Source: Methanoregula sp.
GTDB taxonomy: Archaea; Halobacteriota; Methanomicrobia; Methanomicrobiales; Methanospirillaceae
Direction of reading: 5' to 3'
NCBI RefSeq assembly: GCF_003170075.1
Contig: NZ_PMZU01000043.1
Coordinates: forward strand, 1 to 64,000
DNA: 64,000 bases
The translations under genes and the position numbers were made by a program. The stretch's first letter is position 1, and each line of letters begins with the position of its first letter. The notes beneath the pieces are model-generated. The model had not been told where the DNA came from. It saw only the letters and a list, made by a program, of their open reading frames with translations, and did not search any database. Below, in pieces: positions 1-64,000 of the stretch.

Positions 1-71
1 CAAATAATCTCACCTGTCAAAATTTTAGAAAACCTATTATCTGTTCCCATTAACAGAAAATATTTTTGAAT

Positions 72-88
72 AGTTTTAAATATAGTTA
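72..88 (+). promoter_or_regulatory. Putative TATA box for the surface-protein locus
   Basis: An A/T-rich stretch containing TTTAAATATAG lies about 95 bp before the first start codon of the giant surface protein. It fits an archaeal TATA element, with a transcription start expected about 25 bp further on. The rest of bases 1-179 holds no open frame that I can support. No second signal confirms this promoter. Confidence 0.35.
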
Positions 89-179
89 AGAGAGAATAAT
101 TGATATTATTGGATCACCAATTGGTTAGCAGAAGTGGTCCCCCGATGATGATTCATTTTAAAATCTTAGAGCGATTCAT

Positions 180-3100
180 ATGTATTATGGGGATTTCCCT
201 GTGAGCGCCCGACAGAACAAGGAAGAGATCTGGGATTTAACGCGTGGGAACCTGAACTCAGGTGTTGTCATCACTGCAACAAATTCTCTGTTCGGGGGTA
301 TTAGGAAAAACGGGGTTCTGTTTCACAAAACCCGGCTTCCGATATCGCGGCGGATGGTACTGCTTGCCCTCATTTTCCTCCTTGCACTTTCTGTTCTCCT
401 CCCCCCTGCTGCCGCCGCCTGGTATGACTCAAACTGGCTCTACCGCCAAAATATTACCATCAATAAAGTGTATGTCAACGGCACGGGTATCACCCTGACA
501 AATTTTCCCGTCCTTGTTAATATTCAAGATACGAATCTGATATCAAATGCACAGTCGAATGGAAATGATATTCTCTTTACCGCGTCTGACGGGGTAACTA
601 TACTCAATTATGAGATAGAGAATTTCACGCAGAGCTCAGGGAATTTGATAGCGTGGGTCAAAGTCCCCAGCGTCTACAATACCACCAATACCACCTTCTA
701 CATGTATTACGGGAATCCTTCGGCAAGCAACCAGCAGAATGCGGCCGGGGTCTGGGATTCCAAGTATATGGGTGTCTGGCATCTGGGGAACCTCATCAGT
801 CCTTCGTCAGATTCCACCTCGAACAACTATTCCGCAACATGGAATAATAATCCAACACCATTTGCCGGCAGCATAATTGACGGCGGACTGAACCTTGGCG
901 GGTTTAACCAGAACTATCTGAGTACAAATTATGTCCAAACGAGCGTCACCGCCTATAATGTCGAAGCTTGGCTAAAAACCTCGAACACCTCCCAGCTTCA
1001 GACAGCAATAGTGAATGATCGGGGTTCTGCTGGTTCAGGGACCAGCCTCACACTTTCTGTCGGGGGCACCTATCCGGGTGCCGCCGGTACTGCCGGCGAT
1101 GTTGCCTTTGGAGTCGATAGTAACAACGTTTACATCGGTGTCTATACGACCAAAGTAGTGAATGACAATAACTGGCACCATATCGTAGGTACATGGAATA
1201 CAACTTCCGGGACTGCGGTAGCTGCAGGCCAATTTGCTATCTACATTGATGGCGTGCCGGTGGCAACGACTGCTGTAACAACGGGAACCGCCCCCACGGC
1301 ACCTATATCGGGAAGCGGCGGGACACTCATAGGCTACCATCAAACGTGGAACACCTACCTCAACGCGACACTCGACGAAATCCGTATCTCCAACAACAAT
1401 CGTACACCCGTTTGGATTTCAACCGAATACAATAACCAGAAAAGCCCCAACACATTCCTCACCGTTTATCCGCAGGAATACTCGACAATCTCCTCCGGGT
1501 TCACCGGATCGCCAACTTATGGCATCCCCCCGATGACGGTCCAGTTCAATGTCACGAACATGGACGTTATCGCAAACAATGCAAGCTGGGTGAACTGGAC
1601 ATGGGGAGACGGCTCGGTAAGTAACACGTCAACGCCGCTGACGTTCAATGCCTCTCACACCTACAGTTCAGCTGGCATATATGCTGTCAGCGAGTCCGTC
1701 GCCAGTCCAGGGGCCACCAGCATTACGACCTTCTCTAACTATATCACGGCCGCTTCGTCCCCACCGTGGACGAATGCCAATGGCTGCTGGACGGCAACGT
1801 ACGGCAATAATTATCTCGTGATGTGGAACGCCACCGTCGCTAACACATGGCCTGCACCATATGGAATAAATTCGAATCTCTGGTATCTTGTTATTGGCGG
1901 CGGCGGAGGAGGAGGGAGCTACGGTGGCGGCGGTGGTGCCGGCGGATTCCTCAACGGCACCTTCACCGTCTCACCCGGTTCGACATATACTGTAGCGGTT
2001 GGCAGCGGTGGAACCGCAGGAACAACAACTGCCAAAGGTGGTAATGGAGGCAACTCTTCGTTTGCAAATACGACCCCAACAAATGGTTTTCAGGCAATGG
2101 GTGGTGGCGGCGGCGGATCCAGCAGTAATACTGCTGCGACCCGAAACGGAGGAAATGGTGGATCCGGAGGTGGTGGCGCCCGGGGTACAGGTACTGCCGG
2201 AACGGGGATCGCTGGTCAAGGAATGGGTGGTGGAACGGGACAATCTTTGACATTCCCAACCCGTTATCTCGGCGGTGGCGGCGGCGGCGGCACTGTTCTT
2301 GGGGGTACTTCAACCGGTACTGCTGCCGGTAATGGTGGTAATGGGACTGTATCTCTGATTACTGGAACCTCAACGACATATGCTGGTGGCGGCGGCGGTG
2401 GTGCTTATGCAGGATTAACCGCGGGCAGTGGCGGTGCCGGTGGTGGTGGAGCCGGATCCAGTACTGGAGCCGGTACAGCGGGAGCAGCATATACCGGAGG
2501 CGGTGGCGGCGGTGGCAATAGCGCTCCCAGCAATGGCGGTGGCGGCGGCTCCGGTACCGTCATCATCAGGTATGCCTACGACCCGACGCTTGCCGGATTT
2601 ACCCAAAATAAGACATCTGGTCTCGCGCCCTTAGCGGTTCAGTTCAACCTGACAAACATGAACAACAACGCAGCGTATGTGTGCTGGACATGGGGGGACG
2701 GCGCGGTAAGTAACATGACCCCCCCGAAGGTGAATTTCAACCAATCTCATACCTATACTCTGAATGGCACATATACGATCCTTGAGACCGCGGCCAATCC
2801 CGTGTATACCGCTAATGCACAAAATACCCTCACGGTCTATGGCATACCCTTCTCCGGGTTCACGGCAAACGTGACCAGCGGCGTTACTCCGTTGGCGGTC
2901 CAGTTCAACTGGACAAGGGTGGAGGAAAACGCCACCATGTGGAACTGGTCATTCGGTGATGGTTCTGCATGGTTCAATACAACCGATGTTTCTCAGGTCA
3001 ACGCCACGCATATATATACCACCTCAGGAACATATACCGTAACTCAGATTGTTGCTAACCCATATTCCACCAGTACTGCGACGGGATCTATTCAGACATC

Positions 3101-3539
3101 ATCGCCATCTGTTGCGATCACTCTGAACGAAGGCTCGATAGCGCTGGCATTAGTCGCGGGGTCTTCCGCAACTGATTCAAGCCTCGTTATGAACACCACA
3201 ACCAATGTCCCGTTCGCCATTTTGGTTGCAGATGGTACCGTGCGCAATACAACACAGCAGGGATATATGGGAAGTTATACGAGTGGTGCGTATGACAGCG
3301 GGGGACCTGACTTAGGATCACCTCTTCAGCTGGCCGGAACCACAACCGGCACGACAACTGCGCAGACGATCACCCCGCCTATCACATCCACCGCAAAAAC
3401 ACTCTATTCCGGAAGTGCAGCAGTCACCAACCAGAACCTTCCCACGGTATTCACCCAGCCGGCAGCATATTCTGATCCGTACCTGCCAGGCGGTTCCACG
3501 TACAGGATTGACCTGGCGTTCATCATCCAGACTGTTTAA
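180..3539 (+). CDS. Giant secreted surface protein: DUF2341, LamG-like, PKD repeats, Gly-rich domain, C-terminal WxL-like domain
   Basis: A probable adhesin-like cell-surface protein of 1119 residues. A hydrophobic signal segment starts at Met59 (MVLLALIFLLALSVLL), so the true start may be the ATG at 354; the frame is open from 180. Then come a DUF2341 module (about 81-200, WLYRQNITI), a LamG/concanavalin-like module (200-415), a PKD domain (440-521, WTWGDG motif), a very Gly-rich module (571-794) and two more PKD domains (801-887, 889-977, WTWGDG and WSFGDG). The C-terminal domain (978-1119) resembles the small secreted proteins encoded next door: both end with YSDPxL, a short spacer, then YRI and a beta strand. 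No C-terminal membrane anchor is seen, so retention may depend on the anchored partner proteins downstream. Ligand unknown. Confidence 0.85.
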   Translation: MYYGDFPVSARQNKEEIWDLTRGNLNSGVVITATNSLFGGIRKNGVLFHKTRLPISRRMVLLALIFLLALSVLLPPAAAAWYDSNWLYRQNITINKVYVNGTGITLTNFPVLVNIQDTNLISNAQSNGNDILFTASDGVTILNYEIENFTQSSGNLIAWVKVPSVYNTTNTTFYMYYGNPSASNQQNAAGVWDSKYMGVWHLGNLISPSSDSTSNNYSATWNNNPTPFAGSIIDGGLNLGGFNQNYLSTNYVQTSVTAYNVEAWLKTSNTSQLQTAIVNDRGSAGSGTSLTLSVGGTYPGAAGTAGDVAFGVDSNNVYIGVYTTKVVNDNNWHHIVGTWNTTSGTAVAAGQFAIYIDGVPVATTAVTTGTAPTAPISGSGGTLIGYHQTWNTYLNATLDEIRISNNNRTPVWISTEYNNQKSPNTFLTVYPQEYSTISSGFTGSPTYGIPPMTVQFNVTNMDVIANNASWVNWTWGDGSVSNTSTPLTFNASHTYSSAGIYAVSESVASPGATSITTFSNYITAASSPPWTNANGCWTATYGNNYLVMWNATVANTWPAPYGINSNLWYLVIGGGGGGGSYGGGGGAGGFLNGTFTVSPGSTYTVAVGSGGTAGTTTAKGGNGGNSSFANTTPTNGFQAMGGGGGGSSSNTAATRNGGNGGSGGGGARGTGTAGTGIAGQGMGGGTGQSLTFPTRYLGGGGGGGTVLGGTSTGTAAGNGGNGTVSLITGTSTTYAGGGGGGAYAGLTAGSGGAGGGGAGSSTGAGTAGAAYTGGGGGGGNSAPSNGGGGGSGTVIIRYAYDPTLAGFTQNKTSGLAPLAVQFNLTNMNNNAAYVCWTWGDGAVSNMTPPKVNFNQSHTYTLNGTYTILETAANPVYTANAQNTLTVYGIPFSGFTANVTSGVTPLAVQFNWTRVEENATMWNWSFGDGSAWFNTTDVSQVNATHIYTTSGTYTVTQIVANPYSTSTATGSIQTSSPSVAITLNEGSIALALVAGSSATDSSLVMNTTTNVPFAILVADGTVRNTTQQGYMGSYTSGAYDSGGPDLGSPLQLAGTTTGTTTAQTITPPITSTAKTLYSGSAAVTNQNLPTVFTQPAAYSDPYLPGGSTYRIDLAFIIQTV

Positions 3540-3608
3540 GTATAAATCGAGGGAGAAAGGGTAGCAATTTTATATAAAACTGGACAAAAACCGACTATCT
3601 TAACAAAG

Positions 3609-3620
3609 AAATATATAAAT
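3609..3620 (+). promoter_or_regulatory. TATA box of small surface gene, copy 1
   Basis: AAATATATAAAT lies in a block that is nearly identical in both duplicate units. It is a strong match to an archaeal TATA element. Transcription should begin near 3645, giving a short leader that contains the GAGGTG ribosome-binding site at 3656-3661. Confidence 0.6.
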
Positions 3621-3670
3621 ATTAGTTATGCATATTGAGTACACAACCAAAAAAAGAGGTGTGCAGAAAC

Positions 3671-4246
3671 ATGCAGAAGAACGTATTGATCCTGGCCGGG
3701 ATTCTTATCATCGCATTTGCTGCGGTGGTTTCTCCAGTGATGGCAGCCACAGCGGGTAATGCTACAATTTCAGGAAATCCCCCGTTGTCGATGAATCTCA
3801 CGGTCACCGGTACCATTACCGGGTGGAGTTTAGATCCATCTGTAAGTCAGCCATTAACAAATTCAACAGCCGTAACCATGACCGTGAAATCGAATGACCG
3901 GTCCTGGGTTGTTAGTGCCAAAGACGGTATGGATAACTCAAAAACTTCTGGTACCGCAGGAAAAATGGCAGACTGGAACGGGACCGCATATAATACTACA
4001 TCCAGTATTTCATTGGGATCCGCCATGCTCGTTGGCGCTACTACTGCATCGGGTTTTACTGGCGCAACCGTTACATTAACCGGTAGCGATCAGGCCATTG
4101 CAACCGGGACCGGTGCCACAAATGCTGCCGGCACATTTAGTGCCCTACCTATTACCATCACGCAGACGGTCCAATACTCTGACCCGTCCCTCATCTCTCC
4201 CGATGTCTACCGGATCATTGTTACATTCACCGGTTCAACACCGTAA
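3671..4246 (+). CDS. Small secreted WxL-like surface protein, copy 1
   Basis: The ATG at 3671 is chosen because GAGGTG sits nine bases upstream and a signal peptide starts at once (MQKNVLILAGILIIAFAAVV, then SPVMA). A TTG at 3635 would only add a charged pre-region. The mature protein (191 codons in all) is rich in Thr, Ser and Gly. It carries a SWVVS motif after a short beta-rich region and ends with a YSDPSL...YRIIVTF segment. The C-terminal half matches the last domain of the upstream giant protein and the second copy at 5970. The pattern (small secreted protein, anchored partner, large protein sharing the same C-terminal domain) recalls bacterial WxL proteins, but the canonical WxL tripeptide is absent. 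Function unproven. Confidence 0.8.
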   Translation: MQKNVLILAGILIIAFAAVVSPVMAATAGNATISGNPPLSMNLTVTGTITGWSLDPSVSQPLTNSTAVTMTVKSNDRSWVVSAKDGMDNSKTSGTAGKMADWNGTAYNTTSSISLGSAMLVGATTASGFTGATVTLTGSDQAIATGTGATNAAGTFSALPITITQTVQYSDPSLISPDVYRIIVTFTGSTP

Positions 4247-4361
4247 TCTTTTTTTGAAAAAATCTATCCATTTTTCACCCATATCCGGGTATCTTACGTG
4301 ATGAAAACGTACAAATGGTTATATGTTTTAGTACCCCAATTTATCACACAAGGGGTTATAG

Positions 4362-5726
4362 ATGGGTAATTTTATGGATAAATCCCTGATGGTTGGGATC
4401 GTTGTATTGTGCCTGTTGCTGGTACTTCCGGCAACCGTATCCGCGATTGGCGTTTCGGGAACAAAGTACATGGGCAGTATCACGCCCGGAGGAACAGATA
4501 TCCATACCATGACGGTGAGTCTGGGTTCCGAAGAAAATCCAACTGACCTCATGGTGGAAGTGTACGGTTTTGGCCAGAATATGGACCAGGGTTATTCTGC
4601 CTTAAATCCGGCAAATGATGTAAGTCCCTATTCTGCCAGGTCTTTTATCACGCTCGATAACAGCTCTTTTCACCTTGAACCCGGTACTGCAAAAAGCATA
4701 AATGCAAAAATCTCCGTCCCCGCAAATGCCGGCCCGGGCGGGAGATATGCGCTCATCTATATCCATGCCCTGCCGGGGAAGGGGCAGTCATTTACCACAG
4801 CAGTACTTGTCCCCGTCCTGATTACGATTACCGGAACCACACCAACCGTGACCGGCAGCATCACCAACCTCTCGGTGGGCGAGGTGACGGCGGGCCAGCC
4901 GATCACTGTTACAACAACGCTCAAAAATACCGGAAATTATCATTATTATCATACCGTAAATACCGTTACGGTAAGCGATGCAAACAATAATCCCTTTGGA
5001 AACTTCTCAACGCAACCATCGATATATGCAGTTATCCCGGGAAATACCGTCCAGTATACCGTAACGCCAAACCTGCAGAACCTTCCGGCCGGGAACTATA
5101 CCGTTGATTCCAAAGTTCTTCTTGAGGGTGGCACGGTTCTCGATGAGAAGAACACGACCCTCTCAGTAAAGACAAATTACATCCCCCCGGTGACAGAATC
5201 CAGCATCACGCTCACACCGCAGGGTGGGGGGACCCTGATTTCCCCTGATGGCCGGTTCTCGGTCCTGTTCCCGCAGGGTGCGGTGCTGGGTGATGGTGTG
5301 GTGACCCTGAAACCCTATGCCAAAGACAAACTCGAGCCAGCTCCGGCAAATGCAAAACCGGGGGCAACCTGTTTTGAGATCACCGGGCTTACCGGGCTGC
5401 TCAGTAAGGACGCCACCGTCAAGGTCACGTATTCGGCAGATGATCTTGCAGCAGCAGGCGGGGATGCATCCCAGCTGAAACTCTCCTACTTTGATGCCGC
5501 ACAGGGAGCATGGGTCATCCTGCCCACACAGGTGAACACGCAGGACATGACACTGACAACGACCACGAACCGCATGGGTGTCTGGGCAGTCATGGTCTCG
5601 TCCTCAACAGGTGTGGGATCTCCCGCCAGTGCGTCCACGAAGGCTTCCCTGCCCGCGGTGCTCAGTATTGTAGCCCTCGCTGTCACAGCAATCATTGTCG
5701 GCAGCACGGCCAGGCAAAGGAAATGA
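4362..5726 (+). CDS. Membrane-anchored surface protein, DUF916-like N-terminus, copy 1
   Basis: A 454-residue type I membrane protein. The signal peptide covers residues 1-28 (DKSLMVGIVVLCLLLVLPAT). A beta-rich domain at 30-150 with HLEPGTAKSINAKISVPANA and GGRYALIYIHALP looks like the DUF916 part of WxL partner proteins. A second Ig/CARDB-like domain (158-270, LKNTGNYHYYHTVNTV) follows. A third domain (275-410) has FPQGAVL and KVTYSADDL and is common in methanogen surface proteins. One transmembrane helix lies near 425-448, with RQRK at the cytoplasmic end. The first ATG follows a GGGG-containing ribosome-binding site. A 4-bp ATGA overlap links it to the duplicated tail fragment. DUF916 homology is my inference and needs a profile search. 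Confidence 0.8.
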   Translation: MGNFMDKSLMVGIVVLCLLLVLPATVSAIGVSGTKYMGSITPGGTDIHTMTVSLGSEENPTDLMVEVYGFGQNMDQGYSALNPANDVSPYSARSFITLDNSSFHLEPGTAKSINAKISVPANAGPGGRYALIYIHALPGKGQSFTTAVLVPVLITITGTTPTVTGSITNLSVGEVTAGQPITVTTTLKNTGNYHYYHTVNTVTVSDANNNPFGNFSTQPSIYAVIPGNTVQYTVTPNLQNLPAGNYTVDSKVLLEGGTVLDEKNTTLSVKTNYIPPVTESSITLTPQGGGTLISPDGRFSVLFPQGAVLGDGVVTLKPYAKDKLEPAPANAKPGATCFEITGLTGLLSKDATVKVTYSADDLAAAGGDASQLKLSYFDAAQGAWVILPTQVNTQDMTLTTTTNRMGVWAVMVSSSTGVGSPASASTKASLPAVLSIVALAVTAIIVGSTARQRK

Positions 5727-5839
5727 CCAACCAGAATCTTCCCCCATTATTCACCCAGCCGGCAGCATATTCTGATCTGCACCTGACGGGCGGTTCCGGT
5801 TACAGGACGGACCTGTCGTTCATAGTCCGGACTTTTTAA
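5723..5839 (+). pseudogene. Duplicated 3' tail of the giant surface gene
   Basis: This 38-codon open frame matches the last 38 residues of the 1119-residue protein (TNQNLP, FTQPAAYSD, GGS/GGSxYR, DLxFI) and the same stop. It was cut off from its parent by the tandem duplication. By chance it gained an ATG that overlaps the stop of the preceding gene (ATGA), exactly where the second copy has the start of the 459-residue gene. It has no signal peptide and is probably non-functional debris, though it could be translated by coupling. Confidence 0.8.
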
Positions 5840-5908
5840 GTATAAACTGAGGAAGAAAGGACGGCAATTTTATATAAATCTGGACAAAAACCGACTATCT
5901 TAACAAAG

Positions 5909-5920
5909 AAATATATAAAT
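5909..5920 (+). promoter_or_regulatory. TATA box of small surface gene, copy 2
   Basis: The same AAATATATAAAT as at 3609, shifted by 2300 bp, within an almost unchanged promoter block. Downstream the ribosome-binding site differs: AGGGTG here against GAGGTG in copy 1, with two A bases lost. Confidence 0.6.
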
Positions 5921-5969
5921 ATTAGTTATGCATATTGAGTACACAACCAAAAAAAGGGTGTGCAGAAAC

Positions 5970-6539
5970 ATGCAGAAGAACGTATTGATCCTGGCCGTGA
6001 TTCTTATCATCGCATTTGCTGCAATGGCAGCGCCGGTGATGGCAGCGCAGAGTGCTACAATCACAGCAAATCCCGCAAAAACGATAACTGTCACCGTAAA
6101 CGGTGGTATTACCAACTGGGCCCTCGCCCAAGGACTGAATACAGATGCAACAAGCGTAACATTAGACGTGGCATCTAATTCCCCGAATTGGGTTGTTAGT
6201 GTTAAAGACGCTTTAGATCCTGATAGTGTTCCTACGGCAAAGCCCGACGCCGGACAAATGGTAGATTATAATACAGCCACATCTGTATATGGAACTCTTA
6301 AACTGGGCTCAAGTCTTGTCATTGGCGGTGCAACTAGTGCAACTCAGTATACTGGCGCAACAGTTACATTAACCGGTAGCGATCAGGCCATTGTAACCGG
6401 TGCAAATGCCTCAACTGCTGCTGGCACATTTACAGGTACCCCAGTTACCATCAAGCAGACAGTTGCAATTACCGATTCGGTCCTCCCGACAAACCATGTC
6501 TACAGGATCATTGTCACAATGACCGGTACCACCCCATAA
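5970..6539 (+). CDS. Small secreted WxL-like surface protein, copy 2
   Basis: The paralogue of the protein at 3671, 189 residues from the ATG at 5970. The signal peptide MQKNVLILAVILIIAFAAMA is almost unchanged. A NWVVSVKDAL motif, the segment TGATVTLTGSDQAI and the C-terminal YRIIVTMTG are conserved with copy 1. The region between the signal peptide and SNSPNWVVS, and the loop after it, are largely different. It sits in the same gene order, with its own TATA box and with a second anchored protein 114 bp downstream, so the two pairs may display different surface variants. Function unknown. Confidence 0.8.
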   Translation: MQKNVLILAVILIIAFAAMAAPVMAAQSATITANPAKTITVTVNGGITNWALAQGLNTDATSVTLDVASNSPNWVVSVKDALDPDSVPTAKPDAGQMVDYNTATSVYGTLKLGSSLVIGGATSATQYTGATVTLTGSDQAIVTGANASTAAGTFTGTPVTIKQTVAITDSVLPTNHVYRIIVTMTGTTP

Positions 6540-6652
6540 TTTTAAAAATACATCCAATCCTATTTTTCATTCTGTCCAAGCATCTTAAGTGATGAAAACT
6601 TACAAATGGTTATATGTTCCAGTACCCCAATTTATCACACAAGGGGTTATAG

Positions 6653-8017
6653 ATGGGTAATTTTATGGATAAATCCCTGATGGTTGGGATCGTTGTATTG
6701 TGCCTGTTGCTGGTACTTCCGGCAACCGTATCAGCGATCAGTGTTACGGGATCAAAATATACGGGAAGTATCGCGCCCGGTGGAACAGATACCCATACCA
6801 TGACGGTGAGTATCGGATCTGATGAAAATCCAGCTGACCTTCTGGTGGAGGTATACGGTTTTGGCCAGAATATGGATCAGGGTTATTCGGCTGTAACTCA
6901 GGCAAATGATGCAAGTCCCTATTCTGCCAGGTCTTTTATCACGCTTGATACCAGTTCAGTTCACCTTGTACCCGGTGTAGAACAAAGCATACATGCAAAA
7001 ATATCCGTTCCCGCGAATGCCGGCCCGGGCGGGAGATATGCACTCATCTATATCCATGCCCTGCCGGGTAAAGGGCAGTCATTCACCACTGCAGTACTTG
7101 TCCCCGTCATGATTACGATTACCGGAACCGCACCAACCGTGACCGGCAGCATAACCAACCTTTCGGTGGGCGAGGTGACGGTGGGCCAGCCGATCACCGT
7201 GACAACAACGCTCAAAAATACTGGTAATTATCATTATTATCATACCGTAAATACCGTTACGGTAAGCGATGCAACGGGGAATCCCGTAGGAAACTTCTCA
7301 ACGCAACCATCAGCCTATGCAATTATCCCGGGGAATACCGTCCAGTATACCGTAACGCCGAAACTGCAGAACCTCCCGGCCGGGACCTACACCGTGGATT
7401 CCAAAGTTCTTCTTGAGAGTGGCACGGTTCTCGATGAGAAGAACACGACCCTCTCAGTAAAGACAAATTACATTCCCCCGGTAACAGAATCCAGCATCAC
7501 GCTCATACCGGCAAGTGCGGGAACACTGACTTCTCCCGATGGACGGTATTCAGTCTCGTTCCCGCAGGGAGCCGTGCTGAGCGATGTTGTTGTCACCCTG
7601 AAACCCTATTCAATGGACAAGCTCAGCCCGGCGCCTTCTGGTGCAAAACTGGGTGCAACCAGTTTTGAGATTGCGGGTCTCACAGGACTGCTCAGCAAAG
7701 ACGCCACCGTCAAAGTTACGTATTCGGCAGATGACCTTGCAGCAGCCGGCGGGGATGCATCCCAGCTGAAACTCTCCTACTTTGATGCCGCACAGGGGAC
7801 ATGGGTCATCCTGCCCACACAGGTGAACACGCAGGATGAGACGCTGACAACGACCACGAACCGCATGGGTGTCTGGGCAGTTATGGTATCAGCCTCAACA
7901 AGTGCGGGATCTCCCGCCAGTGCGTCCACGAAGGCTTCCCTGCCCGCGGTGCTCAGTATTGTAGCCCTCGCTGCCACAGCAGTCATTGTCGGCGGCACGG
8001 TCAGGCAAAGGAAATGA
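6653..8017 (+). CDS. Membrane-anchored surface protein, DUF916-like N-terminus, copy 2
   Basis: The second 454-residue anchored protein, with no length change relative to the copy at 4362. Signal peptide, DUF916-like domain (GGRYALIYIHALP retained), Ig-like domain (LKNTGNYHYYHT retained), FPQGAVL/KVTYSADDL domain and C-terminal helix ending RQRK are all present. Substitutions cluster in the first mature domain and around residues 275-340. Its TGA overlaps the ATG of the next gene (ATGA), so the two are probably translated in tandem. The likely role is to hold the small WxL-like protein and the giant adhesin at the cell envelope; this is inference from gene order. Confidence 0.8.
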   Translation: MGNFMDKSLMVGIVVLCLLLVLPATVSAISVTGSKYTGSIAPGGTDTHTMTVSIGSDENPADLLVEVYGFGQNMDQGYSAVTQANDASPYSARSFITLDTSSVHLVPGVEQSIHAKISVPANAGPGGRYALIYIHALPGKGQSFTTAVLVPVMITITGTAPTVTGSITNLSVGEVTVGQPITVTTTLKNTGNYHYYHTVNTVTVSDATGNPVGNFSTQPSAYAIIPGNTVQYTVTPKLQNLPAGTYTVDSKVLLESGTVLDEKNTTLSVKTNYIPPVTESSITLIPASAGTLTSPDGRYSVSFPQGAVLSDVVVTLKPYSMDKLSPAPSGAKLGATSFEIAGLTGLLSKDATVKVTYSADDLAAAGGDASQLKLSYFDAAQGTWVILPTQVNTQDETLTTTTNRMGVWAVMVSASTSAGSPASASTKASLPAVLSIVALAATAVIVGGTVRQRK

Positions 8018-9393
8018 CCCCCCAAAAAAAATCTCTTGTTTTTGTCATCTTCTGCTGCTGTCTTATTACGGTACCGGTTTTCCTGGCAGGTCCTGCCGGT
8101 GCACTGAATTCCGGGAAAATAACGATAACCGCCAATCTCCAACTGATTACGTATAACCTGGCAGTCACCGGCGTCGACTTTTATGGTGCAACAGTCACAT
8201 GGAAGACCAATGGCAATACAAACAGCACGGTTGAATATGGCACGACAACCAGCTATGACACCCTCATCATAGACGGGGTCATGGTAGAGAGTCACACGAT
8301 ATCCTTGCATAACCTGGTACCGGGCACAGTGTACCATTACCGGGTGACATCAATCGACATCTATGGTAACCGTGCCGTAAGCGCTGATTCGACCTTCACA
8401 ACCATGGCCATACCTGTTACTGCAGTACCTGCGAGCCATGGCGCGGGTGGCGGCTACTCTAGCAATACGTTCACGGGATTTTTGGGATCACCCCAGCAAC
8501 CCGTCAAGCCCGAAGGGTCACAACAAGCCGGTCTCCCTGTACAACCCGCCAGTCCATCCGGCCAGGCATTCCAGAGTTATCCGATAGGGTGGTCCCCGGG
8601 TATAATCTATAATGCTGATGGGCAGGGCACACTCTTCGTTGGAATCGACGGTGCACATACAGCCGGTGCAACCGTAACGATATTCGCTGACCGCATTGAG
8701 ATTTACCAGCACCACTCGCCCGGCGTGCTCTTCACCTTCTGGGGATACAATCTCACGATCAAGAACAGGAATATCACGGCTCCGGTCTCACGGGCAGAGT
8801 TCGTGACTGACCCGATAAACGCCACGCTGGCACTCGGCAGTGTCTCCGGTTCGGTTCACGCCGTCCTGTCAGAACTCATCCAGCGGGGCAATATCGATCT
8901 TACACTATCGGGGGACGTGAGCACAGATACCCAGAACCAGTTCCGGGACATTCTCAACAGGAACGGTCTCCAGCTGGACACTGCTGCGTTCACCCTTGAC
9001 GTGCACAAGGTCAACGTCACCACCGGCCCGGCGAACGTAACGTTTGCCATCCCGGCATCCTGGGTGGACGCGCATGGCGGGAAGGATGCAGTGAGGATAA
9101 TCCGCATCAGCGAAGAGACCGGTGAGCAGGAACTGATCGACACGGTGTATGGGGGCGTTGATGCCCAGGGCGATATGATCTTCCGCGGGGACTCGCCGAA
9201 CGGCACATCACTCTTCGGTCTCGTCACTGCCGGGACGACCGCAGCCGCTCAGGAAGCGCACCTGAATGGAGGTATGTTTGGCCAGAGCCTCATCGGCATC
9301 CCCATGCCCTACCTGGTGGTGCTCATTGGTGTAATTGCACTTCTCGCGGTGATCGCGTACTTCGGATGGCAGTATCGACAAAAGAAAACCTGA
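8014..9393 (+). CDS. Membrane-anchored fibronectin type III surface protein
   Basis: A 459-residue secreted protein with a signal peptide (KSLVFVIFCCCLITVPVFLA). A fibronectin III/purple-acid-phosphatase-like N-domain spans about 45-130 (ATVTWKTNG, VEYGTT, YHYRVTSID). A Pro/Gln-rich linker follows. The C-terminal domain near 300-405 has VTFAIPASWVDAHGG and resembles the PGF-pre-PGF type seen in methanogen surface proteins. One helix spans 430-452, then QYRQKKT. The start overlaps the preceding stop by 4 bp, placing it last in the surface operon. No catalytic residues of a phosphatase are visible, so a structural role is more likely. Confidence 0.8.
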   Translation: MTPQKKSLVFVIFCCCLITVPVFLAGPAGALNSGKITITANLQLITYNLAVTGVDFYGATVTWKTNGNTNSTVEYGTTTSYDTLIIDGVMVESHTISLHNLVPGTVYHYRVTSIDIYGNRAVSADSTFTTMAIPVTAVPASHGAGGGYSSNTFTGFLGSPQQPVKPEGSQQAGLPVQPASPSGQAFQSYPIGWSPGIIYNADGQGTLFVGIDGAHTAGATVTIFADRIEIYQHHSPGVLFTFWGYNLTIKNRNITAPVSRAEFVTDPINATLALGSVSGSVHAVLSELIQRGNIDLTLSGDVSTDTQNQFRDILNRNGLQLDTAAFTLDVHKVNVTTGPANVTFAIPASWVDAHGGKDAVRIIRISEETGEQELIDTVYGGVDAQGDMIFRGDSPNGTSLFGLVTAGTTAAAQEAHLNGGMFGQSLIGIPMPYLVVLIGVIALLAVIAYFGWQYRQKKT

Positions 9394-9571
9394 TGTCACT
9401 GTCATTCGAAACCAGTCACGTTCAGGCCCGGTTCCATCGGGGGGTGACAGGGAATTACCCCCCGCGAATTTTTATCAATAGGGAACTTTCTCCCGATAAA
9501 CCCGATGGGGAACCGGTGGGAAACGCTGATCGGATTGGCGGTAAAATAATCAGGTTCTTACAAAGAAAACT

Positions 9572-9595
9572 CCTTTTTTTCCCCGTGAAAAAAGG
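9572..9595. terminator. Bidirectional terminator between convergent genes
   Basis: CCTTTTTT and AAAAAAGG form an 8-bp inverted repeat around a short CCCCGTG-containing loop. It gives a T-run on either strand, between the end of the surface locus and the end of the leftward pilin gene. Confidence 0.55.
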
Positions 9596-9601
9596 TTGAA
9601 A

Positions 9602-10162
9602 TTATATCCGGGTATTCAGGATAACCTGCGAACTTTCATCGGTAAAATAACCGGTTACTATAATATTACATGATCCCGTAAAACCATTCGTAACAGAAGG
9701 GATTGCAATAACCTGATCTCCAACAACCGGTCCCAGCACACCTTGCGTGCTTCCCTGAGTAATAAAATTAGCAGTTATTGTAAAAGGACACGATCCTCCG
9801 GAACAACCCGTAGTAACAGAAGGGGTTGCAGTAACCTGGGATCCACCACCAGCAGCTGCCTGAGCACCGCCGGTAGTATTAAAATATGCCACAGTTTCAA
9901 TAATGCCGCCGGGTGGAGTAACCGTTACAAGTCCGTAACTGAATGCTGCCGCATCCTGGCCACCTTCATAGGTGATTACGATCTCGTTTGAACTTAGTTT
10001 GGATGCCGTCGCCGCAACCATTTTGGTCTTCTTCTGGAGGTTTCCTGCCATACCGAATGCGAACGCAGCGATAACTGCTGCGAGAATTATCGTGATGGCG
10101 ACCAGCAGAATGACGCCGATTACCGGTGAAGCTGCATCTTCATTCTTTCTTTTAAATGCCAT
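9602..10162 (-). CDS. Archaeal type IV pilin-like protein (Pilin_N domain)
   Basis: A 186-residue protein with a short charged leader (MAFKRKNEDA) followed by ASPVIGVILLVAITIILAAV, the class III signal/pilin helix typical of archaeal adhesion pilins (DUF1628/Pilin_N). Cleavage would be expected just before ASPVIG, by an archaeal prepilin peptidase. The remainder is a Thr/Gly/Ser-rich beta domain with one CSGGSC motif and another Cys near the C-terminus. It stands alone, with no assembly ATPase or platform gene nearby. A likely TATA box (AAATATATTTAG on the minus strand) lies near 10230. Exact pilus type is unknown. Confidence 0.85.
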   Translation of the reverse strand: MAFKRKNEDAASPVIGVILLVAITIILAAVIAAFAFGMAGNLQKKTKMVAATASKLSSNEIVITYEGGQDAAAFSYGLVTVTPPGGIIETVAYFNTTGGAQAAAGGGSQVTATPSVTTGCSGGSCPFTITANFITQGSTQGVLGPVVGDQVIAIPSVTNGFTGSCNIIVTGYFTDESSQVILNTRI

Positions 10163-10528
10163 AATTTCAAATACCGTTTATAGAATGCCCCGGGCAAAGG
10201 CATGACAATGTACAAGCAGACCAGTTTATGTTTTAGTCTAAATATATTTGTTATGCAGTTTGCAGATTATATGAGACATCAACAGGATTTGCGCCAATTT
10301 ATTAAGGCAAACTCCGTATGCCGGGGAATTTTATATATTTATTCAGGCCTCTTACACTCAAATTTACGGGTTTTCATGCGTCCGGTCTGGCGATCAAACA
10401 AGAAAATATGGCATGGGAGATATGATTCTGAATGTGGCACGTGAAAAATTGGGAGGGGCCGGGAAAGGATTCCAGTGCGTTTTTTTGTTTACCAAGAGAA
10501 TTTTAACGCGGGGATATATCGCTACCGT
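10163..10528. other. Intergenic region between pilin and histidine kinase
   Basis: About 366 bp with the leftward pilin promoter near 10226-10240 and an A/T-rich patch near 10330 (TTTATATATTTATT). A T-run at 10480-10487 could end transcripts coming from the left. No gene is supported. Confidence 0.4.
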
Positions 10529-11842
10529 TCACCTGTCAGAACCTGACTGCAGAGGGGCGAGCCGGTACGCCCCTTTGGGGACCAGAATTTCAAACCGTGC
10601 ACCGGTGCCGTACGTCCCGGTCTCCGTTATGCTGATCCCGGTTATCGCGAGGATCTCCCGGATCAGGAACAAACCGAGGCCGGTATTACGTCCGTGTCCC
10701 CGGAGGAATATTTTCTCTTTCTCTGACGGCAGAATTCCGACACCGTCATCAGAACAGCTGATCACGAGACCTTTTTCCGATTCGACCGCTGCAAACGATA
10801 TCGCCGTGACATGCCCGCCGTGCCGGATCGTGTTTTCCATAAGGTTATAATAGACTTTGTTGATCAACGGGTCAGCGTAGATCGAAATCCCTTCCCTTCC
10901 CGGGTCGAGTGTAATTCCCTCCAGAGGTAACTGGCCTGCCTCATCAAGAACACCTTTCTGTACATCGTACCAGTCCGCTTTTGTTGCCCCCAGTGCCTCG
11001 TAATAACGGGTGAACTCGATCTGACGTTCGATGGCTTCGCTGCATTCCATCAGCTTATTGATGTGCTCGTGCAGGGTCGGGTCGTCCGGGACTTCATTTT
11101 TGACCAGCTGCAGGAATAAAACGAGACCCGTCAGCTTGTTCTTGATGTCGTGTCGCGTGATCGTCGAGAGCATCGTGAGTTTTTTGTTGATCCTCTGGAG
11201 GGCATCCTCCGCCATCTTACGGTCATTGATATCCACAAACATCGGAAGGAAATAGAGAGGAACAGCCTCTGCATCACGGAGGAGGGCGACCGACCGGCGC
11301 ACCCAGATCCTGGCCCCGTCCTTCCGTACCAGCTGCATATCGTGTTGATCCAGCTCAATCGCACCGCTTTTAAGATCCTCCGTACCCGTGATAATCCCGG
11401 CGTTTTCGTCGGGAGCAACGATAGAAGAGAGTGGCAGCGAGAGGATCTCGTCCGGTGCGTATCCCGTAATTGTGCAGAGGGCTGTATTCACCTGGATAAA
11501 ACGGAGATCGGGAGAGATGATCGCGGCCCCCACCGGAGACTGGTCAAAGGTTCTTCTCAGGCGCTCCTCGCGCTCCCGTAATTCCATCTCCACACTATGG
11601 CGTCTCTCCATTTCCGAGAGGAGCTGGACATTCTTCTCGTAGTAGGGGCTGAGCGTAAAGTAGGCGATAATGACGGCGATCCCGCTCGTAAAGAAGCTTG
11701 TGACCAGGTTCGAGCGCCAGTCGGGAGGATAGGGATAGAGAAACTGCCCGGCAAATTCGAACGCCGTCATCGTTGCAAACGTTGCGATGAAGATAACAAA
11801 GAGTTTCTGATCAAATGGTGTCGGTTCGGCTCTTGTATCCAT
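10529..11842 (-). CDS. Membrane PAS-domain sensor histidine kinase
   Basis: A 437-residue kinase. Two transmembrane helices lie near 12-35 and 46-66 with almost no extracytoplasmic loop, then a coiled linker (70-95) and a PAS domain (96-210, ending FVDINDRKMAEDALQ). The phosphoacceptor motif is TRHDIKNKL with His231. The ATPase part shows an N-box (YYNLMENTIRHG, 331-342), G1 (DDGVGI, 365) and G2 (NTGLGL, 386). The short input loop suggests sensing inside the membrane or by PAS. There is no adjacent response regulator. The ATG lies soon after a TTTTATATTC stretch, so the transcript may be nearly leaderless. Signal unknown. Confidence 0.9.
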   Translation of the reverse strand: MDTRAEPTPFDQKLFVIFIATFATMTAFEFAGQFLYPYPPDWRSNLVTSFFTSGIAVIIAYFTLSPYYEKNVQLLSEMERRHSVEMELREREERLRRTFDQSPVGAAIISPDLRFIQVNTALCTITGYAPDEILSLPLSSIVAPDENAGIITGTEDLKSGAIELDQHDMQLVRKDGARIWVRRSVALLRDAEAVPLYFLPMFVDINDRKMAEDALQRINKKLTMLSTITRHDIKNKLTGLVLFLQLVKNEVPDDPTLHEHINKLMECSEAIERQIEFTRYYEALGATKADWYDVQKGVLDEAGQLPLEGITLDPGREGISIYADPLINKVYYNLMENTIRHGGHVTAISFAAVESEKGLVISCSDDGVGILPSEKEKIFLRGHGRNTGLGLFLIREILAITGISITETGTYGTGARFEILVPKGAYRLAPLQSGSDR

Positions 11843-12284
11843 TGGTGAATGAATATAAAATTGCAGCCTTTAAACCCTTCTATTCATTCCGGATGTGCCC
11901 GGACTGCGGACTCCGGAAAATTAATCCATTTCCCGTAGCAGGAAATCGCACAAATCGCCGTTTCCGGGAGTTTTCTCCACCTTTACAGAGATAAGGAGGT
12001 GAGACAAAAATGGAGGCCGGATTTTTTTCCGGTTCTCACGAATCTTTTTATGCTTTGATAAATTTATTATTATACCATACTCAACATGCGATCACAATCA
12101 GCATAGCTTATGCTATCACTTTCCCGCTTATGGTGAACCTATGGAAAAATCCACTACAATCCCCTGGCCGAAATACCCATCCCGCCCGGTCATAATCTCT
12201 GGCGAGAAAACCGGTATTCTAGCCGATGCTCCGTCGGGTATAAATATGCCCGGCACGAAGGGACAGGGAGAGGTGGCGGGCGGG
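11843..12284. other. Divergent intergenic region with inverted repeat
   Basis: This separates the two histidine kinase genes. It includes an A/T-rich TATA-like stretch at 12061-12076 for the rightward gene and a perfect inverted repeat AGCATA-gct-TATGCT at 12100-12114. The repeat lies where a regulator could act on the rightward promoter. The frame of the rightward kinase is open from 12141, but I place its start at 12285. Confidence 0.4.
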
Positions 12285-14561
12285 ATGGCAGGGGCAATCC
12301 GGGTCCTCTATGTAGACGATGAAACCTCCCTTCTTGATATCAGCAAGCTGTTTCTTGAAAAAGCCGGCGACTTCAGCGTAACGACAGCGTCGAGTGCGGC
12401 CGACGCGATCCGGTTGCTTAACCATGAACATTTCGATGTAATCATCTCCGATTACCAGATGCCCGGCATGGACGGCATCAAGTTCCTCGTTGGCGTGCGC
12501 AAGCACTTTGGGTCGATTCCTTTTATCCTGTTCACCGGCAGGGGCAGGGAAGAGGTGGTCATCCAGGCAATCAACAGCGGAGCAGACTTCTATCTCCAGA
12601 AAGGTGGTGAACCAACTGCACAGTTTGCCGAACTTTCCAACAAAATCCGCTATGCGGTCTCGCGGAGACGTGCGGAGGAGGCCATCCGTAAAAGCGAGGA
12701 AAAGGCCCGGGGTTCCGAAGAATTCCTGCTGGCGGTGATCACCAATGCAAAAGAGGGTATCATCGTCTATGACCACGAGCTGCGGATCACGCTCTGGAAC
12801 CGGTTTATGGAAGAGTTGACCGGCATGAAGGCAGCAGACGTACAGGAAAAAAAGGCTGCCGACATATTTCCCTTCCTTAAGGAGAAGGGGATCGATCTCC
12901 TGATGCAACAGGCACTGACGGGCGTCACTACGGAGTCGTTCGATTTCGAATTTTCTATCCAATCCACGGGCAAAAAAGGGTGGGCAAGGAGCATTTACTC
13001 CCCAAACTACGACACTCATGGCACGATCATCGGTGTGATTGCGATCGTTTCGGATATCACCGAAAGGAAACGGGCAGAAATCGAGCTCAGGGCAGCCAAC
13101 GAACAGATTGCTGCGGCAGAAGAAGTGTCGCGGTCCCGGTACGATGAGCTGAAACAGAACCAGCAGATCCTCCGGCAGAGTGAGGAGAAATTCCGGGACA
13201 TTTTTGATCTCATCAATGATGGAATCCTGATCAATGAGATTGACCCGGAGGGAAGACTCGGGAAATTTGTTGATGTAAACAGCGTTGCCTGCCGGATGCT
13301 GCAATATACCCGCGAAGACCTGCTCGCTCACGGGCCCCTTGATTTTGTCACCGGGTACCACAGCCGGTCCTTTGACGAAATTCTCGGGGAATTAACTTCA
13401 AACGGCCACGCGATCTTCGAGATAGAGCACCGGAGAAAGGATGGGACCATCATCCCGATCGAGCTCAATGTCCACGTCGTCAGTCTCCAGGGAAGACAGG
13501 TGGCAATATCAGTGATCCGGGACGTCACCGGCCGTAAACGGATGGATGAGAAACTGCGGGAACGAACTTCCCAGATCCGGGCACTCATCGATAACCTCCC
13601 GTTTGATACATGGGCTATGGATTGTTCCGGCCGGTATATCCTGCAGAACAAGGCTTCGGTTGGGCATTGGGGTGACCGTATCGGCAAATATCCCTGCCAC
13701 ATTCCTCTCCCGGCAGACCTGCTCGAACACTGGCAGGCGAATAACCAGAGGGCACTCCGGGGAGAAACCATGCGGGGAGAATTTTCGGTGCCGGTCAAAA
13801 GGGGAGTCCGGACCTATGATGAGATCATCGCACCGATTTGTGTCGGTGATAAGATCACCGGGATCACCGGGGTAAATATTGACATTACCGAGCGCAAAAC
13901 AACAGAGGAAGCACTTCGGCAGGCAAACAGGAATCTCGCCCTCCTCACCAACATCACGCGGCATGACATCAACAACCAGCTGGTGGCTTTGAATGGTTTT
14001 GTGGATTTACTTCACGAGAAGATCCATGATCCCGCTCTTGAGGAATATTTCACCTGGATCTTCCAGGTAAGTACCCGTATTTCCTCTATGGTCCAGTTTA
14101 CCAAGACCTATGACGCAATCGGAGAAACGGCACCTGTATGGCAGGACACACGCACTCTTGTAGATACTGCAGCAAAGGAGGTCTCCCTCGGCAAGGTCCA
14201 GATAAAAAACGATCTCCCTTCTGGAACAGAACTATTTGCTGACCCGCTTATTGTCAAGGTAATTTACAACCTGATGGATAATGCGGTGCGATATGGCGGG
14301 AAGATTACCACCATCCGTTTCTCTGTCGAGGAACGCGATGGCGCTCATGTCGTTGTGTGTGAAGATGATGGTGAGGGTATCCCTGCCGCGGATAAGGAGC
14401 GGATCTTCGACCAGGGCTTTGGAAAGCATACCGGGCTCGGCCTGACCTTTTCCCGGGAAATCCTTAATATCACCGGTATCACGATCCATGAGACCGGCAC
14501 ACCGGGCAAAGGGGCACGGTTTGAGATGACCATTCCAAAAGGCACGTACCGGTTCCGGTAA
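12285..14561 (+). CDS. Hybrid response regulator-PAS-histidine kinase
   Basis: From the ATG at 12285 the protein starts MAGAIRVLYVDDE, a natural receiver-domain start, with GAGGTG ten bases upstream; the frame extends back to 12141. The receiver domain (about 5-125) has acidic pocket DDE, phosphoacceptor Asp56 in SDYQMPGMDG and the TGRG loop. Three PAS domains follow, each closing with a (D)ITERK or DVTGRK signature. The kinase core has TRHDINNQL (His near 560), N-box YNLMDNAVRYGG, DDGEGI and HTGLGL. No transmembrane helix, so it is cytosolic. Its C-terminal half is clearly related to the kinase at 10529. The receiver at the N-terminus suggests it takes phosphate or a signal from another kinase. 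Target unknown. Confidence 0.9.
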   Translation: MAGAIRVLYVDDETSLLDISKLFLEKAGDFSVTTASSAADAIRLLNHEHFDVIISDYQMPGMDGIKFLVGVRKHFGSIPFILFTGRGREEVVIQAINSGADFYLQKGGEPTAQFAELSNKIRYAVSRRRAEEAIRKSEEKARGSEEFLLAVITNAKEGIIVYDHELRITLWNRFMEELTGMKAADVQEKKAADIFPFLKEKGIDLLMQQALTGVTTESFDFEFSIQSTGKKGWARSIYSPNYDTHGTIIGVIAIVSDITERKRAEIELRAANEQIAAAEEVSRSRYDELKQNQQILRQSEEKFRDIFDLINDGILINEIDPEGRLGKFVDVNSVACRMLQYTREDLLAHGPLDFVTGYHSRSFDEILGELTSNGHAIFEIEHRRKDGTIIPIELNVHVVSLQGRQVAISVIRDVTGRKRMDEKLRERTSQIRALIDNLPFDTWAMDCSGRYILQNKASVGHWGDRIGKYPCHIPLPADLLEHWQANNQRALRGETMRGEFSVPVKRGVRTYDEIIAPICVGDKITGITGVNIDITERKTTEEALRQANRNLALLTNITRHDINNQLVALNGFVDLLHEKIHDPALEEYFTWIFQVSTRISSMVQFTKTYDAIGETAPVWQDTRTLVDTAAKEVSLGKVQIKNDLPSGTELFADPLIVKVIYNLMDNAVRYGGKITTIRFSVEERDGAHVVVCEDDGEGIPAADKERIFDQGFGKHTGLGLTFSREILNITGITIHETGTPGKGARFEMTIPKGTYRFR

Positions 14562-14568
14562 CTGCCTC

Positions 14569-15339
14569 TTATTCTCCCCGCCCGTCTGCTGCGATCCGGT
14601 GCACTGCGAGCTCGCAGTAATGCGGATCGATTTCGATACCCATCGCCCTGCGATTGCACCGCGAGGCGGCAACAAGCGTGCTCCCGCTGCCCATGAAGGG
14701 ATCGAGCACGGTATCACCGACAAACGAGAAGAGTTTCATGCACCGCAGCGGCAGCTCGACCGGGAAGGGGGCAGGGTGGCCGATTTTCGTCTTGCGTTCA
14801 CCGTTGAACGTCCAGAGCCCGTTCGTCCAGGCCATGAATTCGTCCCGGGTAATGTCCGACGTGCGCGAACCGCTTATCTTCTTCCACGAGTCCTTGTAGA
14901 GCACCACGACCAGTTCCACGGGAGCGATCACGTACGGCGCCGACGCGGAGAGCCACGAACCCCACGCGGTCCGGCGCGAGATATTGCCCTCGTTCCAGAC
15001 AATCGTGGAGTGGTAGGCAAAGCCGCACTCCTTTGCGATCGTGGTCAGGTCGGCACCCACGCTCTGCTGGCCGTTCTTGTTCTTGTCAAGCGGGATGTTG
15101 AGGCAGAACCGCCCGTCACTTTTAAGCCAGCGGTAACAGCGTTTCATCCAGCGCTTCGAGAAGTCGAGGTAATCCGCGTACGTGAGATGGTCGTCGTGGG
15201 AGTTGTACTTGATGTCCACGTTGTATGGCGGCGAGGTGACCACGAGGTCGATCTCCTGTGCCGGGATCCGCCGGGTGGCAAAGATATCCTCGTTGATGAT
15301 CGCGAGGTTATCCGTCTGGAAAAATGCTCCCCGTCCCAT
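14569..15339 (-). CDS. DNA methyltransferase, beta-class (orphan)
   Basis: The frame is open from 15834, but similarity to methyltransferases begins at MGRGAFFQTDN, so the ATG at 15339 is chosen (256 residues); the upstream part is antisense to trmO. The catalytic motif TSPPYNVD precedes the AdoMet motif DPFMGSGST near the C-terminus, which is the order of beta-class N6-adenine or N4-cytosine methylases. The Ser in SPPY slightly favours cytosine-N4. No restriction endonuclease gene is adjacent, so it is an orphan. It ends 7 bp from the convergent histidine kinase. Recognition site unknown. Confidence 0.85.
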   Translation of the reverse strand: MGRGAFFQTDNLAIINEDIFATRRIPAQEIDLVVTSPPYNVDIKYNSHDDHLTYADYLDFSKRWMKRCYRWLKSDGRFCLNIPLDKNKNGQQSVGADLTTIAKECGFAYHSTIVWNEGNISRRTAWGSWLSASAPYVIAPVELVVVLYKDSWKKISGSRTSDITRDEFMAWTNGLWTFNGERKTKIGHPAPFPVELPLRCMKLFSFVGDTVLDPFMGSGSTLVAASRCNRRAMGIEIDPHYCELAVHRIAADGRGE

Positions 15340-15436
15340 GCCGTCGTCCCTTATAGGAGCGTTGATCGTTGTACCTAAAGTAGTTCCCGGCCAGGGGCAC
15401 CGGGATTTTTTACCCGGAAGCCCAGAATAGTACTCC

Positions 15437-15940
15437 ATGCACGATGCGCCCGGCCCTGCCACGGCCTTCACGTACACACCGATCGGTACAATCCATTCGC
15501 CGTATACGGATATCGCCGGCATGCCCATCCAGCCTTCCGGGGCCCGGGGCGTCCGGGGCACGATCGAGATCAGGAGCGACCTCTGCGGGGGGCTTACCGA
15601 TCTCGACGGGTTCTCCCATATCATCCTGCTGTACGCCCTGCACCGGTGCACGGGGTACAGCCTGACGGTCACTCCGTTCCTCGACCCCGCTCCCCACGGC
15701 ATTTTTGCGACACGGTCGCCAAAACGCCCGAACGCGATCGGCCTCTCGGTCGTCCGGCTCGTGGGTGTTAACGGCTGCGTGCTCACGATCGAGGATGTGG
15801 ACATCCTGGACGGCACGCCGCTTCTGGATATCAAGCCCTATGTGACGGCGTTCGATGCGCATACCGATACCCGCCACGGATGGTTTGAGCACGTCGTGGA
15901 TAACGCAGAGACGGTGCGGTCAGACGACCGGTTCCGGTGA
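15437..15940 (+). CDS. trmO: tRNA m6t6A37 methyltransferase TrmO (TsaA family)
   Basis: Methylates N6 of threonylcarbamoyl-adenosine at position 37 of certain tRNAs. The 167-residue sequence carries the family signature: PIGTIHSPY at the N-terminus, GFSHIILLY, HGIFATRSPKRPNAIGLS in the middle and LDGTPLLDIKPYV near the end. Length is usual for single-domain archaeal members. It is divergent from the DNA methyltransferase with about 100 bp between starts. The methylthiotransferase at 56449 is predicted to act on the same modified base. Confidence 0.9.
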   Translation: MHDAPGPATAFTYTPIGTIHSPYTDIAGMPIQPSGARGVRGTIEIRSDLCGGLTDLDGFSHIILLYALHRCTGYSLTVTPFLDPAPHGIFATRSPKRPNAIGLSVVRLVGVNGCVLTIEDVDILDGTPLLDIKPYVTAFDAHTDTRHGWFEHVVDNAETVRSDDRFR

Positions 15941-16012
15941 AACGTCCCGGGTGCCGGTCGGGCCGGATCGAGACGGAATTCTTAATACTCTTTTGCGCCG
16001 GATGGTAGATCT

Positions 16013-16498
16013 ATGGCAGAACAAGAGCCCTTCCGCGGCATCCCCGGCATCCTGCGCCCGTATAAGGAATACATCAAAAGTCTTAACCTGAAGGAGGGCG
16101 ATCAAATCGTCTACTACGGGTGCGTGGGCACCTGCACGCCATTTGTCGAACTGCTTGCCGTTGCGATCCGGAGCATGCACCTTAACCAGGTTTTTGTCCC
16201 GTTGCTTGATGAGAGCAAGGCCCGGGCAATCCTTGACGTTCCCGATGTGGGAATGCAGGCGGCTGGAGCACACGTTGCTGTTTCCCCGAAAGTTATTGTG
16301 ATTATGGGCGGGCTTGCGATGCCGATGATGCCGACAACAAAGGAGCTGGTGCGGGACCTTGCAGGACGCCACCCGGAAGCAAAAGTGGCAGGCCTCTGTT
16401 TCCAGAATATGTTCGAGCGGGCCGGCTGGATGGGTGTTGTTCCGTTTGATTTTACCATCAGCGCGATGATCGAGCCGATAACTGTGACGAAGAAGTGA
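16013..16498 (+). CDS. DUF2124 family protein
   Basis: A 161-residue protein of a family I know from methanogens. It has an alternating alpha/beta pattern, a CVGTC pair (Cys near 37-41) and a Gly/Met-rich strand VIVIMGGLAMPMMP. A function has not been established. No signal peptide or membrane helix. It stands alone between trmO and the large secreted protein. A TTAATA stretch about 30 bp upstream may serve as its promoter. Confidence 0.75.
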   Translation: MAEQEPFRGIPGILRPYKEYIKSLNLKEGDQIVYYGCVGTCTPFVELLAVAIRSMHLNQVFVPLLDESKARAILDVPDVGMQAAGAHVAVSPKVIVIMGGLAMPMMPTTKELVRDLAGRHPEAKVAGLCFQNMFERAGWMGVVPFDFTISAMIEPITVTKK

Positions 16499-16551
16499 GT
16501 GCCTGCCGCTCCACCTTAACCGGGAGGTATATCCCGGAAAATATCCCGCAA

Positions 16552-16562
16552 TCTTTATAATT
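16552..16562 (+). promoter_or_regulatory. TATA box of a probably leaderless gene
   Basis: ATCTTTATAAT is centred about 27 bp before the ATG at 16584. That spacing puts the transcription start at or next to the start codon, so the 1532-residue protein mRNA is probably leaderless. Confidence 0.5.
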
Positions 16563-16583
16563 CCTGCATGATTCAAAGGATGT

Positions 16584-19500
16584 ATGTATCCTGAGAACAA
16601 ACCGGCTCGGTTCCTCCTCCTTGTTCTTCTTCTCTGTATACCTGTAGCCATCCCGGCGACCTTGATCATTCCCACCGCAACAGCAACGCCCTCCCTTGCC
16701 CTCGTACCGATCCGGACAATCCCCGTGGTTCCCGTAGCAACGACCGCCGCCCCCGCGGCCCCGCAGGTCGGAGCAGTCAGTATCAGCAGCACTCCGACAG
16801 GTGCCAGCGTAACCATCGACGGCACAATAATGGGCGCGACTCCGTTCACCCTACGTACACTCACGGTGGGTTCCCACACCCTGGTACTGCAGATGAGCGG
16901 CTATCTCGATTATACCGACACGATTATGATCCAGGCCGACCAGCTGAACCAGCTGAGCTATACGCTCACTCCCGTGCCTGTCACTACCTCGCAGCCGGTC
17001 CTGGTCCTGCAGGTAACTGCCGTGACAACTACGACCGCACCACCGGCACCGACAATGATACCGACAACGATACCGACTGCGACAAGCAGTACCACCCAGG
17101 TTACACCTGTTCCCGCCACCACGGTACAGGCAACACCCGCGCCATTGCAGCCGATCCCGGCAAACAGCCTGTATTCGCAGCAAAACCTGTGTCATTACGA
17201 TGCTGCGACAGACCAGTGTGCCGGGGTTTGCCCCCTTACCGGGAAGACCTGTGTCCCGGTAAAGGACAGCACGTGTGGTGACACCAGCGGGCCAACCGCA
17301 GTGAAGTGCGGTTGTGTCAACACCGGGTCACCGGTTTCCCTTGCAGCAGCCGGATTGCTGAACGTTTCCGTTAATTCACAACCTGCGTACCGGACGTATC
17401 AGGCCCCCGGGAAAGGTCTGGTAGATTCAATCGCAGGGTTTTTCACCGGGCTCCTGAACAAAAAACCGGATCTCAGTACCGCTGATCCGCGTGCATACAC
17501 CCGGGACACGGCCCAGGCGCTGGCTGCACGGGCAACGGGTGTCTGCCCCCCCGACCTGTCCCGCACCACGCTTGTCTTTGCGGACAGCAACAGTGCCTTT
17601 ATCAATACCGGTCCAGGATACCAGAAAGGCACTTTTATCTGGGACAGCATCGACCCCCGTGTCATGAGTGCGGTCTGGCAGGTATCGATATTTCCCTACC
17701 CGGTGAGCGGCGCCAACTGGTCCGATGTACCGGGCCTGCTTGCACAGGGAAACCTCGACGGCGACCAGCATACCTTCACCATCGATTTTTCAGAGAGTGT
17801 TCCGACCGCAGGCGATGCTGCACAGATATGGGAAGGTAAACCGGCATTCCTGCGGGTCGAGAAAAATATGCTGACTACAGTAAAGACCGGTCTCCTTGCC
17901 GTGGACAGCGGGACAGCCGGCCAGAACCAGTCGGCGTCAGTGTCAATCCGGCAGAAACAGGAATCAAATATCGAGAGCGCAGTGGCAAAAATGGATGCAG
18001 ACATTGCAACTCCCGCATCATTCAGGCTTGCTACTCCTGCAATAACCGGGAATTATACGCCGTTCAATACGAAAGCAGCCGGATCTGCTGTTCCGTGGGA
18101 ACGGGCGTCAGGCCCACTCCCCGCCACATATGTTGCAAAGGCCGGCGTGCTCGCGCCGGTACTGAACCTTCCGTCGATTACCAAACAGGGACTTGCAGGG
18201 ACCCTGCCCCAGGCCCAGCGCACACTCTTTGTGCGGGTGGTGCCGTTTGACCAGAACGGGAATTATACGGGCAATCCCTCCAACACCAGGGAAGTTGTTG
18301 TCGGTGAACCCCGGTATAATACCACGGGCCCCTGGTCCTGGTGGGATTCCCTCTCTGCGCCGGACCAGAACGGGTTTGCAAATCCACCGGAGACGGTCAA
18401 TTTCGGGGACCGCATGTACCTGTTCAATGTCCGTTCTGACAACCTGGTCTACATGAGCTCGATCGATCAGACCGGGTCGTCCACCGGATGGACGCAGGTC
18501 CCGGGCTCACCATCATCCGGCACGGCTATATCTGCTGTTGCATACGGGCTCCCGGGGAGGTTGAATTCGTTCCCCTATCTCTACCTTTTTGTAACCAGCA
18601 GGGATACCGGGCTCACCTGGTACGCGAAGATGGACAGATCGGGAACATGGAGTACATGGACCCAGGTACCCCAGCATGACACCTCACGAACCTACGTCTT
18701 GAAAAAAGCACTCCTTATTGGCGACCAGATCTACCTGCTGGCCCGGTACGATTACCAGAAATATAATCCCAACGACCAGTCGTACACCCATCCCCCGTCG
18801 AGTTTCGTGTACCAGCAGATGTACACTACAGGAACATGGATGAAGGACTGGCTGGATACCGGTGCCGGTACGGACAGCCCCGACCGGATCACCGGTTCTG
18901 ACGATATGAGTTACAATGAGCATATCTTCGATGTATCCTACTGGAACTCGGCGGACGGCAATCCCCACTTCGATGTTTACTCGCTCCCCCGTACGCAGTC
19001 CTGTGCGTCGTGCACGCCGGGGACCATGAAGCGGGCAGAACGAATTGATGTGCCTGCAGAAATCCTCGGTACAACTCCTGGTACAGGTGACTTCTCGGCC
19101 GCATCCTACCATGACCGGATCTACTTCTTCGTCCGCGGGAAGGCCGGCCATATCTTCATGGCGTGGCAGAGCCTCATGACACCGGGGGTCGCTGCGGGCC
19201 CGGCATTCGGCGAACTGAGCGCATGGGAGGATATCTCCCCGGACCAGATAGCCACCGACAGCGGCATCACGGCCCTCTCATCCCCGGAGGGGGACCGGCT
19301 CGATCTCCTTGCAAACAATATCCAGCACACTCCCGTTGAGCACACAGGCCTGTGGGGGGCGGCCGTCAATACCCTCTCGGTCCTCTTCCCCCCGCAGTCT
19401 ACCGGTCTGAACCGGGACTCGCTGGGCGGCGCCCCGGAAAACACCCAGCTGCTGGTGTCTGCTAGTGGGGATAAGGCAGGGTCCATGGAAAACGGCAATG

Positions 19501-21182
19501 GCGAATATTTCCCAAATTACATCTCAACTGACGCAAATGTAAGCTGGACGCGGACGACCCCGTTATGGTTTGCCTGGAATAGTTCACAGCCTGTCCTGTA
19601 CGATGCCGAATGGCAGGTCTCCACCACTCCCTTTGATGAGGTTAACCCGACGTTCGATGACAAGGGCATCGTGGCCCGGGGGCGGCTTGATGTCAGCACT
19701 ACCGATCCTGACTATGTCACGAACTCCCCGGGAACGGGGGGCCTGCCCACCTACACCGACAAGGTACACCTCTTCCCGGTCGATTTCTCCACGTTTGCAA
19801 CCCCGGCCGATCCGGCCAACCCCTCGGTTACCCATTATTATATCCGGGTCGTCGCCGCTGCGCCGACCGGTACACCGGGGAGTTTTACGGCGAGTCCCTC
19901 CGAACAGATGGCGGTTGACTGGGCGCCGCAGGCCGCGTTCAAACTCTATAACTGCACGCCGCCGACTTTTTACGGGTACTCCTACGAAGTACCAAAGATC
20001 AGTATTGTCGGTTACACGCCGATACAACCGATGGCTCCCGATGCCAGCTGCCATGTTGTCGTTACCACGGGGTACAGCTGGTGGGTGCAATATTTCCTGA
20101 ATAAAGGGTTTACTGAAAATAATGCAGAGGATTTTGCTCATGCGGCGGTTGGAAATGCCGAAAAAGGCTGGGTTGAGAACCTCTGCGCGAAGTCGTCGCA
20201 CAGTGATTCATGGTGGGATGACTTTATCGGTGGAATCGAGGACATTGTCAGTTTCGCGGCGTCACTCGTGGACAACTTCGCCGATGCCTATGCCACGGTG
20301 AAGGCCGCCGTGATCTCGTCCGTTTGCGGGGGAAACAGTGACTGCGAGACCGTGATGTCCGCGGGGGTCGATGCGGGGCTTGCAGCGCTCGGTGTGCCCC
20401 CCAGCATACCGAACTTCAACCAGCTGATGGACAACGGGGCCAATTACCTCGCCGGAACCATTGCCGACGAGACCGGCGTGCCCGTTGACGACGCCGTGGA
20501 TATTGCCAAGACGGCCCAGAGTATTCACGATATCGCCGCCGGCTCGCAAAATGTGCCGCATGCCGGAGATCCCTATGGCCTCCAGCCGGATCCGGCATAC
20601 CAGTACCAGCCTGCGCGCCTGATGGTCCAGCTGGAGAACGATGACCCGGTCAACGCCACGCCCCCGGGCGAGTTCAGGTTCTCGGATTTCTTCGGCCTGT
20701 TCAAGACCACGCAGCCTGATACCCCGTTCCCCTCGCTGAAACCAGGCCAGGTAATGACATTCCCCCTCATCCTCGAAGAGAACCAGTGGCAGGACACGAG
20801 CTGCACCGAATGCATGGGGAACGAGTGCACCAGCGTCCCCTGCGATGACTGGTCGGCCGAGGGCCAGATCAACCCGGGATGGTGGAACCAGTACCAGCAG
20901 GCTGCGAATGCCGGGGACGAGTTCGCGCTGCACTATGATGGGCTGTCAGCGAATTTCACCAGCAACTTGACGCTGCAGATGGAGACCAAGTACCATGTGA
21001 TCTTCAATATCCAGGGTGGCTCGTATAACCAGTACGGCTTATCGCAGACCAACTGCATGGCAGATAAATACGGACTGGATATTGATCCCATCGGCAGTGA
21101 CGGGAATCTCCTTACGGATCCTCTTTCACAGGCCAGTGTCGATGCCCTGGTGCAGCCATGGGGTGAACAGGGTACACAATGA
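16584..21182 (+). CDS. Large secreted protein with PEGA domain and propeller-like region
   Basis: A 1532-residue exported protein. Signal peptide within 1-30 (FLLLVLLLCIPVAIPA). A PEGA domain at 62-130 (SISSTPTGASVTIDG, SGYLDYTDT) is followed by a Thr/Pro-rich linker and a Cys-rich stretch near 208-250. The middle (about 590-940) repeats a DRMYLFxxxSD...W..W.QVP pattern, like beta-propeller lectins. Trp/Asp-rich strands follow, then a C-terminal region with several Cys (CTECMGNECTSVPC). No C-terminal helix is seen, so it is released or held by other means. A likely role is surface carbohydrate or matrix binding, by inference. It is flanked by housekeeping genes and not part of the 5' surface operon. 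Confidence 0.75.
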   Translation: MYPENKPARFLLLVLLLCIPVAIPATLIIPTATATPSLALVPIRTIPVVPVATTAAPAAPQVGAVSISSTPTGASVTIDGTIMGATPFTLRTLTVGSHTLVLQMSGYLDYTDTIMIQADQLNQLSYTLTPVPVTTSQPVLVLQVTAVTTTTAPPAPTMIPTTIPTATSSTTQVTPVPATTVQATPAPLQPIPANSLYSQQNLCHYDAATDQCAGVCPLTGKTCVPVKDSTCGDTSGPTAVKCGCVNTGSPVSLAAAGLLNVSVNSQPAYRTYQAPGKGLVDSIAGFFTGLLNKKPDLSTADPRAYTRDTAQALAARATGVCPPDLSRTTLVFADSNSAFINTGPGYQKGTFIWDSIDPRVMSAVWQVSIFPYPVSGANWSDVPGLLAQGNLDGDQHTFTIDFSESVPTAGDAAQIWEGKPAFLRVEKNMLTTVKTGLLAVDSGTAGQNQSASVSIRQKQESNIESAVAKMDADIATPASFRLATPAITGNYTPFNTKAAGSAVPWERASGPLPATYVAKAGVLAPVLNLPSITKQGLAGTLPQAQRTLFVRVVPFDQNGNYTGNPSNTREVVVGEPRYNTTGPWSWWDSLSAPDQNGFANPPETVNFGDRMYLFNVRSDNLVYMSSIDQTGSSTGWTQVPGSPSSGTAISAVAYGLPGRLNSFPYLYLFVTSRDTGLTWYAKMDRSGTWSTWTQVPQHDTSRTYVLKKALLIGDQIYLLARYDYQKYNPNDQSYTHPPSSFVYQQMYTTGTWMKDWLDTGAGTDSPDRITGSDDMSYNEHIFDVSYWNSADGNPHFDVYSLPRTQSCASCTPGTMKRAERIDVPAEILGTTPGTGDFSAASYHDRIYFFVRGKAGHIFMAWQSLMTPGVAAGPAFGELSAWEDISPDQIATDSGITALSSPEGDRLDLLANNIQHTPVEHTGLWGAAVNTLSVLFPPQSTGLNRDSLGGAPENTQLLVSASGDKAGSMENGNGEYFPNYISTDANVSWTRTTPLWFAWNSSQPVLYDAEWQVSTTPFDEVNPTFDDKGIVARGRLDVSTTDPDYVTNSPGTGGLPTYTDKVHLFPVDFSTFATPADPANPSVTHYYIRVVAAAPTGTPGSFTASPSEQMAVDWAPQAAFKLYNCTPPTFYGYSYEVPKISIVGYTPIQPMAPDASCHVVVTTGYSWWVQYFLNKGFTENNAEDFAHAAVGNAEKGWVENLCAKSSHSDSWWDDFIGGIEDIVSFAASLVDNFADAYATVKAAVISSVCGGNSDCETVMSAGVDAGLAALGVPPSIPNFNQLMDNGANYLAGTIADETGVPVDDAVDIAKTAQSIHDIAAGSQNVPHAGDPYGLQPDPAYQYQPARLMVQLENDDPVNATPPGEFRFSDFFGLFKTTQPDTPFPSLKPGQVMTFPLILEENQWQDTSCTECMGNECTSVPCDDWSAEGQINPGWWNQYQQAANAGDEFALHYDGLSANFTSNLTLQMETKYHVIFNIQGGSYNQYGLSQTNCMADKYGLDIDPIGSDGNLLTDPLSQASVDALVQPWGEQGTQ

Positions 21183-21187
21183 TGGTC

Positions 21188-21205
21188 TGATCGATCATTT
21201 TTTTA
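21188..21205 (+). terminator. Terminator after the large secreted protein
   Basis: A perfect palindrome TGATCGATCA followed at once by a run of T bases, only a few bases after the stop codon at 21182. Confidence 0.6.
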
Positions 21206-21257
21206 TGGGGACTACGTGTCAATAATCATGCTCAACTGCGTCTGCAGCTGATGACCG

Positions 21258-21431
21258 CTATACCCGCATGATCAGGGTCGTGTCCACGTTTGCTGGAGTC
21301 GGCCACGGGAGCAGACCGGAGGCTGCCTCTTCCGGCAGGACCCCCCTCACATCAGCCCATGAGATACCTATTTTCTCCTGCAGGGCACACCAGTACGCAT
21401 GGCTTCTTTTGTCCACCGCATAGAAGTTCAC
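21258..21431 (-). CDS. Possible small antisense ORF (doubtful)
   Basis: A 57-codon frame from a GTG at 21431 to a TAG at 21258, overlapping the first 33 bp of purL on the other strand. Its translation (EKIGISWADVRGVLPEEAAS within it) looks protein-like and third positions are mostly G or C, as in real genes of this window. No ribosome-binding site stands out and I recognise no family. It may be the surviving end of a lost gene or chance. Confidence 0.2.
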   Translation of the reverse strand: MNFYAVDKRSHAYWCALQEKIGISWADVRGVLPEEAASGLLPWPTPANVDTTLIMRV

Positions 21432-24341
21432 TATAAAAAAGATCCCCGCCTGAAAATCCGTACGGACCGGATCCGGTCGCTCGGGTTTTTGATCGATGAG
21501 CTGCAGCTGACCGATGTGTACACGATTGCAACCGGTTCCCGGGATTTTACGCGCGATGAACTCCGTGAGATCGGTGCCCGGTTATCCAACCCGGTAGTAC
21601 AGGAATTTGTGGTGGACGAAGCGACAACGGCATTTTTTGATTATGCGATCGAGGTCGGGTTTTTACCGGGCGTAACCGACAACGTGGGAACAACCGCCCG
21701 CCAGACTATCGAGGATTATCTCCGGGTGAAATTCTCTCCCGGGGACGCAGTCTATTCATCGCAGCTTTATTTTGTCCGCGGGCATCTCCCTCCTGAGACG
21801 ATACGCCGGCTTGGCGATACGCTGGCAAACCCTCTCGTGAACCGTGTCATCATAAAGACCCGGCAGGAGTACGGGGACCGGGGGATGGACCGGGTGGTCC
21901 CCCGCGTGCAGCTCCACGAGATGCGGAATGTCGGGCTCGTGGACCTTGAAATCCCGGACGAAGATCTCGCACACCTCGGTAAAGAGGGAATTGTGGATCC
22001 GGAGACCGGCGTGCGCCGTGGGCCGCTCGCACTCGATCTCGCCCAGCTCCACGCGATCCGTGAATATTTTAACGAACTTGAACGGTGGCCGACCGATGTA
22101 GAGATCGAATCGCTTGCCCAGACGTGGAGCGAGCACTGCAAGCACACGATCTTTGCCTCGGCAATGGACGACGATGTGCCAAAAGGGCTGTACAAGACGT
22201 TCATCCAGGCCGCAACAAACGAGATCCGGAAGGAAAAAGGCGACCGCGATATCTGCGTGACCGTCTTTACGGATAACTCCGGCGCGATTGTTTTCGATGA
22301 CGAGTTTCTTGTGACCCACAAGGTCGAGACCCACAACTCGCCATCAGCGCTCGATCCTTTCGGTGGTGCCCTCACGGGAATTGTCGGGGTAAACCGGGAC
22401 ACGATCGGCTTTGGCCTTGGCGCAAAGCCCTGCATGAACGTCTACGGCTTTTGCGTCGGCGACCCGGCAGCGGACCCAAAACTGTTCCGGGGAAAAGACC
22501 GGAAGAACCCGGTGCTTTCCCCCCGGCAGATCCTGGACGGTGTTGTCCGTGGCGTCGGCGTGGGCGGGAACTGCTCGGGCATCCCGACTCCGCAGGGATT
22601 CTGCTACTTTGACAACCGGTACGCGGGTAAACCGCTCGTCTTTGCCGGGACCATCGGCGTGATGCCCAGAGAGGCAAACGGGGTCAAACTCTACGAGAAA
22701 AAGGCCGAGCCCGGCGATCTTGTCGTGATGGTCGGCGGCCGGGTGGGAAAAGACGGCATCCACGGGGCCACGTTCTCGTCGGAAGCGCTTGACCCGGCGA
22801 GCCCGGTGACGGCAGTCCAGATCGGCGACCCGATCACGCAGAAAAAATTCTCGGATGTTTTGGTCAAGGAGGCCCGGGACCTTGGGCTGTACCGGAGCAT
22901 CACGGACAACGGGGCCGGCGGTCTTTCCTGCTCGGTTGCTGAGATGGCAAAAGAGAGCAACGGCTGCCGGGTGGACCTTGACAAGGTCCCCCTCAAGTAT
23001 CCCGGCATGGCCCCCTGGGAGATCTGGATCTCGGAGTCCCAGGAGCGTATGACGCTTGCCGTCCCGCCGGAAAAAATTGACGAGTTCATGGACCTCATGA
23101 AACGCCGTGAGGTCGAGGCGACGGTCATCGGGGAGTTTACCGGCACCGGCCGGTGCATTGTCGAATGCCAGGGAATTGTCGCGATGGATATCGAACTTGC
23201 GTTCCTCCATGACGGCCTGCCCAAAAAAGTCCTGAAGACAATACCGGTAACGGTTAACAATCCCGAGCCGGCACTGCCCTGCCCGGCACGGCTCGACGAC
23301 ATGGTGCCGGCAATGCTTGGCCGCAAAAATATCTGTTCCACGGAATTTGTGACGATCCAGTACGATCACACCGTGCAGGGCGGCCATGTCCTTGGACCGG
23401 TGCAGGGAAAAGGCAGGGTGCAGGCACCGGCGACACTGACAAAAGTGGTTCCCGGATCGAAAAAAGGCGTGGGACTGTCGCAGGCACTGTTCCCCTCCTA
23501 CACAGAGATCGATCCCTACGGTATGGCCGCAGCCTGCATCGACACGGCGATCCGGGGCCTTGTGGCGCTCGGCATCTCCCCGGACGAGATCGCGCTTCTC
23601 GATAACTTCTGCTGGTGTTCTTCTGACGAACCGGAGCGGCTCTGGCAGCTCAAGGAGGCGGCAATTGGGTGTTATGAGTATGCAAAAGCATTCGGCACCC
23701 CGTTCATCTCCGGGAAAGACAGCATGTTTAACGATTTCTCCGGGTTCGATGCAGAGAATAACCGGGTGAAGATCTCCGTGCCCCCGACGCTCCTTATCTC
23801 ATCCATCGGGGTTCATGCGGATGTTCTCAAGGCGGTCTCGATCGATGCGAAAGTCGCAGGCGATCTCGTGTACGTGATCGGGGAAACTGCAGAGGAACTT
23901 GGCGGCTCGGAGTATTTTGCCCATCTCGGGTATACCGGGAACATGGTACCAAAGCTGGACGCAGCAGCGGCAAAGGCCCGGTACCTGCGGCTCTATGACG
24001 CGATCTCTCACGAACTGGTTGCTTCGGCATTCCCGGTCAGCCATGGCGGCCTCGGTATCGCCCTTGCAAAAGTGGCAATTGCCGGCCGGCTTGGCATGGA
24101 TATCACGATACCGTCTGCCATGCGGCCGGACTATTTCCTCTTCTCGGAGTCGCTTGGCCGGTTTGTGGTGACGGTTGCGCCGGATCATAAGCGGGAATTC
24201 GAGCGGATTATGGGAGCCGATGCACTGCTCCTCGGGAAAGTGGGCGGGAACCGGCTGCAGATCACAGGCCGGACACTTCTTGCCGAACTGGAAATTTCAA
24301 AACTGGAAGCGGCATACAAGGCGCCGTTCGGGGGGTTCTGA
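21399..24341 (+). CDS. purL: Phosphoribosylformylglycinamidine synthase, PurS-PurL type
   Basis: Catalyses ATP- and ammonia-dependent conversion of FGAR to FGAM in purine synthesis. It has 980 residues, longer than small bacterial PurL (about 740), because the N-terminus (1-180) carries PurS-like sequence, apparently two copies (around FVHRIEVHYKKDP and around VYSSQLYFVRGH). Core motifs include WSEHCKHTIF, KVETHNSPSALDPFGGA, GVGVGGNCSGIPTPQG and, in the second half, SGKDSMFNDF. The glutaminase domain is missing and is supplied by purQ one base downstream, so the two form the complex. The ATG at 21399 fits the start of the PurS-like strand. Confidence 0.92.
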   Translation: MASFVHRIEVHYKKDPRLKIRTDRIRSLGFLIDELQLTDVYTIATGSRDFTRDELREIGARLSNPVVQEFVVDEATTAFFDYAIEVGFLPGVTDNVGTTARQTIEDYLRVKFSPGDAVYSSQLYFVRGHLPPETIRRLGDTLANPLVNRVIIKTRQEYGDRGMDRVVPRVQLHEMRNVGLVDLEIPDEDLAHLGKEGIVDPETGVRRGPLALDLAQLHAIREYFNELERWPTDVEIESLAQTWSEHCKHTIFASAMDDDVPKGLYKTFIQAATNEIRKEKGDRDICVTVFTDNSGAIVFDDEFLVTHKVETHNSPSALDPFGGALTGIVGVNRDTIGFGLGAKPCMNVYGFCVGDPAADPKLFRGKDRKNPVLSPRQILDGVVRGVGVGGNCSGIPTPQGFCYFDNRYAGKPLVFAGTIGVMPREANGVKLYEKKAEPGDLVVMVGGRVGKDGIHGATFSSEALDPASPVTAVQIGDPITQKKFSDVLVKEARDLGLYRSITDNGAGGLSCSVAEMAKESNGCRVDLDKVPLKYPGMAPWEIWISESQERMTLAVPPEKIDEFMDLMKRREVEATVIGEFTGTGRCIVECQGIVAMDIELAFLHDGLPKKVLKTIPVTVNNPEPALPCPARLDDMVPAMLGRKNICSTEFVTIQYDHTVQGGHVLGPVQGKGRVQAPATLTKVVPGSKKGVGLSQALFPSYTEIDPYGMAAACIDTAIRGLVALGISPDEIALLDNFCWCSSDEPERLWQLKEAAIGCYEYAKAFGTPFISGKDSMFNDFSGFDAENNRVKISVPPTLLISSIGVHADVLKAVSIDAKVAGDLVYVIGETAEELGGSEYFAHLGYTGNMVPKLDAAAAKARYLRLYDAISHELVASAFPVSHGGLGIALAKVAIAGRLGMDITIPSAMRPDYFLFSESLGRFVVTVAPDHKREFERIMGADALLLGKVGGNRLQITGRTLLAELEISKLEAAYKAPFGGF

Positions 24342-24342
24342 C

Positions 24343-25188
24343 ATGGCAGTCATTTCTCCGGCCGATGGCGGTAAACCCGGACACGGCCTGATCCCGGAAA
24401 AAGCCCTCATCATGAGCGGGTACGGGATAAACTCCGAGATGGAGACCCGGGAGGCACTTCTCCGGGCGGGTATGGACTCTGACATCGTCCACATCAACGA
24501 CCTGATCGCGGGACGACAGCGTTTGTCGGATTACCGGTTGCTGGTCTTCCCCGGCGGGTTTTCCTACGGGGACGACACCGGCGCCGGCAACGCGTATGCG
24601 AACCGGGTGCGAAATAATCTCTGGGACGACCTGCGCGAGTTTCTTGACGGCGATAACCTGGTGCTTGGGATCTGCAACGGTTTCCAGATCTTAGCAAACC
24701 TCGGGCTCGTCCCAGCGTTTGATAAAAAATATTCGCGGGATATCGCGCTCATACCCAACCGTGGCGGGCGCCTTGAGTGCCGGTTTGTGACGATCAGGCC
24801 CGTGGCCGAGAACATATGGACGCATGGCATCGCGAAGCTCTGGTGCCCGGTTTCCCATGGTGAAGGCAACCTTTCCTGCTCACCGGAGACCCTCCAGCAC
24901 ATGAAAAAGCACAAGCAGATCGCATTCACCTACTGCCGGGAGGACCTGACCCCGGCCGGCGGGGAGTATCCCTTCAACCCGAACGGTTCAATTGAGGACA
25001 TCGCCGGCATCACTTCGGCTGACGGCAAGGTGCTGGGCATGATGCCGCATCCCGAGCGGGCAATAGAATTTGTGAATCTCTACAACTGGCCGCTCATAAA
25101 GGAGCAGATGCGGCGGAGCGGGGAGCATATCCCTGAAGAATCGCTCAACATGACGATCTTCCGTAATATCGTGGAATACTTTGCGTGA
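24343..25188 (+). CDS. purQ: FGAM synthase glutaminase subunit PurQ
   Basis: Class I glutamine amidotransferase that feeds ammonia to PurL. Translation from the ATG at 24343, one base after the purL stop, gives 281 residues. The nucleophile elbow is GICNGFQIL, the oxyanion strand FPGGFSYGDD, and the His-Glu pair lies in MMPHPERAIE. Longer than the short bacterial PurQ (about 225) and closer to the archaeal form. Translational coupling with purL is clear from the spacing. The next gene is convergent 70 bp away. Confidence 0.93.
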   Translation: MAVISPADGGKPGHGLIPEKALIMSGYGINSEMETREALLRAGMDSDIVHINDLIAGRQRLSDYRLLVFPGGFSYGDDTGAGNAYANRVRNNLWDDLREFLDGDNLVLGICNGFQILANLGLVPAFDKKYSRDIALIPNRGGRLECRFVTIRPVAENIWTHGIAKLWCPVSHGEGNLSCSPETLQHMKKHKQIAFTYCREDLTPAGGEYPFNPNGSIEDIAGITSADGKVLGMMPHPERAIEFVNLYNWPLIKEQMRRSGEHIPEESLNMTIFRNIVEYFA

Positions 25189-25257
25189 ACGCCAGTCAGT
25201 GAAGGTCTAAAAAAAGAGCGTCTCTTAAAAACTGCTTTCGGCGTACTCTCTGGCGGG

Positions 25258-25947
25258 TCATTTGAACCCGAACGTGCCTTTCTTTTTCCACCTGCTGCCC
25301 GTACCGTCGTGATCAGCGCGGTGTTCAGCGTCCTCTTTTAGTTCGTCGGCGATCAGGGGCAGGTGGGAATACTTTTTTTTGGGCACGGAAATCTGCGCCA
25401 TTTGCGTTTCCTGATAGGGGGCATAACCAGTGGATTGTGCCATTTCATCGGCAACATGCTGGAGGTCTGTTAATTGTTTTTGTGACTGCGGTGGTGACGA
25501 TATCGATATATCATATGCCGGGTCACCATCCGTCCAGGGGTCCCATTCTTCTGCAGGATTCTCCGGCACCGACAGGCGCCCTTTCCTGATCTTGACTATG
25601 ACAGGTTCGGGTTCCGGTTCAGGTGCTGCTGCAGGTGCGGCGGGGGGGGCGGCACGATTTTTCCACGGGGCTGCCGGTACAAACGTTGCACCGCACCGGG
25701 TACAGAACCTGGAGTGGGTAGATGGTGCCGGGTTGCCGCAGACCGGACAGACCGGTTTTGCCAGCGGTGCACCGCACACATCGCAGAACTGAGCTTTCTT
25801 GTCAGAGACGATGGCCCCGCAGGCCGGGCAGACCGGAAACCCCTGCGATGGTGCCGGTTCTTCTTTAAGCGGCGCGCCGCACAGGTCGCAGAACCGCGAG
25901 TTGCTGTCGGGAGCGGGTGCGCCGCAGTTCCCGCATTTTTTTGTCAT
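25258..25947 (-). CDS. Triple zinc-ribbon protein
   Basis: A 229-residue soluble protein with three tandem zinc ribbons in its first 90 residues. Each has two CxxC pairs about 11 residues apart (CGNCGAP/FCDLCGAP, CPACGAI/FCDVCGAP, CPVCGNP/FCTRCGAT). A Pro/Ala/Glu-rich linker follows, then a basic C-terminus (WKKKGTFGFK) and possible short helices. Such ribbons bind nucleic acid or other proteins; no enzyme domain is visible. It is monocistronic. Function unknown. Confidence 0.75.
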   Translation of the reverse strand: MTKKCGNCGAPAPDSNSRFCDLCGAPLKEEPAPSQGFPVCPACGAIVSDKKAQFCDVCGAPLAKPVCPVCGNPAPSTHSRFCTRCGATFVPAAPWKNRAAPPAAPAAAPEPEPEPVIVKIRKGRLSVPENPAEEWDPWTDGDPAYDISISSPPQSQKQLTDLQHVADEMAQSTGYAPYQETQMAQISVPKKKYSHLPLIADELKEDAEHRADHDGTGSRWKKKGTFGFK

Positions 25948-26360
25948 GTGCTTCTTAGTGAATAACTACGGCAGCGGCATAAAGACTGCGGTTTCGTGGT
26001 ACGCGGGCAGTACTGGTTTAGGTTTCACGCTGTGAAAATACACGGTTTTCGGAGTATGTGATATCCGTTTATGTCACGGTTAGTGTAAACCTGCCGGTGG
26101 TTTATTAAGCATGTGGCACCAGAAACCCGGGTATTGGAAGCATTCTGCCGGGCACACGACCCGTGGCAGGGAAAAGAGGATCTCTTTTTTTATTTCCGGC
26201 AGGGGTGTGGCATCAGCACCGGATGATGACTTTGTCTGGTAAATATCCAAAACGGTTAGGATCTATGAGATGAAGGTAAGGGAACCTTCCTGAAATTTTC
26301 TATTAATAATTTTGGCTCTTCGCAAAATTGTGGAGGTAAATCCACTATTCTTAAATAAGT
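25948..26360. other. Intergenic region left of repeat element A
   Basis: About 410 bp without a convincing gene. It contains the promoter side of the zinc-ribbon gene and A/T-rich stretches. A GGCTCTTCGCAAAAT motif near 26310 looks a little like an insertion-sequence end, but has no partner here. Confidence 0.4.
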
Positions 26361-26577
26361 TGATGGGGGCTAACGCCAGAGGAAACGCCTATTACGATGA
26401 CTCCGCCGCCCCCGGCGGGGCGCCCCCGCGGCGGATCAGGATATAAGATTAACACGAAAGAGCAAGACTAAAAAACTCTCTTGCCCCGCCGGGCCCCTCA
26501 AGAGGCCCTGAAGCGGGGCACCCTCCTGACCGTTTCTATAAACGATTTTCATGGTTCCCGTGTGAACCCGATCGGTT
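26361..26577 (+). repeat. Interspersed structured element, copy A
   Basis: One of four related copies in the window. Hairpin 1 has arms CCGCCGC and GCGGCGG (26403-26434). Hairpin 2 has arms TGCCCCGC and GCGGGGCA around an inner GGGCC...GGCCC stem (26482-26520). The conserved tail is AAACGATTTTCAT...GTGTGAACCCGATCGGTT. The element lies 124 bp beyond the end of frhB. Read on the minus strand, hairpin 2 is followed by a T-run, so here it may end the frh transcript. Confidence 0.8.
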
Positions 26578-26701
26578 CATGACGGTTTCTCCAGAGATTT
26601 TTATGATCGTTTTAAAAAGACGTGACCGGCCGTCCTTAAATGAGCATTCATACCGGGTCTTTATCGCGCCACGTGGAGATGTGGCAGTCCAAAAAAAAAG
26701 T

Positions 26702-27628
26702 TTAGATGTAGGGGCTCCGGAGAGCCTTGCCCACACCGAAGGTCTTGCGAGCTTCGAGAGTGTTTTTGTTCTTCGTGATCTTCTCGTTTGCGAGCTTGGT
26801 CACGAGTTCAAGGCCGGGCTTGACCTTTTCGATGGGCTGGGTCTCAAAGACGCCAGCGGCCATTGCATTTGCCCAGACCGAGTCACCGATCTTTGACCTG
26901 ACAAAGACGGTTGACCAGCCATCGGGGCTGCCAACGGAACCGGTGGAGATATCGCCGAGGTTTGCCACGTAGTCGAGGCAGACATGGCAGCCGGGCTGTT
27001 CGTACTTGTGGGTCACCTTGAGCGGCAGCTGAACGACCTGTCCGCGCTTGCCGTAGATCCAGAACTTGCCCTTGCCGATCTCCATCTTCTTGACGGATTC
27101 CATCTTCATCGCCGCGTGGTCTTCCACGAGCTGGAGGATGCTCTGGTACGGGAAGTTCTCCATGCAGAAGATACCGACTGCAAGTGCAACTGCGGCGCCG
27201 ACATCACGGGCACCGATCGGGTAGAGCTGGAGTTTCCGGACTGCCTGCATCTGGCAGGGGGTACCGACGATACCGACCTTGTCCAGACCGAAGCTGCGGG
27301 TTGCCTCCTTGATCATGGAGACGTTCGGGCTGATGTTGTACTTGGTGCCTGCTGCTGCAAGCAGATCAGCCTTGGTACTGACGACTGCCGGGAATGGTCT
27401 CCAGGGCTCAACCATGTCCCAGTTGGTGTTGTCTCTCATGATGAGCGACTGGTGCTTGGCTGCAAATTCCTTGTTTACAGCGACAATTGCGCCGTCAATG
27501 ATACCCGTGTCGAGTGCATATCCGAGAAGGGATGTAACAATGCCGCCGTCCTGGGCGTGCTTGAGAATCTCCTTGTCGGTGCTTCGTGCGGAGACGCATG
27601 CTTTGTATTTACCGAGTTCTGCTCCCAT
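26702..27628 (-). CDS. frhB: Coenzyme F420 hydrogenase subunit beta
   Basis: The FAD- and F420-binding [4Fe-4S] subunit that passes electrons from the hydrogenase core to F420 in the cytoplasm. The frame opens with a GTG at 27643 overlapping the frhG stop (GTGA), but the ATG at 27628 has AAGGTGA six bases upstream and gives the family-typical MGAELGKYKACVSARSTD, so I choose it (308 residues). Visible motifs are AQDGGIVT, AAGTKY, GTPCQMQAVRKLQ, CMENFPY, the Cys-rich CHVCLDYVANLGDIS and GSVGSPDGWSTV. Last gene of frhADGB. Confidence 0.95.
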   Translation of the reverse strand: MGAELGKYKACVSARSTDKEILKHAQDGGIVTSLLGYALDTGIIDGAIVAVNKEFAAKHQSLIMRDNTNWDMVEPWRPFPAVVSTKADLLAAAGTKYNISPNVSMIKEATRSFGLDKVGIVGTPCQMQAVRKLQLYPIGARDVGAAVALAVGIFCMENFPYQSILQLVEDHAAMKMESVKKMEIGKGKFWIYGKRGQVVQLPLKVTHKYEQPGCHVCLDYVANLGDISTGSVGSPDGWSTVFVRSKIGDSVWANAMAAGVFETQPIEKVKPGLELVTKLANEKITKNKNTLEARKTFGVGKALRSPYI

Positions 27629-27639
27629 TTCAATCACCT

Positions 27640-28527
27640 TCACTGGAGTGCCGCCATAATGGCCTCGTTGATCGCCTCATAGTTCTCGACAACATCGAAG
27701 CTGAACCAGCTCCGCGGGCACTGGTTGTAGCACGCACCGCACTTGATGCACAGGTCGCGCTCGCCCTGGGGTTTGCCGTACTCGTGGGTAATTGCATTGA
27801 CCGGGCAGGCTGATGCACAGCTGCCGCATCCCATGCAGAGACCCTGGTTGATGACTTCGGTCATCAGTTCGCAGAAGCAGGCTGTTGTCCCCCTCTGGGC
27901 TGCCATCATCAGCGGCTTGAGGAATGCAGTTGCGAGCTCTTTCTGTTCCTTGGTTCCCTTGAGGAGCAGGTATGCCATGACCGCAACGTTCCTGATCATC
28001 TGGGGAGTTGGAGCGCAGCCGGGGATGTACACATCAACCTTGATAATGTCGCCAATCGGCAGGTACGCTTCATGCTGCGGCTGGTTCTGCTGGCCGCCAC
28101 GGGAGAACCGGGTGATGTTGCCATAGCAGGCGCAGCCGCCAAGGGCGACGACTACCGTTGACTTCTCACGGGTTTCCTTGAGTTCTTCTACTGCGAGTTT
28201 GTCGTTAATACAACATGACCCCTCAACGAACGAGACATCAACCTTCTGGACGTGCCTTACATCTGCAAGGGTCGGCATGTATTTCAGGTCGACATATCTG
28301 TCGAGGAGTGTTAATAATCCGGCATAGTTGTCTGCGAGTGCCACAGTGCAACCGGTACACCCACTTAGGTGCGTGTAACCTAATGTAATCTTATCAGCCA
28401 CAGGCTTAACCTCCTTTTTCGTTTCTGCTGGTTTTGCTGCTACGTCAGCTGATTTTGAGGGAGCCGCAGCTGGTTTTGGCGGTTCCGTGCTGACGTTCTT
28501 CTTGAATACACTTGATAGTAGTCCCAT
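27640..28527 (-). CDS. frhG: Coenzyme F420 hydrogenase subunit gamma
   Basis: Small electron-transfer subunit of the F420-reducing [NiFe] hydrogenase. The conserved part begins near residue 47 with GYTHLSGCTGC, a proximal cluster motif, followed by EGSCC, GGCACYG, PGCAPTPQ and two C-terminal ferredoxin motifs (CMGCGSCASACP and CIKCGACYNQCP). An Ala/Lys/Pro-rich segment of about 45 residues precedes it, as I recall for other FrhG proteins. The ATG at 28527 has AGGAG upstream, but overlaps frhD by 83 bases. A GTG at 28401 with AAGGAGGT is a second possible start. Confidence 0.95.
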   Translation of the reverse strand: MGLLSSVFKKNVSTEPPKPAAAPSKSADVAAKPAETKKEVKPVADKITLGYTHLSGCTGCTVALADNYAGLLTLLDRYVDLKYMPTLADVRHVQKVDVSFVEGSCCINDKLAVEELKETREKSTVVVALGGCACYGNITRFSRGGQQNQPQHEAYLPIGDIIKVDVYIPGCAPTPQMIRNVAVMAYLLLKGTKEQKELATAFLKPLMMAAQRGTTACFCELMTEVINQGLCMGCGSCASACPVNAITHEYGKPQGERDLCIKCGACYNQCPRSWFSFDVVENYEAINEAIMAALQ

Positions 28528-29002
28528 AATCCACTCCTATAGTTTCCAGTATCACCCGGATAGTCTTCGGGATCGCTTTCTGGACTTCTTCCGAAAGCCC
28601 TATCTCAAATTCCGGGGATGTAACCCGCGCCGGCTGGCATCCGATGACCGTAATTTCGATCTGGTCCTTGATACGCTGCAGCGGTTCGGCGAGGTCCCAC
28701 GAGTGGGCGTCGCGATACGACCCCGGGGGGAGATCCTCGACCCGGAGCTTGGTAATCGATCCCGGCTCCGCGCCATAGTCAGCGATATCAACGATCACGA
28801 GTTTTTTCGTCACTTCCGGGTCGAGCAGTGTAAAAATAAAGTGCGGACCGCCAAGGCCTGCATCTACTATCAGTACATTGTCGGGAAGTGAAAGTTTCTC
28901 CATCTCTTCAATTACTGCCGGGCCAAAGCCGTCATCGGCAAACAGGGGGTTTCCACACCCTGCGACCACGATCTCCGGATACAGCATGGTGGGGTTACTC
29001 AC
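28445..29002 (-). CDS. frhD: F420 hydrogenase maturation protease
   Basis: HybD-family endopeptidase that trims the C-terminus of FrhA after nickel insertion. The 185-residue frame starts at a GTG overlapping the frhA stop (GTGA); the ATG at 28987 is an alternative. It has GCGNPLFADDGFGP with the Ni-sensing Asp, VDAGLGG, DIADYGAEPG and a conserved His near the middle (DAHSWD). The last 25 or so residues run beyond the usual end, inside the frhG overlap. It belongs between frhA and frhG as in other frhADGB operons. Confidence 0.92.
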   Translation of the reverse strand: MSNPTMLYPEIVVAGCGNPLFADDGFGPAVIEEMEKLSLPDNVLIVDAGLGGPHFIFTLLDPEVTKKLVIVDIADYGAEPGSITKLRVEDLPPGSYRDAHSWDLAEPLQRIKDQIEITVIGCQPARVTSPEFEIGLSEEVQKAIPKTIRVILETIGVDYGTTIKCIQEERQHGTAKTSCGSLKIS

Positions 29003-30366
29003 TGGATGAGCTTCTGAGCCACTAACTTGTTGTCCTCATCAACGACGATCATGTGGGTTGCACATGATACACAGGGGTCGTACCCGCGCATGATGACTTC
29101 GGCAAGCTGCCAGGGTGCACCGGTGAGTGCAGCGCTGCAGGTTGCAAAGTTCCAGGTTGTCGGAACGAGCATACTGAAGTACTGGACCTTCCAGTCCTTG
29201 ACCCGTGTAATATGGACATCGGTCCCGCGGGGCGCCTCGTTGGATGCCCAGCCGAGAGAGCCGTCACCGTCAGGGATATAGTCTGCAACGACTTTGCCGT
29301 CCGGGTTGAGTGCATCGATGCAGTCGATCATCTCGTACAGGCTGTCGGTGTACTCCATCTCACGGGCAATGTTCTGGCCGACCGTGCCTTTCTCGTCATA
29401 GTTTTTGTAGGTGACGAGACGTGCACGCGGGCCGACTTCGACGGGCTGGCCGTCATACATCGGGATGCCTGTGCAGGCTTCCATCTGCGGGTTGACCTTG
29501 GTGCCGAGCTTGGTGGTTCCGCCAACGGGGTACCGGGGCTCTTCGAGCGAGACTTCCATCTCACCCATGTACCAGTCCCATGGCCGGACTTCCTTGAACC
29601 GGTCAATGTCCCAGGTGGGGCATTCGTCCAGGCTCGAGCTGCCATAGAACGCATCGGTTGCCAAATAGCCCTGGTTGTGGTACCCGAGGGTCTTGGGCAG
29701 AGCGACCTTCATGCCGCCGACGGTAACAGACTCCCGCGCCTGATAGTTCCTGAGGACAGCGATCATGAAGTCCATCTGCGCCTTCGCGAGGACAAGTCCT
29801 TCCTTCGCGAGGTCGTACATCTTGGTCTTGGCCTGCTCGGAGCAGTTCCGGTACATACCACCGACCCGGGTGTTTCTCGGGTGGATGCAGTCGCCACCGG
29901 CGATCTGGCCAACAGTCTGGCCGATCTCACGAAGGCGCTGGATGCGCTTCGCAACGGTGCGCACCGGCTCTTCTGCCGTGAACGGGTTGATCATTACCTC
30001 GGTGCCTGGGATATACAGGTCGGGCAGGATCAGGATGTCGTGCAGTGCAATGCTGTGCAGCCGGTTTGCGAGCTGCAGGATGTGACGGAGCATCTTTGCG
30101 TCCTTCGGGATCTCGCACTTGATGGATGCTTCCATCGCTTCAGTAGCCGCAAGGTTGTGGGCAATCGGACAGATACCACAGACACGGGATGCGATCTTCG
30201 GCACCTGTTCGGGGGTCTTGCCAACGGCAAGCTTCTCGACGCCCCTCACCGGGGTAATGGAACACCAGTTACCCGTCTCGATGATACCCTGATCGTTGAC
30301 CTTCAGGACCAGTTTGGAGTGTCCTTCATGTCTTGTGGTTGGGGAAATCTCTACAACTTTCGACAA
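28999..30366 (-). CDS. frhA: Coenzyme F420 hydrogenase subunit alpha
   Basis: Catalytic large subunit with the [NiFe] centre; oxidises hydrogen for F420 reduction. It has 455 residues. N-terminal Ni ligands lie in RVCGIC (Cys63, Cys66) and C-terminal ones in DPCVSCATH (Cys432, Cys435). Cleavage by FrhD would be expected after His438, removing 17 residues. The start is a TTG at 30366: it gives MSKVVEISPTTRHEGH, collinear with known FrhA N-termini, and TGAGG lies eight bases upstream; no ATG is available near. First gene of the operon, preceded by a long leader with three palindromes. Confidence 0.95.
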   Translation of the reverse strand: MSKVVEISPTTRHEGHSKLVLKVNDQGIIETGNWCSITPVRGVEKLAVGKTPEQVPKIASRVCGICPIAHNLAATEAMEASIKCEIPKDAKMLRHILQLANRLHSIALHDILILPDLYIPGTEVMINPFTAEEPVRTVAKRIQRLREIGQTVGQIAGGDCIHPRNTRVGGMYRNCSEQAKTKMYDLAKEGLVLAKAQMDFMIAVLRNYQARESVTVGGMKVALPKTLGYHNQGYLATDAFYGSSSLDECPTWDIDRFKEVRPWDWYMGEMEVSLEEPRYPVGGTTKLGTKVNPQMEACTGIPMYDGQPVEVGPRARLVTYKNYDEKGTVGQNIAREMEYTDSLYEMIDCIDALNPDGKVVADYIPDGDGSLGWASNEAPRGTDVHITRVKDWKVQYFSMLVPTTWNFATCSAALTGAPWQLAEVIMRGYDPCVSCATHMIVVDEDNKLVAQKLIQ

Positions 30367-30398
30367 TATTATCGCCTCATTAGAATGTTGAGTTGTTC

Positions 30399-30464
30399 GT
30401 AACGCGTTACAAAAATTACTCTATACTCTCTCATCTCTAGAGATAATTGACCGTACAAAGTACG
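30399..30464 (-). promoter_or_regulatory. Cluster of three palindromes in the frhA leader
   Basis: Perfect palindromes GTAACGCGTTAC (30399-30410) and ATCTCTAGAGAT (30433-30444), and the inverted repeat CGTAC-AAA-GTACG (30452-30464), lie between the putative promoter and frhA. The last would coincide with the expected transcription start. They are plausible operators, though the three sequences are not alike. Confidence 0.45.
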
Positions 30465-30488
30465 TTCAACACTATCTTCTACTGACCC

Positions 30489-30496
30489 TTTTATAA
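30489..30496 (-). promoter_or_regulatory. Putative TATA box of frhADGB
   Basis: Read on the minus strand, TTATAAAA follows an AACG that could be part of a BRE. The start expected about 25 bp downstream is near 30465, giving a leader of about 100 bases before the TTG start of frhA. Confidence 0.5.
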
Positions 30497-30668
30497 CGTT
30501 TATTGTTTTATCTTCCCAATGCCAAAATCAGGAATATGCGCGAGAATCGGCCATTAAACTAAAAACGGTGTAAAAAATACCGTTCTTTTCCGGCCGCGCC
30601 AGCGGGCTGGAAAAAAACTACAATTCCTTTATATTAACGATCCATTATTATATCCGGTTTTTTATCAT

Positions 30669-31649
30669 TTAATCCCATGATTTCCTGTCGCCATTGAGCT
30701 CGTCCAGCAGTTCTGCGAGCGTAGCTCTCCGTTCGGCGTACGCGTCATGCTGGTGGATGCTTTCTTCATTGGTCTGCTTGATGGTAACCACGGCATCGCC
30801 CGGAAGATAGTCAAATCCGGTCAGGACTTTTTTGGCCATCTCCCGTACGCAGTCTTCCACAAACCTCGGATTTTTATGCGCGGCAAGTACCACCGCACTT
30901 TCATCGCCGCGCTTGAGGAGCTCGTAGATACCTGCGCTCATGGACTCCTTGATGATCCGGATAATCTTTTCAAGGTCGACATGCTCGTCGTCATCGGTCT
31001 CGATACAGAGGAAGCCCCGGCCCCGCTGGTTGTGGGTGGCCATCGGGACTTCGGCAAAGAATGCGTCGATGGTCTTCTGGTCAACCCCGAGCCCTTCAAG
31101 GACGTTGTTTGCCCGCTCTTTCATGATGTTCTGGGCACAGGGACACGCGGTCATGCCCGTGACTTCGGCACCGATGCTTTTCCGCACCATCGGTTCGCGG
31201 AAGGTTCTTTTTGCAATCGCCCGCGCGTGCACCTTGACGACTTCATGGCAGGTTGTGTGGCTCACGGGTGTCTCGCGTTTGACCATGAATTCGCTGCGCA
31301 TGAGTACCTCCGTGCGATCGGCGTACTCGTGACGGTCGAGCAGTTTGCGTGCCACCGCGCTGCAGAGGTTCTCGATCTCGCTGACCTTGCCATCGATCGC
31401 CTGCTGGAGCACTTCATCGATCACCTCAAAGTTCCGGGACAGGTTAGCACCTTTCAGGCTGCCGGGCAGGTCCACGTAGACATCGAAGTTCGAGATAAAT
31501 ATCATCGGCCTTTTATCTGGGCGGGAGACTTCCACAAGTTTTTTTACATTTTTTACCCCGACCCGGGTAAGGTTGATCCTGACATCGGGCGATGTTGCCT
31601 GGACATCGGGCAGTTTCCCGCTGAACGGCTGATCCGGGGCGTTGTCCAC
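30669..31649 (-). CDS. mptA: GTP cyclohydrolase MptA
   Basis: Fe(II)-dependent GTP cyclohydrolase of the FolE2/COG1469 family. It opens tetrahydromethanopterin synthesis by forming 7,8-dihydro-neopterin 2',3'-cyclic phosphate. The 326-residue frame begins with a GTG at 31649, and the family-like sequence LPDVQ...INLTRVGVKNVKKLVEV begins within the first 15 residues. Motifs include NFDVYVDLPGSLKGANLSRN, EVTGMTACPCAQ (with a conserved Cys-Pro-Cys), MATHNQRG and VLAAHKNPRFVED. Divergent from ilvC. Confidence 0.92.
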   Translation of the reverse strand: MDNAPDQPFSGKLPDVQATSPDVRINLTRVGVKNVKKLVEVSRPDKRPMIFISNFDVYVDLPGSLKGANLSRNFEVIDEVLQQAIDGKVSEIENLCSAVARKLLDRHEYADRTEVLMRSEFMVKRETPVSHTTCHEVVKVHARAIAKRTFREPMVRKSIGAEVTGMTACPCAQNIMKERANNVLEGLGVDQKTIDAFFAEVPMATHNQRGRGFLCIETDDDEHVDLEKIIRIIKESMSAGIYELLKRGDESAVVLAAHKNPRFVEDCVREMAKKVLTGFDYLPGDAVVTIKQTNEESIHQHDAYAERRATLAELLDELNGDRKSWD

Positions 31650-31759
31650 TGCTGCGTCTTTAATAAGTCATCGCATCCATGCTGATTTTCGAATGTTCTT
31701 CTTTAGTTTTTCCATATAATATTTATGTGCATTGTTGCTGATATCAAAGGGATTAGCAT

Positions 31760-32749
31760 ATGATGAAGAAATACTATGAATCCGATGCCGATCTCTCGGT
31801 GCTGAAGGGCAAGAAGATCGCGGTGATGGGATACGGTTCCCAGGGGCGCGGACAGTCCCTGAACCTGCGTGACAGCGGACTTGATGTGATCATCGGCCTG
31901 CGCAAGGGAAAGAGCTGGGACGCCGCGACAAAAGACGGCATGACCGTTCTCTCCGTTCCTGAAGCGGCAAAGAAGGCAGACATTATCCAGATCCTCCTGC
32001 CCGATGAACTTCAGGCATCAGTCTACAAAAGCGAGATTATGCCGCACCTCTCCGAGAACAAGACATTGATGTTCTCCCATGGGTTCAACATCCACTTCGG
32101 CCAGATCGTGCCGCCAACAAATATCGATGTCATCATGGTGGCGCCAAAGGGGCCCGGCTTCATGGTGCGCCGGCAGTACGAGGAGGGCAAGGGAGTTCCC
32201 GCGCTTATTGCCGTCCAGCAGGATCACTCGGGCAAAGCCCACAAGACCGCGCTCGCGTATGCAAAGGGTATCGGCGCGACGCGTGCCGTCGTCCTTGAAA
32301 CCACCTTCCGCGAGGAGACCGAGACCGATCTTTTCGGTGAACAGGCAGTCCTTTGCGGGGGAGCGTCCTCGCTTATCAAGGCAGGGTTTGAGACGCTCGT
32401 GAATGCCGGCTATGCGCCCGAGATGGCATACCTCGAGGTCTGCCACGAACTTAAGCTGATCGTTGACCTGATCTACGAAGGCGGTCTTACGAACATGCGC
32501 CAGTATGTGAGCAACACGGCGCAGTACGGGGATCTGACAAGAGGCCCCCGGGTGATCGGGCCTGAAGCCTATGAGGCGATGGAGGAGATCCTTGGCGAGA
32601 TCCAGAGCGGCGAGTTCGCAAAGGAATGGATGCTCGAAAATATGGTCAACCGCCCGGTCTTCAACGCGCTCACGAAGGCTGACGAGGAGCACCTCCTTGA
32701 AGAGACCGGTAAGGAAGTACGGGCCATGATGCCCCAGTTCAGAAGATAA
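31760..32749 (+). CDS. ilvC: Ketol-acid reductoisomerase
   Basis: NADPH/Mg-dependent isomeroreductase of branched-chain amino acid synthesis, class I length (329 residues). The Rossmann motif is [17 protein letters not shown]. Active-site segments include [39 protein letters not shown] and [17 protein letters not shown]. Two adjacent ATG codons open the frame, with AAGGGATT just upstream and ATATAATATTTATG about 45 bp upstream as a promoter. Other ilv genes are not in the window. Confidence 0.95.
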
Positions 32750-32853
32750 CAATACCCGTTTTTTATACCTTTTTTTAATCTGGTTCCGGTCAACGTTTGC
32801 GTATTCCATTCACGTGTGAAACTTTTTTGGGCAGGAGGTACGTTCTATTCTGT

Positions 32854-33345
32854 ATGAAGATCTGCATCATCTATCATTCCGAAACGGGAAACACCCGGCA
32901 CATTGCACAGCATATTGCATCTGCCACTGTTGACAGTCACCTTGTGGAAGTGACCGATACTGCACAGCACTCCTCGCTGACGCGGTTTCTTATGCAGTGC
33001 AAAGCGGCAATGAGTGAGGATAAAACGACGATCGAGCCATCTCATCTGGACGTAAAGGAGTACGATCTTCTTGTGTTCGGCTCGCCGGTCTGGGCGTTCA
33101 GGCCGACGCCGGCCATCCATACAATCATCGATACCCTGACCGGTTGTGAGAATAAGCGGGCAGTTGCGTTTGTCACCTGCGGCGGCCGGCCCGGCCAGAG
33201 CAAGGAAGTATTCAAAAAATGGATCGAGAGCCGGGGTATGAAATTTATGGGATTTACATCGATAGACCAGAAGGATATCGAGGACGATGCAAAGAACGCC
33301 GGGGTTGTTGCATTTGTGTCGGCAGCCGCACCAAAACTGGTGTGA
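32854..33345 (+). CDS. Flavodoxin-family protein
   Basis: A 163-residue FMN-binding flavodoxin-like protein. The start at ATG 32854 places KICIIYHSETGNTRHIA, the phosphate-binding loop, at the N-terminus; AGGAGGT lies about 13 bases upstream. FGSPVWAFRPTPA and TCGGRPGQSKEVFKK correspond to the two isoalloxazine-binding loops. It is likely an electron carrier or small oxidoreductase in the cytoplasm. It stands alone 100 bp after ilvC. Partner unknown. Confidence 0.85.
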   Translation: MKICIIYHSETGNTRHIAQHIASATVDSHLVEVTDTAQHSSLTRFLMQCKAAMSEDKTTIEPSHLDVKEYDLLVFGSPVWAFRPTPAIHTIIDTLTGCENKRAVAFVTCGGRPGQSKEVFKKWIESRGMKFMGFTSIDQKDIEDDAKNAGVVAFVSAAAPKLV

Positions 33346-33522
33346 TCTTCCGGGGGGACATTCTTGATCGGTCAGTGAGACCGTTCGCTCAAGTCCTTTT
33401 TTTGTGATCTCTTTTATGTCTCCCGGTATGCCGTCAATTGTGTACCTTTTTTCACCGGGCAGATCAGGATCCGGTGCTTGAGAAAGACTTTTGCACCTAT
33501 GCAGCCCTTATAGTATACACGT

Positions 33523-34137
33523 ATGACGGACTCTTATGATGATCTCTTAAAAAAGGCCTATTCCCATATATCGGAAAAAACCGCCTCCTCTGAACGTTTT
33601 GTAGTCCCCGAGGCAAAGGCATACATTGAGGGTAAGACCACTATCCTTGAAAATTTTGCCGAGATTGCCGACAAAGTCCGTCGCGACAAGGATCACCTGA
33701 TGAAGTACATCCTCGGGGAGCTGGGAACGTCGGGAAAGATCGATGGCACCCGTGCGATTTTCAATGGGAAATTCGAGATCTCGCTGTTCCGGATGATCAT
33801 CAAGAGTTATGTCGACGATTACGTGATCTGTTCCGAGTGCGGTAAGCCTGACACGCGTCTCGTCAAGGATGACCGGATTCTCACCCTCCGCTGCGATGCC
33901 TGCGGAGGTCACCGTCCGGTCAGGAAGCGCAAGGTGAGAACCGAACCTGTCTCGGAGAACCTTGAAGAGGGACAGGTTATAGATGTTGAGATCCAGTCGC
34001 TTTCAAAGCGTGGCGACGGGGTCGTGAAGATGGGCCGCTACATCATGTACGTGGCAAACGCGAAACCCGGCCAGAGCGTGAAGATCAAGATCTCGCGGAT
34101 CTCCGGATCGATTGTCTTTACCGAACGGGCTGAATAA
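33523..34137 (+). CDS. eif2b: Translation initiation factor aIF2-beta fused to a TRAM domain
   Basis: The beta subunit of archaeal initiation factor 2, which assists initiator tRNA delivery. Residues 1-140 are the usual aIF2-beta, including [17 protein letters not shown] and a C4 zinc finger ([11 protein letters not shown]...LRCDACGG). The last 60 residues ([38 protein letters not shown]) form a TRAM RNA-binding domain, giving 204 residues instead of about 140. A TATA-like CTTATAGTATA lies close before the ATG, so the leader is very short. Confidence 0.93.
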
Positions 34138-34757
34138 ATCAGGATCGACCGGGGCATTCGGGCGGCGTGGGGAAGGCCGGGTGATTCCCTACACCCCCGC
34201 CAATACCCTCGCCCAATCCGGGCTCAATCCAGGTTCCGATTGCCCTTTGATCACCCCAAAAGAAGCCCGTATCGGGCTCCGTTTCAAAATACCCCCAAAT
34301 CGGTCTTATTTTGCCAAACGGACAAATTATAACAACCTCATATTGCGATTTTAAGGCCCGAAACAAGGTCCGGATGGGTATTCTGTTGATGAAAGAAATA
34401 ATGGCCGTTACAAGGCCACTATAAAGCGGCGAGGGGCATTATATGGGGTTCAATTTGGGCCTTATCTGGCAAACAGGGTAAATATAAGGCCGCATTTTCG
34501 GCCGGATCAAAACAGGCGGTTTTACGGCTGTTTTACGGGAGCAATCAAGATCTCGCGGACGCTCCAATCGTATGCAATGTTCAGGAGCGGTACTGAATTT
34601 TTCTGATTTCCTCCTCCATCTTACCGGTCGAAATTTTTCCATGCTCCCCAAGACTATCCCGGAGCTGGTCTTTTATCCGCCCCGGGGGATGGAACGATTT
34701 TCTTAAGATGAAACTGTCATTATTCCGCAGATGTTTCTTAATCCTTGCACATGGTCT
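34138..34757. other. Long intergenic region with diverged direct repeats
   Basis: 620 bp with no gene I can support. Two imperfect copies of a block lie about 155 bp apart (near 34295 and 34451): a CGGTCTTATTTTGCCAAACGG-like core, then an A/T run and a GGCC-rich tail. Several short GGCC...GGCC hairpins occur near 34400-34505. An RNA gene is possible but I cannot name one. Confidence 0.35.
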
Positions 34758-35162
34758 TCAAATTAAAATTGTACCATGATCATCCGGATGAGCGCCTTGC
34801 TGCGAAGTAGCTCCGTTACCGGTATTGCCTCTCACTGATATGGTTGCGCATTCCGGCCCCATCTCCCGTTGTTTGCCGGGCAGGTCTTCCCTGCGGGAAT
34901 GTTTACATTTAATGAGATACCGGCATTTCGGGGGATCCGAAGGTCCGGCCCCTTTCACTTGCTCGATCTTGAGCACCCTGTAGGAAAACCGGCCGAACGT
35001 GCCAAATTCCAGCCGGCGCAGGAATCCGGAAACGGTGTTGCACTGGTACCGTGTCAGGCCGAAGCGGTCACGGAGTTCCTGTACCGTGATCCAATGCTCC
35101 TCCGCGTCCTGTTCCTGCATGAACTGCTCCAGCAGTTCCGGCATCCCGGGATATTTTCTCAT
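34758..35162 (-). CDS. Small HTH-like protein P1, paralogue of P2
   Basis: A 134-residue protein of unknown family. Residues 1-70 match the protein at 39341: LLEQFMQE, HWITVQELRDRF, then an SGFLRR and a YRVLKIE segment. The pattern of short helices followed by beta strands suggests a winged-helix fold. The C-terminal 45 residues are unique and probably unstructured. It is the last gene of the leftward unit DUF5320-like/atwA/mrp/P1, 52 bp after mrp. A regulator or adaptor role is only inference. Confidence 0.65.
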   Translation of the reverse strand: MRKYPGMPELLEQFMQEQDAEEHWITVQELRDRFGLTRYQCNTVSGFLRRLEFGTFGRFSYRVLKIEQVKGAGPSDPPKCRYLIKCKHSRREDLPGKQREMGPECATISVRGNTGNGATSQQGAHPDDHGTILI

Positions 35163-35214
35163 AGTAGTTTTGGATCTTCTGTATGACCGGCTCTGATCTC
35201 AAGTGGCCATCTCA

Positions 35215-36096
35215 TTATTTCAGATCAGATTCGATCAGTTCCACGAGATGCTCCATAACCTCATCCACGGCTTTTGCTGTCGGGGAATCCGCATGGCGGA
35301 GGATATAGGGACGCCCCTCATCGCCGGCTTTTACCATCTCCGGATCGAGAGGGATTGCCCCCAGGAACGGGACTCCCAGGTCCCCGGCCGCCTTTTTTCC
35401 GCCCCCCGTGCTGAACAGGTTGATCGTCCCGCCGCAATGGGGGCAGACCATCCCGCTCATGTTCTCGATAACCCCGAGAACCGGCAGTTCCAGTTTCTCA
35501 ATGAACTTTGCCGCCTTTGTGGCATCCATGACGGCGACATCCTGCGGCGTCGTCACGATCACGGCTCCCCGCACGTTCGGCGCGAGCTGGGCGATCGTGA
35601 GCGCCTCGTCCCCGGTACCGGGCGGCAGGTCGACAACGAGATAATCGAGGGCACCCCAGTTCACTTCAGCAAGGAACTGCTGGATGGCGCCCATCTTCAT
35701 CGGGCCGCGCCATACCACCGGGGTGCTCGTGTCCGGCAGGAGGAACGCCATTGACATGACCGCAAGGTTCCCGGTCACATGCACGGGCTCGATAGTGTGT
35801 GCAAGGACCGTCGGCCGCTGGTCTTCGATCCCGAGCATCTTGGGGATGTTGGGGCCGTGGAAATCGAGATCGAGCAGGCCGACCTTTTTCCCGTGGTTTG
35901 CAAGGGCGTACGCCAGGTTTACCGAGACGGTGGATTTCCCCACGCCCCCCTTGCCGCTCAGGACGAGGATGACGTGCTTCACGTCGATCTTTGCTTTCGG
36001 TGGCAGCCCTTTTGGAGTGCTGTGCGGCTGTGCCGGGGCACAGGTACTGCAGTTTTCAGTACAGGTTTGTTCTTTCTTTGTTTTGTGTGCAGTCAT
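35215..36096 (-). CDS. mrp: Mrp/NBP35-family Fe-S cluster carrier ATPase
   Basis: A P-loop ATPase that binds and transfers [4Fe-4S] clusters. It has 293 residues with an N-terminal Cys motif (CTENCSTC, Cys12/16/19) as in NBP35-type proteins. The deviant Walker A is SGKGGVGKS (47-55), followed by DLDFHGPNIPKMLGI, VVDLPPGTGDE and the bridging CxxC (CPHC, Cys218/221). It lies 43 bp after atwA. Fe-S delivery to proteins of methanogenesis is plausible from this context. All family-typical residues are present. Confidence 0.93.
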   Translation of the reverse strand: MTAHKTKKEQTCTENCSTCAPAQPHSTPKGLPPKAKIDVKHVILVLSGKGGVGKSTVSVNLAYALANHGKKVGLLDLDFHGPNIPKMLGIEDQRPTVLAHTIEPVHVTGNLAVMSMAFLLPDTSTPVVWRGPMKMGAIQQFLAEVNWGALDYLVVDLPPGTGDEALTIAQLAPNVRGAVIVTTPQDVAVMDATKAAKFIEKLELPVLGVIENMSGMVCPHCGGTINLFSTGGGKKAAGDLGVPFLGAIPLDPEMVKAGDEGRPYILRHADSPTAKAVDEVMEHLVELIESDLK

Positions 36097-36139
36097 GGTA
36101 TCCGTATCTCTGGAATCGTTTGGGAATCACTGGCGCAGT

Positions 36140-37738
36140 TCAATCATGCTTCTCATCTTCGGTCACTTGACGAAGGACTTCAGCAGTCGGGCCGATCTGG
36201 ATGATCTTCCCGCCCCGCATAAAGGCGAGCCGGTCACAGATGTCCCGTACGAAACCCATGTCGTGGGAGACCACAATGAAGGTCTCGTCCATCTCATCGC
36301 GTGCGTTTAAGATCGAATGTTTTACATCCTGCTTGGTGATCGGGTCCATCGTGCCGGTTGGCTCGTCGAGGATCACGATCCGCGGTTCCCGTATCAGTAC
36401 CTGGGCAAGCGCCACCCGGTGCCGTTCGCCATCAGATAATTCACCCGGGAACCGGTGAAGGATCTCTTTGCTCTTTCCCTCGGAAAACCCGGCCGTCTTT
36501 AAGGTGACAATGGCTTTTCTCATGGCCAGTTCCTTGGGAAATTCAAGGCCGATCGCATCGGTAAGGTTATCGAGAACCGTCCGGTGCGGGAACAGGTCGT
36601 ATTCCTGGTGCAGGAGGCCGATATACTCCTTTGCCCTTCCCCGTTCGTTAATACCGGGTCTGGTCATGTCCACCCAATTCTCCCCGATCAGGATGTTCAT
36701 CTCCCCGCTTGTCGGTTCGATGATGCCGGCAATAATCCGGGACAACGTGGTTTTTCCCGCCCCGCTCTTCCCGATGATGCCGAAAATTTCCTTTCTTGCC
36801 ACATCGAACGTTACGGAATTTACTGCCCGCACAACACCACGGTCAACCGAAACGTACCGTTTGGTCACATCCCGCGCAGAAAGGATCTTTTCTCCCAACT
36901 TAGCGGGGGCTGATTCCTCGATCTCCTGATAGTCCTTCACAAACGAATGGATCACGTCCTTTGGTGAACCTATTGCGACGATCTCACCGTTTACGAGCAG
37001 CATCGCACGATCCGCCATCTCCTCGATCACCTGCGAGAAGTGTGAGGTCACCACCATGCCCATGGTATTCCGCCGTGCCGCTTCGATAAGCATGGCATGT
37101 ACCAGCCGGGCGGTCTCCGGGTCGAGCGTTCCCGTCGGTTCGTCAGCAAAGAGCATTGCCGGGTTCTTTGCCAGCTGCCGGGCAAGTACCACCCGCTGTT
37201 TCTCACCGCCGGAGAGGTCCCGGGCGATATGCATCATACGGTGGGAGAGTTTCACCTGGTCAATCAGGTCGGCTGCCCGGTTTATCGCCTGTTCCTGCGG
37301 GTACCGGATATCGTCGAGCGCATGCAGCACATTCTCGATTACCCGGTCATCGCCATAGAGTGCAAACGTGCGCTGGAACATGATCGCGGTCCGGTTCATG
37401 ACCCGGGACTTCATCCCGTTGCTTTTCTCGTCCCAGAGGTCAACATCCACCGCGACCAGGTCCCCGCCGCACTCCGGGCACCGGCCACCGGCCCGGCTCT
37501 GCATGTCCATATATGTGCAGCGATTGCAGGCGGTCATGTGATAGACGATCGAGCCTTTGGTCGGAGGTTGTTCGACGCCCCTCAAGAGGTGCATCAGGAC
37601 ACTTTTTCCCGCTCCGCTCCGCCCGATGACTCCCATGATCTCCCCTTCCGGGATCTCAAATGATACGTTGTTTAAGACCCGTGTATCATCGAAGTCCATG
37701 AAGAGGTTATTCACGCTGATGAATGGTTTTGGCATCAT
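36140..37738 (-). CDS. atwA: Methyl-coenzyme M reductase activation ATPase AtwA (component A2)
   Basis: A double ABC ATPase needed for ATP-dependent reductive activation of methyl-CoM reductase. It has 532 residues. The first cassette has GRSGAGKS, signature LSGGEKQRVV and Walker B LFADEP; it contains the AtwA-typical zinc insert (CNRCTYM...CPECGG). The second cassette has GKSGAGKT, LSDGERHRVA and IVILDEP. There are no membrane segments, so it is soluble. It sits between a 48-residue DUF5320-like gene (20 bp upstream) and mrp, in a unit with the CATATG motif. Confidence 0.95.
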   Translation of the reverse strand: MMPKPFISVNNLFMDFDDTRVLNNVSFEIPEGEIMGVIGRSGAGKSVLMHLLRGVEQPPTKGSIVYHMTACNRCTYMDMQSRAGGRCPECGGDLVAVDVDLWDEKSNGMKSRVMNRTAIMFQRTFALYGDDRVIENVLHALDDIRYPQEQAINRAADLIDQVKLSHRMMHIARDLSGGEKQRVVLARQLAKNPAMLFADEPTGTLDPETARLVHAMLIEAARRNTMGMVVTSHFSQVIEEMADRAMLLVNGEIVAIGSPKDVIHSFVKDYQEIEESAPAKLGEKILSARDVTKRYVSVDRGVVRAVNSVTFDVARKEIFGIIGKSGAGKTTLSRIIAGIIEPTSGEMNILIGENWVDMTRPGINERGRAKEYIGLLHQEYDLFPHRTVLDNLTDAIGLEFPKELAMRKAIVTLKTAGFSEGKSKEILHRFPGELSDGERHRVALAQVLIREPRIVILDEPTGTMDPITKQDVKHSILNARDEMDETFIVVSHDMGFVRDICDRLAFMRGGKIIQIGPTAEVLRQVTEDEKHD

Positions 37739-37758
37739 CTCATCTTCTCAAATAGGTG

Positions 37759-37905
37759 TTATTCTTTAGCAGTCTCGTTCCGGACCGGGGTTTTCCTGTT
37801 CTCTGCCTTTTGTGTACAATCTTCAGTACATTGCCTGCAGGGTCCACGTCCCCGCCCGATTACCCGTCCCCGTTTCAGCGGCCCGGTCCCGTCAAAGTTC
37901 GGCAT
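37759..37905 (-). CDS. DUF5320-like small Cys-containing protein
   Basis: A 48-codon gene found by reading the gap upstream of atwA. It begins MPNFDGTGPLKRGRVIGRGR, the Gly-rich N-terminal signature of DUF5320 proteins (usual form MPxFDGTGP), followed by CRQCTEDC with Cys23, 26 and 30, which could bind a metal or Fe-S cluster. A GGGGGA ribosome-binding site precedes the ATG. The stop is 20 bp before atwA, so the two are cotranscribed. The CATATG motif lies 37 bp upstream. Function unknown; DUF5320 genes are often near Mrp/NBP35-type genes. Confidence 0.75.
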   Translation of the reverse strand: MPNFDGTGPLKRGRVIGRGRGPCRQCTEDCTQKAENRKTPVRNETAKE

Positions 37906-37932
37906 GTAAAATCCCCCGATTTGTTTCTAGTG

Positions 37933-37954
37933 GGATTATTACACATATGAGCAT
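37933..37954 (-). promoter_or_regulatory. CATATG motif, site 1 (DUF5320-like/atwA/mrp unit)
   Basis: On the minus strand: TGCTCATATGTGTAATAAT, with CTTTATG at its upstream edge as a possible TATA element. It shares GCnCATATGnGTAAT with two other sites (38830 and 39943). It is placed 30-45 bp before the start codon, so it overlaps the expected promoter and transcription start. Confidence 0.6.
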
Positions 37955-38077
37955 AAAGATTTAAGGATCAAGTGCAAAAAAAGAAATCGTGCGGGAGGGA
38001 GCTTCGTACGTGCATCTCCCTGTCGCCACCGTAGCGCCGGCATTCACTCTTCCGCCATGATCCCGTATCCCGGGTAC

Positions 38078-38794
38078 TTATTTCGAACCGGCTGCACCGA
38101 TCACAATCTTTAACGCGGCAGTAATCTCGGGGAGCATCTCGGCCGGGAACCCCATCACCATCTCATCATCGGTAATTCCGGAGAACTTCCTCGATCCGTC
38201 ACAGCCGAGAGAGAAGTTCGGCCGCCCGGTCAGGTAGGTCTGTGTTGTTGCATCCGAACAGACAGACTGGATACCGGAGAACTCTGCGTAGATTCTCCCG
38301 CCAAGCCGGAAGAGCGTGCTCTGGGCGAGCTTGAGCATGTTTCTGGGCGTTGTCACGATCAGGATGACCTGCGGGGTGAATGGCGTTCTCTCCAGCGGGG
38401 CATAGAGCGTTGCATACGTCTCACCCGGGCTAAGGTGCGTGACCTTCTCGATGGTCCGTTTGCAGGCAGCCGCACTGTCAAATTTGCCCAGCTTAAAGTA
38501 AAATTCGCCGTTCTTTAAGGTCGGCGTTATCTCCTTGAGACCCAGCGCCCATGCGCCGCCGTTGCACTCATGTTTGTCCGCAGGAGCGTAGAAGATCTTC
38601 CCCTCGCTCCGGGCAAGGTTCACCATCGAACAGTGCCGGATGGTCTTGTCGAGCTCCGCCATCCCGGCCGGGATATCCTCTTTTGATGGTGCGAATCTGA
38701 TGGCTACCGGGGAGCCTTTCAGGCCCAGTATTTTTTTCAGGGTTTCCGCAGCCTCATGATAATCCACAGGTATTTTCATTGGTTCGTTGCTCAT
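38078..38794 (-). CDS. DUF169 domain protein
   Basis: A 238-residue protein. The frame is open to 38854, but that ATG lies inside the conserved CATATG promoter motif, so the ATG at 38794 (MSNEPMKIPV) is chosen. DUF169 features: GSPVAIRFAPS, CSMVNLARSEG, a C-N-GGAWALGL segment and a C-terminal SLGCDGSRKF region. Six scattered Cys suggest a metal or cluster site. Function of the family is not established; it is frequent in anaerobes. It forms its own unit in the motif-defined regulon. Confidence 0.8.
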   Translation of the reverse strand: MSNEPMKIPVDYHEAAETLKKILGLKGSPVAIRFAPSKEDIPAGMAELDKTIRHCSMVNLARSEGKIFYAPADKHECNGGAWALGLKEITPTLKNGEFYFKLGKFDSAAACKRTIEKVTHLSPGETYATLYAPLERTPFTPQVILIVTTPRNMLKLAQSTLFRLGGRIYAEFSGIQSVCSDATTQTYLTGRPNFSLGCDGSRKFSGITDDEMVMGFPAEMLPEITAALKIVIGAAGSK

Positions 38795-38829
38795 AAGAGT
38801 TGCCTCGCAATCCTCATTTCGGGAGGGGG

Positions 38830-38849
38830 TAATTACCCATATGAGCGAA
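38830..38849 (-). promoter_or_regulatory. CATATG motif, site 2 (DUF169 gene)
   Basis: On the minus strand: TCGCTCATATGGGTAATTAC, preceded by a TTTTTATG stretch. It lies 43 bp before the chosen start at 38794 and matches sites 1 and 3 over GCnCATATGnGTAAT. Confidence 0.6.
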
Positions 38850-38905
38850 AACATAAAAAGATGACGGAACTGTCAGAAACGGTCAGGAAAAAAGGCTGTG
38901 GCATC

Positions 38906-39262
38906 TTACCGGGGACACTTCGGGCACCGGCCTTCCGCTGCTTTCTGGCAACCGGCCATCTCGATCCCTTTCCCGTTCACCAGTGCATCGGCAATCTTGC
39001 GACGGGCCTCGTGCAGGTCCCGCCATGCGGTCTTACGGGAGACACCGAGTTTTTCCGCCGCTTCTTCCTGCTCCAGGCCCTCCAGATCGATGAGCCGGAT
39101 GAGCTCGATCTCATCGGGCTGCAGCAAGATCCCGGTCCCTTCCTCCTCCGGACAGCAGCAGGGCTTGTAGCAGCGCGATTCTGACGTGCTGGTGATGGTA
39201 CGCCTGAGCCGGGGTCTTCCCCGGCGGGGGCATTCATTTTGGATGGAAATCTCATCAGGCAC
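38906..39262 (-). CDS. DUF134 (UPF0251) DNA-binding protein
   Basis: A 118-residue predicted transcription regulator. The start is a GTG at 39262 with AAGGAG nine bases upstream; the first ATG nearby is out of frame. An RGRPRLRR motif is followed by a Cys cluster (CYKPCCC), the helix-turn-helix LEGLEQEEAAEKLGVSRKT and a basic helix RDLHEARRKIADAL, then CPKCPR at the C-terminus. The Cys residues may sense redox state or metal. DUF134 genes accompany Mrp-type ATPases in other anaerobes. It is the third gene of the leftward unit headed by motif site 3, so it could control its own transcription. Confidence 0.88.
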   Translation of the reverse strand: MPDEISIQNECPRRGRPRLRRTITSTSESRCYKPCCCPEEEGTGILLQPDEIELIRLIDLEGLEQEEAAEKLGVSRKTAWRDLHEARRKIADALVNGKGIEMAGCQKAAEGRCPKCPR

Positions 39263-39340
39263 TATCGCATGCTCCTTGATAGAATGTATCCGGAATAGTA
39301 TAACAGTCTTACCGGGACAGTTTGTTTTATTGATTTGTCC

Positions 39341-39637
39341 CTACCGTGTGTGGTTTTGCCGGACCGGCCGTTCCTGCACGAAATACCTCCTGAAGACCCG
39401 GTAGGGGGGTATCGTGTCCTGAAATTTTTCAATCTTTGTCACCTTATACCGGCAGGCAGCAAAGGCCCCGTTGTGGTTCCTGCCAAGAAACCCGGAAATT
39501 GCCTGACCTGACGGGCAGTCCGGTTGAAAACGGGCACGGATCTCCTGGACGGTAATCCAGCGTTCCGTGTATCCACTCTCCTTCATGTACTGCTCAAGCA
39601 GGTCAGGGATCAGAAAAGAACCGGCCGTCACTCTCAT
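39341..39637 (-). CDS. Small HTH-like protein P2, paralogue of P1
   Basis: A 98-residue protein related to the one at 34758: LLEQYMKE, RWITVQEIRARF, ISGFLGR, YKVTKIE and a PP-rich segment line up. P2 lacks the long C-terminal tail of P1. The predicted fold is a small winged helix. It lies between the Cys-rich gene (39 bp upstream) and the DUF134 gene (78 bp downstream). Role unknown; presence of one paralogue in two of three motif-headed units argues for a shared job. Confidence 0.65.
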   Translation of the reverse strand: MRVTAGSFLIPDLLEQYMKESGYTERWITVQEIRARFQPDCPSGQAISGFLGRNHNGAFAACRYKVTKIEKFQDTIPPYRVFRRYFVQERPVRQNHTR

Positions 39638-39676
39638 CGTTCCGTGCTGGTCATCTTTTGTAAAAACGGGATGATC

Positions 39677-39916
39677 TTAGTGACAACGCGGTCCATGCCC
39701 GCAGGGATGGCGTGCATTTTTGGCATCCTCTTCGGACTGGCAGCAGCAGGTATCGCCGAATTTTAAGGGGGACGTGCAGGCTTCCCGGTGGCTGACCCCA
39801 CTTTCATGTTCTTCGTGTTTTTCACCGCACGCGCAGGTATGTTCATCGATACACCCTCGCCGGGCGGGGGCGGCTGGTTTCTCGGTGTTGGTTGTGCTGG
39901 TTGTTGGTTCTGGCAT
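39677..39916 (-). CDS. Small Cys/His-rich protein
   Basis: A 79-residue soluble protein. After a Thr/Pro-rich N-terminus it carries CIDEHTCACGEKHEEH, HREACTSP, DTCCCQ and a C-terminal HPCGHGPRCH, in all nine Cys and many His. This suggests binding of metal ions or an Fe-S cluster. I do not recognise a family. It is the first gene after CATATG motif site 3 and precedes P2 and the DUF134 regulator. The Met start is the first in frame, 34 bp from the motif. Confidence 0.65.
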   Translation of the reverse strand: MPEPTTSTTNTEKPAAPARRGCIDEHTCACGEKHEEHESGVSHREACTSPLKFGDTCCCQSEEDAKNARHPCGHGPRCH

Positions 39917-39942
39917 TGTGTCACTCTGTAGTTGTGTTGTTA

Positions 39943-39964
39943 TAATTACTCATATGCGCATAAA
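39943..39964 (-). promoter_or_regulatory. CATATG motif, site 3 (Cys-rich/P2/DUF134 unit)
   Basis: On the minus strand: TTTATGCGCATATGAGTAAT, followed by TATAAC. It shares GCnCATATGnGTAAT with sites 1 and 2 and lies 34 bp before the Cys-rich gene. The TTTATG at its edge may be the TATA element. Confidence 0.6.
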
Positions 39965-40092
39965 TCATTTAAAATGTCGCACCGTGACAGTGCAGGAGTA
40001 GAGGGGGGGCGTGAAATCATCGCGCCAGCATTCTTCCCTGCAGAGTCGCCGAAAAGAAAAGTCTAATTTCTTCTCCTGCGTGATATCTCTCC

Positions 40093-40947
40093 ATGACAGC
40101 CCGGGTTTCCCTTTCAGTGCTGGTCGATAACAACACGCTCATCGATCGGTATTTCCTTGGGGAACCCGGTCTTTCGATCCTGATCGAAACAGGGGACCGG
40201 CGAATCCTCTTTGATACCGGTTATTCGGATGCATTCATCCGGAATGCTGAAACGATGGGGATCGACCTGCTTGACCTTGATTATGTCGTGCTCTCCCACG
40301 GTCACCTGGATCATACCTGGGGTTTGGTGCACCTTGTACAAAAACTGGCAGGGGCAGAGATTCATTCTCTTTCTCATAAAAAACCAGTCCTAGTTGCCCA
40401 TCCGTATTGTTTTTATCCAAAACCCAGCCCCCCGCTTCCAAACATCGGTTCCCTTATACCGGAAGAAGAGGCAGGACGCCAGTTTTCCCTCAGTCTTTCC
40501 GCAAAACCGTTCTGGCTTACCCCGGATCTGGTGTTCCTCGGCGAAATTCCCCGGAGGTTCGGGTTTGAACATACCGCCCCGGGCAAGCGCAGGATCGTGA
40601 TGCCTGACGGGCAGGTCGAACAGGACCAGCTCCTTGATGATTCCGCACTGGCCTGCCGTACTCCTGAAGGACTCGTGATCATTACCGGGTGCTCCCATGC
40701 CGGTATCTGCAATATCACCGAATACGCACAGGAAGTTTGCGGGGAGCGCCGGATCATCGATATCATCGGCGGGTTCCACCTGCTCAAGCCATCACCGGAA
40801 CAGATGAAAGGCACCTGTACCTATCTACGGGATCTCGCGCTAAAGGCGGTACATGCCTGCCACTGCACATCGTTATCGTCTAAAATAATTCTTGCAGAGT
40901 TTTGTCCGATCCTGGAAACAGGCGTGGGAACGAATATCGAATGGTAA
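40093..40947 (+). CDS. MBL-fold hydrolase, DHPPS-like
   Basis: A metallo-beta-lactamase-fold enzyme of the type that includes archaeal 7,8-dihydropterin-6-methyl-aminobenzene-phosphate synthase (methanopterin pathway). It has 284 residues. The metal motif is SHGHLDHTWG (His69, His71, Asp73, His74), with further ligands in TGCSHAGICN and IGGFHL, and a C-terminal HACHCTS. The N-terminal LSVLVDNNTLIDRYFLGEPG is usual for the family. It is divergent from the DUF134 regulon genes. Substrate is uncertain: similar proteins in Mrp clusters may not make pterins. Confidence 0.8.
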   Translation: MTARVSLSVLVDNNTLIDRYFLGEPGLSILIETGDRRILFDTGYSDAFIRNAETMGIDLLDLDYVVLSHGHLDHTWGLVHLVQKLAGAEIHSLSHKKPVLVAHPYCFYPKPSPPLPNIGSLIPEEEAGRQFSLSLSAKPFWLTPDLVFLGEIPRRFGFEHTAPGKRRIVMPDGQVEQDQLLDDSALACRTPEGLVIITGCSHAGICNITEYAQEVCGERRIIDIIGGFHLLKPSPEQMKGTCTYLRDLALKAVHACHCTSLSSKIILAEFCPILETGVGTNIEW

Positions 40948-41339
40948 GGCGTTTCATACAATACCCCATCTGGTTTGCCTAAAATGCCGGCAATAGACCA
41001 GCTAGGCGATCCCACAGAATGAAATTACCGCGTATCGTTGTAATTTTTTTCCAAAACAAAAGTCCCAATAATTGTGCTTCTTGGAATGTCCGGTGCGACC
41101 TATGCCGTCAATATCGGGGATTCCTCTCAAAGATTAAGGGTGTGTCAGAGGATCAGGTGAATGTTGGCACTGATCCTGCCCATATCGGGTTGGATCCAAA
41201 AATCTTTCCCTCTTCTCTTCCCGTTACAGAAATTCAAAAAAAAAGGATTATTGTTTTAGTTTTGCCGGCTTGTGACGTCGAATAATATGCGTGCTGATAA
41301 GAGCCAAAAAAGAATATTAAGAACTATTTTTGTGGGCAC
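40948..41339. other. Intergenic region with possible decayed coding traces
   Basis: About 390 bp. Two rightward frames near 41040-41280 look protein-like in turn (VPIIVLLGMSGATYAVNIGD, then DPAHIGLDPKIFPSSL), as if one gene carried a frameshift, but no intact frame or family is recognised. T-runs near 41230-41260 could be a terminator. Otherwise nothing is seen. Confidence 0.3.
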
Positions 41340-41615
41340 TTATTTCTGTTTTGCAAGGCCTTTGATGAGGGCGTCGCAGTTGCCGGATAGTTTTTTGCAG
41401 GCCTTCTTTATGACGGTCAGGGGGTTTTTCTTAGCGCTCTTGGTGGTCACCAGCAGCTCCGGGTCTGAGAACTGGAACTCGATGGTGTATTTTGCGACAT
41501 CGACGTCCGGATCGGTCAGGATTTCCTCGACAAGGGCGTTCATGAACGTGTGGCCCTCCCCCTGGATGACGAGTCGTGCCTTGTCTTTTTCGAGTTCAAG
41601 TACTTTTACAATCAT
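41340..41615 (-). CDS. rpoL: DNA-directed RNA polymerase subunit L
   Basis: A small archaeal RNA polymerase subunit (Rpb11-like) that pairs with subunit D. It has 91 residues from the ATG at 41615; the frame is open further upstream into the repeat element but the extension is not protein-like. Motif: GEGHTFMNALVEEIL...VDVAKYTIEFQFSDPELLV. It is monocistronic and transcribed away from repeat element B. Confidence 0.93.
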   Translation of the reverse strand: MIVKVLELEKDKARLVIQGEGHTFMNALVEEILTDPDVDVAKYTIEFQFSDPELLVTTKSAKKNPLTVIKKACKKLSGNCDALIKGLAKQK

Positions 41616-41735
41616 GCACCTATGTTTGGGAACCTGTAAACTATTAAAGTATGGGTGAGTGCGGCATGGTGCCGTAAAAAAAATCCTCTCTAACCGGTCC
41701 GGAATAAAAGGATGGTTTCCTACGAAACTCGAATC

Positions 41736-41945
41736 AATCCGATGTGATGAGGAGATTGTTCCCTTCCTCCCCATGAACGATGAACGCCGCCGCACCCGAC
41801 AGGGCTCCCCCTCGGCGGATCAGTGACTATGAAATAATAAAAAAACGTCCCTGCCCCGCCGGGTCTCTTAAGGGGCCCTGAGGCGGGGAACCCTCACACC
41901 CGTTTAAACGATTTTTCATAATTCCGGTGTTAACCAGATCGGTTT
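41736..41945 (+). repeat. Interspersed structured element, copy B
   Basis: A full-length copy. Ends are imperfect inverted repeats (AATCCGATGT and AGATCGGTTT, 8 of 10 complementary). Hairpin 1 is CGCCGC/GGCGG-like, hairpin 2 (41851-41888) has CCCCGCC and GGCGGGG around GGGTCTC-TTAA-GGGGCCC. The tail has GTTTAAAC and GATTTTTCATAATTCC. It is nearest in sequence to copy D. It ends 13 bp from the 3' end of the leftward PhnP-like gene. Confidence 0.85.
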
Positions 41946-41957
41946 AAGCCTCTTTTT

Positions 41958-42680
41958 TTATGGAAACTCGAAGATTTCGCCGTCATATCCAAGATGCGGG
42001 TACTCCCAAGGCATCACGTGGCTGACGTGGACGCACCGGAACGCCTTCGGGTGCAGACTTTCGGCAAGCGTGCAGGCATCGAGATAGTTCATGTGCTTCG
42101 TGATCGTGATATGCGAGGGCACGAGGGCGTCAAGCAGGAGCAGGTCGAGGTTTTCGAGCAGGTCGAGGCTTTTCTGCGGGATGTCCCGGTTGGTATCCGA
42201 TGTATACCCAACCCTCGCCCCGCCCGCTTCAAAGACAAATCCGCAGGTATAGGCCGGGGGATGCTTTACCAGAAACGGCGTGATCGTGATCCCGAAGAGA
42301 TTAAACGGCACATAGGGTTCCACCGGCATCCGGTCAAAGTTCAGGAACCTGAACGTCTCGCCGCAGTACCGGAGCACCGTGTCGGCGGCAAAGACCGGGG
42401 GTACCTTCTGCACCCGGTAAAACTCGCCAAAGCCCATGAAATGATCGTAGTGCCCGTGGGTCCAGATCACCGCGTCGATATGGGGTGAGCCGTGCCGGAG
42501 GAGCTGCTGCCTGAGGTCGGGCGAGGAATCCACCAGGATGTGGTGGCCGTCCTTTTCGATGAGGATGGATGTCCGCAGCCGGCCGGTGCCGGTCTTTTGC
42601 GCACGCATGCACTGGGGGCAGTCGCACCCGATCTTCGGGGTCCCGATTGCATCCCCGGTACCGAGCAGTGTGAACTTCAT
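41958..42680 (-). CDS. PhnP-like MBL-fold phosphodiesterase
   Basis: A 240-residue metallo-beta-lactamase-fold hydrolase. Features of the PhnP subgroup: LLGTGDAIGTPKIGCDCPQC at the N-terminus with a zinc-binding Cys cluster (Cys19, 21, 24), WTHGHYDHFMG (His75, 77, Asp79, His80), YTSDTNRDIP and a late HVSHV. PhnP cleaves cyclic phosphoribosyl phosphate, but no phosphonate genes are nearby, so the substrate is open. The start codon is one base after the stop of the AAA ATPase gene; they form one operon. Confidence 0.85.
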   Translation of the reverse strand: MKFTLLGTGDAIGTPKIGCDCPQCMRAQKTGTGRLRTSILIEKDGHHILVDSSPDLRQQLLRHGSPHIDAVIWTHGHYDHFMGFGEFYRVQKVPPVFAADTVLRYCGETFRFLNFDRMPVEPYVPFNLFGITITPFLVKHPPAYTCGFVFEAGGARVGYTSDTNRDIPQKSLDLLENLDLLLLDALVPSHITITKHMNYLDACTLAESLHPKAFRCVHVSHVMPWEYPHLGYDGEIFEFP

Positions 42681-42681
42681 C

Positions 42682-43956
42682 CTACATCCAGTTCAGGTTC
42701 CGGATCGCTTCACGGTTTTTGACCATGCGGATCCCTGTTTCGAGATCCTTGTGGTCGATGGCTTCGCGCTTGTCCATGAGCGCCGAGAGAAGCGCCTCTT
42801 TTACCATGAGTCGTATATCGGCACCAGAGAAGCCCTCGGTCAGTGCCGCCATCTCCTGGTAGTCGCAGGTGCAGGCCATGGATGATGTGACGTTCTTTAG
42901 GATCTCTCTTCGCATCTCCTCATCGGGCAGGGCAAACTCCACGACCTCATCAAACCGTCGCCACGCGGCTTCATCAAGCAACTGCGGGTGGTTGGTGGCA
43001 CCGATCAACAGGACGCTGTTTTTGATCAGGCTGATACGGTCGATATTTTTCAGGAGTGCGTTGACCGCCCGCTTCATCGCGCCATGGTCGTCGCTGACCC
43101 GGCTCTTTGCGACAAAATCGAACTCGTCGATAAAGAGGATCGAGGGCGAGATTTTCTTTGCAAGCTCGAAGATCTTGTCGATGTTTTTGGAAGTCTCCCC
43201 GAGGTACTGGGATGTGATCATCGAGAGCCGGACTTCGAGAACCGGCATGTGCATATCATGGGCCATCGCAAGGGCGAGCGAGGTTTTCCCGGTGCCGGGC
43301 GGGCCGACGAAAAGAAGTTTTCCCACTTCGTAAATCCGGTGGCGGTTCAGGAAATCACGGTGGTGCAGTGCGTGGTGGATCTTTTCGATGATCGCGGTCT
43401 GCTCCGGCGAGCAGACAATATCGTCCATCCGCTGCTCGACCTCTTCAGGAGCGCTCACGATCACAAGATCGAGGGCTCCCCTGATTTTCTCATCCTCACC
43501 GATCAGTTTGGTGATTTTGGCATCGAGACTGGCTTTGGTGTCTTCGTAAGGCGGGTTTGCCTTCCGTACTTCCTTGTAGGAGATCCCCGTGCCGTTGAAA
43601 GATTCAAAGAAAAAGGCAAGGGCCGGGTTTTGCCCGATGAGCGACTTACCCCCCTGTGCAAGAAACCATTCCGCGGCCGGTTTGAGGGTAGTAATCTTCA
43701 GACGCTGGCCGAAGTCCTCGTACGACACGAACGGGTTTTTGGCGATCTTCTCATGCGCAGCCGCGATGTCGAGCGTACGCTTGATCAACCCGTCGCTCAC
43801 ATAAACCGGGCGCTTGATGCTTTTGGTATCCCCGGAACAGAACATCTCCCGGCACACGGGTGTCAGGTCATTGAGATCGAGCGTCGGGTTCTGGTTAAAA
43901 ATTTCGGCAGTCAGCAGGACTTCCATGATGCGCAGGCTTTCCAAATCTCCGGACAT
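42682..43956 (-). CDS. AAA ATPase
   Basis: A 424-residue single-ring AAA protein. An N-terminal domain of about 180 residues without recognised motifs precedes Walker A GPPGTGKT (218-225), Walker B ILFIDEFD (273-280), sensor 1 GATNHP and a WRRFDEVVEF Arg-finger segment, with FSGADI near the C-terminal lid. This is the classic proteasome/Cdc48/spastin-like clade. Partner unknown; coupling to the PhnP-like hydrolase suggests a shared process. First gene of this leftward pair. Confidence 0.88.
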   Translation of the reverse strand: MSGDLESLRIMEVLLTAEIFNQNPTLDLNDLTPVCREMFCSGDTKSIKRPVYVSDGLIKRTLDIAAAHEKIAKNPFVSYEDFGQRLKITTLKPAAEWFLAQGGKSLIGQNPALAFFFESFNGTGISYKEVRKANPPYEDTKASLDAKITKLIGEDEKIRGALDLVIVSAPEEVEQRMDDIVCSPEQTAIIEKIHHALHHRDFLNRHRIYEVGKLLFVGPPGTGKTSLALAMAHDMHMPVLEVRLSMITSQYLGETSKNIDKIFELAKKISPSILFIDEFDFVAKSRVSDDHGAMKRAVNALLKNIDRISLIKNSVLLIGATNHPQLLDEAAWRRFDEVVEFALPDEEMRREILKNVTSSMACTCDYQEMAALTEGFSGADIRLMVKEALLSALMDKREAIDHKDLETGIRMVKNREAIRNLNWM

Positions 43957-44003
43957 GGCTGTAACCTTTACTATTTAACGCCTGAATCTTTATACCTATC
44001 CCA

Positions 44004-44879
44004 TCACCGGGTTGTCACGATGCAGCCATCGGCAGTCACGATCAGGGTGTGCTCATGCTGGGAGACAAGCGAGCCCGGGATATCTGAAAGGACCGGGTAG
44101 CCGTGGACAATCTGGGACCTGGCCAGACCGAGGAGTGCGAGATCCTTCTTTTTATCGTTGAGCGAGCGGCGGGAGAAGGGAAGTCCGTGAAGAGCACTGA
44201 TCTGCTCCATGACTGCACGGGCTGATGGGATCCGGACAGGTTTTTCTGCGATCTGGGAGTAGATCTCGACCCGTGTCTTCTCGCCGACACGCCCGCTCCC
44301 GGTCGTGGCGAATGGTTCAATGGCAATCGCCATGCCTTCTTCAAGCACCGTGCCGCCATGGATGCTGATGTTGGGGATTGTCGGGTCCATGTGGGCCACG
44401 TACTGGTCGAGACCGTGACCGGTGAGATTTGCAATGGGCCGGTATCCCCTGCCCAGGATCTCCTTTTCGACCGCTGCGCCCAGTTCTCCGGTAGTAACAC
44501 CCGGACGGACCAGTTTTATCGCCGCTTCGAGCGCCTCGCGGGACGCTTCAAGGAGGAGCTCGTTGTTTCCCAGGTCGACTGTTGTTGCGGTATCCGCGAT
44601 GTAGCCGTCGATCTGCACCCCGAGATCGAACTTGACGACATCTCCTCTGGCAAAGACCCGCTCATCACCGGTCGATGCGGTATCGTGCGCCGCGTCCTCG
44701 TTTAAGGAGACGTTGAGCGGGAAGGCAAGATCTGCGCCCTCGTTTTTCACCCGGGCCTCCACGGATTCTACCAGTTCAAGGTAGGACCTGCCGACCCGTA
44801 TTTCCTGTCTGCTCTCTTTTAAGATAGTGGCGGCAAGTTTTCCTGCAGTCACGTATTTTTCGAGTATCTCGTCATTCAT
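44004..44879 (-). CDS. map: Methionine aminopeptidase, type II
   Basis: Removes N-terminal Met from new proteins. It has 291 residues, the usual archaeal length. Metal-binding residues lie in KFDLGVQIDGYIADTATTV, TGHGLDQY and AIEPFAT. The type II insert near residues 170-230 is present. Its ATG overlaps the stop of the upstream M24 peptidase gene (ATGA), so the two peptidases are coexpressed. Confidence 0.95.
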   Translation of the reverse strand: MNDEILEKYVTAGKLAATILKESRQEIRVGRSYLELVESVEARVKNEGADLAFPLNVSLNEDAAHDTASTGDERVFARGDVVKFDLGVQIDGYIADTATTVDLGNNELLLEASREALEAAIKLVRPGVTTGELGAAVEKEILGRGYRPIANLTGHGLDQYVAHMDPTIPNISIHGGTVLEEGMAIAIEPFATTGSGRVGEKTRVEIYSQIAEKPVRIPSARAVMEQISALHGLPFSRRSLNDKKKDLALLGLARSQIVHGYPVLSDIPGSLVSQHEHTLIVTADGCIVTTR

Positions 44880-46003
44880 ACGATCAGGTTCTCCTCATAT
44901 TTCGTGAAATCCGTAAATTTCTTTGCGCGCACCGCGCCCATGTCTTCGAGCCGGATACCGCCGACCCCGGGGTAATAAAGGCCCGGTTCGACCGTGACGA
45001 CAAAACCCTCTTTTAGTGTTGTGCCCGCCGCCCCGATCGTGGGGAGTTCGTGGACCTGGAGCCCGACGCCGTGACCGAGGTTGTGGATGAACCCCCGGGT
45101 ATCGCTCTCATAGCCCCGGCTTTTGAAATAGTCGACGACAGCGTTATGGGCATCCGCGCCCGACACCCCGGCTTTTATACGGGAGATCCCGATCTGCTGG
45201 GCCTCTTTTACTGCCTCGTACATATCGATAATCTGCCGGTCCGGTTTTCCTTTCGAGACGGTGCGGGTCATATCCGCGTAATATCCCGTTGCCTCGTCCC
45301 GGGGGAACATGTCGATCACGATGGGAACATTTGGCCTGAGCGGGCCGCTCCCGATGATGTGCGGAAACGCAGTATCCTCGCCGCACGAGATGATGGTCTC
45401 CACCGCACGGCAGCCGTCATCCATAAGCTGCTTGTGCATCGCTGTCCGCACCAGTTCCGAAGTAAGCGGTGTGCCATCATGGTACAGGATGCCTTTTTTT
45501 GTGGTCGCGTTTCTGATAAGTGAGATCCCAAGTGCCATCACGCGTTCGGTTTTCTTCTGCACCGTTTGAATGAGCCGGATCTCTTCGGGCGTTTTTTTTG
45601 CACGCATCTGTTCAATGGTCCCTTCGTCAACGATCACCCGGGCAGACTCTTCGAGCGCCCGCAGGAGCGCCGCGGGAAGGGTGGGCGAGATGAGCAGGGT
45701 CTTTCCGGCCTGTCCTGCGATCATCTGCGCGGCCGCCTTCCATGGGTTCTTCTCTTTTTTTGCGATCCCGGGAAGGCCTGCCTGCGTCCGGGTCATGACG
45801 GCGGCGATCGATTCACGGGAGGCCCGCTCGGCTTCCATCAGGGGGACAATGATGGTCCCGGGCTGCCGGTGCTTTTTAAAAAAGACAAAGGGGTCATGCA
45901 TCACAAACCTGGAAAGGTAGCGCATATCGGCGTCCTCTCCTCCGGCATAGTGCACAAAGGCATCTGCCCTGCACTTCTTCATTGCAGCGTCCAGTGGATC
46001 CAT
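44876..46003 (-). CDS. M24-family aminopeptidase (Xaa-Pro type)
   Basis: A 375-residue protein. The frame is open from 46093, but MDPLDAAMKKCRAD at 46003 gives the normal creatinase-type N-terminal domain, so it is chosen. Metal-binding motifs of the pita-bread fold are IDMFPRDEATGYYADMTRT, HNLGHGVGLQVHE and VTVEPGLYYPGVGGIRLED. The likely activity is release of N-terminal residues before proline. It is translationally coupled to map. Confidence 0.9.
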   Translation of the reverse strand: MDPLDAAMKKCRADAFVHYAGGEDADMRYLSRFVMHDPFVFFKKHRQPGTIIVPLMEAERASRESIAAVMTRTQAGLPGIAKKEKNPWKAAAQMIAGQAGKTLLISPTLPAALLRALEESARVIVDEGTIEQMRAKKTPEEIRLIQTVQKKTERVMALGISLIRNATTKKGILYHDGTPLTSELVRTAMHKQLMDDGCRAVETIISCGEDTAFPHIIGSGPLRPNVPIVIDMFPRDEATGYYADMTRTVSKGKPDRQIIDMYEAVKEAQQIGISRIKAGVSGADAHNAVVDYFKSRGYESDTRGFIHNLGHGVGLQVHELPTIGAAGTTLKEGFVVTVEPGLYYPGVGGIRLEDMGAVRAKKFTDFTKYEENLIV

Positions 46004-46064
46004 TGCCGTACATTTACGCGCTGAAACGTCAAGTACTTTTATTCCCGAATTCAACGTACGAGTC

Positions 46065-46289
46065 ATGGACGAAACAACAAAAGAACAGTTCAAGTGGAAA
46101 TTTTACCGGCTAGCCGTCCAGCTCAACGCGATCATCCTGCTCGTGGCGCTTGCGGTGCTCGCGATCTTCCTTGTCCCGGACCCGTACCGGCTTCCTGCCG
46201 TGGCAGTCATGCTGGCCATTGCCGTTGTGCTTTCATGGAACTTTGTCCTGAAATACCGGTCGACCAAAGCATGGCTTGATGAGCATTGA
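46065..46289 (+). CDS. Small two-helix membrane protein
   Basis: A 74-residue protein with two hydrophobic helices (about 20-38 and 43-62) joined by a VPDPYRLP turn, and charged ends. Both termini are likely on the same side. I do not recognise a family. It is divergent from the M24 peptidase gene and followed by a small HTH gene 60 bp on. Confidence 0.6.
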   Translation: MDETTKEQFKWKFYRLAVQLNAIILLVALAVLAIFLVPDPYRLPAVAVMLAIAVVLSWNFVLKYRSTKAWLDEH

Positions 46290-46349
46290 AATAAAGGTAA
46301 GAAGAGAGGAACAGAATAAAAGGAAGCGGGATTGTTCCGTGGCGATACC

Positions 46350-46634
46350 ATGCTCAAGAGAATGAAGGAAGAGATTGAACTCTTAAGCCGGCACATCGAA
46401 GTGGCCCGGACGGTGGCGGAACACCAGCCGATCGGGATCATGAAGCTTGCCGAGATCCTCGATCTCCCGTCGCACCGGATACGGTACTCCCTTCATGTGC
46501 TCGAACAGCTGGGGTACATCCGCGCATCATCTGAGGGAGCGGTCGCAACCGAGCGGACCTTGGAACTCTTTGCGCACTTAAACGAGGACCTGGACGATAT
46601 CATCCGGCTCGTGAACGCGATGAAAAAACCCTGA
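46350..46634 (+). CDS. Winged-helix DNA-binding protein
   Basis: A 94-residue protein. Coding could begin with a TTG at 46332, but the ATG at 46350 (MLKRMKEEIELL) is preferred. After an N-terminal helix, the pattern IGIMKLAEILDLPSHRIRYSLHVLEQLGYIRAS is a winged helix with a recognition helix and wing, followed by a helix for dimerization. Likely a transcription regulator with unknown targets. It may form an operon with the small membrane protein. Confidence 0.7.
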   Translation: MLKRMKEEIELLSRHIEVARTVAEHQPIGIMKLAEILDLPSHRIRYSLHVLEQLGYIRASSEGAVATERTLELFAHLNEDLDDIIRLVNAMKKP

Positions 46635-46768
46635 CCGGCAATTCCCCCGCGGATTTCTCCCGTATTGTCCACGTCCCGTGGTTTCAGGCAGACCGGTAAC
46701 GTCATTCCCCCCCCTTAGTTACCTTTAAAAAGCCTCACAAAGAACCTATTAAGGCACAGAAGTCTGTT

Positions 46769-46841
46769 GCCGCCATAACTCAGTTGGTAGAGTGGCTGGC
46801 TGTTAACCAGCATGTCACAGGTTCGAGTCCTGTTGGCGGCG
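46769..46841 (+). tRNA. tRNA-Asn (GTT)
   Basis: A 73-base cloverleaf. The acceptor stem is GCCGCCA/TGGCGGC with discriminator G. Anticodon loop CTGTTAA in stem GCTGG/CCAGC gives GTT. The T arm is ACAGG-TTCGAGT-CCTGT. No intron. A CTTTAAAAAG stretch about 40 bp upstream is the probable TATA box. The tRNA-Met gene follows after 5 bp. Confidence 0.95.
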
Positions 46842-46846
46842 CTTAT

Positions 46847-46921
46847 GGGCCTGTAGCTCAGTCCGGTTAGAGCGCCCGGCTCATAACCGGGCGGTCATGC
46901 GTTCGAATCGCATCAGGCCCA
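46847..46921 (+). tRNA. tRNA-Met (CAT), elongator type
   Basis: A 75-base cloverleaf. Acceptor stem GGGCCTG/CAGGCCC, discriminator A, anticodon loop CTCATAA in stem CCCGG/CCGGG. The anticodon stem lacks the GGG/CCC order of initiators, so an elongator (or a tRNA-Ile with modified C34) is likely. No intron. Cotranscribed with tRNA-Asn. Confidence 0.92.
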
Positions 46922-46966
46922 TTGTAATTATCGCTCTGTCCTTTTTCTCGTAATCTTTCTTATGAA

Positions 46967-47195
46967 AATCATCCAGATATGGTGATGGGATTGTTATCTC
47001 CCTCTCCCATGTATGATGCGTGCCGCCGCCCCCGAAGGGGCGCCCCCGCGGCGGATCAGGACCTGATATTTACACGAAAAGCCAAACTAAAAAAAAATCC
47101 CTTGCCCCGCCGTGCCCCGGAGGGGCCCTGAGGCGGGGAACCTTCGTACTGTTTTACCGGTTTTCATAGTTTCGGAGTGAACCTAAGGTAGTTTA
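46967..47195 (+). repeat. Interspersed structured element, copy C
   Basis: It starts with AATCATCCAGAT and TGATGGGATTGTT, which matches copy B. Hairpin 1 has arms GCCGCCGC and GCGGCGG. Hairpin 2 (47102-47138) has CCCCGCC and GGCGGGG around GTGCCCC-GGA-GGGGCCC. The tail is the most diverged (ACCTAAGGTAGTTT). It lies 46 bp after tRNA-Met and 90 bp before the chosen start of the next gene. Confidence 0.8.
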
Positions 47196-47285
47196 TGTGC
47201 GTTCCTACAGATGGTGACATATTGGACATTTTTCCGGACGCCTATCATCACTACCCCATTCGTGAAAGTATTTGGCAAAGTTTCT

Positions 47286-48344
47286 ATGGCAGGAGATTCC
47301 AAGCACCCTTTTATGGAATGTCCCGTTTGCGGCAGTGATTGTGTTCATTCAGCGCCGGAGATCCTCAAAGATCTTCCCACGCGGTTTCTTCCCTGTGCAG
47401 AGTGCAGTATGCGGGTTCTTGACAAACGTGCGCCGCTCCCTGCACTTACGTATGCAGCACCATGTTCCTGCGGGAAACGGTTTATCGACGAAGTTTTTGC
47501 GCACATGTACGTGATCATGCGGGAGGAAGGCGATCTCACCTCCAGCGATCCGCTCATCGCTGTCGGATCGCCGCTCATTCATCCCGGCTTTGCGATGGAC
47601 CTTCCCCCGTTTCTTCCGGCAAAATCACTGCTGCTGTTGTCAGGGAAGGTGCAGGAGAAGGCGGCCCGGCGGATCGTCGCCGAAGTTCCCGAAGTCCGGG
47701 GCGTCGTTAAAACCGCGGATTTTGTTCCCGGGCTTGTCTCCCACGATGTGGATACGGTACCGCGGGTCTATACGCTCCTTGCCGGTTGCGATGTCAGGGC
47801 AGATATTTATCCGCTTGCCTCCGGGCCTCTTGTTGTGTACAAACAACAGTCCCTCATCCATATCGAGTTTCCGCGCTCAGGTTATCCCAAATTGCGGTCG
47901 GTTGCGGCCCACGTGGGAAAACCACCGGTTCCCTTCTTTGTAGATGCATGCTCGGGGCCGGGGACGCTTGGCCTTGCAGCAGCGTGCCTTGGTGTGCCAC
48001 ATGTGGTCATGAACGATGCCTGGTACGCCTCAGCGTTCTGGTCGGCGTTTAATCTCGAAGTCAATCGCGTTTACTTCGATGCAAAAGAGGTGCGGATCTA
48101 CGGGCAGCTCGGGGATATGGCCCGTCACCCGGTCGCCCGGGAACCGGTGAAGATTGCCGAGACCGTGGGCCGGCAGACCATCGAAGTTTACCAGGGGGAT
48201 TTTCGGAAACTGGATCGCGTGATCCCCGGGGATGCGCACCCGGTGGCTGCGCTGGATATTTTTGACAAGAACAACCAGAAGGAGGTATCCATACTGCTCG
48301 GCAACTGGCAGAGACGTATAGGCGGAGATGTGTTTGTTCCCTGA
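47286..48344 (+). CDS. Zinc-ribbon methyltransferase-like protein
   Basis: A 352-residue protein from the ATG at 47286 (MAGDSKHPF); the frame opens at 47211 but that part lies in repeat-derived sequence. The N-terminus has CPVCGSDC and CAEC pairs like a zinc ribbon, then a CSCGKRF segment. The C-terminal half has FVDACSGPGTLGLAAACLG followed by VVMNDAW, a Rossmann-type AdoMet motif. I know no assigned function; conserved unknown methanogen protein is my best description. No operon partner. Confidence 0.65.
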   Translation: MAGDSKHPFMECPVCGSDCVHSAPEILKDLPTRFLPCAECSMRVLDKRAPLPALTYAAPCSCGKRFIDEVFAHMYVIMREEGDLTSSDPLIAVGSPLIHPGFAMDLPPFLPAKSLLLLSGKVQEKAARRIVAEVPEVRGVVKTADFVPGLVSHDVDTVPRVYTLLAGCDVRADIYPLASGPLVVYKQQSLIHIEFPRSGYPKLRSVAAHVGKPPVPFFVDACSGPGTLGLAAACLGVPHVVMNDAWYASAFWSAFNLEVNRVYFDAKEVRIYGQLGDMARHPVAREPVKIAETVGRQTIEVYQGDFRKLDRVIPGDAHPVAALDIFDKNNQKEVSILLGNWQRRIGGDVFVP

Positions 48345-48417
48345 AAAGAGAGCCCCTTCGGCGGGGTTAGTTTTAAGGTCCATTCCGGAAGGGCACTTGG
48401 GCATACGAGTGACAAGG

Positions 48418-48425
48418 ATTTATTG
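48418..48425 (+). promoter_or_regulatory. TATA-like element of the SRP RNA gene
   Basis: ATTTATTG lies about 25 bp before the first base of the 7S RNA, the usual archaeal spacing. Confidence 0.45.
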
Positions 48426-48445
48426 ACCGGTAGACAAAGCTATAT

Positions 48446-48753
48446 GGGGACTAGCCCGGGTGGCTCGGCGTCACTTGTAACCCGAAACCGTCGGTACGCG
48501 GGGGGCGAAGTTTGACGAAGGCTGCAACGATCTGCTGGAGCCTCTCGTATTCTGACGTTGAAACCTCGTCCCATGAGGTCGATGGCCAGGTATCAAAATT
48601 CCGGAGGGAATGGCGACCTGTCGCTGCGGGAACCGGTTCAGGCCCGGAAGGGAGCAGACTTACCGCTGACATCCGGCGCCCATGGGGTAACGGGGCGGAG
48701 GATGAGTACTTGGGCAAAAGGAGTGACGTACAGTCGACCGATAACACGTCCCC
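48446..48753 (+). ncRNA. ffs: Signal recognition particle 7S RNA
   Basis: A 308-base RNA with pairing ends (GGGGAC at 48446 and GTCCCC at 48748). The conserved helix 8 reads GTTCAGGCCCGGAAGGGAGC (near 48635-48655), containing the GGAAG tetraloop and asymmetric loop that bind SRP54. Overall length fits archaeal SRP RNA. No protein frame explains it. It targets membrane and secreted proteins such as the surface proteins of this window. mdh follows 15 bp later. Confidence 0.93.
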
Positions 48754-48768
48754 AATTCTTGTGATACC

Positions 48769-49776
48769 ATGTCAAAAGTCACCATGATCGGTGCAACCGG
48801 CAATGTCGGTATTTTTGCCGCATATGCTATTTCCGCAGATCCTCATGTTAACGAGATCCAGCTGTACGGGCGCGAAGGGCGCGAGGCTCTCTTAAAAGGC
48901 ATCGCGCAGGATTTTATTGATTCATTTGCGGCCCGGGGGACAAATATCAGGATCACCTGGACAACCAACCTCAAGGATGTGGCCGGGTCCGATATCGTGG
49001 TTATTACTGCGGGAACTCCCCGTGGCCCGGGACAGGATCGTCTTGATCTTGCGCTCGGGAATGCCCGTATTGTCGCGCCTATGGCAAAGACGATTGGCGC
49101 TGTTGCACCTGATACCAAGATCATCATGGTGACAAATCCGGTCGACGTGATGACATGCGTCGCCCTGAAATATTCCGGCCTCAAACCCAATCAGGTCTTT
49201 GGCCTTGGCACGCATCTGGACTCGATGAGGCTAAAATCGCTGATTGCGACCTATTTTAAAGTACATGTGAGCGAAGTCCACACCCGTATTATCGGGGAAC
49301 ATGGCGACAGCATGGTGCCGCTCTGGTCGGCGACCACAATCGGTGGGATCAAGATCTCCAACCTGCCGGCGTTCGCGCACCTGCCGGTGCAGGATTTCAT
49401 CCAGTCCGTTAAGTCCAGCGGCGAACAGATCATCAAAAACAAGGGATCGACAGTATACGGTCCCGGCGAAGCAATCGCGTCGCTGGTAAGAACGGTCCTT
49501 GGCGACGATAACCGGATCCTGACCGTCTCATCCTATGTGAAAAGCGAGGTTCACGGGATCGGCGGTGTCTGTATCGGCGTTCCTGCCCGGATCAACCGGA
49601 ACGGTGCGTTCCCGGTGACCATCAGGATCGATGAGTCCGAGGTTATTGCATACGGTGAATCAGTCGAGAAGATCCGCGCGACCACGAAGCAGGTTATTGA
49701 AAAACTTGATAGCGAAAAGGAGCCGTGCGCTCCTAAAAAGCCGAAGAGATCCCCTTCCGGAAAATCCGGTCTGTAA
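48769..49776 (+). CDS. mdh: Malate dehydrogenase
   Basis: An NAD(P)-dependent dehydrogenase of the lactate/malate family, 335 residues. GATGNVGIFAAY is the nucleotide loop, ITAGTPRGPGQDR the active-site loop with the substrate-selective Arg, VTNPVDVMT, and GEHGDSMVPLWS carries the catalytic His. The C-terminal tail of about 25 residues (rich in Lys and Pro) is extra. It likely serves the incomplete reductive citric-acid route of methanogens. It begins 15 bp after the SRP RNA. Confidence 0.93.
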   Translation: MSKVTMIGATGNVGIFAAYAISADPHVNEIQLYGREGREALLKGIAQDFIDSFAARGTNIRITWTTNLKDVAGSDIVVITAGTPRGPGQDRLDLALGNARIVAPMAKTIGAVAPDTKIIMVTNPVDVMTCVALKYSGLKPNQVFGLGTHLDSMRLKSLIATYFKVHVSEVHTRIIGEHGDSMVPLWSATTIGGIKISNLPAFAHLPVQDFIQSVKSSGEQIIKNKGSTVYGPGEAIASLVRTVLGDDNRILTVSSYVKSEVHGIGGVCIGVPARINRNGAFPVTIRIDESEVIAYGESVEKIRATTKQVIEKLDSEKEPCAPKKPKRSPSGKSGL

Positions 49777-49823
49777 AGTTAAACGATTAAAAACAGCGGG
49801 AATAAGGATAAACGATCCCTATT

Positions 49824-50081
49824 CTATGTGAGCGTTACTTCAACAATTTCTGCCCGCTCGACGCCGGGGATTGTGTTCAGTTGTCCCTCAATTGCATCCG
49901 TCTCGCCACCGGCGTCGTTGACGATAGCGGCAAGTTTGAGCGCCTTGAGTCCGAATCCGATCGGCTCTTCCTGGATATCCTGGATACCGGGCAGTTTCTG
50001 TTTGAGCGCGCTTTTGAGTTTTTCGAGGTCAACTTCCGGTGATTCCGGCATGACCCTGACAATTACGGCAACTTTGCCCAT
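49824..50081 (-). CDS. ef1b: Elongation factor 1-beta
   Basis: Nucleotide exchange factor for archaeal EF-1 alpha. The 85 residues match the short archaeal form: VAVIVRVMPESPEVDLEKL, EEPIGFGLKALKL and IPGVERAEIVEVTLT. It starts 3 bp after the stop of a 53-residue zinc-finger gene, a common archaeal gene pair. Convergent with mdh. Confidence 0.93.
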   Translation of the reverse strand: MGKVAVIVRVMPESPEVDLEKLKSALKQKLPGIQDIQEEPIGFGLKALKLAAIVNDAGGETDAIEGQLNTIPGVERAEIVEVTLT

Positions 50082-50084
50082 GCC

Positions 50085-50246
50085 TCACGGTCCCCCGAAT
50101 CCACACTTCGGGCAGACGTAGGGAATACTCTGCTCCCTGCACCGGTAGCACCGGGTGATCTCGACACCGCACGCGGGGCACGCAAAGACTGTTGAGCCCT
50201 CTTCTGCAAGCGGAGCGCTGCAGGACGTACACTTTTTATCTGACAT
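50085..50246 (-). CDS. Small four-CxxC zinc-finger protein
   Basis: A 53-codon gene read directly from the gap between aEF1-beta and the kinase gene. It begins MSDKKCTSCSAPL, followed by FACPACG, CYRCREQS and VCPKCGFGGP, so it has four CxxC pairs that build two zinc fingers. Members of this family sit upstream of aEF1-beta in many archaea. An AAGGAG ribosome-binding site precedes the ATG. Function unknown, perhaps in translation or RNA binding. Confidence 0.88.
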   Translation of the reverse strand: MSDKKCTSCSAPLAEEGSTVFACPACGVEITRCYRCREQSIPYVCPKCGFGGP

Positions 50247-50291
50247 GATATCGCTCCTTTAAGGATTCCTATAGTATCTCTTTTAGTACTT

Positions 50292-50924
50292 TTAAAAGGT
50301 TGTACCAATGCCGGTACCGCGAACCTGCTCCCCACGAAGCCAGCGGCAGATCCGCACCGGGTCGGTACCGTTGAGGATAAACGTCCTGATCCGGTGTTCG
50401 AGTACATAAGGAATAAAACAGGGATCGACGACATCGGTTGCCACGGGGCTTTCTATGCGGGCCATGAGTTTCCCGGCGGCTTCGATACCATCTACGGATT
50501 TGAGTACCAGCAGATCGCCACCGAGCCTGCCGGCGACCCATGCGGCGATGGTATCGGATGTAACATCCCATGAATGGGGGAGGGGATCATACCTGCGCAG
50601 GGCACAGTAGGGGAGGAGGACGCATGTATCCCGGGGACGTGCGATCTTCGTGGTTATTCCTATACCCTGCGCGGAAAGCATCCACCCGTACTGGTCCATA
50701 GCGGCGCAGGCCATCCAATGGGCGGCGTCAGCATTAGTGCCGGCCTCTGACTGCCGGACCTCATCGGCAAAAGTTCCCCCTCCCGGGACGATTAGCAGGG
50801 GACGATGAGTGGATCGCAGGACCGGGACGATCTCAGCGATGCGGGGAGAAAGGCTGCCGCCCAGTTTCACTATGGTGACGGGCGATTTATGATTGGGAGA
50901 TCCATGCCGCGCCTGCGCTGTCAT
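50292..50924 (-). CDS. mfnE: Amino-acid-kinase-fold protein, probable MfnE
   Basis: A 210-residue kinase from the ATG at 50924 (the frame extends to 51230 without family similarity). VKLGGSL near the N-terminus, VPGGGTFADEVR, AAHWMACAAMDQYG, SWDVTSDTIAAW and VLKSVDGI are the amino-acid-kinase fold motifs. Size and sequence resemble MfnE, which phosphorylates aminomethyl-furan-methanol phosphate in methanofuran synthesis. This call rests on recall of the family and could also be another small kinase. It is 45 bp upstream of the zinc-finger gene, in the same direction. Confidence 0.65.
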   Translation of the reverse strand: MTAQARHGSPNHKSPVTIVKLGGSLSPRIAEIVPVLRSTHRPLLIVPGGGTFADEVRQSEAGTNADAAHWMACAAMDQYGWMLSAQGIGITTKIARPRDTCVLLPYCALRRYDPLPHSWDVTSDTIAAWVAGRLGGDLLVLKSVDGIEAAGKLMARIESPVATDVVDPCFIPYVLEHRIRTFILNGTDPVRICRWLRGEQVRGTGIGTTF

Positions 50925-50975
50925 CTCCCAAGGGTTATATTCCCTGATTATAAAAAGAGAAGATACCGGGTTTTT

Positions 50976-52640
50976 ATGCGTCGTCTCTCCCTTGTCCTCC
51001 TGTTTTTCTGCACTTGCGTGATATCGTGTGGTGCGGTGCAGATCATTGAGTTCTGTCCGGACCCCTATCAGGCCGATGACATGGATGAGTACGTTGTCGT
51101 GTCCGGTACCGGGTCTCTTGATGCCATCGCCATCTCCGATAACCACGGCGGTTTCCGGTTTCCTTCCGGAACGGTCATCAACGGTACCCTGACGGTTGCA
51201 CGGAGTGCCCCCGCGTTTGAAAAGACCCACGGGAGGCTCCCGGATTTTGAATGGCAGAATTATTCATCGCAGGTACCGGATGTTGTCTCCGGTACGACGA
51301 TGAGGCTGGCTAATACCCGGGATGAACTGATGGTCTATGAGAACAGCCGTCTCGTGCAGAAGATTACCTGGCCCGGGGATGTCAAACCCCGGGAAGGCCA
51401 GGTACATTTTCTCGAAAACGGTGTCTGGGACCTCCGCCCGCTTATGCTCGGGCAGTCGCGGCTTGATAAGGAGACCTTTGAGAATGTGACAGTTACCGCC
51501 TTTGTCTCCCCTGACAGTTCCCTTGAGGTATTTTCCGGTGCGGTTTCGTCAGCGCAGCAGCAGGTGCTGGTGAACGTCTACGAACTCTCAAGCGTCAATA
51601 TCACCGGTGCCCTCATCGATGCAGAAAAACGCGGGGTGGATGTAGAAGTCCTTCTTGAGGGTGGACCGGTCGGGGGGATCAGTCCTGAAGAAAAAGCGGC
51701 AATCTGGCGGTTGAACCAGAGCGGGATCCCTGTCTTTGAGATGGCGACATCTGAAAGCGGGCATGCGCCGTACCGGTACGATCATGCAAAATATGTTGTC
51801 ATCGATGACCGTGCCGTCCTTGTGACCAGTGAAAATTTCGGGCACAGCGGGTTTCCCCCACCAGGGGAGACCGGGAACCGGGGCTGGGGTGTTTATCTGG
51901 AGGATCCCAATATTGCGGTATATTTCCGGGATATTTACCAGACCGATACCGGAGGCCCGGCGATTGTTCCCGTGTATGGTAGTGAAGGGCCGGCCGAGGT
52001 ATACACTGTAGTCCCCTATCCAGCGCCATTTGCCCCTGCCACCTTTACGGGCGCACGGGTGACACCTGTCATCGCCCCGGATACCAGCAGCGCGATAAGC
52101 GGCCTGCTCGAGTCCGCACAGGAAAGTATCGGGATTGAGCAGGCGTATATCACAAACGAGTCAAAGACCGGATTAAATTCCTACCTTGCGACAGCGATCA
52201 ATGCCTCGCGGCGCGGGGTGCATGTAAGGGTGCTCCTTGATTCCTACTGGTATAATACGGAAGATGAGGCTGACAACGATGAAATGGTTGCGCTGATCAA
52301 CCATATTGCCGCCACCGAACACCTGCCGCTTGAAGCGCGCTGTGCCGATCTTAAGGTAAGCGGCTTTGAAAAGATCCATAACAAAGGCGTGGTTATCGAT
52401 GACCGTGCGGTGCTGGTGAGCAGCATCAACTGGAACACGAACTCCCCCGGTTTCAACCGGGAAGCCGGTGTCATCATAGAACAGCCGGAGGTAGCGCGGT
52501 ATTTCCGGACGGTGTTTGACGCCGACTGGAGTCCGGCAGTGCGCTCGCCACAGCCATCAACCGATTACCTGAAAATCGCGTGTGTCATCGCGGTCATCGG
52601 CCTGCTCCTTGTCCTGTATTACCGGCGGCATATCCGGTAA
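50976..52640 (+). CDS. Membrane-anchored phospholipase D-like protein
   Basis: A 554-residue protein from the ATG at 50976, which starts a signal peptide (LSLVLLFFCTCVISCGAV; the Cys may be a lipid site). Two PLD-type HKD motifs occur: HAKYVVIDDRAVLVTSENF and HNKGVVIDDRAVLVSSINW. This fits the two-motif PLD superfamily with a pseudo-symmetric active site. An N-terminal lamin-tail-like beta domain is possible. A C-terminal helix (YLKIACVIAVIGLLLVLYY) anchors it, facing outward. Nuclease or phosphodiesterase; substrate unknown. Divergent from mfnE, 51 bp apart. Confidence 0.85.
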   Translation: MRRLSLVLLFFCTCVISCGAVQIIEFCPDPYQADDMDEYVVVSGTGSLDAIAISDNHGGFRFPSGTVINGTLTVARSAPAFEKTHGRLPDFEWQNYSSQVPDVVSGTTMRLANTRDELMVYENSRLVQKITWPGDVKPREGQVHFLENGVWDLRPLMLGQSRLDKETFENVTVTAFVSPDSSLEVFSGAVSSAQQQVLVNVYELSSVNITGALIDAEKRGVDVEVLLEGGPVGGISPEEKAAIWRLNQSGIPVFEMATSESGHAPYRYDHAKYVVIDDRAVLVTSENFGHSGFPPPGETGNRGWGVYLEDPNIAVYFRDIYQTDTGGPAIVPVYGSEGPAEVYTVVPYPAPFAPATFTGARVTPVIAPDTSSAISGLLESAQESIGIEQAYITNESKTGLNSYLATAINASRRGVHVRVLLDSYWYNTEDEADNDEMVALINHIAATEHLPLEARCADLKVSGFEKIHNKGVVIDDRAVLVSSINWNTNSPGFNREAGVIIEQPEVARYFRTVFDADWSPAVRSPQPSTDYLKIACVIAVIGLLLVLYYRRHIR

Positions 52641-52748
52641 GGGACGGGTATTTTCCGGACCGACGGCACAGAGTCCTTTCGGGCAAAATCCTTCAAAAAC
52701 AGGAATAACAATCAGAACTGGCGTTTCATATGAATTTCTGAGGAAATT

Positions 52749-53057
52749 TCAGAATTTTTTGAGTGCGCACTGGCATACGTCACAGAGATTAATATCGCTC
52801 TCTCCGGTGACTACTGCAAGTGCCCAGCGATCGATCATCGCATCGAGTTCAGATGACAGTTCAATTGCCCCGTAACCCCGCTTCTTACTCATGTACTGGG
52901 ATACCGCGGCGCGGGTAACGCCCAGTTTCTTTGCTGTATCGCTCTGGCTGAGGCCCTCTTTGTTGACAAGCCGGGAGACCATCTCTGCTCTCATGGGCGG
53001 GAGGAGGTTTCTTACCATGCTGTCGCAGTGCATGAGCGTGCAGGTATGCTTGGTCAT
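52749..53057 (-). CDS. HTH transcription regulator with C-terminal Cys motif
   Basis: A 102-residue protein. MVSRLVNKEGLSQSDTAKKLGVTRAAVSQYMSKKRG is a clear Cro/XRE-like helix-turn-helix (about 26-60). The C-terminal CDVCQCALKKF may bind metal, with further Cys at 6 and 11. It is translationally coupled to the upstream regulator by ATGA overlap. Known in archaea as a predicted regulator family (COG2522). Target unknown. Confidence 0.85.
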   Translation of the reverse strand: MTKHTCTLMHCDSMVRNLLPPMRAEMVSRLVNKEGLSQSDTAKKLGVTRAAVSQYMSKKRGYGAIELSSELDAMIDRWALAVVTGESDINLCDVCQCALKKF

Positions 53058-53299
53058 ACGAGTGCCGGCTGGGATTCGGGGATGGTAACTGGTCTGTTCT
53101 GATAGATGATCTGCCGTGCATCCCGGAAGTTGAACTTCTCGATGATGAGGTGGCGCTCTTTGAGTTTTTTCAACGCGTACCGCACAGTTCGCGGTGCAAG
53201 CCGGCTTTTCTTGACGAGGTCCTTGTGGGTCATAGCACCACCGGTGCCCAGTATCTCCAGAACCGTCCGTGAGGATGGAGGTAAGGTTTGCTGATACAT
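53054..53299 (-). CDS. Winged-helix regulator
   Basis: An 81-residue MarR/ArsR-like winged helix. The motif is SRTVLEILGTGGAMTHKDL, then SRLAPRTVRYALKKLKERHL (recognition helix) and IEKFNFRDARQIIYQ (wing). No sensor domain. Its stop overlaps the start of the XRE-type regulator, so the two likely act together. The gap to the divergent OB-fold gene is short (70 bp) and could be their target. Confidence 0.82.
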   Translation of the reverse strand: MYQQTLPPSSRTVLEILGTGGAMTHKDLVKKSRLAPRTVRYALKKLKERHLIIEKFNFRDARQIIYQNRPVTIPESQPALV

Positions 53300-53369
53300 G
53301 ATCGTTATGTTAACAGTGTTAACATATCAACCTGTCGGTAATTTATATCCCCGCTTTCAACCATCACCT

Positions 53370-53735
53370 ATGTTCGGGCACCAGGAGCGGGTCGCGATCC
53401 TGCTGTTGATCGCGGTAGCTATTGCGGTCATTGCCGCCCACATCATGCTCGTGCAGATCGGGAAAGAGCCATTTGCATCCGCATATACTGATCAGTCTGC
53501 CGACGGAACGCTTGTCCACATATCGGGCATCATCGATCAGGCGACCGTTCTCAAAAATGGCGGGCACGTGCTGCTCACCATAGATAACGTCACGGTTTTT
53601 GTACCCGCAACCGTTGCCGGTGATCGCTCCTTTGCGAAAGGGACGACCCTCTCCTTGTACGGGACCGTCCAGACATACCAGGGTAAAAAAGAGATCCTCA
53701 TCAGTTCAGCGGAGGATATCAGGGAAATTCAATAA
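53370..53735 (+). CDS. Membrane-anchored OB-fold protein
   Basis: A 121-residue protein from ATG 53370. One N-terminal helix (ILLLIAVAIAVIAAHIMLVQI) is followed by an OB-fold domain (VHISGIIDQATVLKNG, VLLTIDNVTVFVPA, LYGTVQTYQGKKEILI) as in tRNA-type nucleic acid-binding domains. TTTATAT lies about 27 bp before the ATG, so it is probably leaderless. Role unknown; perhaps extracytoplasmic nucleic acid binding. Confidence 0.75.
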   Translation: MFGHQERVAILLLIAVAIAVIAAHIMLVQIGKEPFASAYTDQSADGTLVHISGIIDQATVLKNGGHVLLTIDNVTVFVPATVAGDRSFAKGTTLSLYGTVQTYQGKKEILISSAEDIREIQ

Positions 53736-53773
53736 TTTCCGGGGCGGGACAAAAAGTCCTGCGTACAAATCAT

Positions 53774-54364
53774 TTACAATACAGCAGCACCCGGAGCGGC
53801 TTTTACTTTTGTCCTTGCGATGGTGTCAAGTGCCTCCTGTGCAGCAGTGCGTACACCGTCATCAGGACCCTCCAGTGCGCCGGTCAGTGCCGGCACCGCA
53901 CGATCATCACCTATTTCACCCAGTGCCCATGCGGCAGTTTTCCTGACACCCCTTTTTGGATCGTTTAAGAGCAGGATCAATGGCCCGACCGCCCGGTTCT
54001 CCCGGAGTTTCCCGAGCCCCCACGCGGCGCCTGTACGGAGCCACTTTTCATTGGATGTAAGGGCAGCAAGCAGGGGTTCGACCGCCCGTGGATCGCCAAT
54101 CTTCCCCAGCGATTTTGCGGCAAGCCACGCGACATCCATATAAGGGTCTTTTAACGCTGCAATAAGCGGCTCAACGGCTGCAGGATCGCCTTCATCTCCA
54201 AGGGCCTCCGCCGCATGCCAGCGAAAGTGAAGACGCTCGCTTTTGAGCAAACGGATATATTCCTGCACCCGTCGCCTGCGGTTTTCTTCACGTGCAGCCA
54301 GTTCTTCCGGTGCCGGTGGTTTTTCGTGAAGTGTTGCCGTGGCGGATGTTCCTGTGGTATCCAT
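53774..54364 (-). CDS. HEAT-repeat (PBS lyase-like) protein
   Basis: A 196-residue protein with a charged coiled N-terminus (EELAAREENRRRRVQEYIRLL) and then four to five HEAT repeats. Each has the pattern AAEALGDEGDPAAVEPLIAAL (45-170), with the tail AAQEALDTIA. It acts as a protein-binding scaffold; target unknown. Stop is 38 bp from the convergent OB-fold gene. Confidence 0.85.
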   Translation of the reverse strand: MDTTGTSATATLHEKPPAPEELAAREENRRRRVQEYIRLLKSERLHFRWHAAEALGDEGDPAAVEPLIAALKDPYMDVAWLAAKSLGKIGDPRAVEPLLAALTSNEKWLRTGAAWGLGKLRENRAVGPLILLLNDPKRGVRKTAAWALGEIGDDRAVPALTGALEGPDDGVRTAAQEALDTIARTKVKAAPGAAVL

Positions 54365-54479
54365 CCGGATCCCCTCAGGCCAACCCTAAGCCATGGGGGA
54401 TAATTAATTCTCGTATGGATTTTGGAGATGCCGGCTCACCTGGTCCCGGACTCGCAATCGTCTAAAAAAAAACAACCAT

Positions 54480-54699
54480 AAATCGATCTGGTTACACAGG
54501 AATTATGAAAATCGTTTAAATGGGTGCTGCGGGTTCCCCGCCTCAGGGCCTCTTGAGAGGCCCGGTGGGGCAAGAACGTTTTTTTTATTATTGTATTGTC
54601 CCTAATCCGCCTCAGGGGCTTTCTGACGGGGGCGGCGGCGTTCATCGTTCATGGGGGTGGAAGGGAACAATTTCCTCATCATATCGGAATGATCCGATT
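54480..54699 (-). repeat. Interspersed structured element, copy D (inverted)
   Basis: The same element in the opposite direction; aligned on the minus strand it follows copy B over almost its full length (TGATGAGGAAATTGTTCCCTTCC, CCATGAACGATGAACGCCGCCGC-type start, GTTTAAA, CATAATTCC). Hairpin 2 (54534-54573) has the perfect inner stem GGGCCTC-TCAA-GAGGCCC. On the plus strand it is followed by eight T bases. It starts 12 bp from the end of nadC. Confidence 0.85.
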
Positions 54700-54711
54700 T
54701 TCAAAAAGAAA

Positions 54712-55566
54712 CTACTTCAGGATCTCCAGCGTTACCGAGAAATTCCGGACCGTGTGGGTGAGTGCGCCAAGACTGATCACATCAGCCCCGGTCCGCGCGT
54801 ACTCACGGATCGTCTCTGCGGTAATCCCTCCCGAAAGTTCGATAGTGACCTTATCGCGGAGATCTGCCTGTTCAAGTTCACGGATCGTTGTCCGGACACT
54901 GTCCGGTGTCATATTATCGAACAGCAGGATATCTGCGCCGGCCTGTGCAGCCAGAAGTGCATCATCAGCGTTCTCCACCTCGATTTCGATCTTCCGGTAG
55001 GTACTTGCCGCCTTTGCCCGCCGGACCGCTTCTTTGACCGGCACAAGGACCAGGTGGTTGTCCTTGATGAGCACGCCATCGCTCAGGCTCGACCGGTGGG
55101 GATCGCCGCCCCCGAGAGCCACGGCTTTTTTATCAAGCGCCCGCAGGCCCGGGCAGGTTTTGCGCGTCCCTGCCACCCGGCAGCGGGGGTTTTCAGTCTG
55201 CACGAGGTCCACCATCTTTTGTGTCTGCGTGGCAATCCCGCTCATCCTGCCGATGATGTTGAGCGCGGTGCGTTCCACAAGCAGGACCTTCTTTGCATCT
55301 CCCGAAAGCGAGAGGAGGACGACCCCGGTCTTTACAACCTCACCGTCGCGGGATTCCTGCTGCACGTCCACCCCGAAATGGGAAAAAAGGGCCGCCGCCT
55401 CCAGAAGACCGGCGGCGACGCCCTCCTGTTCGGCCCGGATCACTGCGCGGCAGGTGACATCCGGTATGATCGCATCTGAAGTGACATCCCCGGACGGTGC
55501 ATCCTCCTCTATGAATTTTAACAGGTATTCCAGCGATACCATAGCAGCATCCCTGTGCATCATCAC
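54712..55566 (-). CDS. nadC: Nicotinate-nucleotide pyrophosphorylase (carboxylating)
   Basis: Quinolinate phosphoribosyltransferase of NAD synthesis, 284 residues from a GTG overlapping the nadX stop (GTGA). ATG codons at 55563 and 55560 are close alternatives. Motifs: RTALNIIGRMSGIAT, AGTRKTCPGLRALDKKAV with the conserved RKT, GGGDPHR, LIKDNHL and IELSGGI. Usual length. It is translationally coupled to nadX. nadA is not in the window. Confidence 0.95.
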   Translation of the reverse strand: MMMHRDAAMVSLEYLLKFIEEDAPSGDVTSDAIIPDVTCRAVIRAEQEGVAAGLLEAAALFSHFGVDVQQESRDGEVVKTGVVLLSLSGDAKKVLLVERTALNIIGRMSGIATQTQKMVDLVQTENPRCRVAGTRKTCPGLRALDKKAVALGGGDPHRSSLSDGVLIKDNHLVLVPVKEAVRRAKAASTYRKIEIEVENADDALLAAQAGADILLFDNMTPDSVRTTIRELEQADLRDKVTIELSGGITAETIREYARTGADVISLGALTHTVRNFSVTLEILK

Positions 55567-56321
55567 GTCCCGATGACGAGCGGGCTGTCGAGATTTTTCA
55601 ACAGGGATAGGATGGAGAGTGCCGCGAGGTAACTTGTCGCCGGGTTGTCGGGACTGGGAACGTTGGTGACCTTAATGTATGTCTCACCGAAACTGCCCTC
55701 GATAAAGAGTTCGTGGATGTTTTTGTCTACCGCAGGGTCTGCCCAGAGTTCCACATCGGCATCCTGGCCGGCGGCAAGTCCCATGGCGACCGAGACGTTC
55801 ACGTTCTTGGGATAGGACTTGATGCAATCGTGCGCTTTGCCGGAGAAGATCCGCTGCCGGGTGGTTGCGGTAAGGCCCAGAGACTGCGGGCTTTTGGTGG
55901 TCTTCAGGAGCAGTTTTGTGATCGGTGAGATCTGCCCGATCTTCAGGTTATCCAGCCCGAAGATTGCCCCGCTCGGGATATAGATCTTCGTGCCGGTTTT
56001 TCGTGCGGTTGCCACGAGATCGTCCTTGAACACCGGGTCGGTGAGCGCACCTACGCTCATGATCACGAGGTTTTTTTTGTTCAGGAGGACCTCTCTGGCA
56101 TGCGCCCGCGCCGCACTGACCGATGCCGCCTCGACAACGAGATCGGTATCGGCGTCGAGAAACGCTGCAAAATCCCCGTATGCCTTCCCGTGGCAGATAC
56201 CGGCGATCTCTGCGGCCCGTTCGGGGACTTTATCGAAGACTGCTGAGATCACAAACCCCTCTGCGTGCTGCGCAATGATATGCCCGATATTGCCGCAGCC
56301 CAGCAGCCCGATACGTAACAT
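55563..56321 (-). CDS. nadX: L-aspartate dehydrogenase
   Basis: Oxidises aspartate to iminoaspartate, the first step of NAD synthesis in place of NadB. The 252 residues show GLLGCGNIGHIIAQH (nucleotide loop), VVEAASVSAARAH, MSVGALTD, PSGAIFGLDNLK, a conserved NVNVSVAMGLA segment and a late His residue. Typical oxygen-independent choice for an anaerobe. It heads the nadX-nadC operon and diverges from the methylthiotransferase gene. Confidence 0.93.
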   Translation of the reverse strand: MLRIGLLGCGNIGHIIAQHAEGFVISAVFDKVPERAAEIAGICHGKAYGDFAAFLDADTDLVVEAASVSAARAHAREVLLNKKNLVIMSVGALTDPVFKDDLVATARKTGTKIYIPSGAIFGLDNLKIGQISPITKLLLKTTKSPQSLGLTATTRQRIFSGKAHDCIKSYPKNVNVSVAMGLAAGQDADVELWADPAVDKNIHELFIEGSFGETYIKVTNVPSPDNPATSYLAALSILSLLKNLDSPLVIGT

Positions 56322-56448
56322 GGTAAACAGGTTATGGGCATCATGGATTAATGGTTATCCTAAAAGGAAGCGCCGGCACGCGAAGAGCAGGGGTGATGCA
56401 GAAAAATGACCTTTAACTGCTCTGTCTCCAAACGATGAGAATAGACAC

Positions 56449-57711
56449 ATGGAAGAGAACCGATCAGGATATCCATCCCGGGACACAAAGGACGTATTTG
56501 CCGCGCTCGCACAAAAGCGGGTCTATATCGAGACATACGGGTGCAGTTACAACTTCGGGGACACGGCAAACCTTGTGGAGGTGCTTAAACACTACGGGAG
56601 CACCCGTGTCGCATCTCCCGATGATGCGGACGCGGTCATTGTTAACACCTGCACGGTGGTCGGGTCGACCGAACGCCGGATGCTCCGTCGTCTTTTTGCA
56701 CTTCAGGAAAAGCCACTCTTTGTCACCGGTTGCATGCCGCTTGTCCAGCGCGAAGCGATCCTCTCGGTCTGTTCCCCGCTCATTATTCCCCCGGATGCTA
56801 TACGCAAGGCGTACCTTCGCGTAAGAACGGTTGCTCCCGGAGGTATCGGAATCGTCCAGATCGCGCAGGGCTGTCTCGGACGTTGCACGTACTGCATCAC
56901 GCGCAGGGCACGGGGGCCGCTTGCAAGTTTTCCCAAACATGAGATCAGAGAAAAAATCCGGTCGTTTATCGGTGCAGGTGCATACGAGATCCAGCTGACG
57001 GCCCAAGATGTCAGTGCCTATGGGAGAGACACGGGAACAGACCTCCCCACCCTTCTCTCATCCCTCAGTGATCTTAAGGGAAATTACCGCATCCGCATCG
57101 GGATGATGAACCCGGCGACCGTTCTCCCTGTCCTTGACGATCTTGTGGATGTATATGCCAGCGACCGGATCTTCAGGTTTGTGCACCTGCCGGTCCAGTC
57201 TGGGTCCGACTGTATCCTCGAACGGATGGGCCGGGGATATACGGTAAAGGAGTTTCTTGAGATCGTTTCCGCGTTCCGCAGGCGGTATCCCGGCATCAGC
57301 ATCGCCACGGATTTCATTGTCGGTTTTCCCGGGGAGACAGAAGATGATTTTTCCCGGTCCCTTGCACTTGTCGGGCGGACAAAACCTGCAAAGGTCAATG
57401 TCACACGGTATTCACACCGCCCGTTCACCGGCCCGTTTGCGGAAAATGACTTTCCGGATTCGGTAAAAAAAGACCGGTCCCGGCTCCTGAATGCATACGC
57501 GGAAGAACAGTACTCCGCTGTCAACCGCCCGCTCCTTGGAACCACGGTTTCCTGTGTTGTAACAGAGAAACTCCGCCCGGGATCGGTCATGGCCCGGACT
57601 GCCACCTACCAGGGTGTTGTCATTGGAACAGATCTCCCGATCGGGGCTGCCGCAGAAGTCATTCTCAAAAAAGACCGGAAGTATTTTTTTATGGGCGATC
57701 TTGTTGGATGA
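56449..57711 (+). CDS. tRNA t6A37 methylthiotransferase (radical SAM, archaeal/MtaB type)
   Basis: A 420-residue radical-SAM enzyme that converts t6A37 to ms2t6A37. The N-terminal domain (ETYGCSYNFGDTANL, NTCTVVGSTERR, TGCMP) holds the auxiliary [4Fe-4S] cluster Cys. CLGRCTYC is the radical-SAM motif. ATDFIVGFPGETEDDF is typical of MiaB-like enzymes. The C-terminal TRAM domain runs from about 355 to the end. The context gives no operon. TrmO at 15437 acts on the same base. Confidence 0.92.
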   Translation: MEENRSGYPSRDTKDVFAALAQKRVYIETYGCSYNFGDTANLVEVLKHYGSTRVASPDDADAVIVNTCTVVGSTERRMLRRLFALQEKPLFVTGCMPLVQREAILSVCSPLIIPPDAIRKAYLRVRTVAPGGIGIVQIAQGCLGRCTYCITRRARGPLASFPKHEIREKIRSFIGAGAYEIQLTAQDVSAYGRDTGTDLPTLLSSLSDLKGNYRIRIGMMNPATVLPVLDDLVDVYASDRIFRFVHLPVQSGSDCILERMGRGYTVKEFLEIVSAFRRRYPGISIATDFIVGFPGETEDDFSRSLALVGRTKPAKVNVTRYSHRPFTGPFAENDFPDSVKKDRSRLLNAYAEEQYSAVNRPLLGTTVSCVVTEKLRPGSVMARTATYQGVVIGTDLPIGAAAEVILKKDRKYFFMGDLVG

Positions 57712-57814
57712 GTCCCGCTTAAGAAATGGCGGTCATTTAAAGACGAGTGATTTTATAGCCGGAACAATAACTATTCTTGTTTTGCGCCGGAAGGCGGAGT
57801 ATGGTGATACTAAA

Positions 57815-58351
57815 ATGGATGAGATCGAGGCCGGTTTTGAAAAGATCATGCAGAAGATCGAGGATATGAAAAAGACGGATGCCAAACTATCCGAACAGGT
57901 AAAGGCCCATGACGGTCAACTGCTGGAGCGCATGGCCGCCATGGTAAAACCGGTGGTCAAATCCGTTGGCCTCAACATGCTCAAGATAGGTAAGCAGGAT
58001 ACGAAAAATGAGATCTACGATGCCAATTATTACACGGAGAAGATGATCGTCCTCGGTAAGACCGATCCCGCCGCGTTCCGCCCCGATGACCCTTCAAAAA
58101 AGATCACCGACCAGTTCTGCGTTCTCTCTGAAAAGGGAAAATTCTACGAACTGATGTACAGCTCCGACGGGTTTATCACCGATTCGTATCTCAATCCCAT
58201 CGACCCGAAGTCTGCGATAGATCAGTACGGGTATGACATCATGTTCATGCTGTACCAGGCAATGCACGATTACATGAAATCGGAAACAGAACTTATCGCA
58301 GCGCTTGAAAAAGTAATGGGGTATGTCTTTGCCGCGCCCAGTAAAGCCTGA
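57815..58351 (+). CDS. Hypothetical coiled protein
   Basis: A 178-residue protein from ATG 57815 with GGTGAT upstream. The frame is open further but unrelated. The first 50 residues form an amphipathic coil (EAGFEKIMQKIEDMKKTDAKLSEQ can be read in two overlapping parts), followed by an alpha/beta region with YDANYYTEKMIVLGK and QFCVLSEKGKFYELMYSSDG. No motif I can place. No membrane segment. Its 3' end is close to the convergent membrane protein gene. Confidence 0.55.
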   Translation: MDEIEAGFEKIMQKIEDMKKTDAKLSEQVKAHDGQLLERMAAMVKPVVKSVGLNMLKIGKQDTKNEIYDANYYTEKMIVLGKTDPAAFRPDDPSKKITDQFCVLSEKGKFYELMYSSDGFITDSYLNPIDPKSAIDQYGYDIMFMLYQAMHDYMKSETELIAALEKVMGYVFAAPSKA

Positions 58352-58365
58352 CCGGCGCCCCTTTT

Positions 58366-58821
58366 TTACTTCCACTTGAACAGCGGGAACATCGGTTTCA
58401 AGGGATCGTCATCGCCCTTTCCCAGCGCTGACAGGGTAAACGTGCGGCTGGTCTTCCCTCCTTTTGCATCGTCGAAGGTGACCGCGGCTTTTGCCTCATC
58501 TATCATGCGGGTGAGGGGATACTCGTACCGGGCGTCAGCCGCAAGTTCGGGAAGATCGAATTCAATGTCGAGAGGAACGAGGGCGACATGGATCCGGTAT
58601 GCCGGTGCATTTCCCGAGTTCTCAACCACGATCTTTTTTGCATCATCACCCAGCCTCACCGTGAGCTCGGGAAGAACTCTGGAATCTTCCATGATGAAGA
58701 CCGACATGGCAAGAGCAATAAGGACGATCACTCCCGTCGCGCCGAGATAGGTATCGATCCAGAAGAGGAGTATGCAGATAAGGGCGCCTGCCGTAAGAAG
58801 AATCTTATGAATTTTCTCCAT
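58366..58821 (-). CDS. Small membrane protein with beta domain
   Basis: A 151-residue protein. Two N-terminal helices (ILLTAGALICILLFWID and GVIVLIALAMSVFIM) are followed by a soluble beta-rich domain (VVENSGNAPAYRIHVALVPLD) that could be an Ig-like or DUF-type fold. I do not recognise the family. Convergent with the coiled protein gene. Confidence 0.6.
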   Translation of the reverse strand: MEKIHKILLTAGALICILLFWIDTYLGATGVIVLIALAMSVFIMEDSRVLPELTVRLGDDAKKIVVENSGNAPAYRIHVALVPLDIEFDLPELAADARYEYPLTRMIDEAKAAVTFDDAKGGKTSRTFTLSALGKGDDDPLKPMFPLFKWK

Positions 58822-58862
58822 GCACTCCTTTAGGCTTAAAAACTATATCAAAACGTGGGGAG

Positions 58863-58936
58863 TGGGCCCGATGCGATTCGAACGCATGACCTCCCGGTTA
58901 TCAGCCGGGCGCACCACCGAGCTATGCTACGGGCCC
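58863..58936 (-). tRNA. tRNA-Ile (GAT)
   Basis: A 74-base cloverleaf on the minus strand. Acceptor GGGCCCG/CGGGCCC with discriminator A; anticodon loop CTGATAA in stem CCCGG/CCGGG gives GAT. The T arm is ATGCG-TTCGAAT-CGCAT. No intron seen. Confidence 0.95.
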
Positions 58937-59071
58937 AAAAGGCTTGCCTGAAATTTACCTTATTACTTCTCCCACCAGAGTTTTTATAGGTTGTGAATGG
59001 TCGGGTGGACAGGATAATGCTATAGGGTTCTTGAGTTAAAAAATAACATAACTATCGTTCGGACTGGGATT

Positions 59072-60844
59072 ATGCAACGCCACTATCTCCTCGGAAATGA
59101 AGCCATCGCCCACGCGTGCCTCGAATCAGGTATCGATTTTGCCAGCGGATACCCCGGCACACCTTCGTCGGAAGTTATCGATGTCCTCCGCGTACAGAAA
59201 GACCCCGCATACTATGTGGAATGGTCGGTGAACGAGAAGGTCGCGCTTGAAAATGCCCTTGCCGCGGCATGGTGCGGGATCCGGGCGATCTGCACCATGA
59301 AACATGTCGGCCTCAACGTCGCTGCCGACCCGCTCATGACAAGCGCCTATACCGGCGTGACCGGCGGCCTTGTCATCATGAGCGCGGACGACCCGTTCGC
59401 TCATAGTTCACAGAATGAGCAGGACACCCGGTGCTACGCCCATTTCGCCCGGCTCCCCTGCCTCGATCCCGCGGGCGTGCAGGAAGCGCACGACATGATC
59501 CGCACCGCGTTTGAAATTTCCGAGGAATTCAGGCTGCCGGTGCTGTTCCGCCCCACCACCCGGATCTGCCACTCGAAAGGTGACGTGGAACTGGGGGCTG
59601 TCGTCCCCAGCACGCGGAAAGGAGAGTTCCACAAGGACCCCCGGCAGTACGTGGTGATCCCGGCCCACACCCGGCTCCTGCACAAAAAACTCAACGAGAA
59701 GCAGCCTGCCCTCAAAAAACGTCTCGTGGAACGGGGGCTCAACCATTCCACGATCAAGGGAAAGACTGCCATTATCGCGAGCGGGATCGGTGCCTCCTAC
59801 GTGCAGGAACTCCTGCCTCCTGATGTCTCGTTCATGAAGATCGGGGCGTACCCAATAGATGAAGAATGGCTCGGGGAGTTCGCCAGAAAGCACGAGAAGA
59901 TCCTCGTGATCGAGGAACTCGCACCGGTGGTTGAGGAGGCCGTCCGGCAGGTCGCCGGGTGCGTGCCGGTCTTCGGGAAGATCAACGGGTACGCGCCGTA
60001 CGAGGGCGAACTTTCACCTGCGGTCGTCGCTGCCATCATGGTAAAGGCCGGATTCCTGCCGGAGAACCCGTTTGCCGCCATGGAGCCCGTGCAGAACCTC
60101 CCGCTGCGCCCGCCCATCCTCTGCGCCGGCTGCCACCACCGCGCCGCGTTCTATGCGATAAAAAAGGTGTTTAAGGAGTCCGCGATCTACCCGAGCGACA
60201 TCGGGTGCTACACGCTCGGGCTCCAGCTGCGGGCCGTTGATACCACCATCTGTATGGGTGCCTCGATCACGGTCGGGAGTGGGATTGCCCATTCCGGTGA
60301 GCCCCGGGACGTGGTCAGTACGATTGGCGATTCCACATTCCTGCACACCGGCATACAGGGGCTCATGAATGCGGTTTACAACGGCGCGAACATGACCGTG
60401 GTCATCCTCGACAACCGGATCACCGCGATGACCGGCCACCAGCCCAATCCGAATACCGGGGTAACGGCAACAGGTGTTGAATCTCCCCCGGTATCCCTCG
60501 ATGCGATCTGCCGCGCCTGCGGGGTGACCTTTGTCGAGACGGTAGATCCCTACGATACGACCGGAATGGTCCGTGTTCTTGAAGCGGCAAAGGCAAGGAA
60601 GGGTGTCAAGGTGATCATCGCAAAGCAGATGTGCGTGATCGTGGCCCGCCGCGCGGGAGTAAAGCGGGGCCGCTATGCGGTGAACCCGGAGATCTGCACC
60701 GGGTGCGGCATCTGCGTGCGGTTCGGTTGTCCTGCGATCGAGTTCGCTGATGAGAAGGCCCGGATCAACGAGTTGTGCAGCGGGTGTGCGGTCTGCGCCC
60801 GGCTCTGTCCTGTCGGGGCGATCTCCCGGGAGGCAAAGAAATGA
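59072..60844 (+). CDS. iorA: Indolepyruvate ferredoxin oxidoreductase subunit alpha
   Basis: A thiamine-diphosphate enzyme for reversible conversion of aryl pyruvates to aryl-acetyl-CoA. It has 590 residues. The N-terminal half has GNEAIAHACLESGIDFASGYPG. The TPP-binding region includes GDSTFLHTGIQGLMNAVYN. The C-terminal end has two [4Fe-4S] motifs: CTGCGICVRFGCP and CSGCAVCARLCP. The iorB start overlaps the stop (ATGA). In methanogens this supports aromatic amino acid synthesis from aryl acids. Confidence 0.95.
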   Translation: MQRHYLLGNEAIAHACLESGIDFASGYPGTPSSEVIDVLRVQKDPAYYVEWSVNEKVALENALAAAWCGIRAICTMKHVGLNVAADPLMTSAYTGVTGGLVIMSADDPFAHSSQNEQDTRCYAHFARLPCLDPAGVQEAHDMIRTAFEISEEFRLPVLFRPTTRICHSKGDVELGAVVPSTRKGEFHKDPRQYVVIPAHTRLLHKKLNEKQPALKKRLVERGLNHSTIKGKTAIIASGIGASYVQELLPPDVSFMKIGAYPIDEEWLGEFARKHEKILVIEELAPVVEEAVRQVAGCVPVFGKINGYAPYEGELSPAVVAAIMVKAGFLPENPFAAMEPVQNLPLRPPILCAGCHHRAAFYAIKKVFKESAIYPSDIGCYTLGLQLRAVDTTICMGASITVGSGIAHSGEPRDVVSTIGDSTFLHTGIQGLMNAVYNGANMTVVILDNRITAMTGHQPNPNTGVTATGVESPPVSLDAICRACGVTFVETVDPYDTTGMVRVLEAAKARKGVKVIIAKQMCVIVARRAGVKRGRYAVNPEICTGCGICVRFGCPAIEFADEKARINELCSGCAVCARLCPVGAISREAKK

Positions 60845-61425
60845 CGAAAAGTTTCGATATCCTGATCGTCGGGATCGGCGGGCAGGGAACGATCCTCGCC
60901 TCCAACATCCTTGGTGAGGCCTGCCTTCTTGAGGGCCGGCACGTGAAAGGTGCCGAGACCCACGGGATGGCACAGCGCGGCGGGTCGGTGGAGACCCACA
61001 TCAGGATCGACGGGCAGTACGGCCCGCTGATCGTGCCCGGCACGGCCGATCTTCTGATCTCCTTTGACCTCCTCGAAGCGCTCCGGTATTCCCACTTCCT
61101 CAAATCCGGCGGGACAATGGTGGTCAACCGGCACATGGTACTTCCCACCTCGGTCTTTACGCAAAAGAGCCCGGTACCGACCGAAGACGAGATCGTCGCG
61201 CAGCTTGCCCGGTTCAACCCCTGCCTGATCGACGCCGATAAGATTGCCATTGAAGCGGGCAGCAGTCTGTCCCAGAATGTCGTGATCCTTGGTGCGGCCT
61301 CATGGTCGATCCCCTTAAAGGCAGCGTCCCTGCTTGCCGCGGTCAAAAAACTCGTCCCCAAAAAGACCGTTGAGATTAACGCAAAAGCCTTTGAGATGGG
61401 CCGGGCGTTCAGCAGGACGCGCTGA
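60841..61425 (+). CDS. iorB: Indolepyruvate ferredoxin oxidoreductase subunit beta
   Basis: The gamma-type subunit of the enzyme, 194 residues from ATG 60841, with GGGAGG just upstream inside iorA. Family motifs: ILIVGIGGQGTILASNILGEA, KGAETHGMAQRGGSVETHIR. It overlaps iorA by 4 bases and the following methyltransferase by one base (TGATG). Confidence 0.95.
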   Translation: MTKSFDILIVGIGGQGTILASNILGEACLLEGRHVKGAETHGMAQRGGSVETHIRIDGQYGPLIVPGTADLLISFDLLEALRYSHFLKSGGTMVVNRHMVLPTSVFTQKSPVPTEDEIVAQLARFNPCLIDADKIAIEAGSSLSQNVVILGAASWSIPLKAASLLAAVKKLVPKKTVEINAKAFEMGRAFSRTR

Positions 61426-62144
61426 TGGGATCGCTTGGCGCATTTGAACCGGATACCCTGTACGAAGGGGATGCGCTCGCGCTCATGGAGAATCTTCCCG
61501 AAGGTGCAGTTGATCTCATCGTGACCGACCCGCCGTTTGCCATCGATTTTACGGCCCAGAGGCTCAATTACAACCGGACCGGCAGCAACGTGATCGAGGG
61601 CTACCAGGAGATCCCGGCAGAGGAATATGGCGAGTTTACGCGCCGGTGGATCGCGCAGGCCGCCCGGGTGCTTTCGCCTACGGGAAGCATGTACGTTTTT
61701 TCCGGCTGGAACCGGCTCCGCGATATCCTTGAAGGCATTGATGCGGCCGGCCTCTGCACCATCAACCACCTCATCTGGAAGTACCAGTTCGGGGTATTCA
61801 CGAAGAATAAGTACGTCACCAGCCATTACCACATCCTCTTTGTCGTGAAAAACAAAAAGAAATACACTTTCAACAAACTCGACCACTATCCTGAGGATGT
61901 CTGGATGATCAACCGCGAGTACTGGAAAGGAAAGAAGAAGACCCCGACAAAGCTCCCGCAGGAACTGGTACAGAAGATTATCCGGTATTCGAGCAACCCC
62001 GGCGATCTGGTCTTTGACCCGTTCCTTGGCTCGGGCACGGTCGCGGTTGTCGCGCAGCAGGAAGGCCGGCATTTTCTGGGTTTCGAGGTCGTCCCGGAGT
62101 ACGTTGCATTTGCACGGGAAGGATTGCGTGCCGCCCGGACCTGA
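61425..62144 (+). CDS. DNA methyltransferase, beta-class, coupled to iorAB
   Basis: A 239-residue site-specific methyltransferase. The catalytic TDPPFAID precedes the AdoMet loop FDPFLGSGTVAV, the beta-class order; DPPF favours N6-adenine. A long loop (KKTPTKLPQELVQKIIRYSS) is seen in similar enzymes. No restriction gene is nearby. Its ATG shares one base with the iorB stop, so it is translated from the iorAB message, an unusual setting. Recognition site unknown. Confidence 0.88.
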   Translation: MGSLGAFEPDTLYEGDALALMENLPEGAVDLIVTDPPFAIDFTAQRLNYNRTGSNVIEGYQEIPAEEYGEFTRRWIAQAARVLSPTGSMYVFSGWNRLRDILEGIDAAGLCTINHLIWKYQFGVFTKNKYVTSHYHILFVVKNKKKYTFNKLDHYPEDVWMINREYWKGKKKTPTKLPQELVQKIIRYSSNPGDLVFDPFLGSGTVAVVAQQEGRHFLGFEVVPEYVAFAREGLRAART

Positions 62145-62207
62145 TCGTCCTGCACGGATCTGCAAAAAACCCCAACACGGGCACAAATTTATTAGAAAAC
62201 AGCGATA

Positions 62208-62291
62208 CGCTGAGGGGGGGAATTGAACCCCCGAGGCACTTTCGCACCACAGGCTTTCCAGGCCTGCGCCCTACCGCTAGACTACCTCAGC
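62208..62291 (-). tRNA. tRNA-Ser (GGA)
   Basis: An 84-base class II tRNA on the minus strand. Acceptor GCTGAGG/CCTCAGC with discriminator G; anticodon loop CTGGAAA gives GGA; the long variable arm (TGGTGCGAAAGTGCC) is typical for serine. No intron. Confidence 0.95.
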
Positions 62292-62348
62292 AAAAAGTGT
62301 ATCCCATATATTTGCCGGGTATTTTTTTAATGCTATCCCTTCATGGGG

Positions 62349-63305
62349 TCAGGACTTTGCTGGTTTTTCCGGCTTAACTGCTTTCTTCCAGCCTCTCGGA
62401 TAGGTGCCCGGGGCAAGGAAAACTGTGGTCATGGCAACAAACAGCCCGGTCTTTCCGGGTTTCCAGGTCGTGGATGCCGCAAGCGCCTTCCCGAGGCCGA
62501 CAAACTCCGTTTTTTCTGTGAGGACAGCAACGATCTGATCCTTCCTGAACTCGTCGCAGCGGAGCACCCCTACGCCCGCCAGTGCCGCACCGTGGCAGAG
62601 TGCGTCGGCGGCGGTATCGCGCACAACGACGGAGGGGAGATCGGGAACCGCCGCATCGACCGAGACTATCATGGCATCCAGTGCGGCCCGGTTCCCGACC
62701 GCCGCAGCGCAGCAGGCGTCCTGCAGATCGTGGAGCGTGTGCATGGTGCGCTCATCAAAGACGCCCGACCGGGTCCGGCGCAGTTCCTGCATGTGCGCCC
62801 CGACGCCGAGCGCAAGGCCCATGTGGTGGCAGAGCGAGCGGATGTAGGTCCCTGCATCGCACCTGACCTTCATGAGCACCAGTTTTCCCTCGACACCCAG
62901 TATGTCAAGCTGCTGGATGGTGCGGATGCGCAGCAGGCGTTTGACCGCGCTCCTCCGGGGCGGGCGCTGGTAGATCCGGCCGGTAAATTCCTTTGCGACT
63001 TCATCGATGCGCTGCCGCTCCACATCCTTGTGCAGCCGCATCAGGCAGACATACTCCTTGTCGTGTTTTAAGAGCAGCGGCGCGAGACGCACGGCGTTTC
63101 CGAGCATGACAAGGAGAATACCCGATACCTGCGGGTCGAGCGTGCCCGCATGGCCGACCTGGCAGCCGAGTAGCTTTCCCACCCACGCGGCCACCTGGTG
63201 GCTCGAGGGCCCCCGGGGCTTGTCGATCACGATAATGCCCGCGCCATGCCAGAGCGGTGTAATGTCTGGTTGTCCCGGCTCCAGGGTTTCCTGTGGTGTC
63301 GTCAT
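62349..63305 (-). CDS. cbf5: tRNA/rRNA pseudouridine synthase Cbf5
   Basis: The catalytic subunit of H/ACA guide complexes. It has 318 residues. GHAGTLDPQVSGIL carries the catalytic Asp57. KEYVCLMRLHKDV, RPPRRSAVKR, CDAGTYIRSLCHHMGL and QELRRTRSG are the TruB-family motifs, and a PUA domain (SVVVRDTAADALCHGA, FVAMTTVFL) closes the protein. Its ATG overlaps the hemD stop (ATGA). No snoRNA-like guides are seen close by. Confidence 0.95.
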   Translation of the reverse strand: MTTPQETLEPGQPDITPLWHGAGIIVIDKPRGPSSHQVAAWVGKLLGCQVGHAGTLDPQVSGILLVMLGNAVRLAPLLLKHDKEYVCLMRLHKDVERQRIDEVAKEFTGRIYQRPPRRSAVKRLLRIRTIQQLDILGVEGKLVLMKVRCDAGTYIRSLCHHMGLALGVGAHMQELRRTRSGVFDERTMHTLHDLQDACCAAAVGNRAALDAMIVSVDAAVPDLPSVVVRDTAADALCHGAALAGVGVLRCDEFRKDQIVAVLTEKTEFVGLGKALAASTTWKPGKTGLFVAMTTVFLAPGTYPRGWKKAVKPEKPAKS

Positions 63306-63994
63306 CGTATTATCCGTATCTTTCCCCGGTATTCGTTTAAGGTGGCAAGAGTCCCCTCAAGAGAGCCGTCCCCGACAATTGCGGGCAGCGTTCCCCCGCA
63401 CATCATCGCTTCAGCCGTCATATCCCCGATGGCCATCACCAGCAGGTCCGGGCGCGGGGTCCATATCGCCTTCTTATACGACATCGCGCTCGTAAAGAGG
63501 ATGGCCTCGGCCTTGTCAAGGTCGAGCGGCTCGTTCGTGGGCACGAGCCGGTAGCAGCGGAACTCCCGTGGGATCCCACCGGCGTGCGCAATCGCATCGA
63601 TGAGAGGGGCGTTCGGGACATCGGCGCGGGGGAGACCGATTTTTTTCCCTTTGATCCAGTCACCCAGGAACGGGACGAAGTCGCGCGAGTAGAACCCGGG
63701 CAGGGTCTCACAGGCAATCCCACAGCGCTCCAGCTCCCGTGCCGTCTCGGGGCCGATTGCGATGACCCGGGGGGTCTTTTTGAGGTGCGGGGCAAGGATT
63801 TTTGCCGGAAGTGCGCTCGTGAAAAAGATGCAGTCGAACTCCCCGCGTTCCACGGCCTCCGCAAATGCAGAGACAACTTCCGTCTGGATTTCGGACCGGA
63901 GCGGGTGGACGCTGTAGCACGCGTGCCCGAATGCTGCGCACCGGGCTGCGTCCCTTACCTCCTTTCCTGCAAGACGGGTGACTGCGATCTTCAT
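63302..63994 (-). CDS. hemD: Uroporphyrinogen-III synthase
   Basis: Cyclises hydroxymethylbilane to uroporphyrinogen III, the precursor of F430 and cobamides. It has 230 residues and the divergent but typical bilobed pattern: FTSALPAKIL, VIAIGPETARELER, FYSRDFVPFL, RCYRLVPTNEPLD and ILFTSAMSYKK, with a late AIGDMTAEAM. It heads an operon with cbf5. The start codon lies six bases from the window end, so the promoter is outside. Confidence 0.85.
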   Translation of the reverse strand: MKIAVTRLAGKEVRDAARCAAFGHACYSVHPLRSEIQTEVVSAFAEAVERGEFDCIFFTSALPAKILAPHLKKTPRVIAIGPETARELERCGIACETLPGFYSRDFVPFLGDWIKGKKIGLPRADVPNAPLIDAIAHAGGIPREFRCYRLVPTNEPLDLDKAEAILFTSAMSYKKAIWTPRPDLLVMAIGDMTAEAMMCGGTLPAIVGDGSLEGTLATLNEYRGKIRIIR

Positions 63995-64000
63995 TTGAGG

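Follow-up and report, generated by a model that had tools for sequence, protein, structure and literature searches.

The structural basis of the reductive activation of methyl-CoM reductase (MCR) has recently been resolved, and no account of how this activation step is regulated was found in the literature searched. According to the parts of the source covered, MCR system component A2 (A2) of M. maripaludis co-purifies with McrC, Mmp7, Mmp17, and Mmp3 in an MCR activation complex, in which there are clusters similar to the L-cluster of nitrogenase (PMC12176620). That a methanogen can carry several A2 genes has already been reported, for the AtwA1 and AtwA2 paralogs of Methanothermobacter (PMC3087415, passages covered). 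For DUF134 proteins (UPF0251, COG1342), titles and the beginnings of abstracts in the open-access literature mention no regulon, and no description of a DUF134 operator was found in that literature.

The window, a stretch of 64,000 nucleotides from a Methanoregula sp. genome, carries three copies of one symmetric motif before operons that include genes for A2 and DUF134. As the explanation that best accounts for the whole, the three sites are probably operators of a compact regulon under the control of its own DUF134 protein.

The motif and its operons

The 15-mer GCNCATATGNGTAAT occurs exactly at three places in the whole genome (pattern searches of 1,921,434 bases in 77 contigs, 1.92 Mb), all on the minus strand within one 2-kb stretch of the window (37938-37952, 38832-38846, and 39945-39959), against an expectation of ~0.04 exact matches per genome. 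There are no copies with one mismatch anywhere in the genome. The remaining matches all have two, and at this tolerance the pattern gives 29 matches in all vs. 18 for the reversed control. With up to three mismatches, 12 matches are found in the window and 12.0 are expected, i.e., chance level, so that the strict motif alone is informative. Each exact copy stands before an operon that is read leftward, the gap to the ATG being 32 nt for the DUF5320 gene, 37 nt for the DUF169 gene, and 28 nt for a Cys-rich gene. The first-pass annotation had described three sites in 2 kb, 30-45 bp before three leftward units, and had named copies common at random positions genome-wide as grounds for refutation; the sites are exact, the distances are close to those it gave, and no further exact copy exists in the 1.92 Mb.

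A 16-bp dyad, WTRCNCATATGNGYAW, has the 15-mer as its core. Dyad site 1, ATGCTCATATGTGTAA (37939..37954, minus strand), lies upstream of the DUF5320-A2-B-Mrp-P1 operon. Its first gene (37759..37905, minus strand) encodes a small protein matching the DUF5320 family, and is followed by the gene for A2-B, the second paralog of A2 (TIGR03269; 36140..37738, minus strand). A2-B scores 851.5 bits against the NCBIfam equivalog cut-off of 517.1; each of its two ABC domains retains a Walker A motif, and a Cys4 Zn-type motif is kept as well. The third gene encodes an Mrp/NUBPL-type Fe-S carrier NTPase (PF10609; 35215..36096, minus strand), which was rejected as MrpORP because it reaches 363.7 bits with model NF041136, under the cut-off of 450, and matches model positions 3-252 of 365. 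The operon closes with P1 (34758..35162, minus strand), a paralog of P2 (~40% identical).

Dyad site 2, TCGCTCATATGGGTAA (38833..38848, minus strand), differs from the 16-bp consensus at the second base and lies upstream of a gene matching the DUF169 family (PF02596, COG2043; 38078..38794, minus strand). The start of this gene was placed at 38794 (MSNEP), and not at 38854, the longest-ORF start; a PDB sequence search with the protein gave no relative.

Dyad site 3, ATGCGCATATGAGTAA (39946..39961, minus strand), precedes the Cys-rich-P2-DUF134 operon. The first gene (39677..39916, minus strand) encodes a small Cys-rich protein with homologs in loci of the home family, Methanoregulaceae, and the second a small protein, P2 (39341..39637, minus strand), whose AlphaFold model has a winged-helix-like topology. 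The DUF134 protein itself (PF02001; 38906..39262, minus strand) scores 80.3 bits against a Pfam gathering cut-off of 27, and has a sigma-70 region-4-type helix-turn-helix with the recognition segment VSRKTAWRD. The earlier identification of the DUF5320, A2/AtwA, Mrp, DUF169, and DUF134 genes agrees with the family profile matches; no Pfam family was matched by P1, by P2, or by the Cys-rich ORF.

Site 3 also lies within the divergent gap to an MBL-fold gene (40093..40947, plus strand), a recurrent neighbor whose membership in the regulon is uncertain. Many relatives share the divergent MBL/Cys-rich layout across this dyad, and NifX/DUF134 operons at loci L145, L165, and L232 likewise contain an MBL gene. 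Relatives have a NifX-type (PF02579) protein in the regulon; no PF02579 protein was found in this whole genome, and an own-genome NifX was accordingly rejected as an overlooked target.

The dyad in relatives and DUF134 as candidate regulator

The dyad is conserved across Methanomicrobiales. The WTRCNCATATGNGYAW pattern is present in 150 of the 232 Methanomicrobiales genomes of the order set (284 sites tallied, vs. ~17 reversed-control matches), and the exact motif in 59 of the 108 Methanoregulaceae genomes, vs. a single match of the reversed control pattern. It marks DUF134-linked operons of the types NifX/MinD-ferredoxin/DUF134, DUF5320, DUF169, Cys-rich/P2/DUF134, and A2/Mrp. Sorted by first downstream gene, the 121 exact sites from the fetched loci most often precede DUF5320 (30), followed by Cys-rich (24), NifX-type (22; PF02579), A2 (11), and DUF169 (10). 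Other families of the order have the dyad mainly before NifX/MinD-ferredoxin/DUF134 and DUF5320 genes. The fuller dyad was derived from order-level DUF134 loci, where the core stands before NifX/MinD-ferredoxin/DUF134 operons and where locus L187 has the perfect palindrome TTACACATATGTGTAA. Loci of Methanosarcina, ANME-3, and Methanolliviera also have the core at their DUF134 gene. The proposal that the sites are symmetric, operator-like elements of a small regulon is supported. As a separate observation, loci L297 and L298 have repeated ATGCGCATATGCGCAT-like copies, with no DUF134 and away from regulon genes.

DUF134 (PF02001) is present in 177 of the 232 Methanomicrobiales genomes. Among genomes at least 90% complete, the dyad occurs in 96 of 121 with DUF134 vs. 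3 of 14 without it (Fisher p 2.6e-5, a value that ignores kinship and overstates the significance, since related genomes are not independent); for Methanoregulaceae alone the counts are 53 of 55 and 0 of 4. The three exceptions (G150, G154, and G155) have their sites at L295, L297, and L298, none of them beside regulon genes, and were therefore treated as unrelated. The exact dyad is missing from 25 DUF134-bearing genomes at least 90% complete, some of which have near-variants (e.g., GTACTT in L172 and L176). Genome G034 (99% complete), which has one A2 and no DUF134, keeps one intact motif before DUF169 (L108). DUF134 is the only predicted regulator persisting alongside the dyad in the order-level loci, and its own operon carries a dyad (site 3). 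By conservation, linkage, and co-loss, it is the best-supported candidate for the regulator.

Across the 37 aligned DUF134 proteins of the regulon type, two segments are conserved, one RGRPR-like and the other the recognition segment SRKT-W-D. In the AlphaFold model, the helix-turn-helix core is confident (93-95) and the rest is poor (pLDDT 72). The solved folds nearest to this model are sigma region-4 domains, as weak matches (best E-value 0.037), and a PDB sequence search gave ECF sigma and designed-protein matches only. A 97-aa DUF134 paralog with the segment SQPTFHR was seen beside a larger DUF5320-like ORF (L166, L124, and L137).

In an alignment of 128 sites labeled by downstream gene, roughly TTTAAAnTATTTATG leads into the dyad and the start codon follows ~33 nt further; the logo was made from motif-selected sites, so that its core columns are conditioned. 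The dyad lies just downstream of a TATA-like box, which it partly overlaps, and before the probable start site. This position favors repression, and DUF134 likely represses the promoters it is predicted to bind. Activation by DUF134 is unlikely: in bacteria, helix-turn-helices of the sigma-70 region-4 type contact polymerase-associated promoter elements, but in archaea the usual binding position of an activator is upstream of BRE/TATA, and the dyad is on the other side of the box. To our knowledge, sigma factors are not used in archaeal transcription.

Two A2 paralogs and other readings of the dyad

Most Methanoregulaceae genomes, including the source genome, have two A2 genes (TIGR03269 search, 108 genomes). 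The other A2 of the source genome (C76:24116-25702; L338) adjoins mmp3 and has no consensus dyad. In the fetched A2 loci, mmp3 is a neighbor in 48 of 50, the exceptions (L353 and L357) being copies fetched beside DUF134; these 48, from across the order, make up the loci of the mmp3-linked type, A2-A (48 of 48 with mmp3, TIGR03268), and mmp3 adjoins none of 100 regulon loci. In an A2 tree (quick method, 102 rows), the window copy belongs to a clade of 46 rows, A2-B, with a support of 95, and the A2-A copies are placed outside it. This placement and the absence of mmp3 from regulon loci rule out the window copy as A2-A. A second A2 is found in 44 of 55 Methanoregulaceae genomes with DUF134 vs. 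0 of 4 without it. A dyad within two mismatches is present in 43 of 46 A2-B upstream regions vs. 4 of 48 for A2-A, and an unguided 6-mer comparison of the two upstream sets ranked ATGAGC first and CATATG third.

Only two alignment columns are fixed differently between the clades and the nucleotide-binding motifs are retained; with so few fixed differences, A2-B is plausibly a working A2. At one locus (L178, genome G119), the A2 beside DUF134 is broken into three ORFs, by pseudogene formation or assembly errors. The A2 copies beside DUF134 in Methanocorpusculaceae cluster in the tree with their own family's A2, so that recruitment there looks separate. DUF134-A2 adjacency is also seen in Methanolliviera (L283) and in a Methanococci archaeon (L273).

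In the first-pass annotation, the sites were read as putting the activation of MCR itself under Fe-S or redox control, with the Cys cluster of DUF134 as the link, a reading that is now quite improbable. A2 does belong to the purified MCR activation complex (PMC12176620, parts covered), and weak near-dyads before the mmp3-linked A2 operons of G114, G216, and G231 give a weak hint that the link between dyad and MCR activation may sometimes be direct. However, the window AtwA is not the sole A2, and with only the above 4 of 48 mmp3-linked loci having a dyad within two mismatches, and the mmp3-linked A2 of the source genome being without a consensus dyad, the sites do not bring the whole of MCR activation under this control. 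Cysteines of the CYxPxC, GC, and CPKC kind are present in most Methanoregulaceae DUF134 proteins aligned, and the window protein has cysteines at C31 and C113, but such cysteines are missing in the dyad-bearing relatives L169, L173, and L185; Cys-based sensing therefore cannot be general, and a general redox-sensing mechanism via these residues is unlikely. The view of DUF134 as the natural candidate regulator is supported by its conservation, linkage, and co-loss with the dyad. What had been redox control of MCR activation is reduced to a DUF134 regulon whose members include an Fe-S carrier and the second of two A2 paralogs.

It is very improbable that the protein binding the dyad is not DUF134 but, for example, the winged-helix-like P1 or P2, with DUF134 as a passenger or co-factor. 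P2 adjoins DUF134, P1 closes the A2-B operon, and the predicted H-E-H-H-E-E topology (AlphaFold) resembles a winged helix, the PDB fold matches of the P2 model all being weak. Against this, a P1/P2 profile matches nothing in the order-level dyad loci, nor in the DUF134 loci of the order that lie outside Methanoregulaceae. These proteins are confined to Methanoregula-type loci whereas dyads persist beyond them, and the regulator-like gene retained there is DUF134. P1/P2 are ruled out by distribution as the universal dyad binder, and could have a role in control within Methanoregulaceae. A core-promoter or RNA element can be practically dismissed: the motif does sit at the TATA/start region of every operon, but it has three copies in the genome, serves one gene set, is symmetric, and is mostly absent where DUF134 is absent.

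The proposed regulon and described systems

The argument for a DUF134 regulon is built on sequence (motif, conservation, linkage, co-loss, and paralogy), from which we infer binding, the sign of control, the signal, and the action of A2-B on MCR. A DUF134 dimer would bind WTRCNCATATGNGYAW and, judging from the position of the dyad by the TATA-like box, most likely block transcription initiation. Under its control would thereby come DUF169, the DUF5320/A2-B/Mrp/P1 operon, and the operon in which DUF134 itself is encoded. Since the dyad precedes NifX-type/MinD-ferredoxin-NTPase/DUF134 and DUF5320/NifX operons in relatives, the ancestral regulon looks like one for Fe-S or metal-cluster handling, which the pairing of A2 with an Mrp-type carrier, and with NifX-type proteins in relatives, also fits. 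Methanoregulaceae would have recruited a duplicate of A2 into it, as would Methanocorpusculaceae in what looks like a separate event, the mmp3-linked A2 having stayed out. The signal for release of repression may be Fe-S or metallocluster status, which is a guess. Derepression would raise the cluster carriers and the extra A2, probably restoring the activation of MCR where the regular machinery does not suffice. We offer only tentatively that DUF134 senses the supply of Fe-S or nitrogenase-type metalloclusters, and induces the second A2 and carriers as a back-up for MCR re-activation when supply or redox state fails.

For the DUF134 family, a candidate operator and a set of targets would now be defined throughout a methanogen order, many Methanomicrobiales would keep a second A2 under separate control, and DUF169, DUF5320, and NifX/MinD-ferredoxin proteins would be joined in one regulon. 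A2-B and its operator also make the regulation of MCR activation testable.

DUF134 resembles the DNA-binding domains of sigma-70 region 4 and ECF sigma factors in helix-turn-helix family and fold, but no sigma region 2 is seen in it and the fold matches are weak. For AtwA1/AtwA2 of Methanothermobacter, the passages covered mention no DUF134 link or shared operator (PMC3087415). The Orange-protein/Mrp clusters of Desulfovibrio share Mrp-type NTPases with this locus, and NifX-like proteins stand alongside in relatives; as far as that report was covered, they differ in that the window Mrp falls below the MrpORP cut-off and the source genome is without a PF02579 protein (PMC6345978). Compared with A2 of the M. 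maripaludis complex, A2-B stands apart from mmp3, falls in a clade of its own, and is preceded by a dyad; it is likewise full-length by the cut-off and keeps the ATP-binding and Cys4 motifs (PMC12176620, parts covered).
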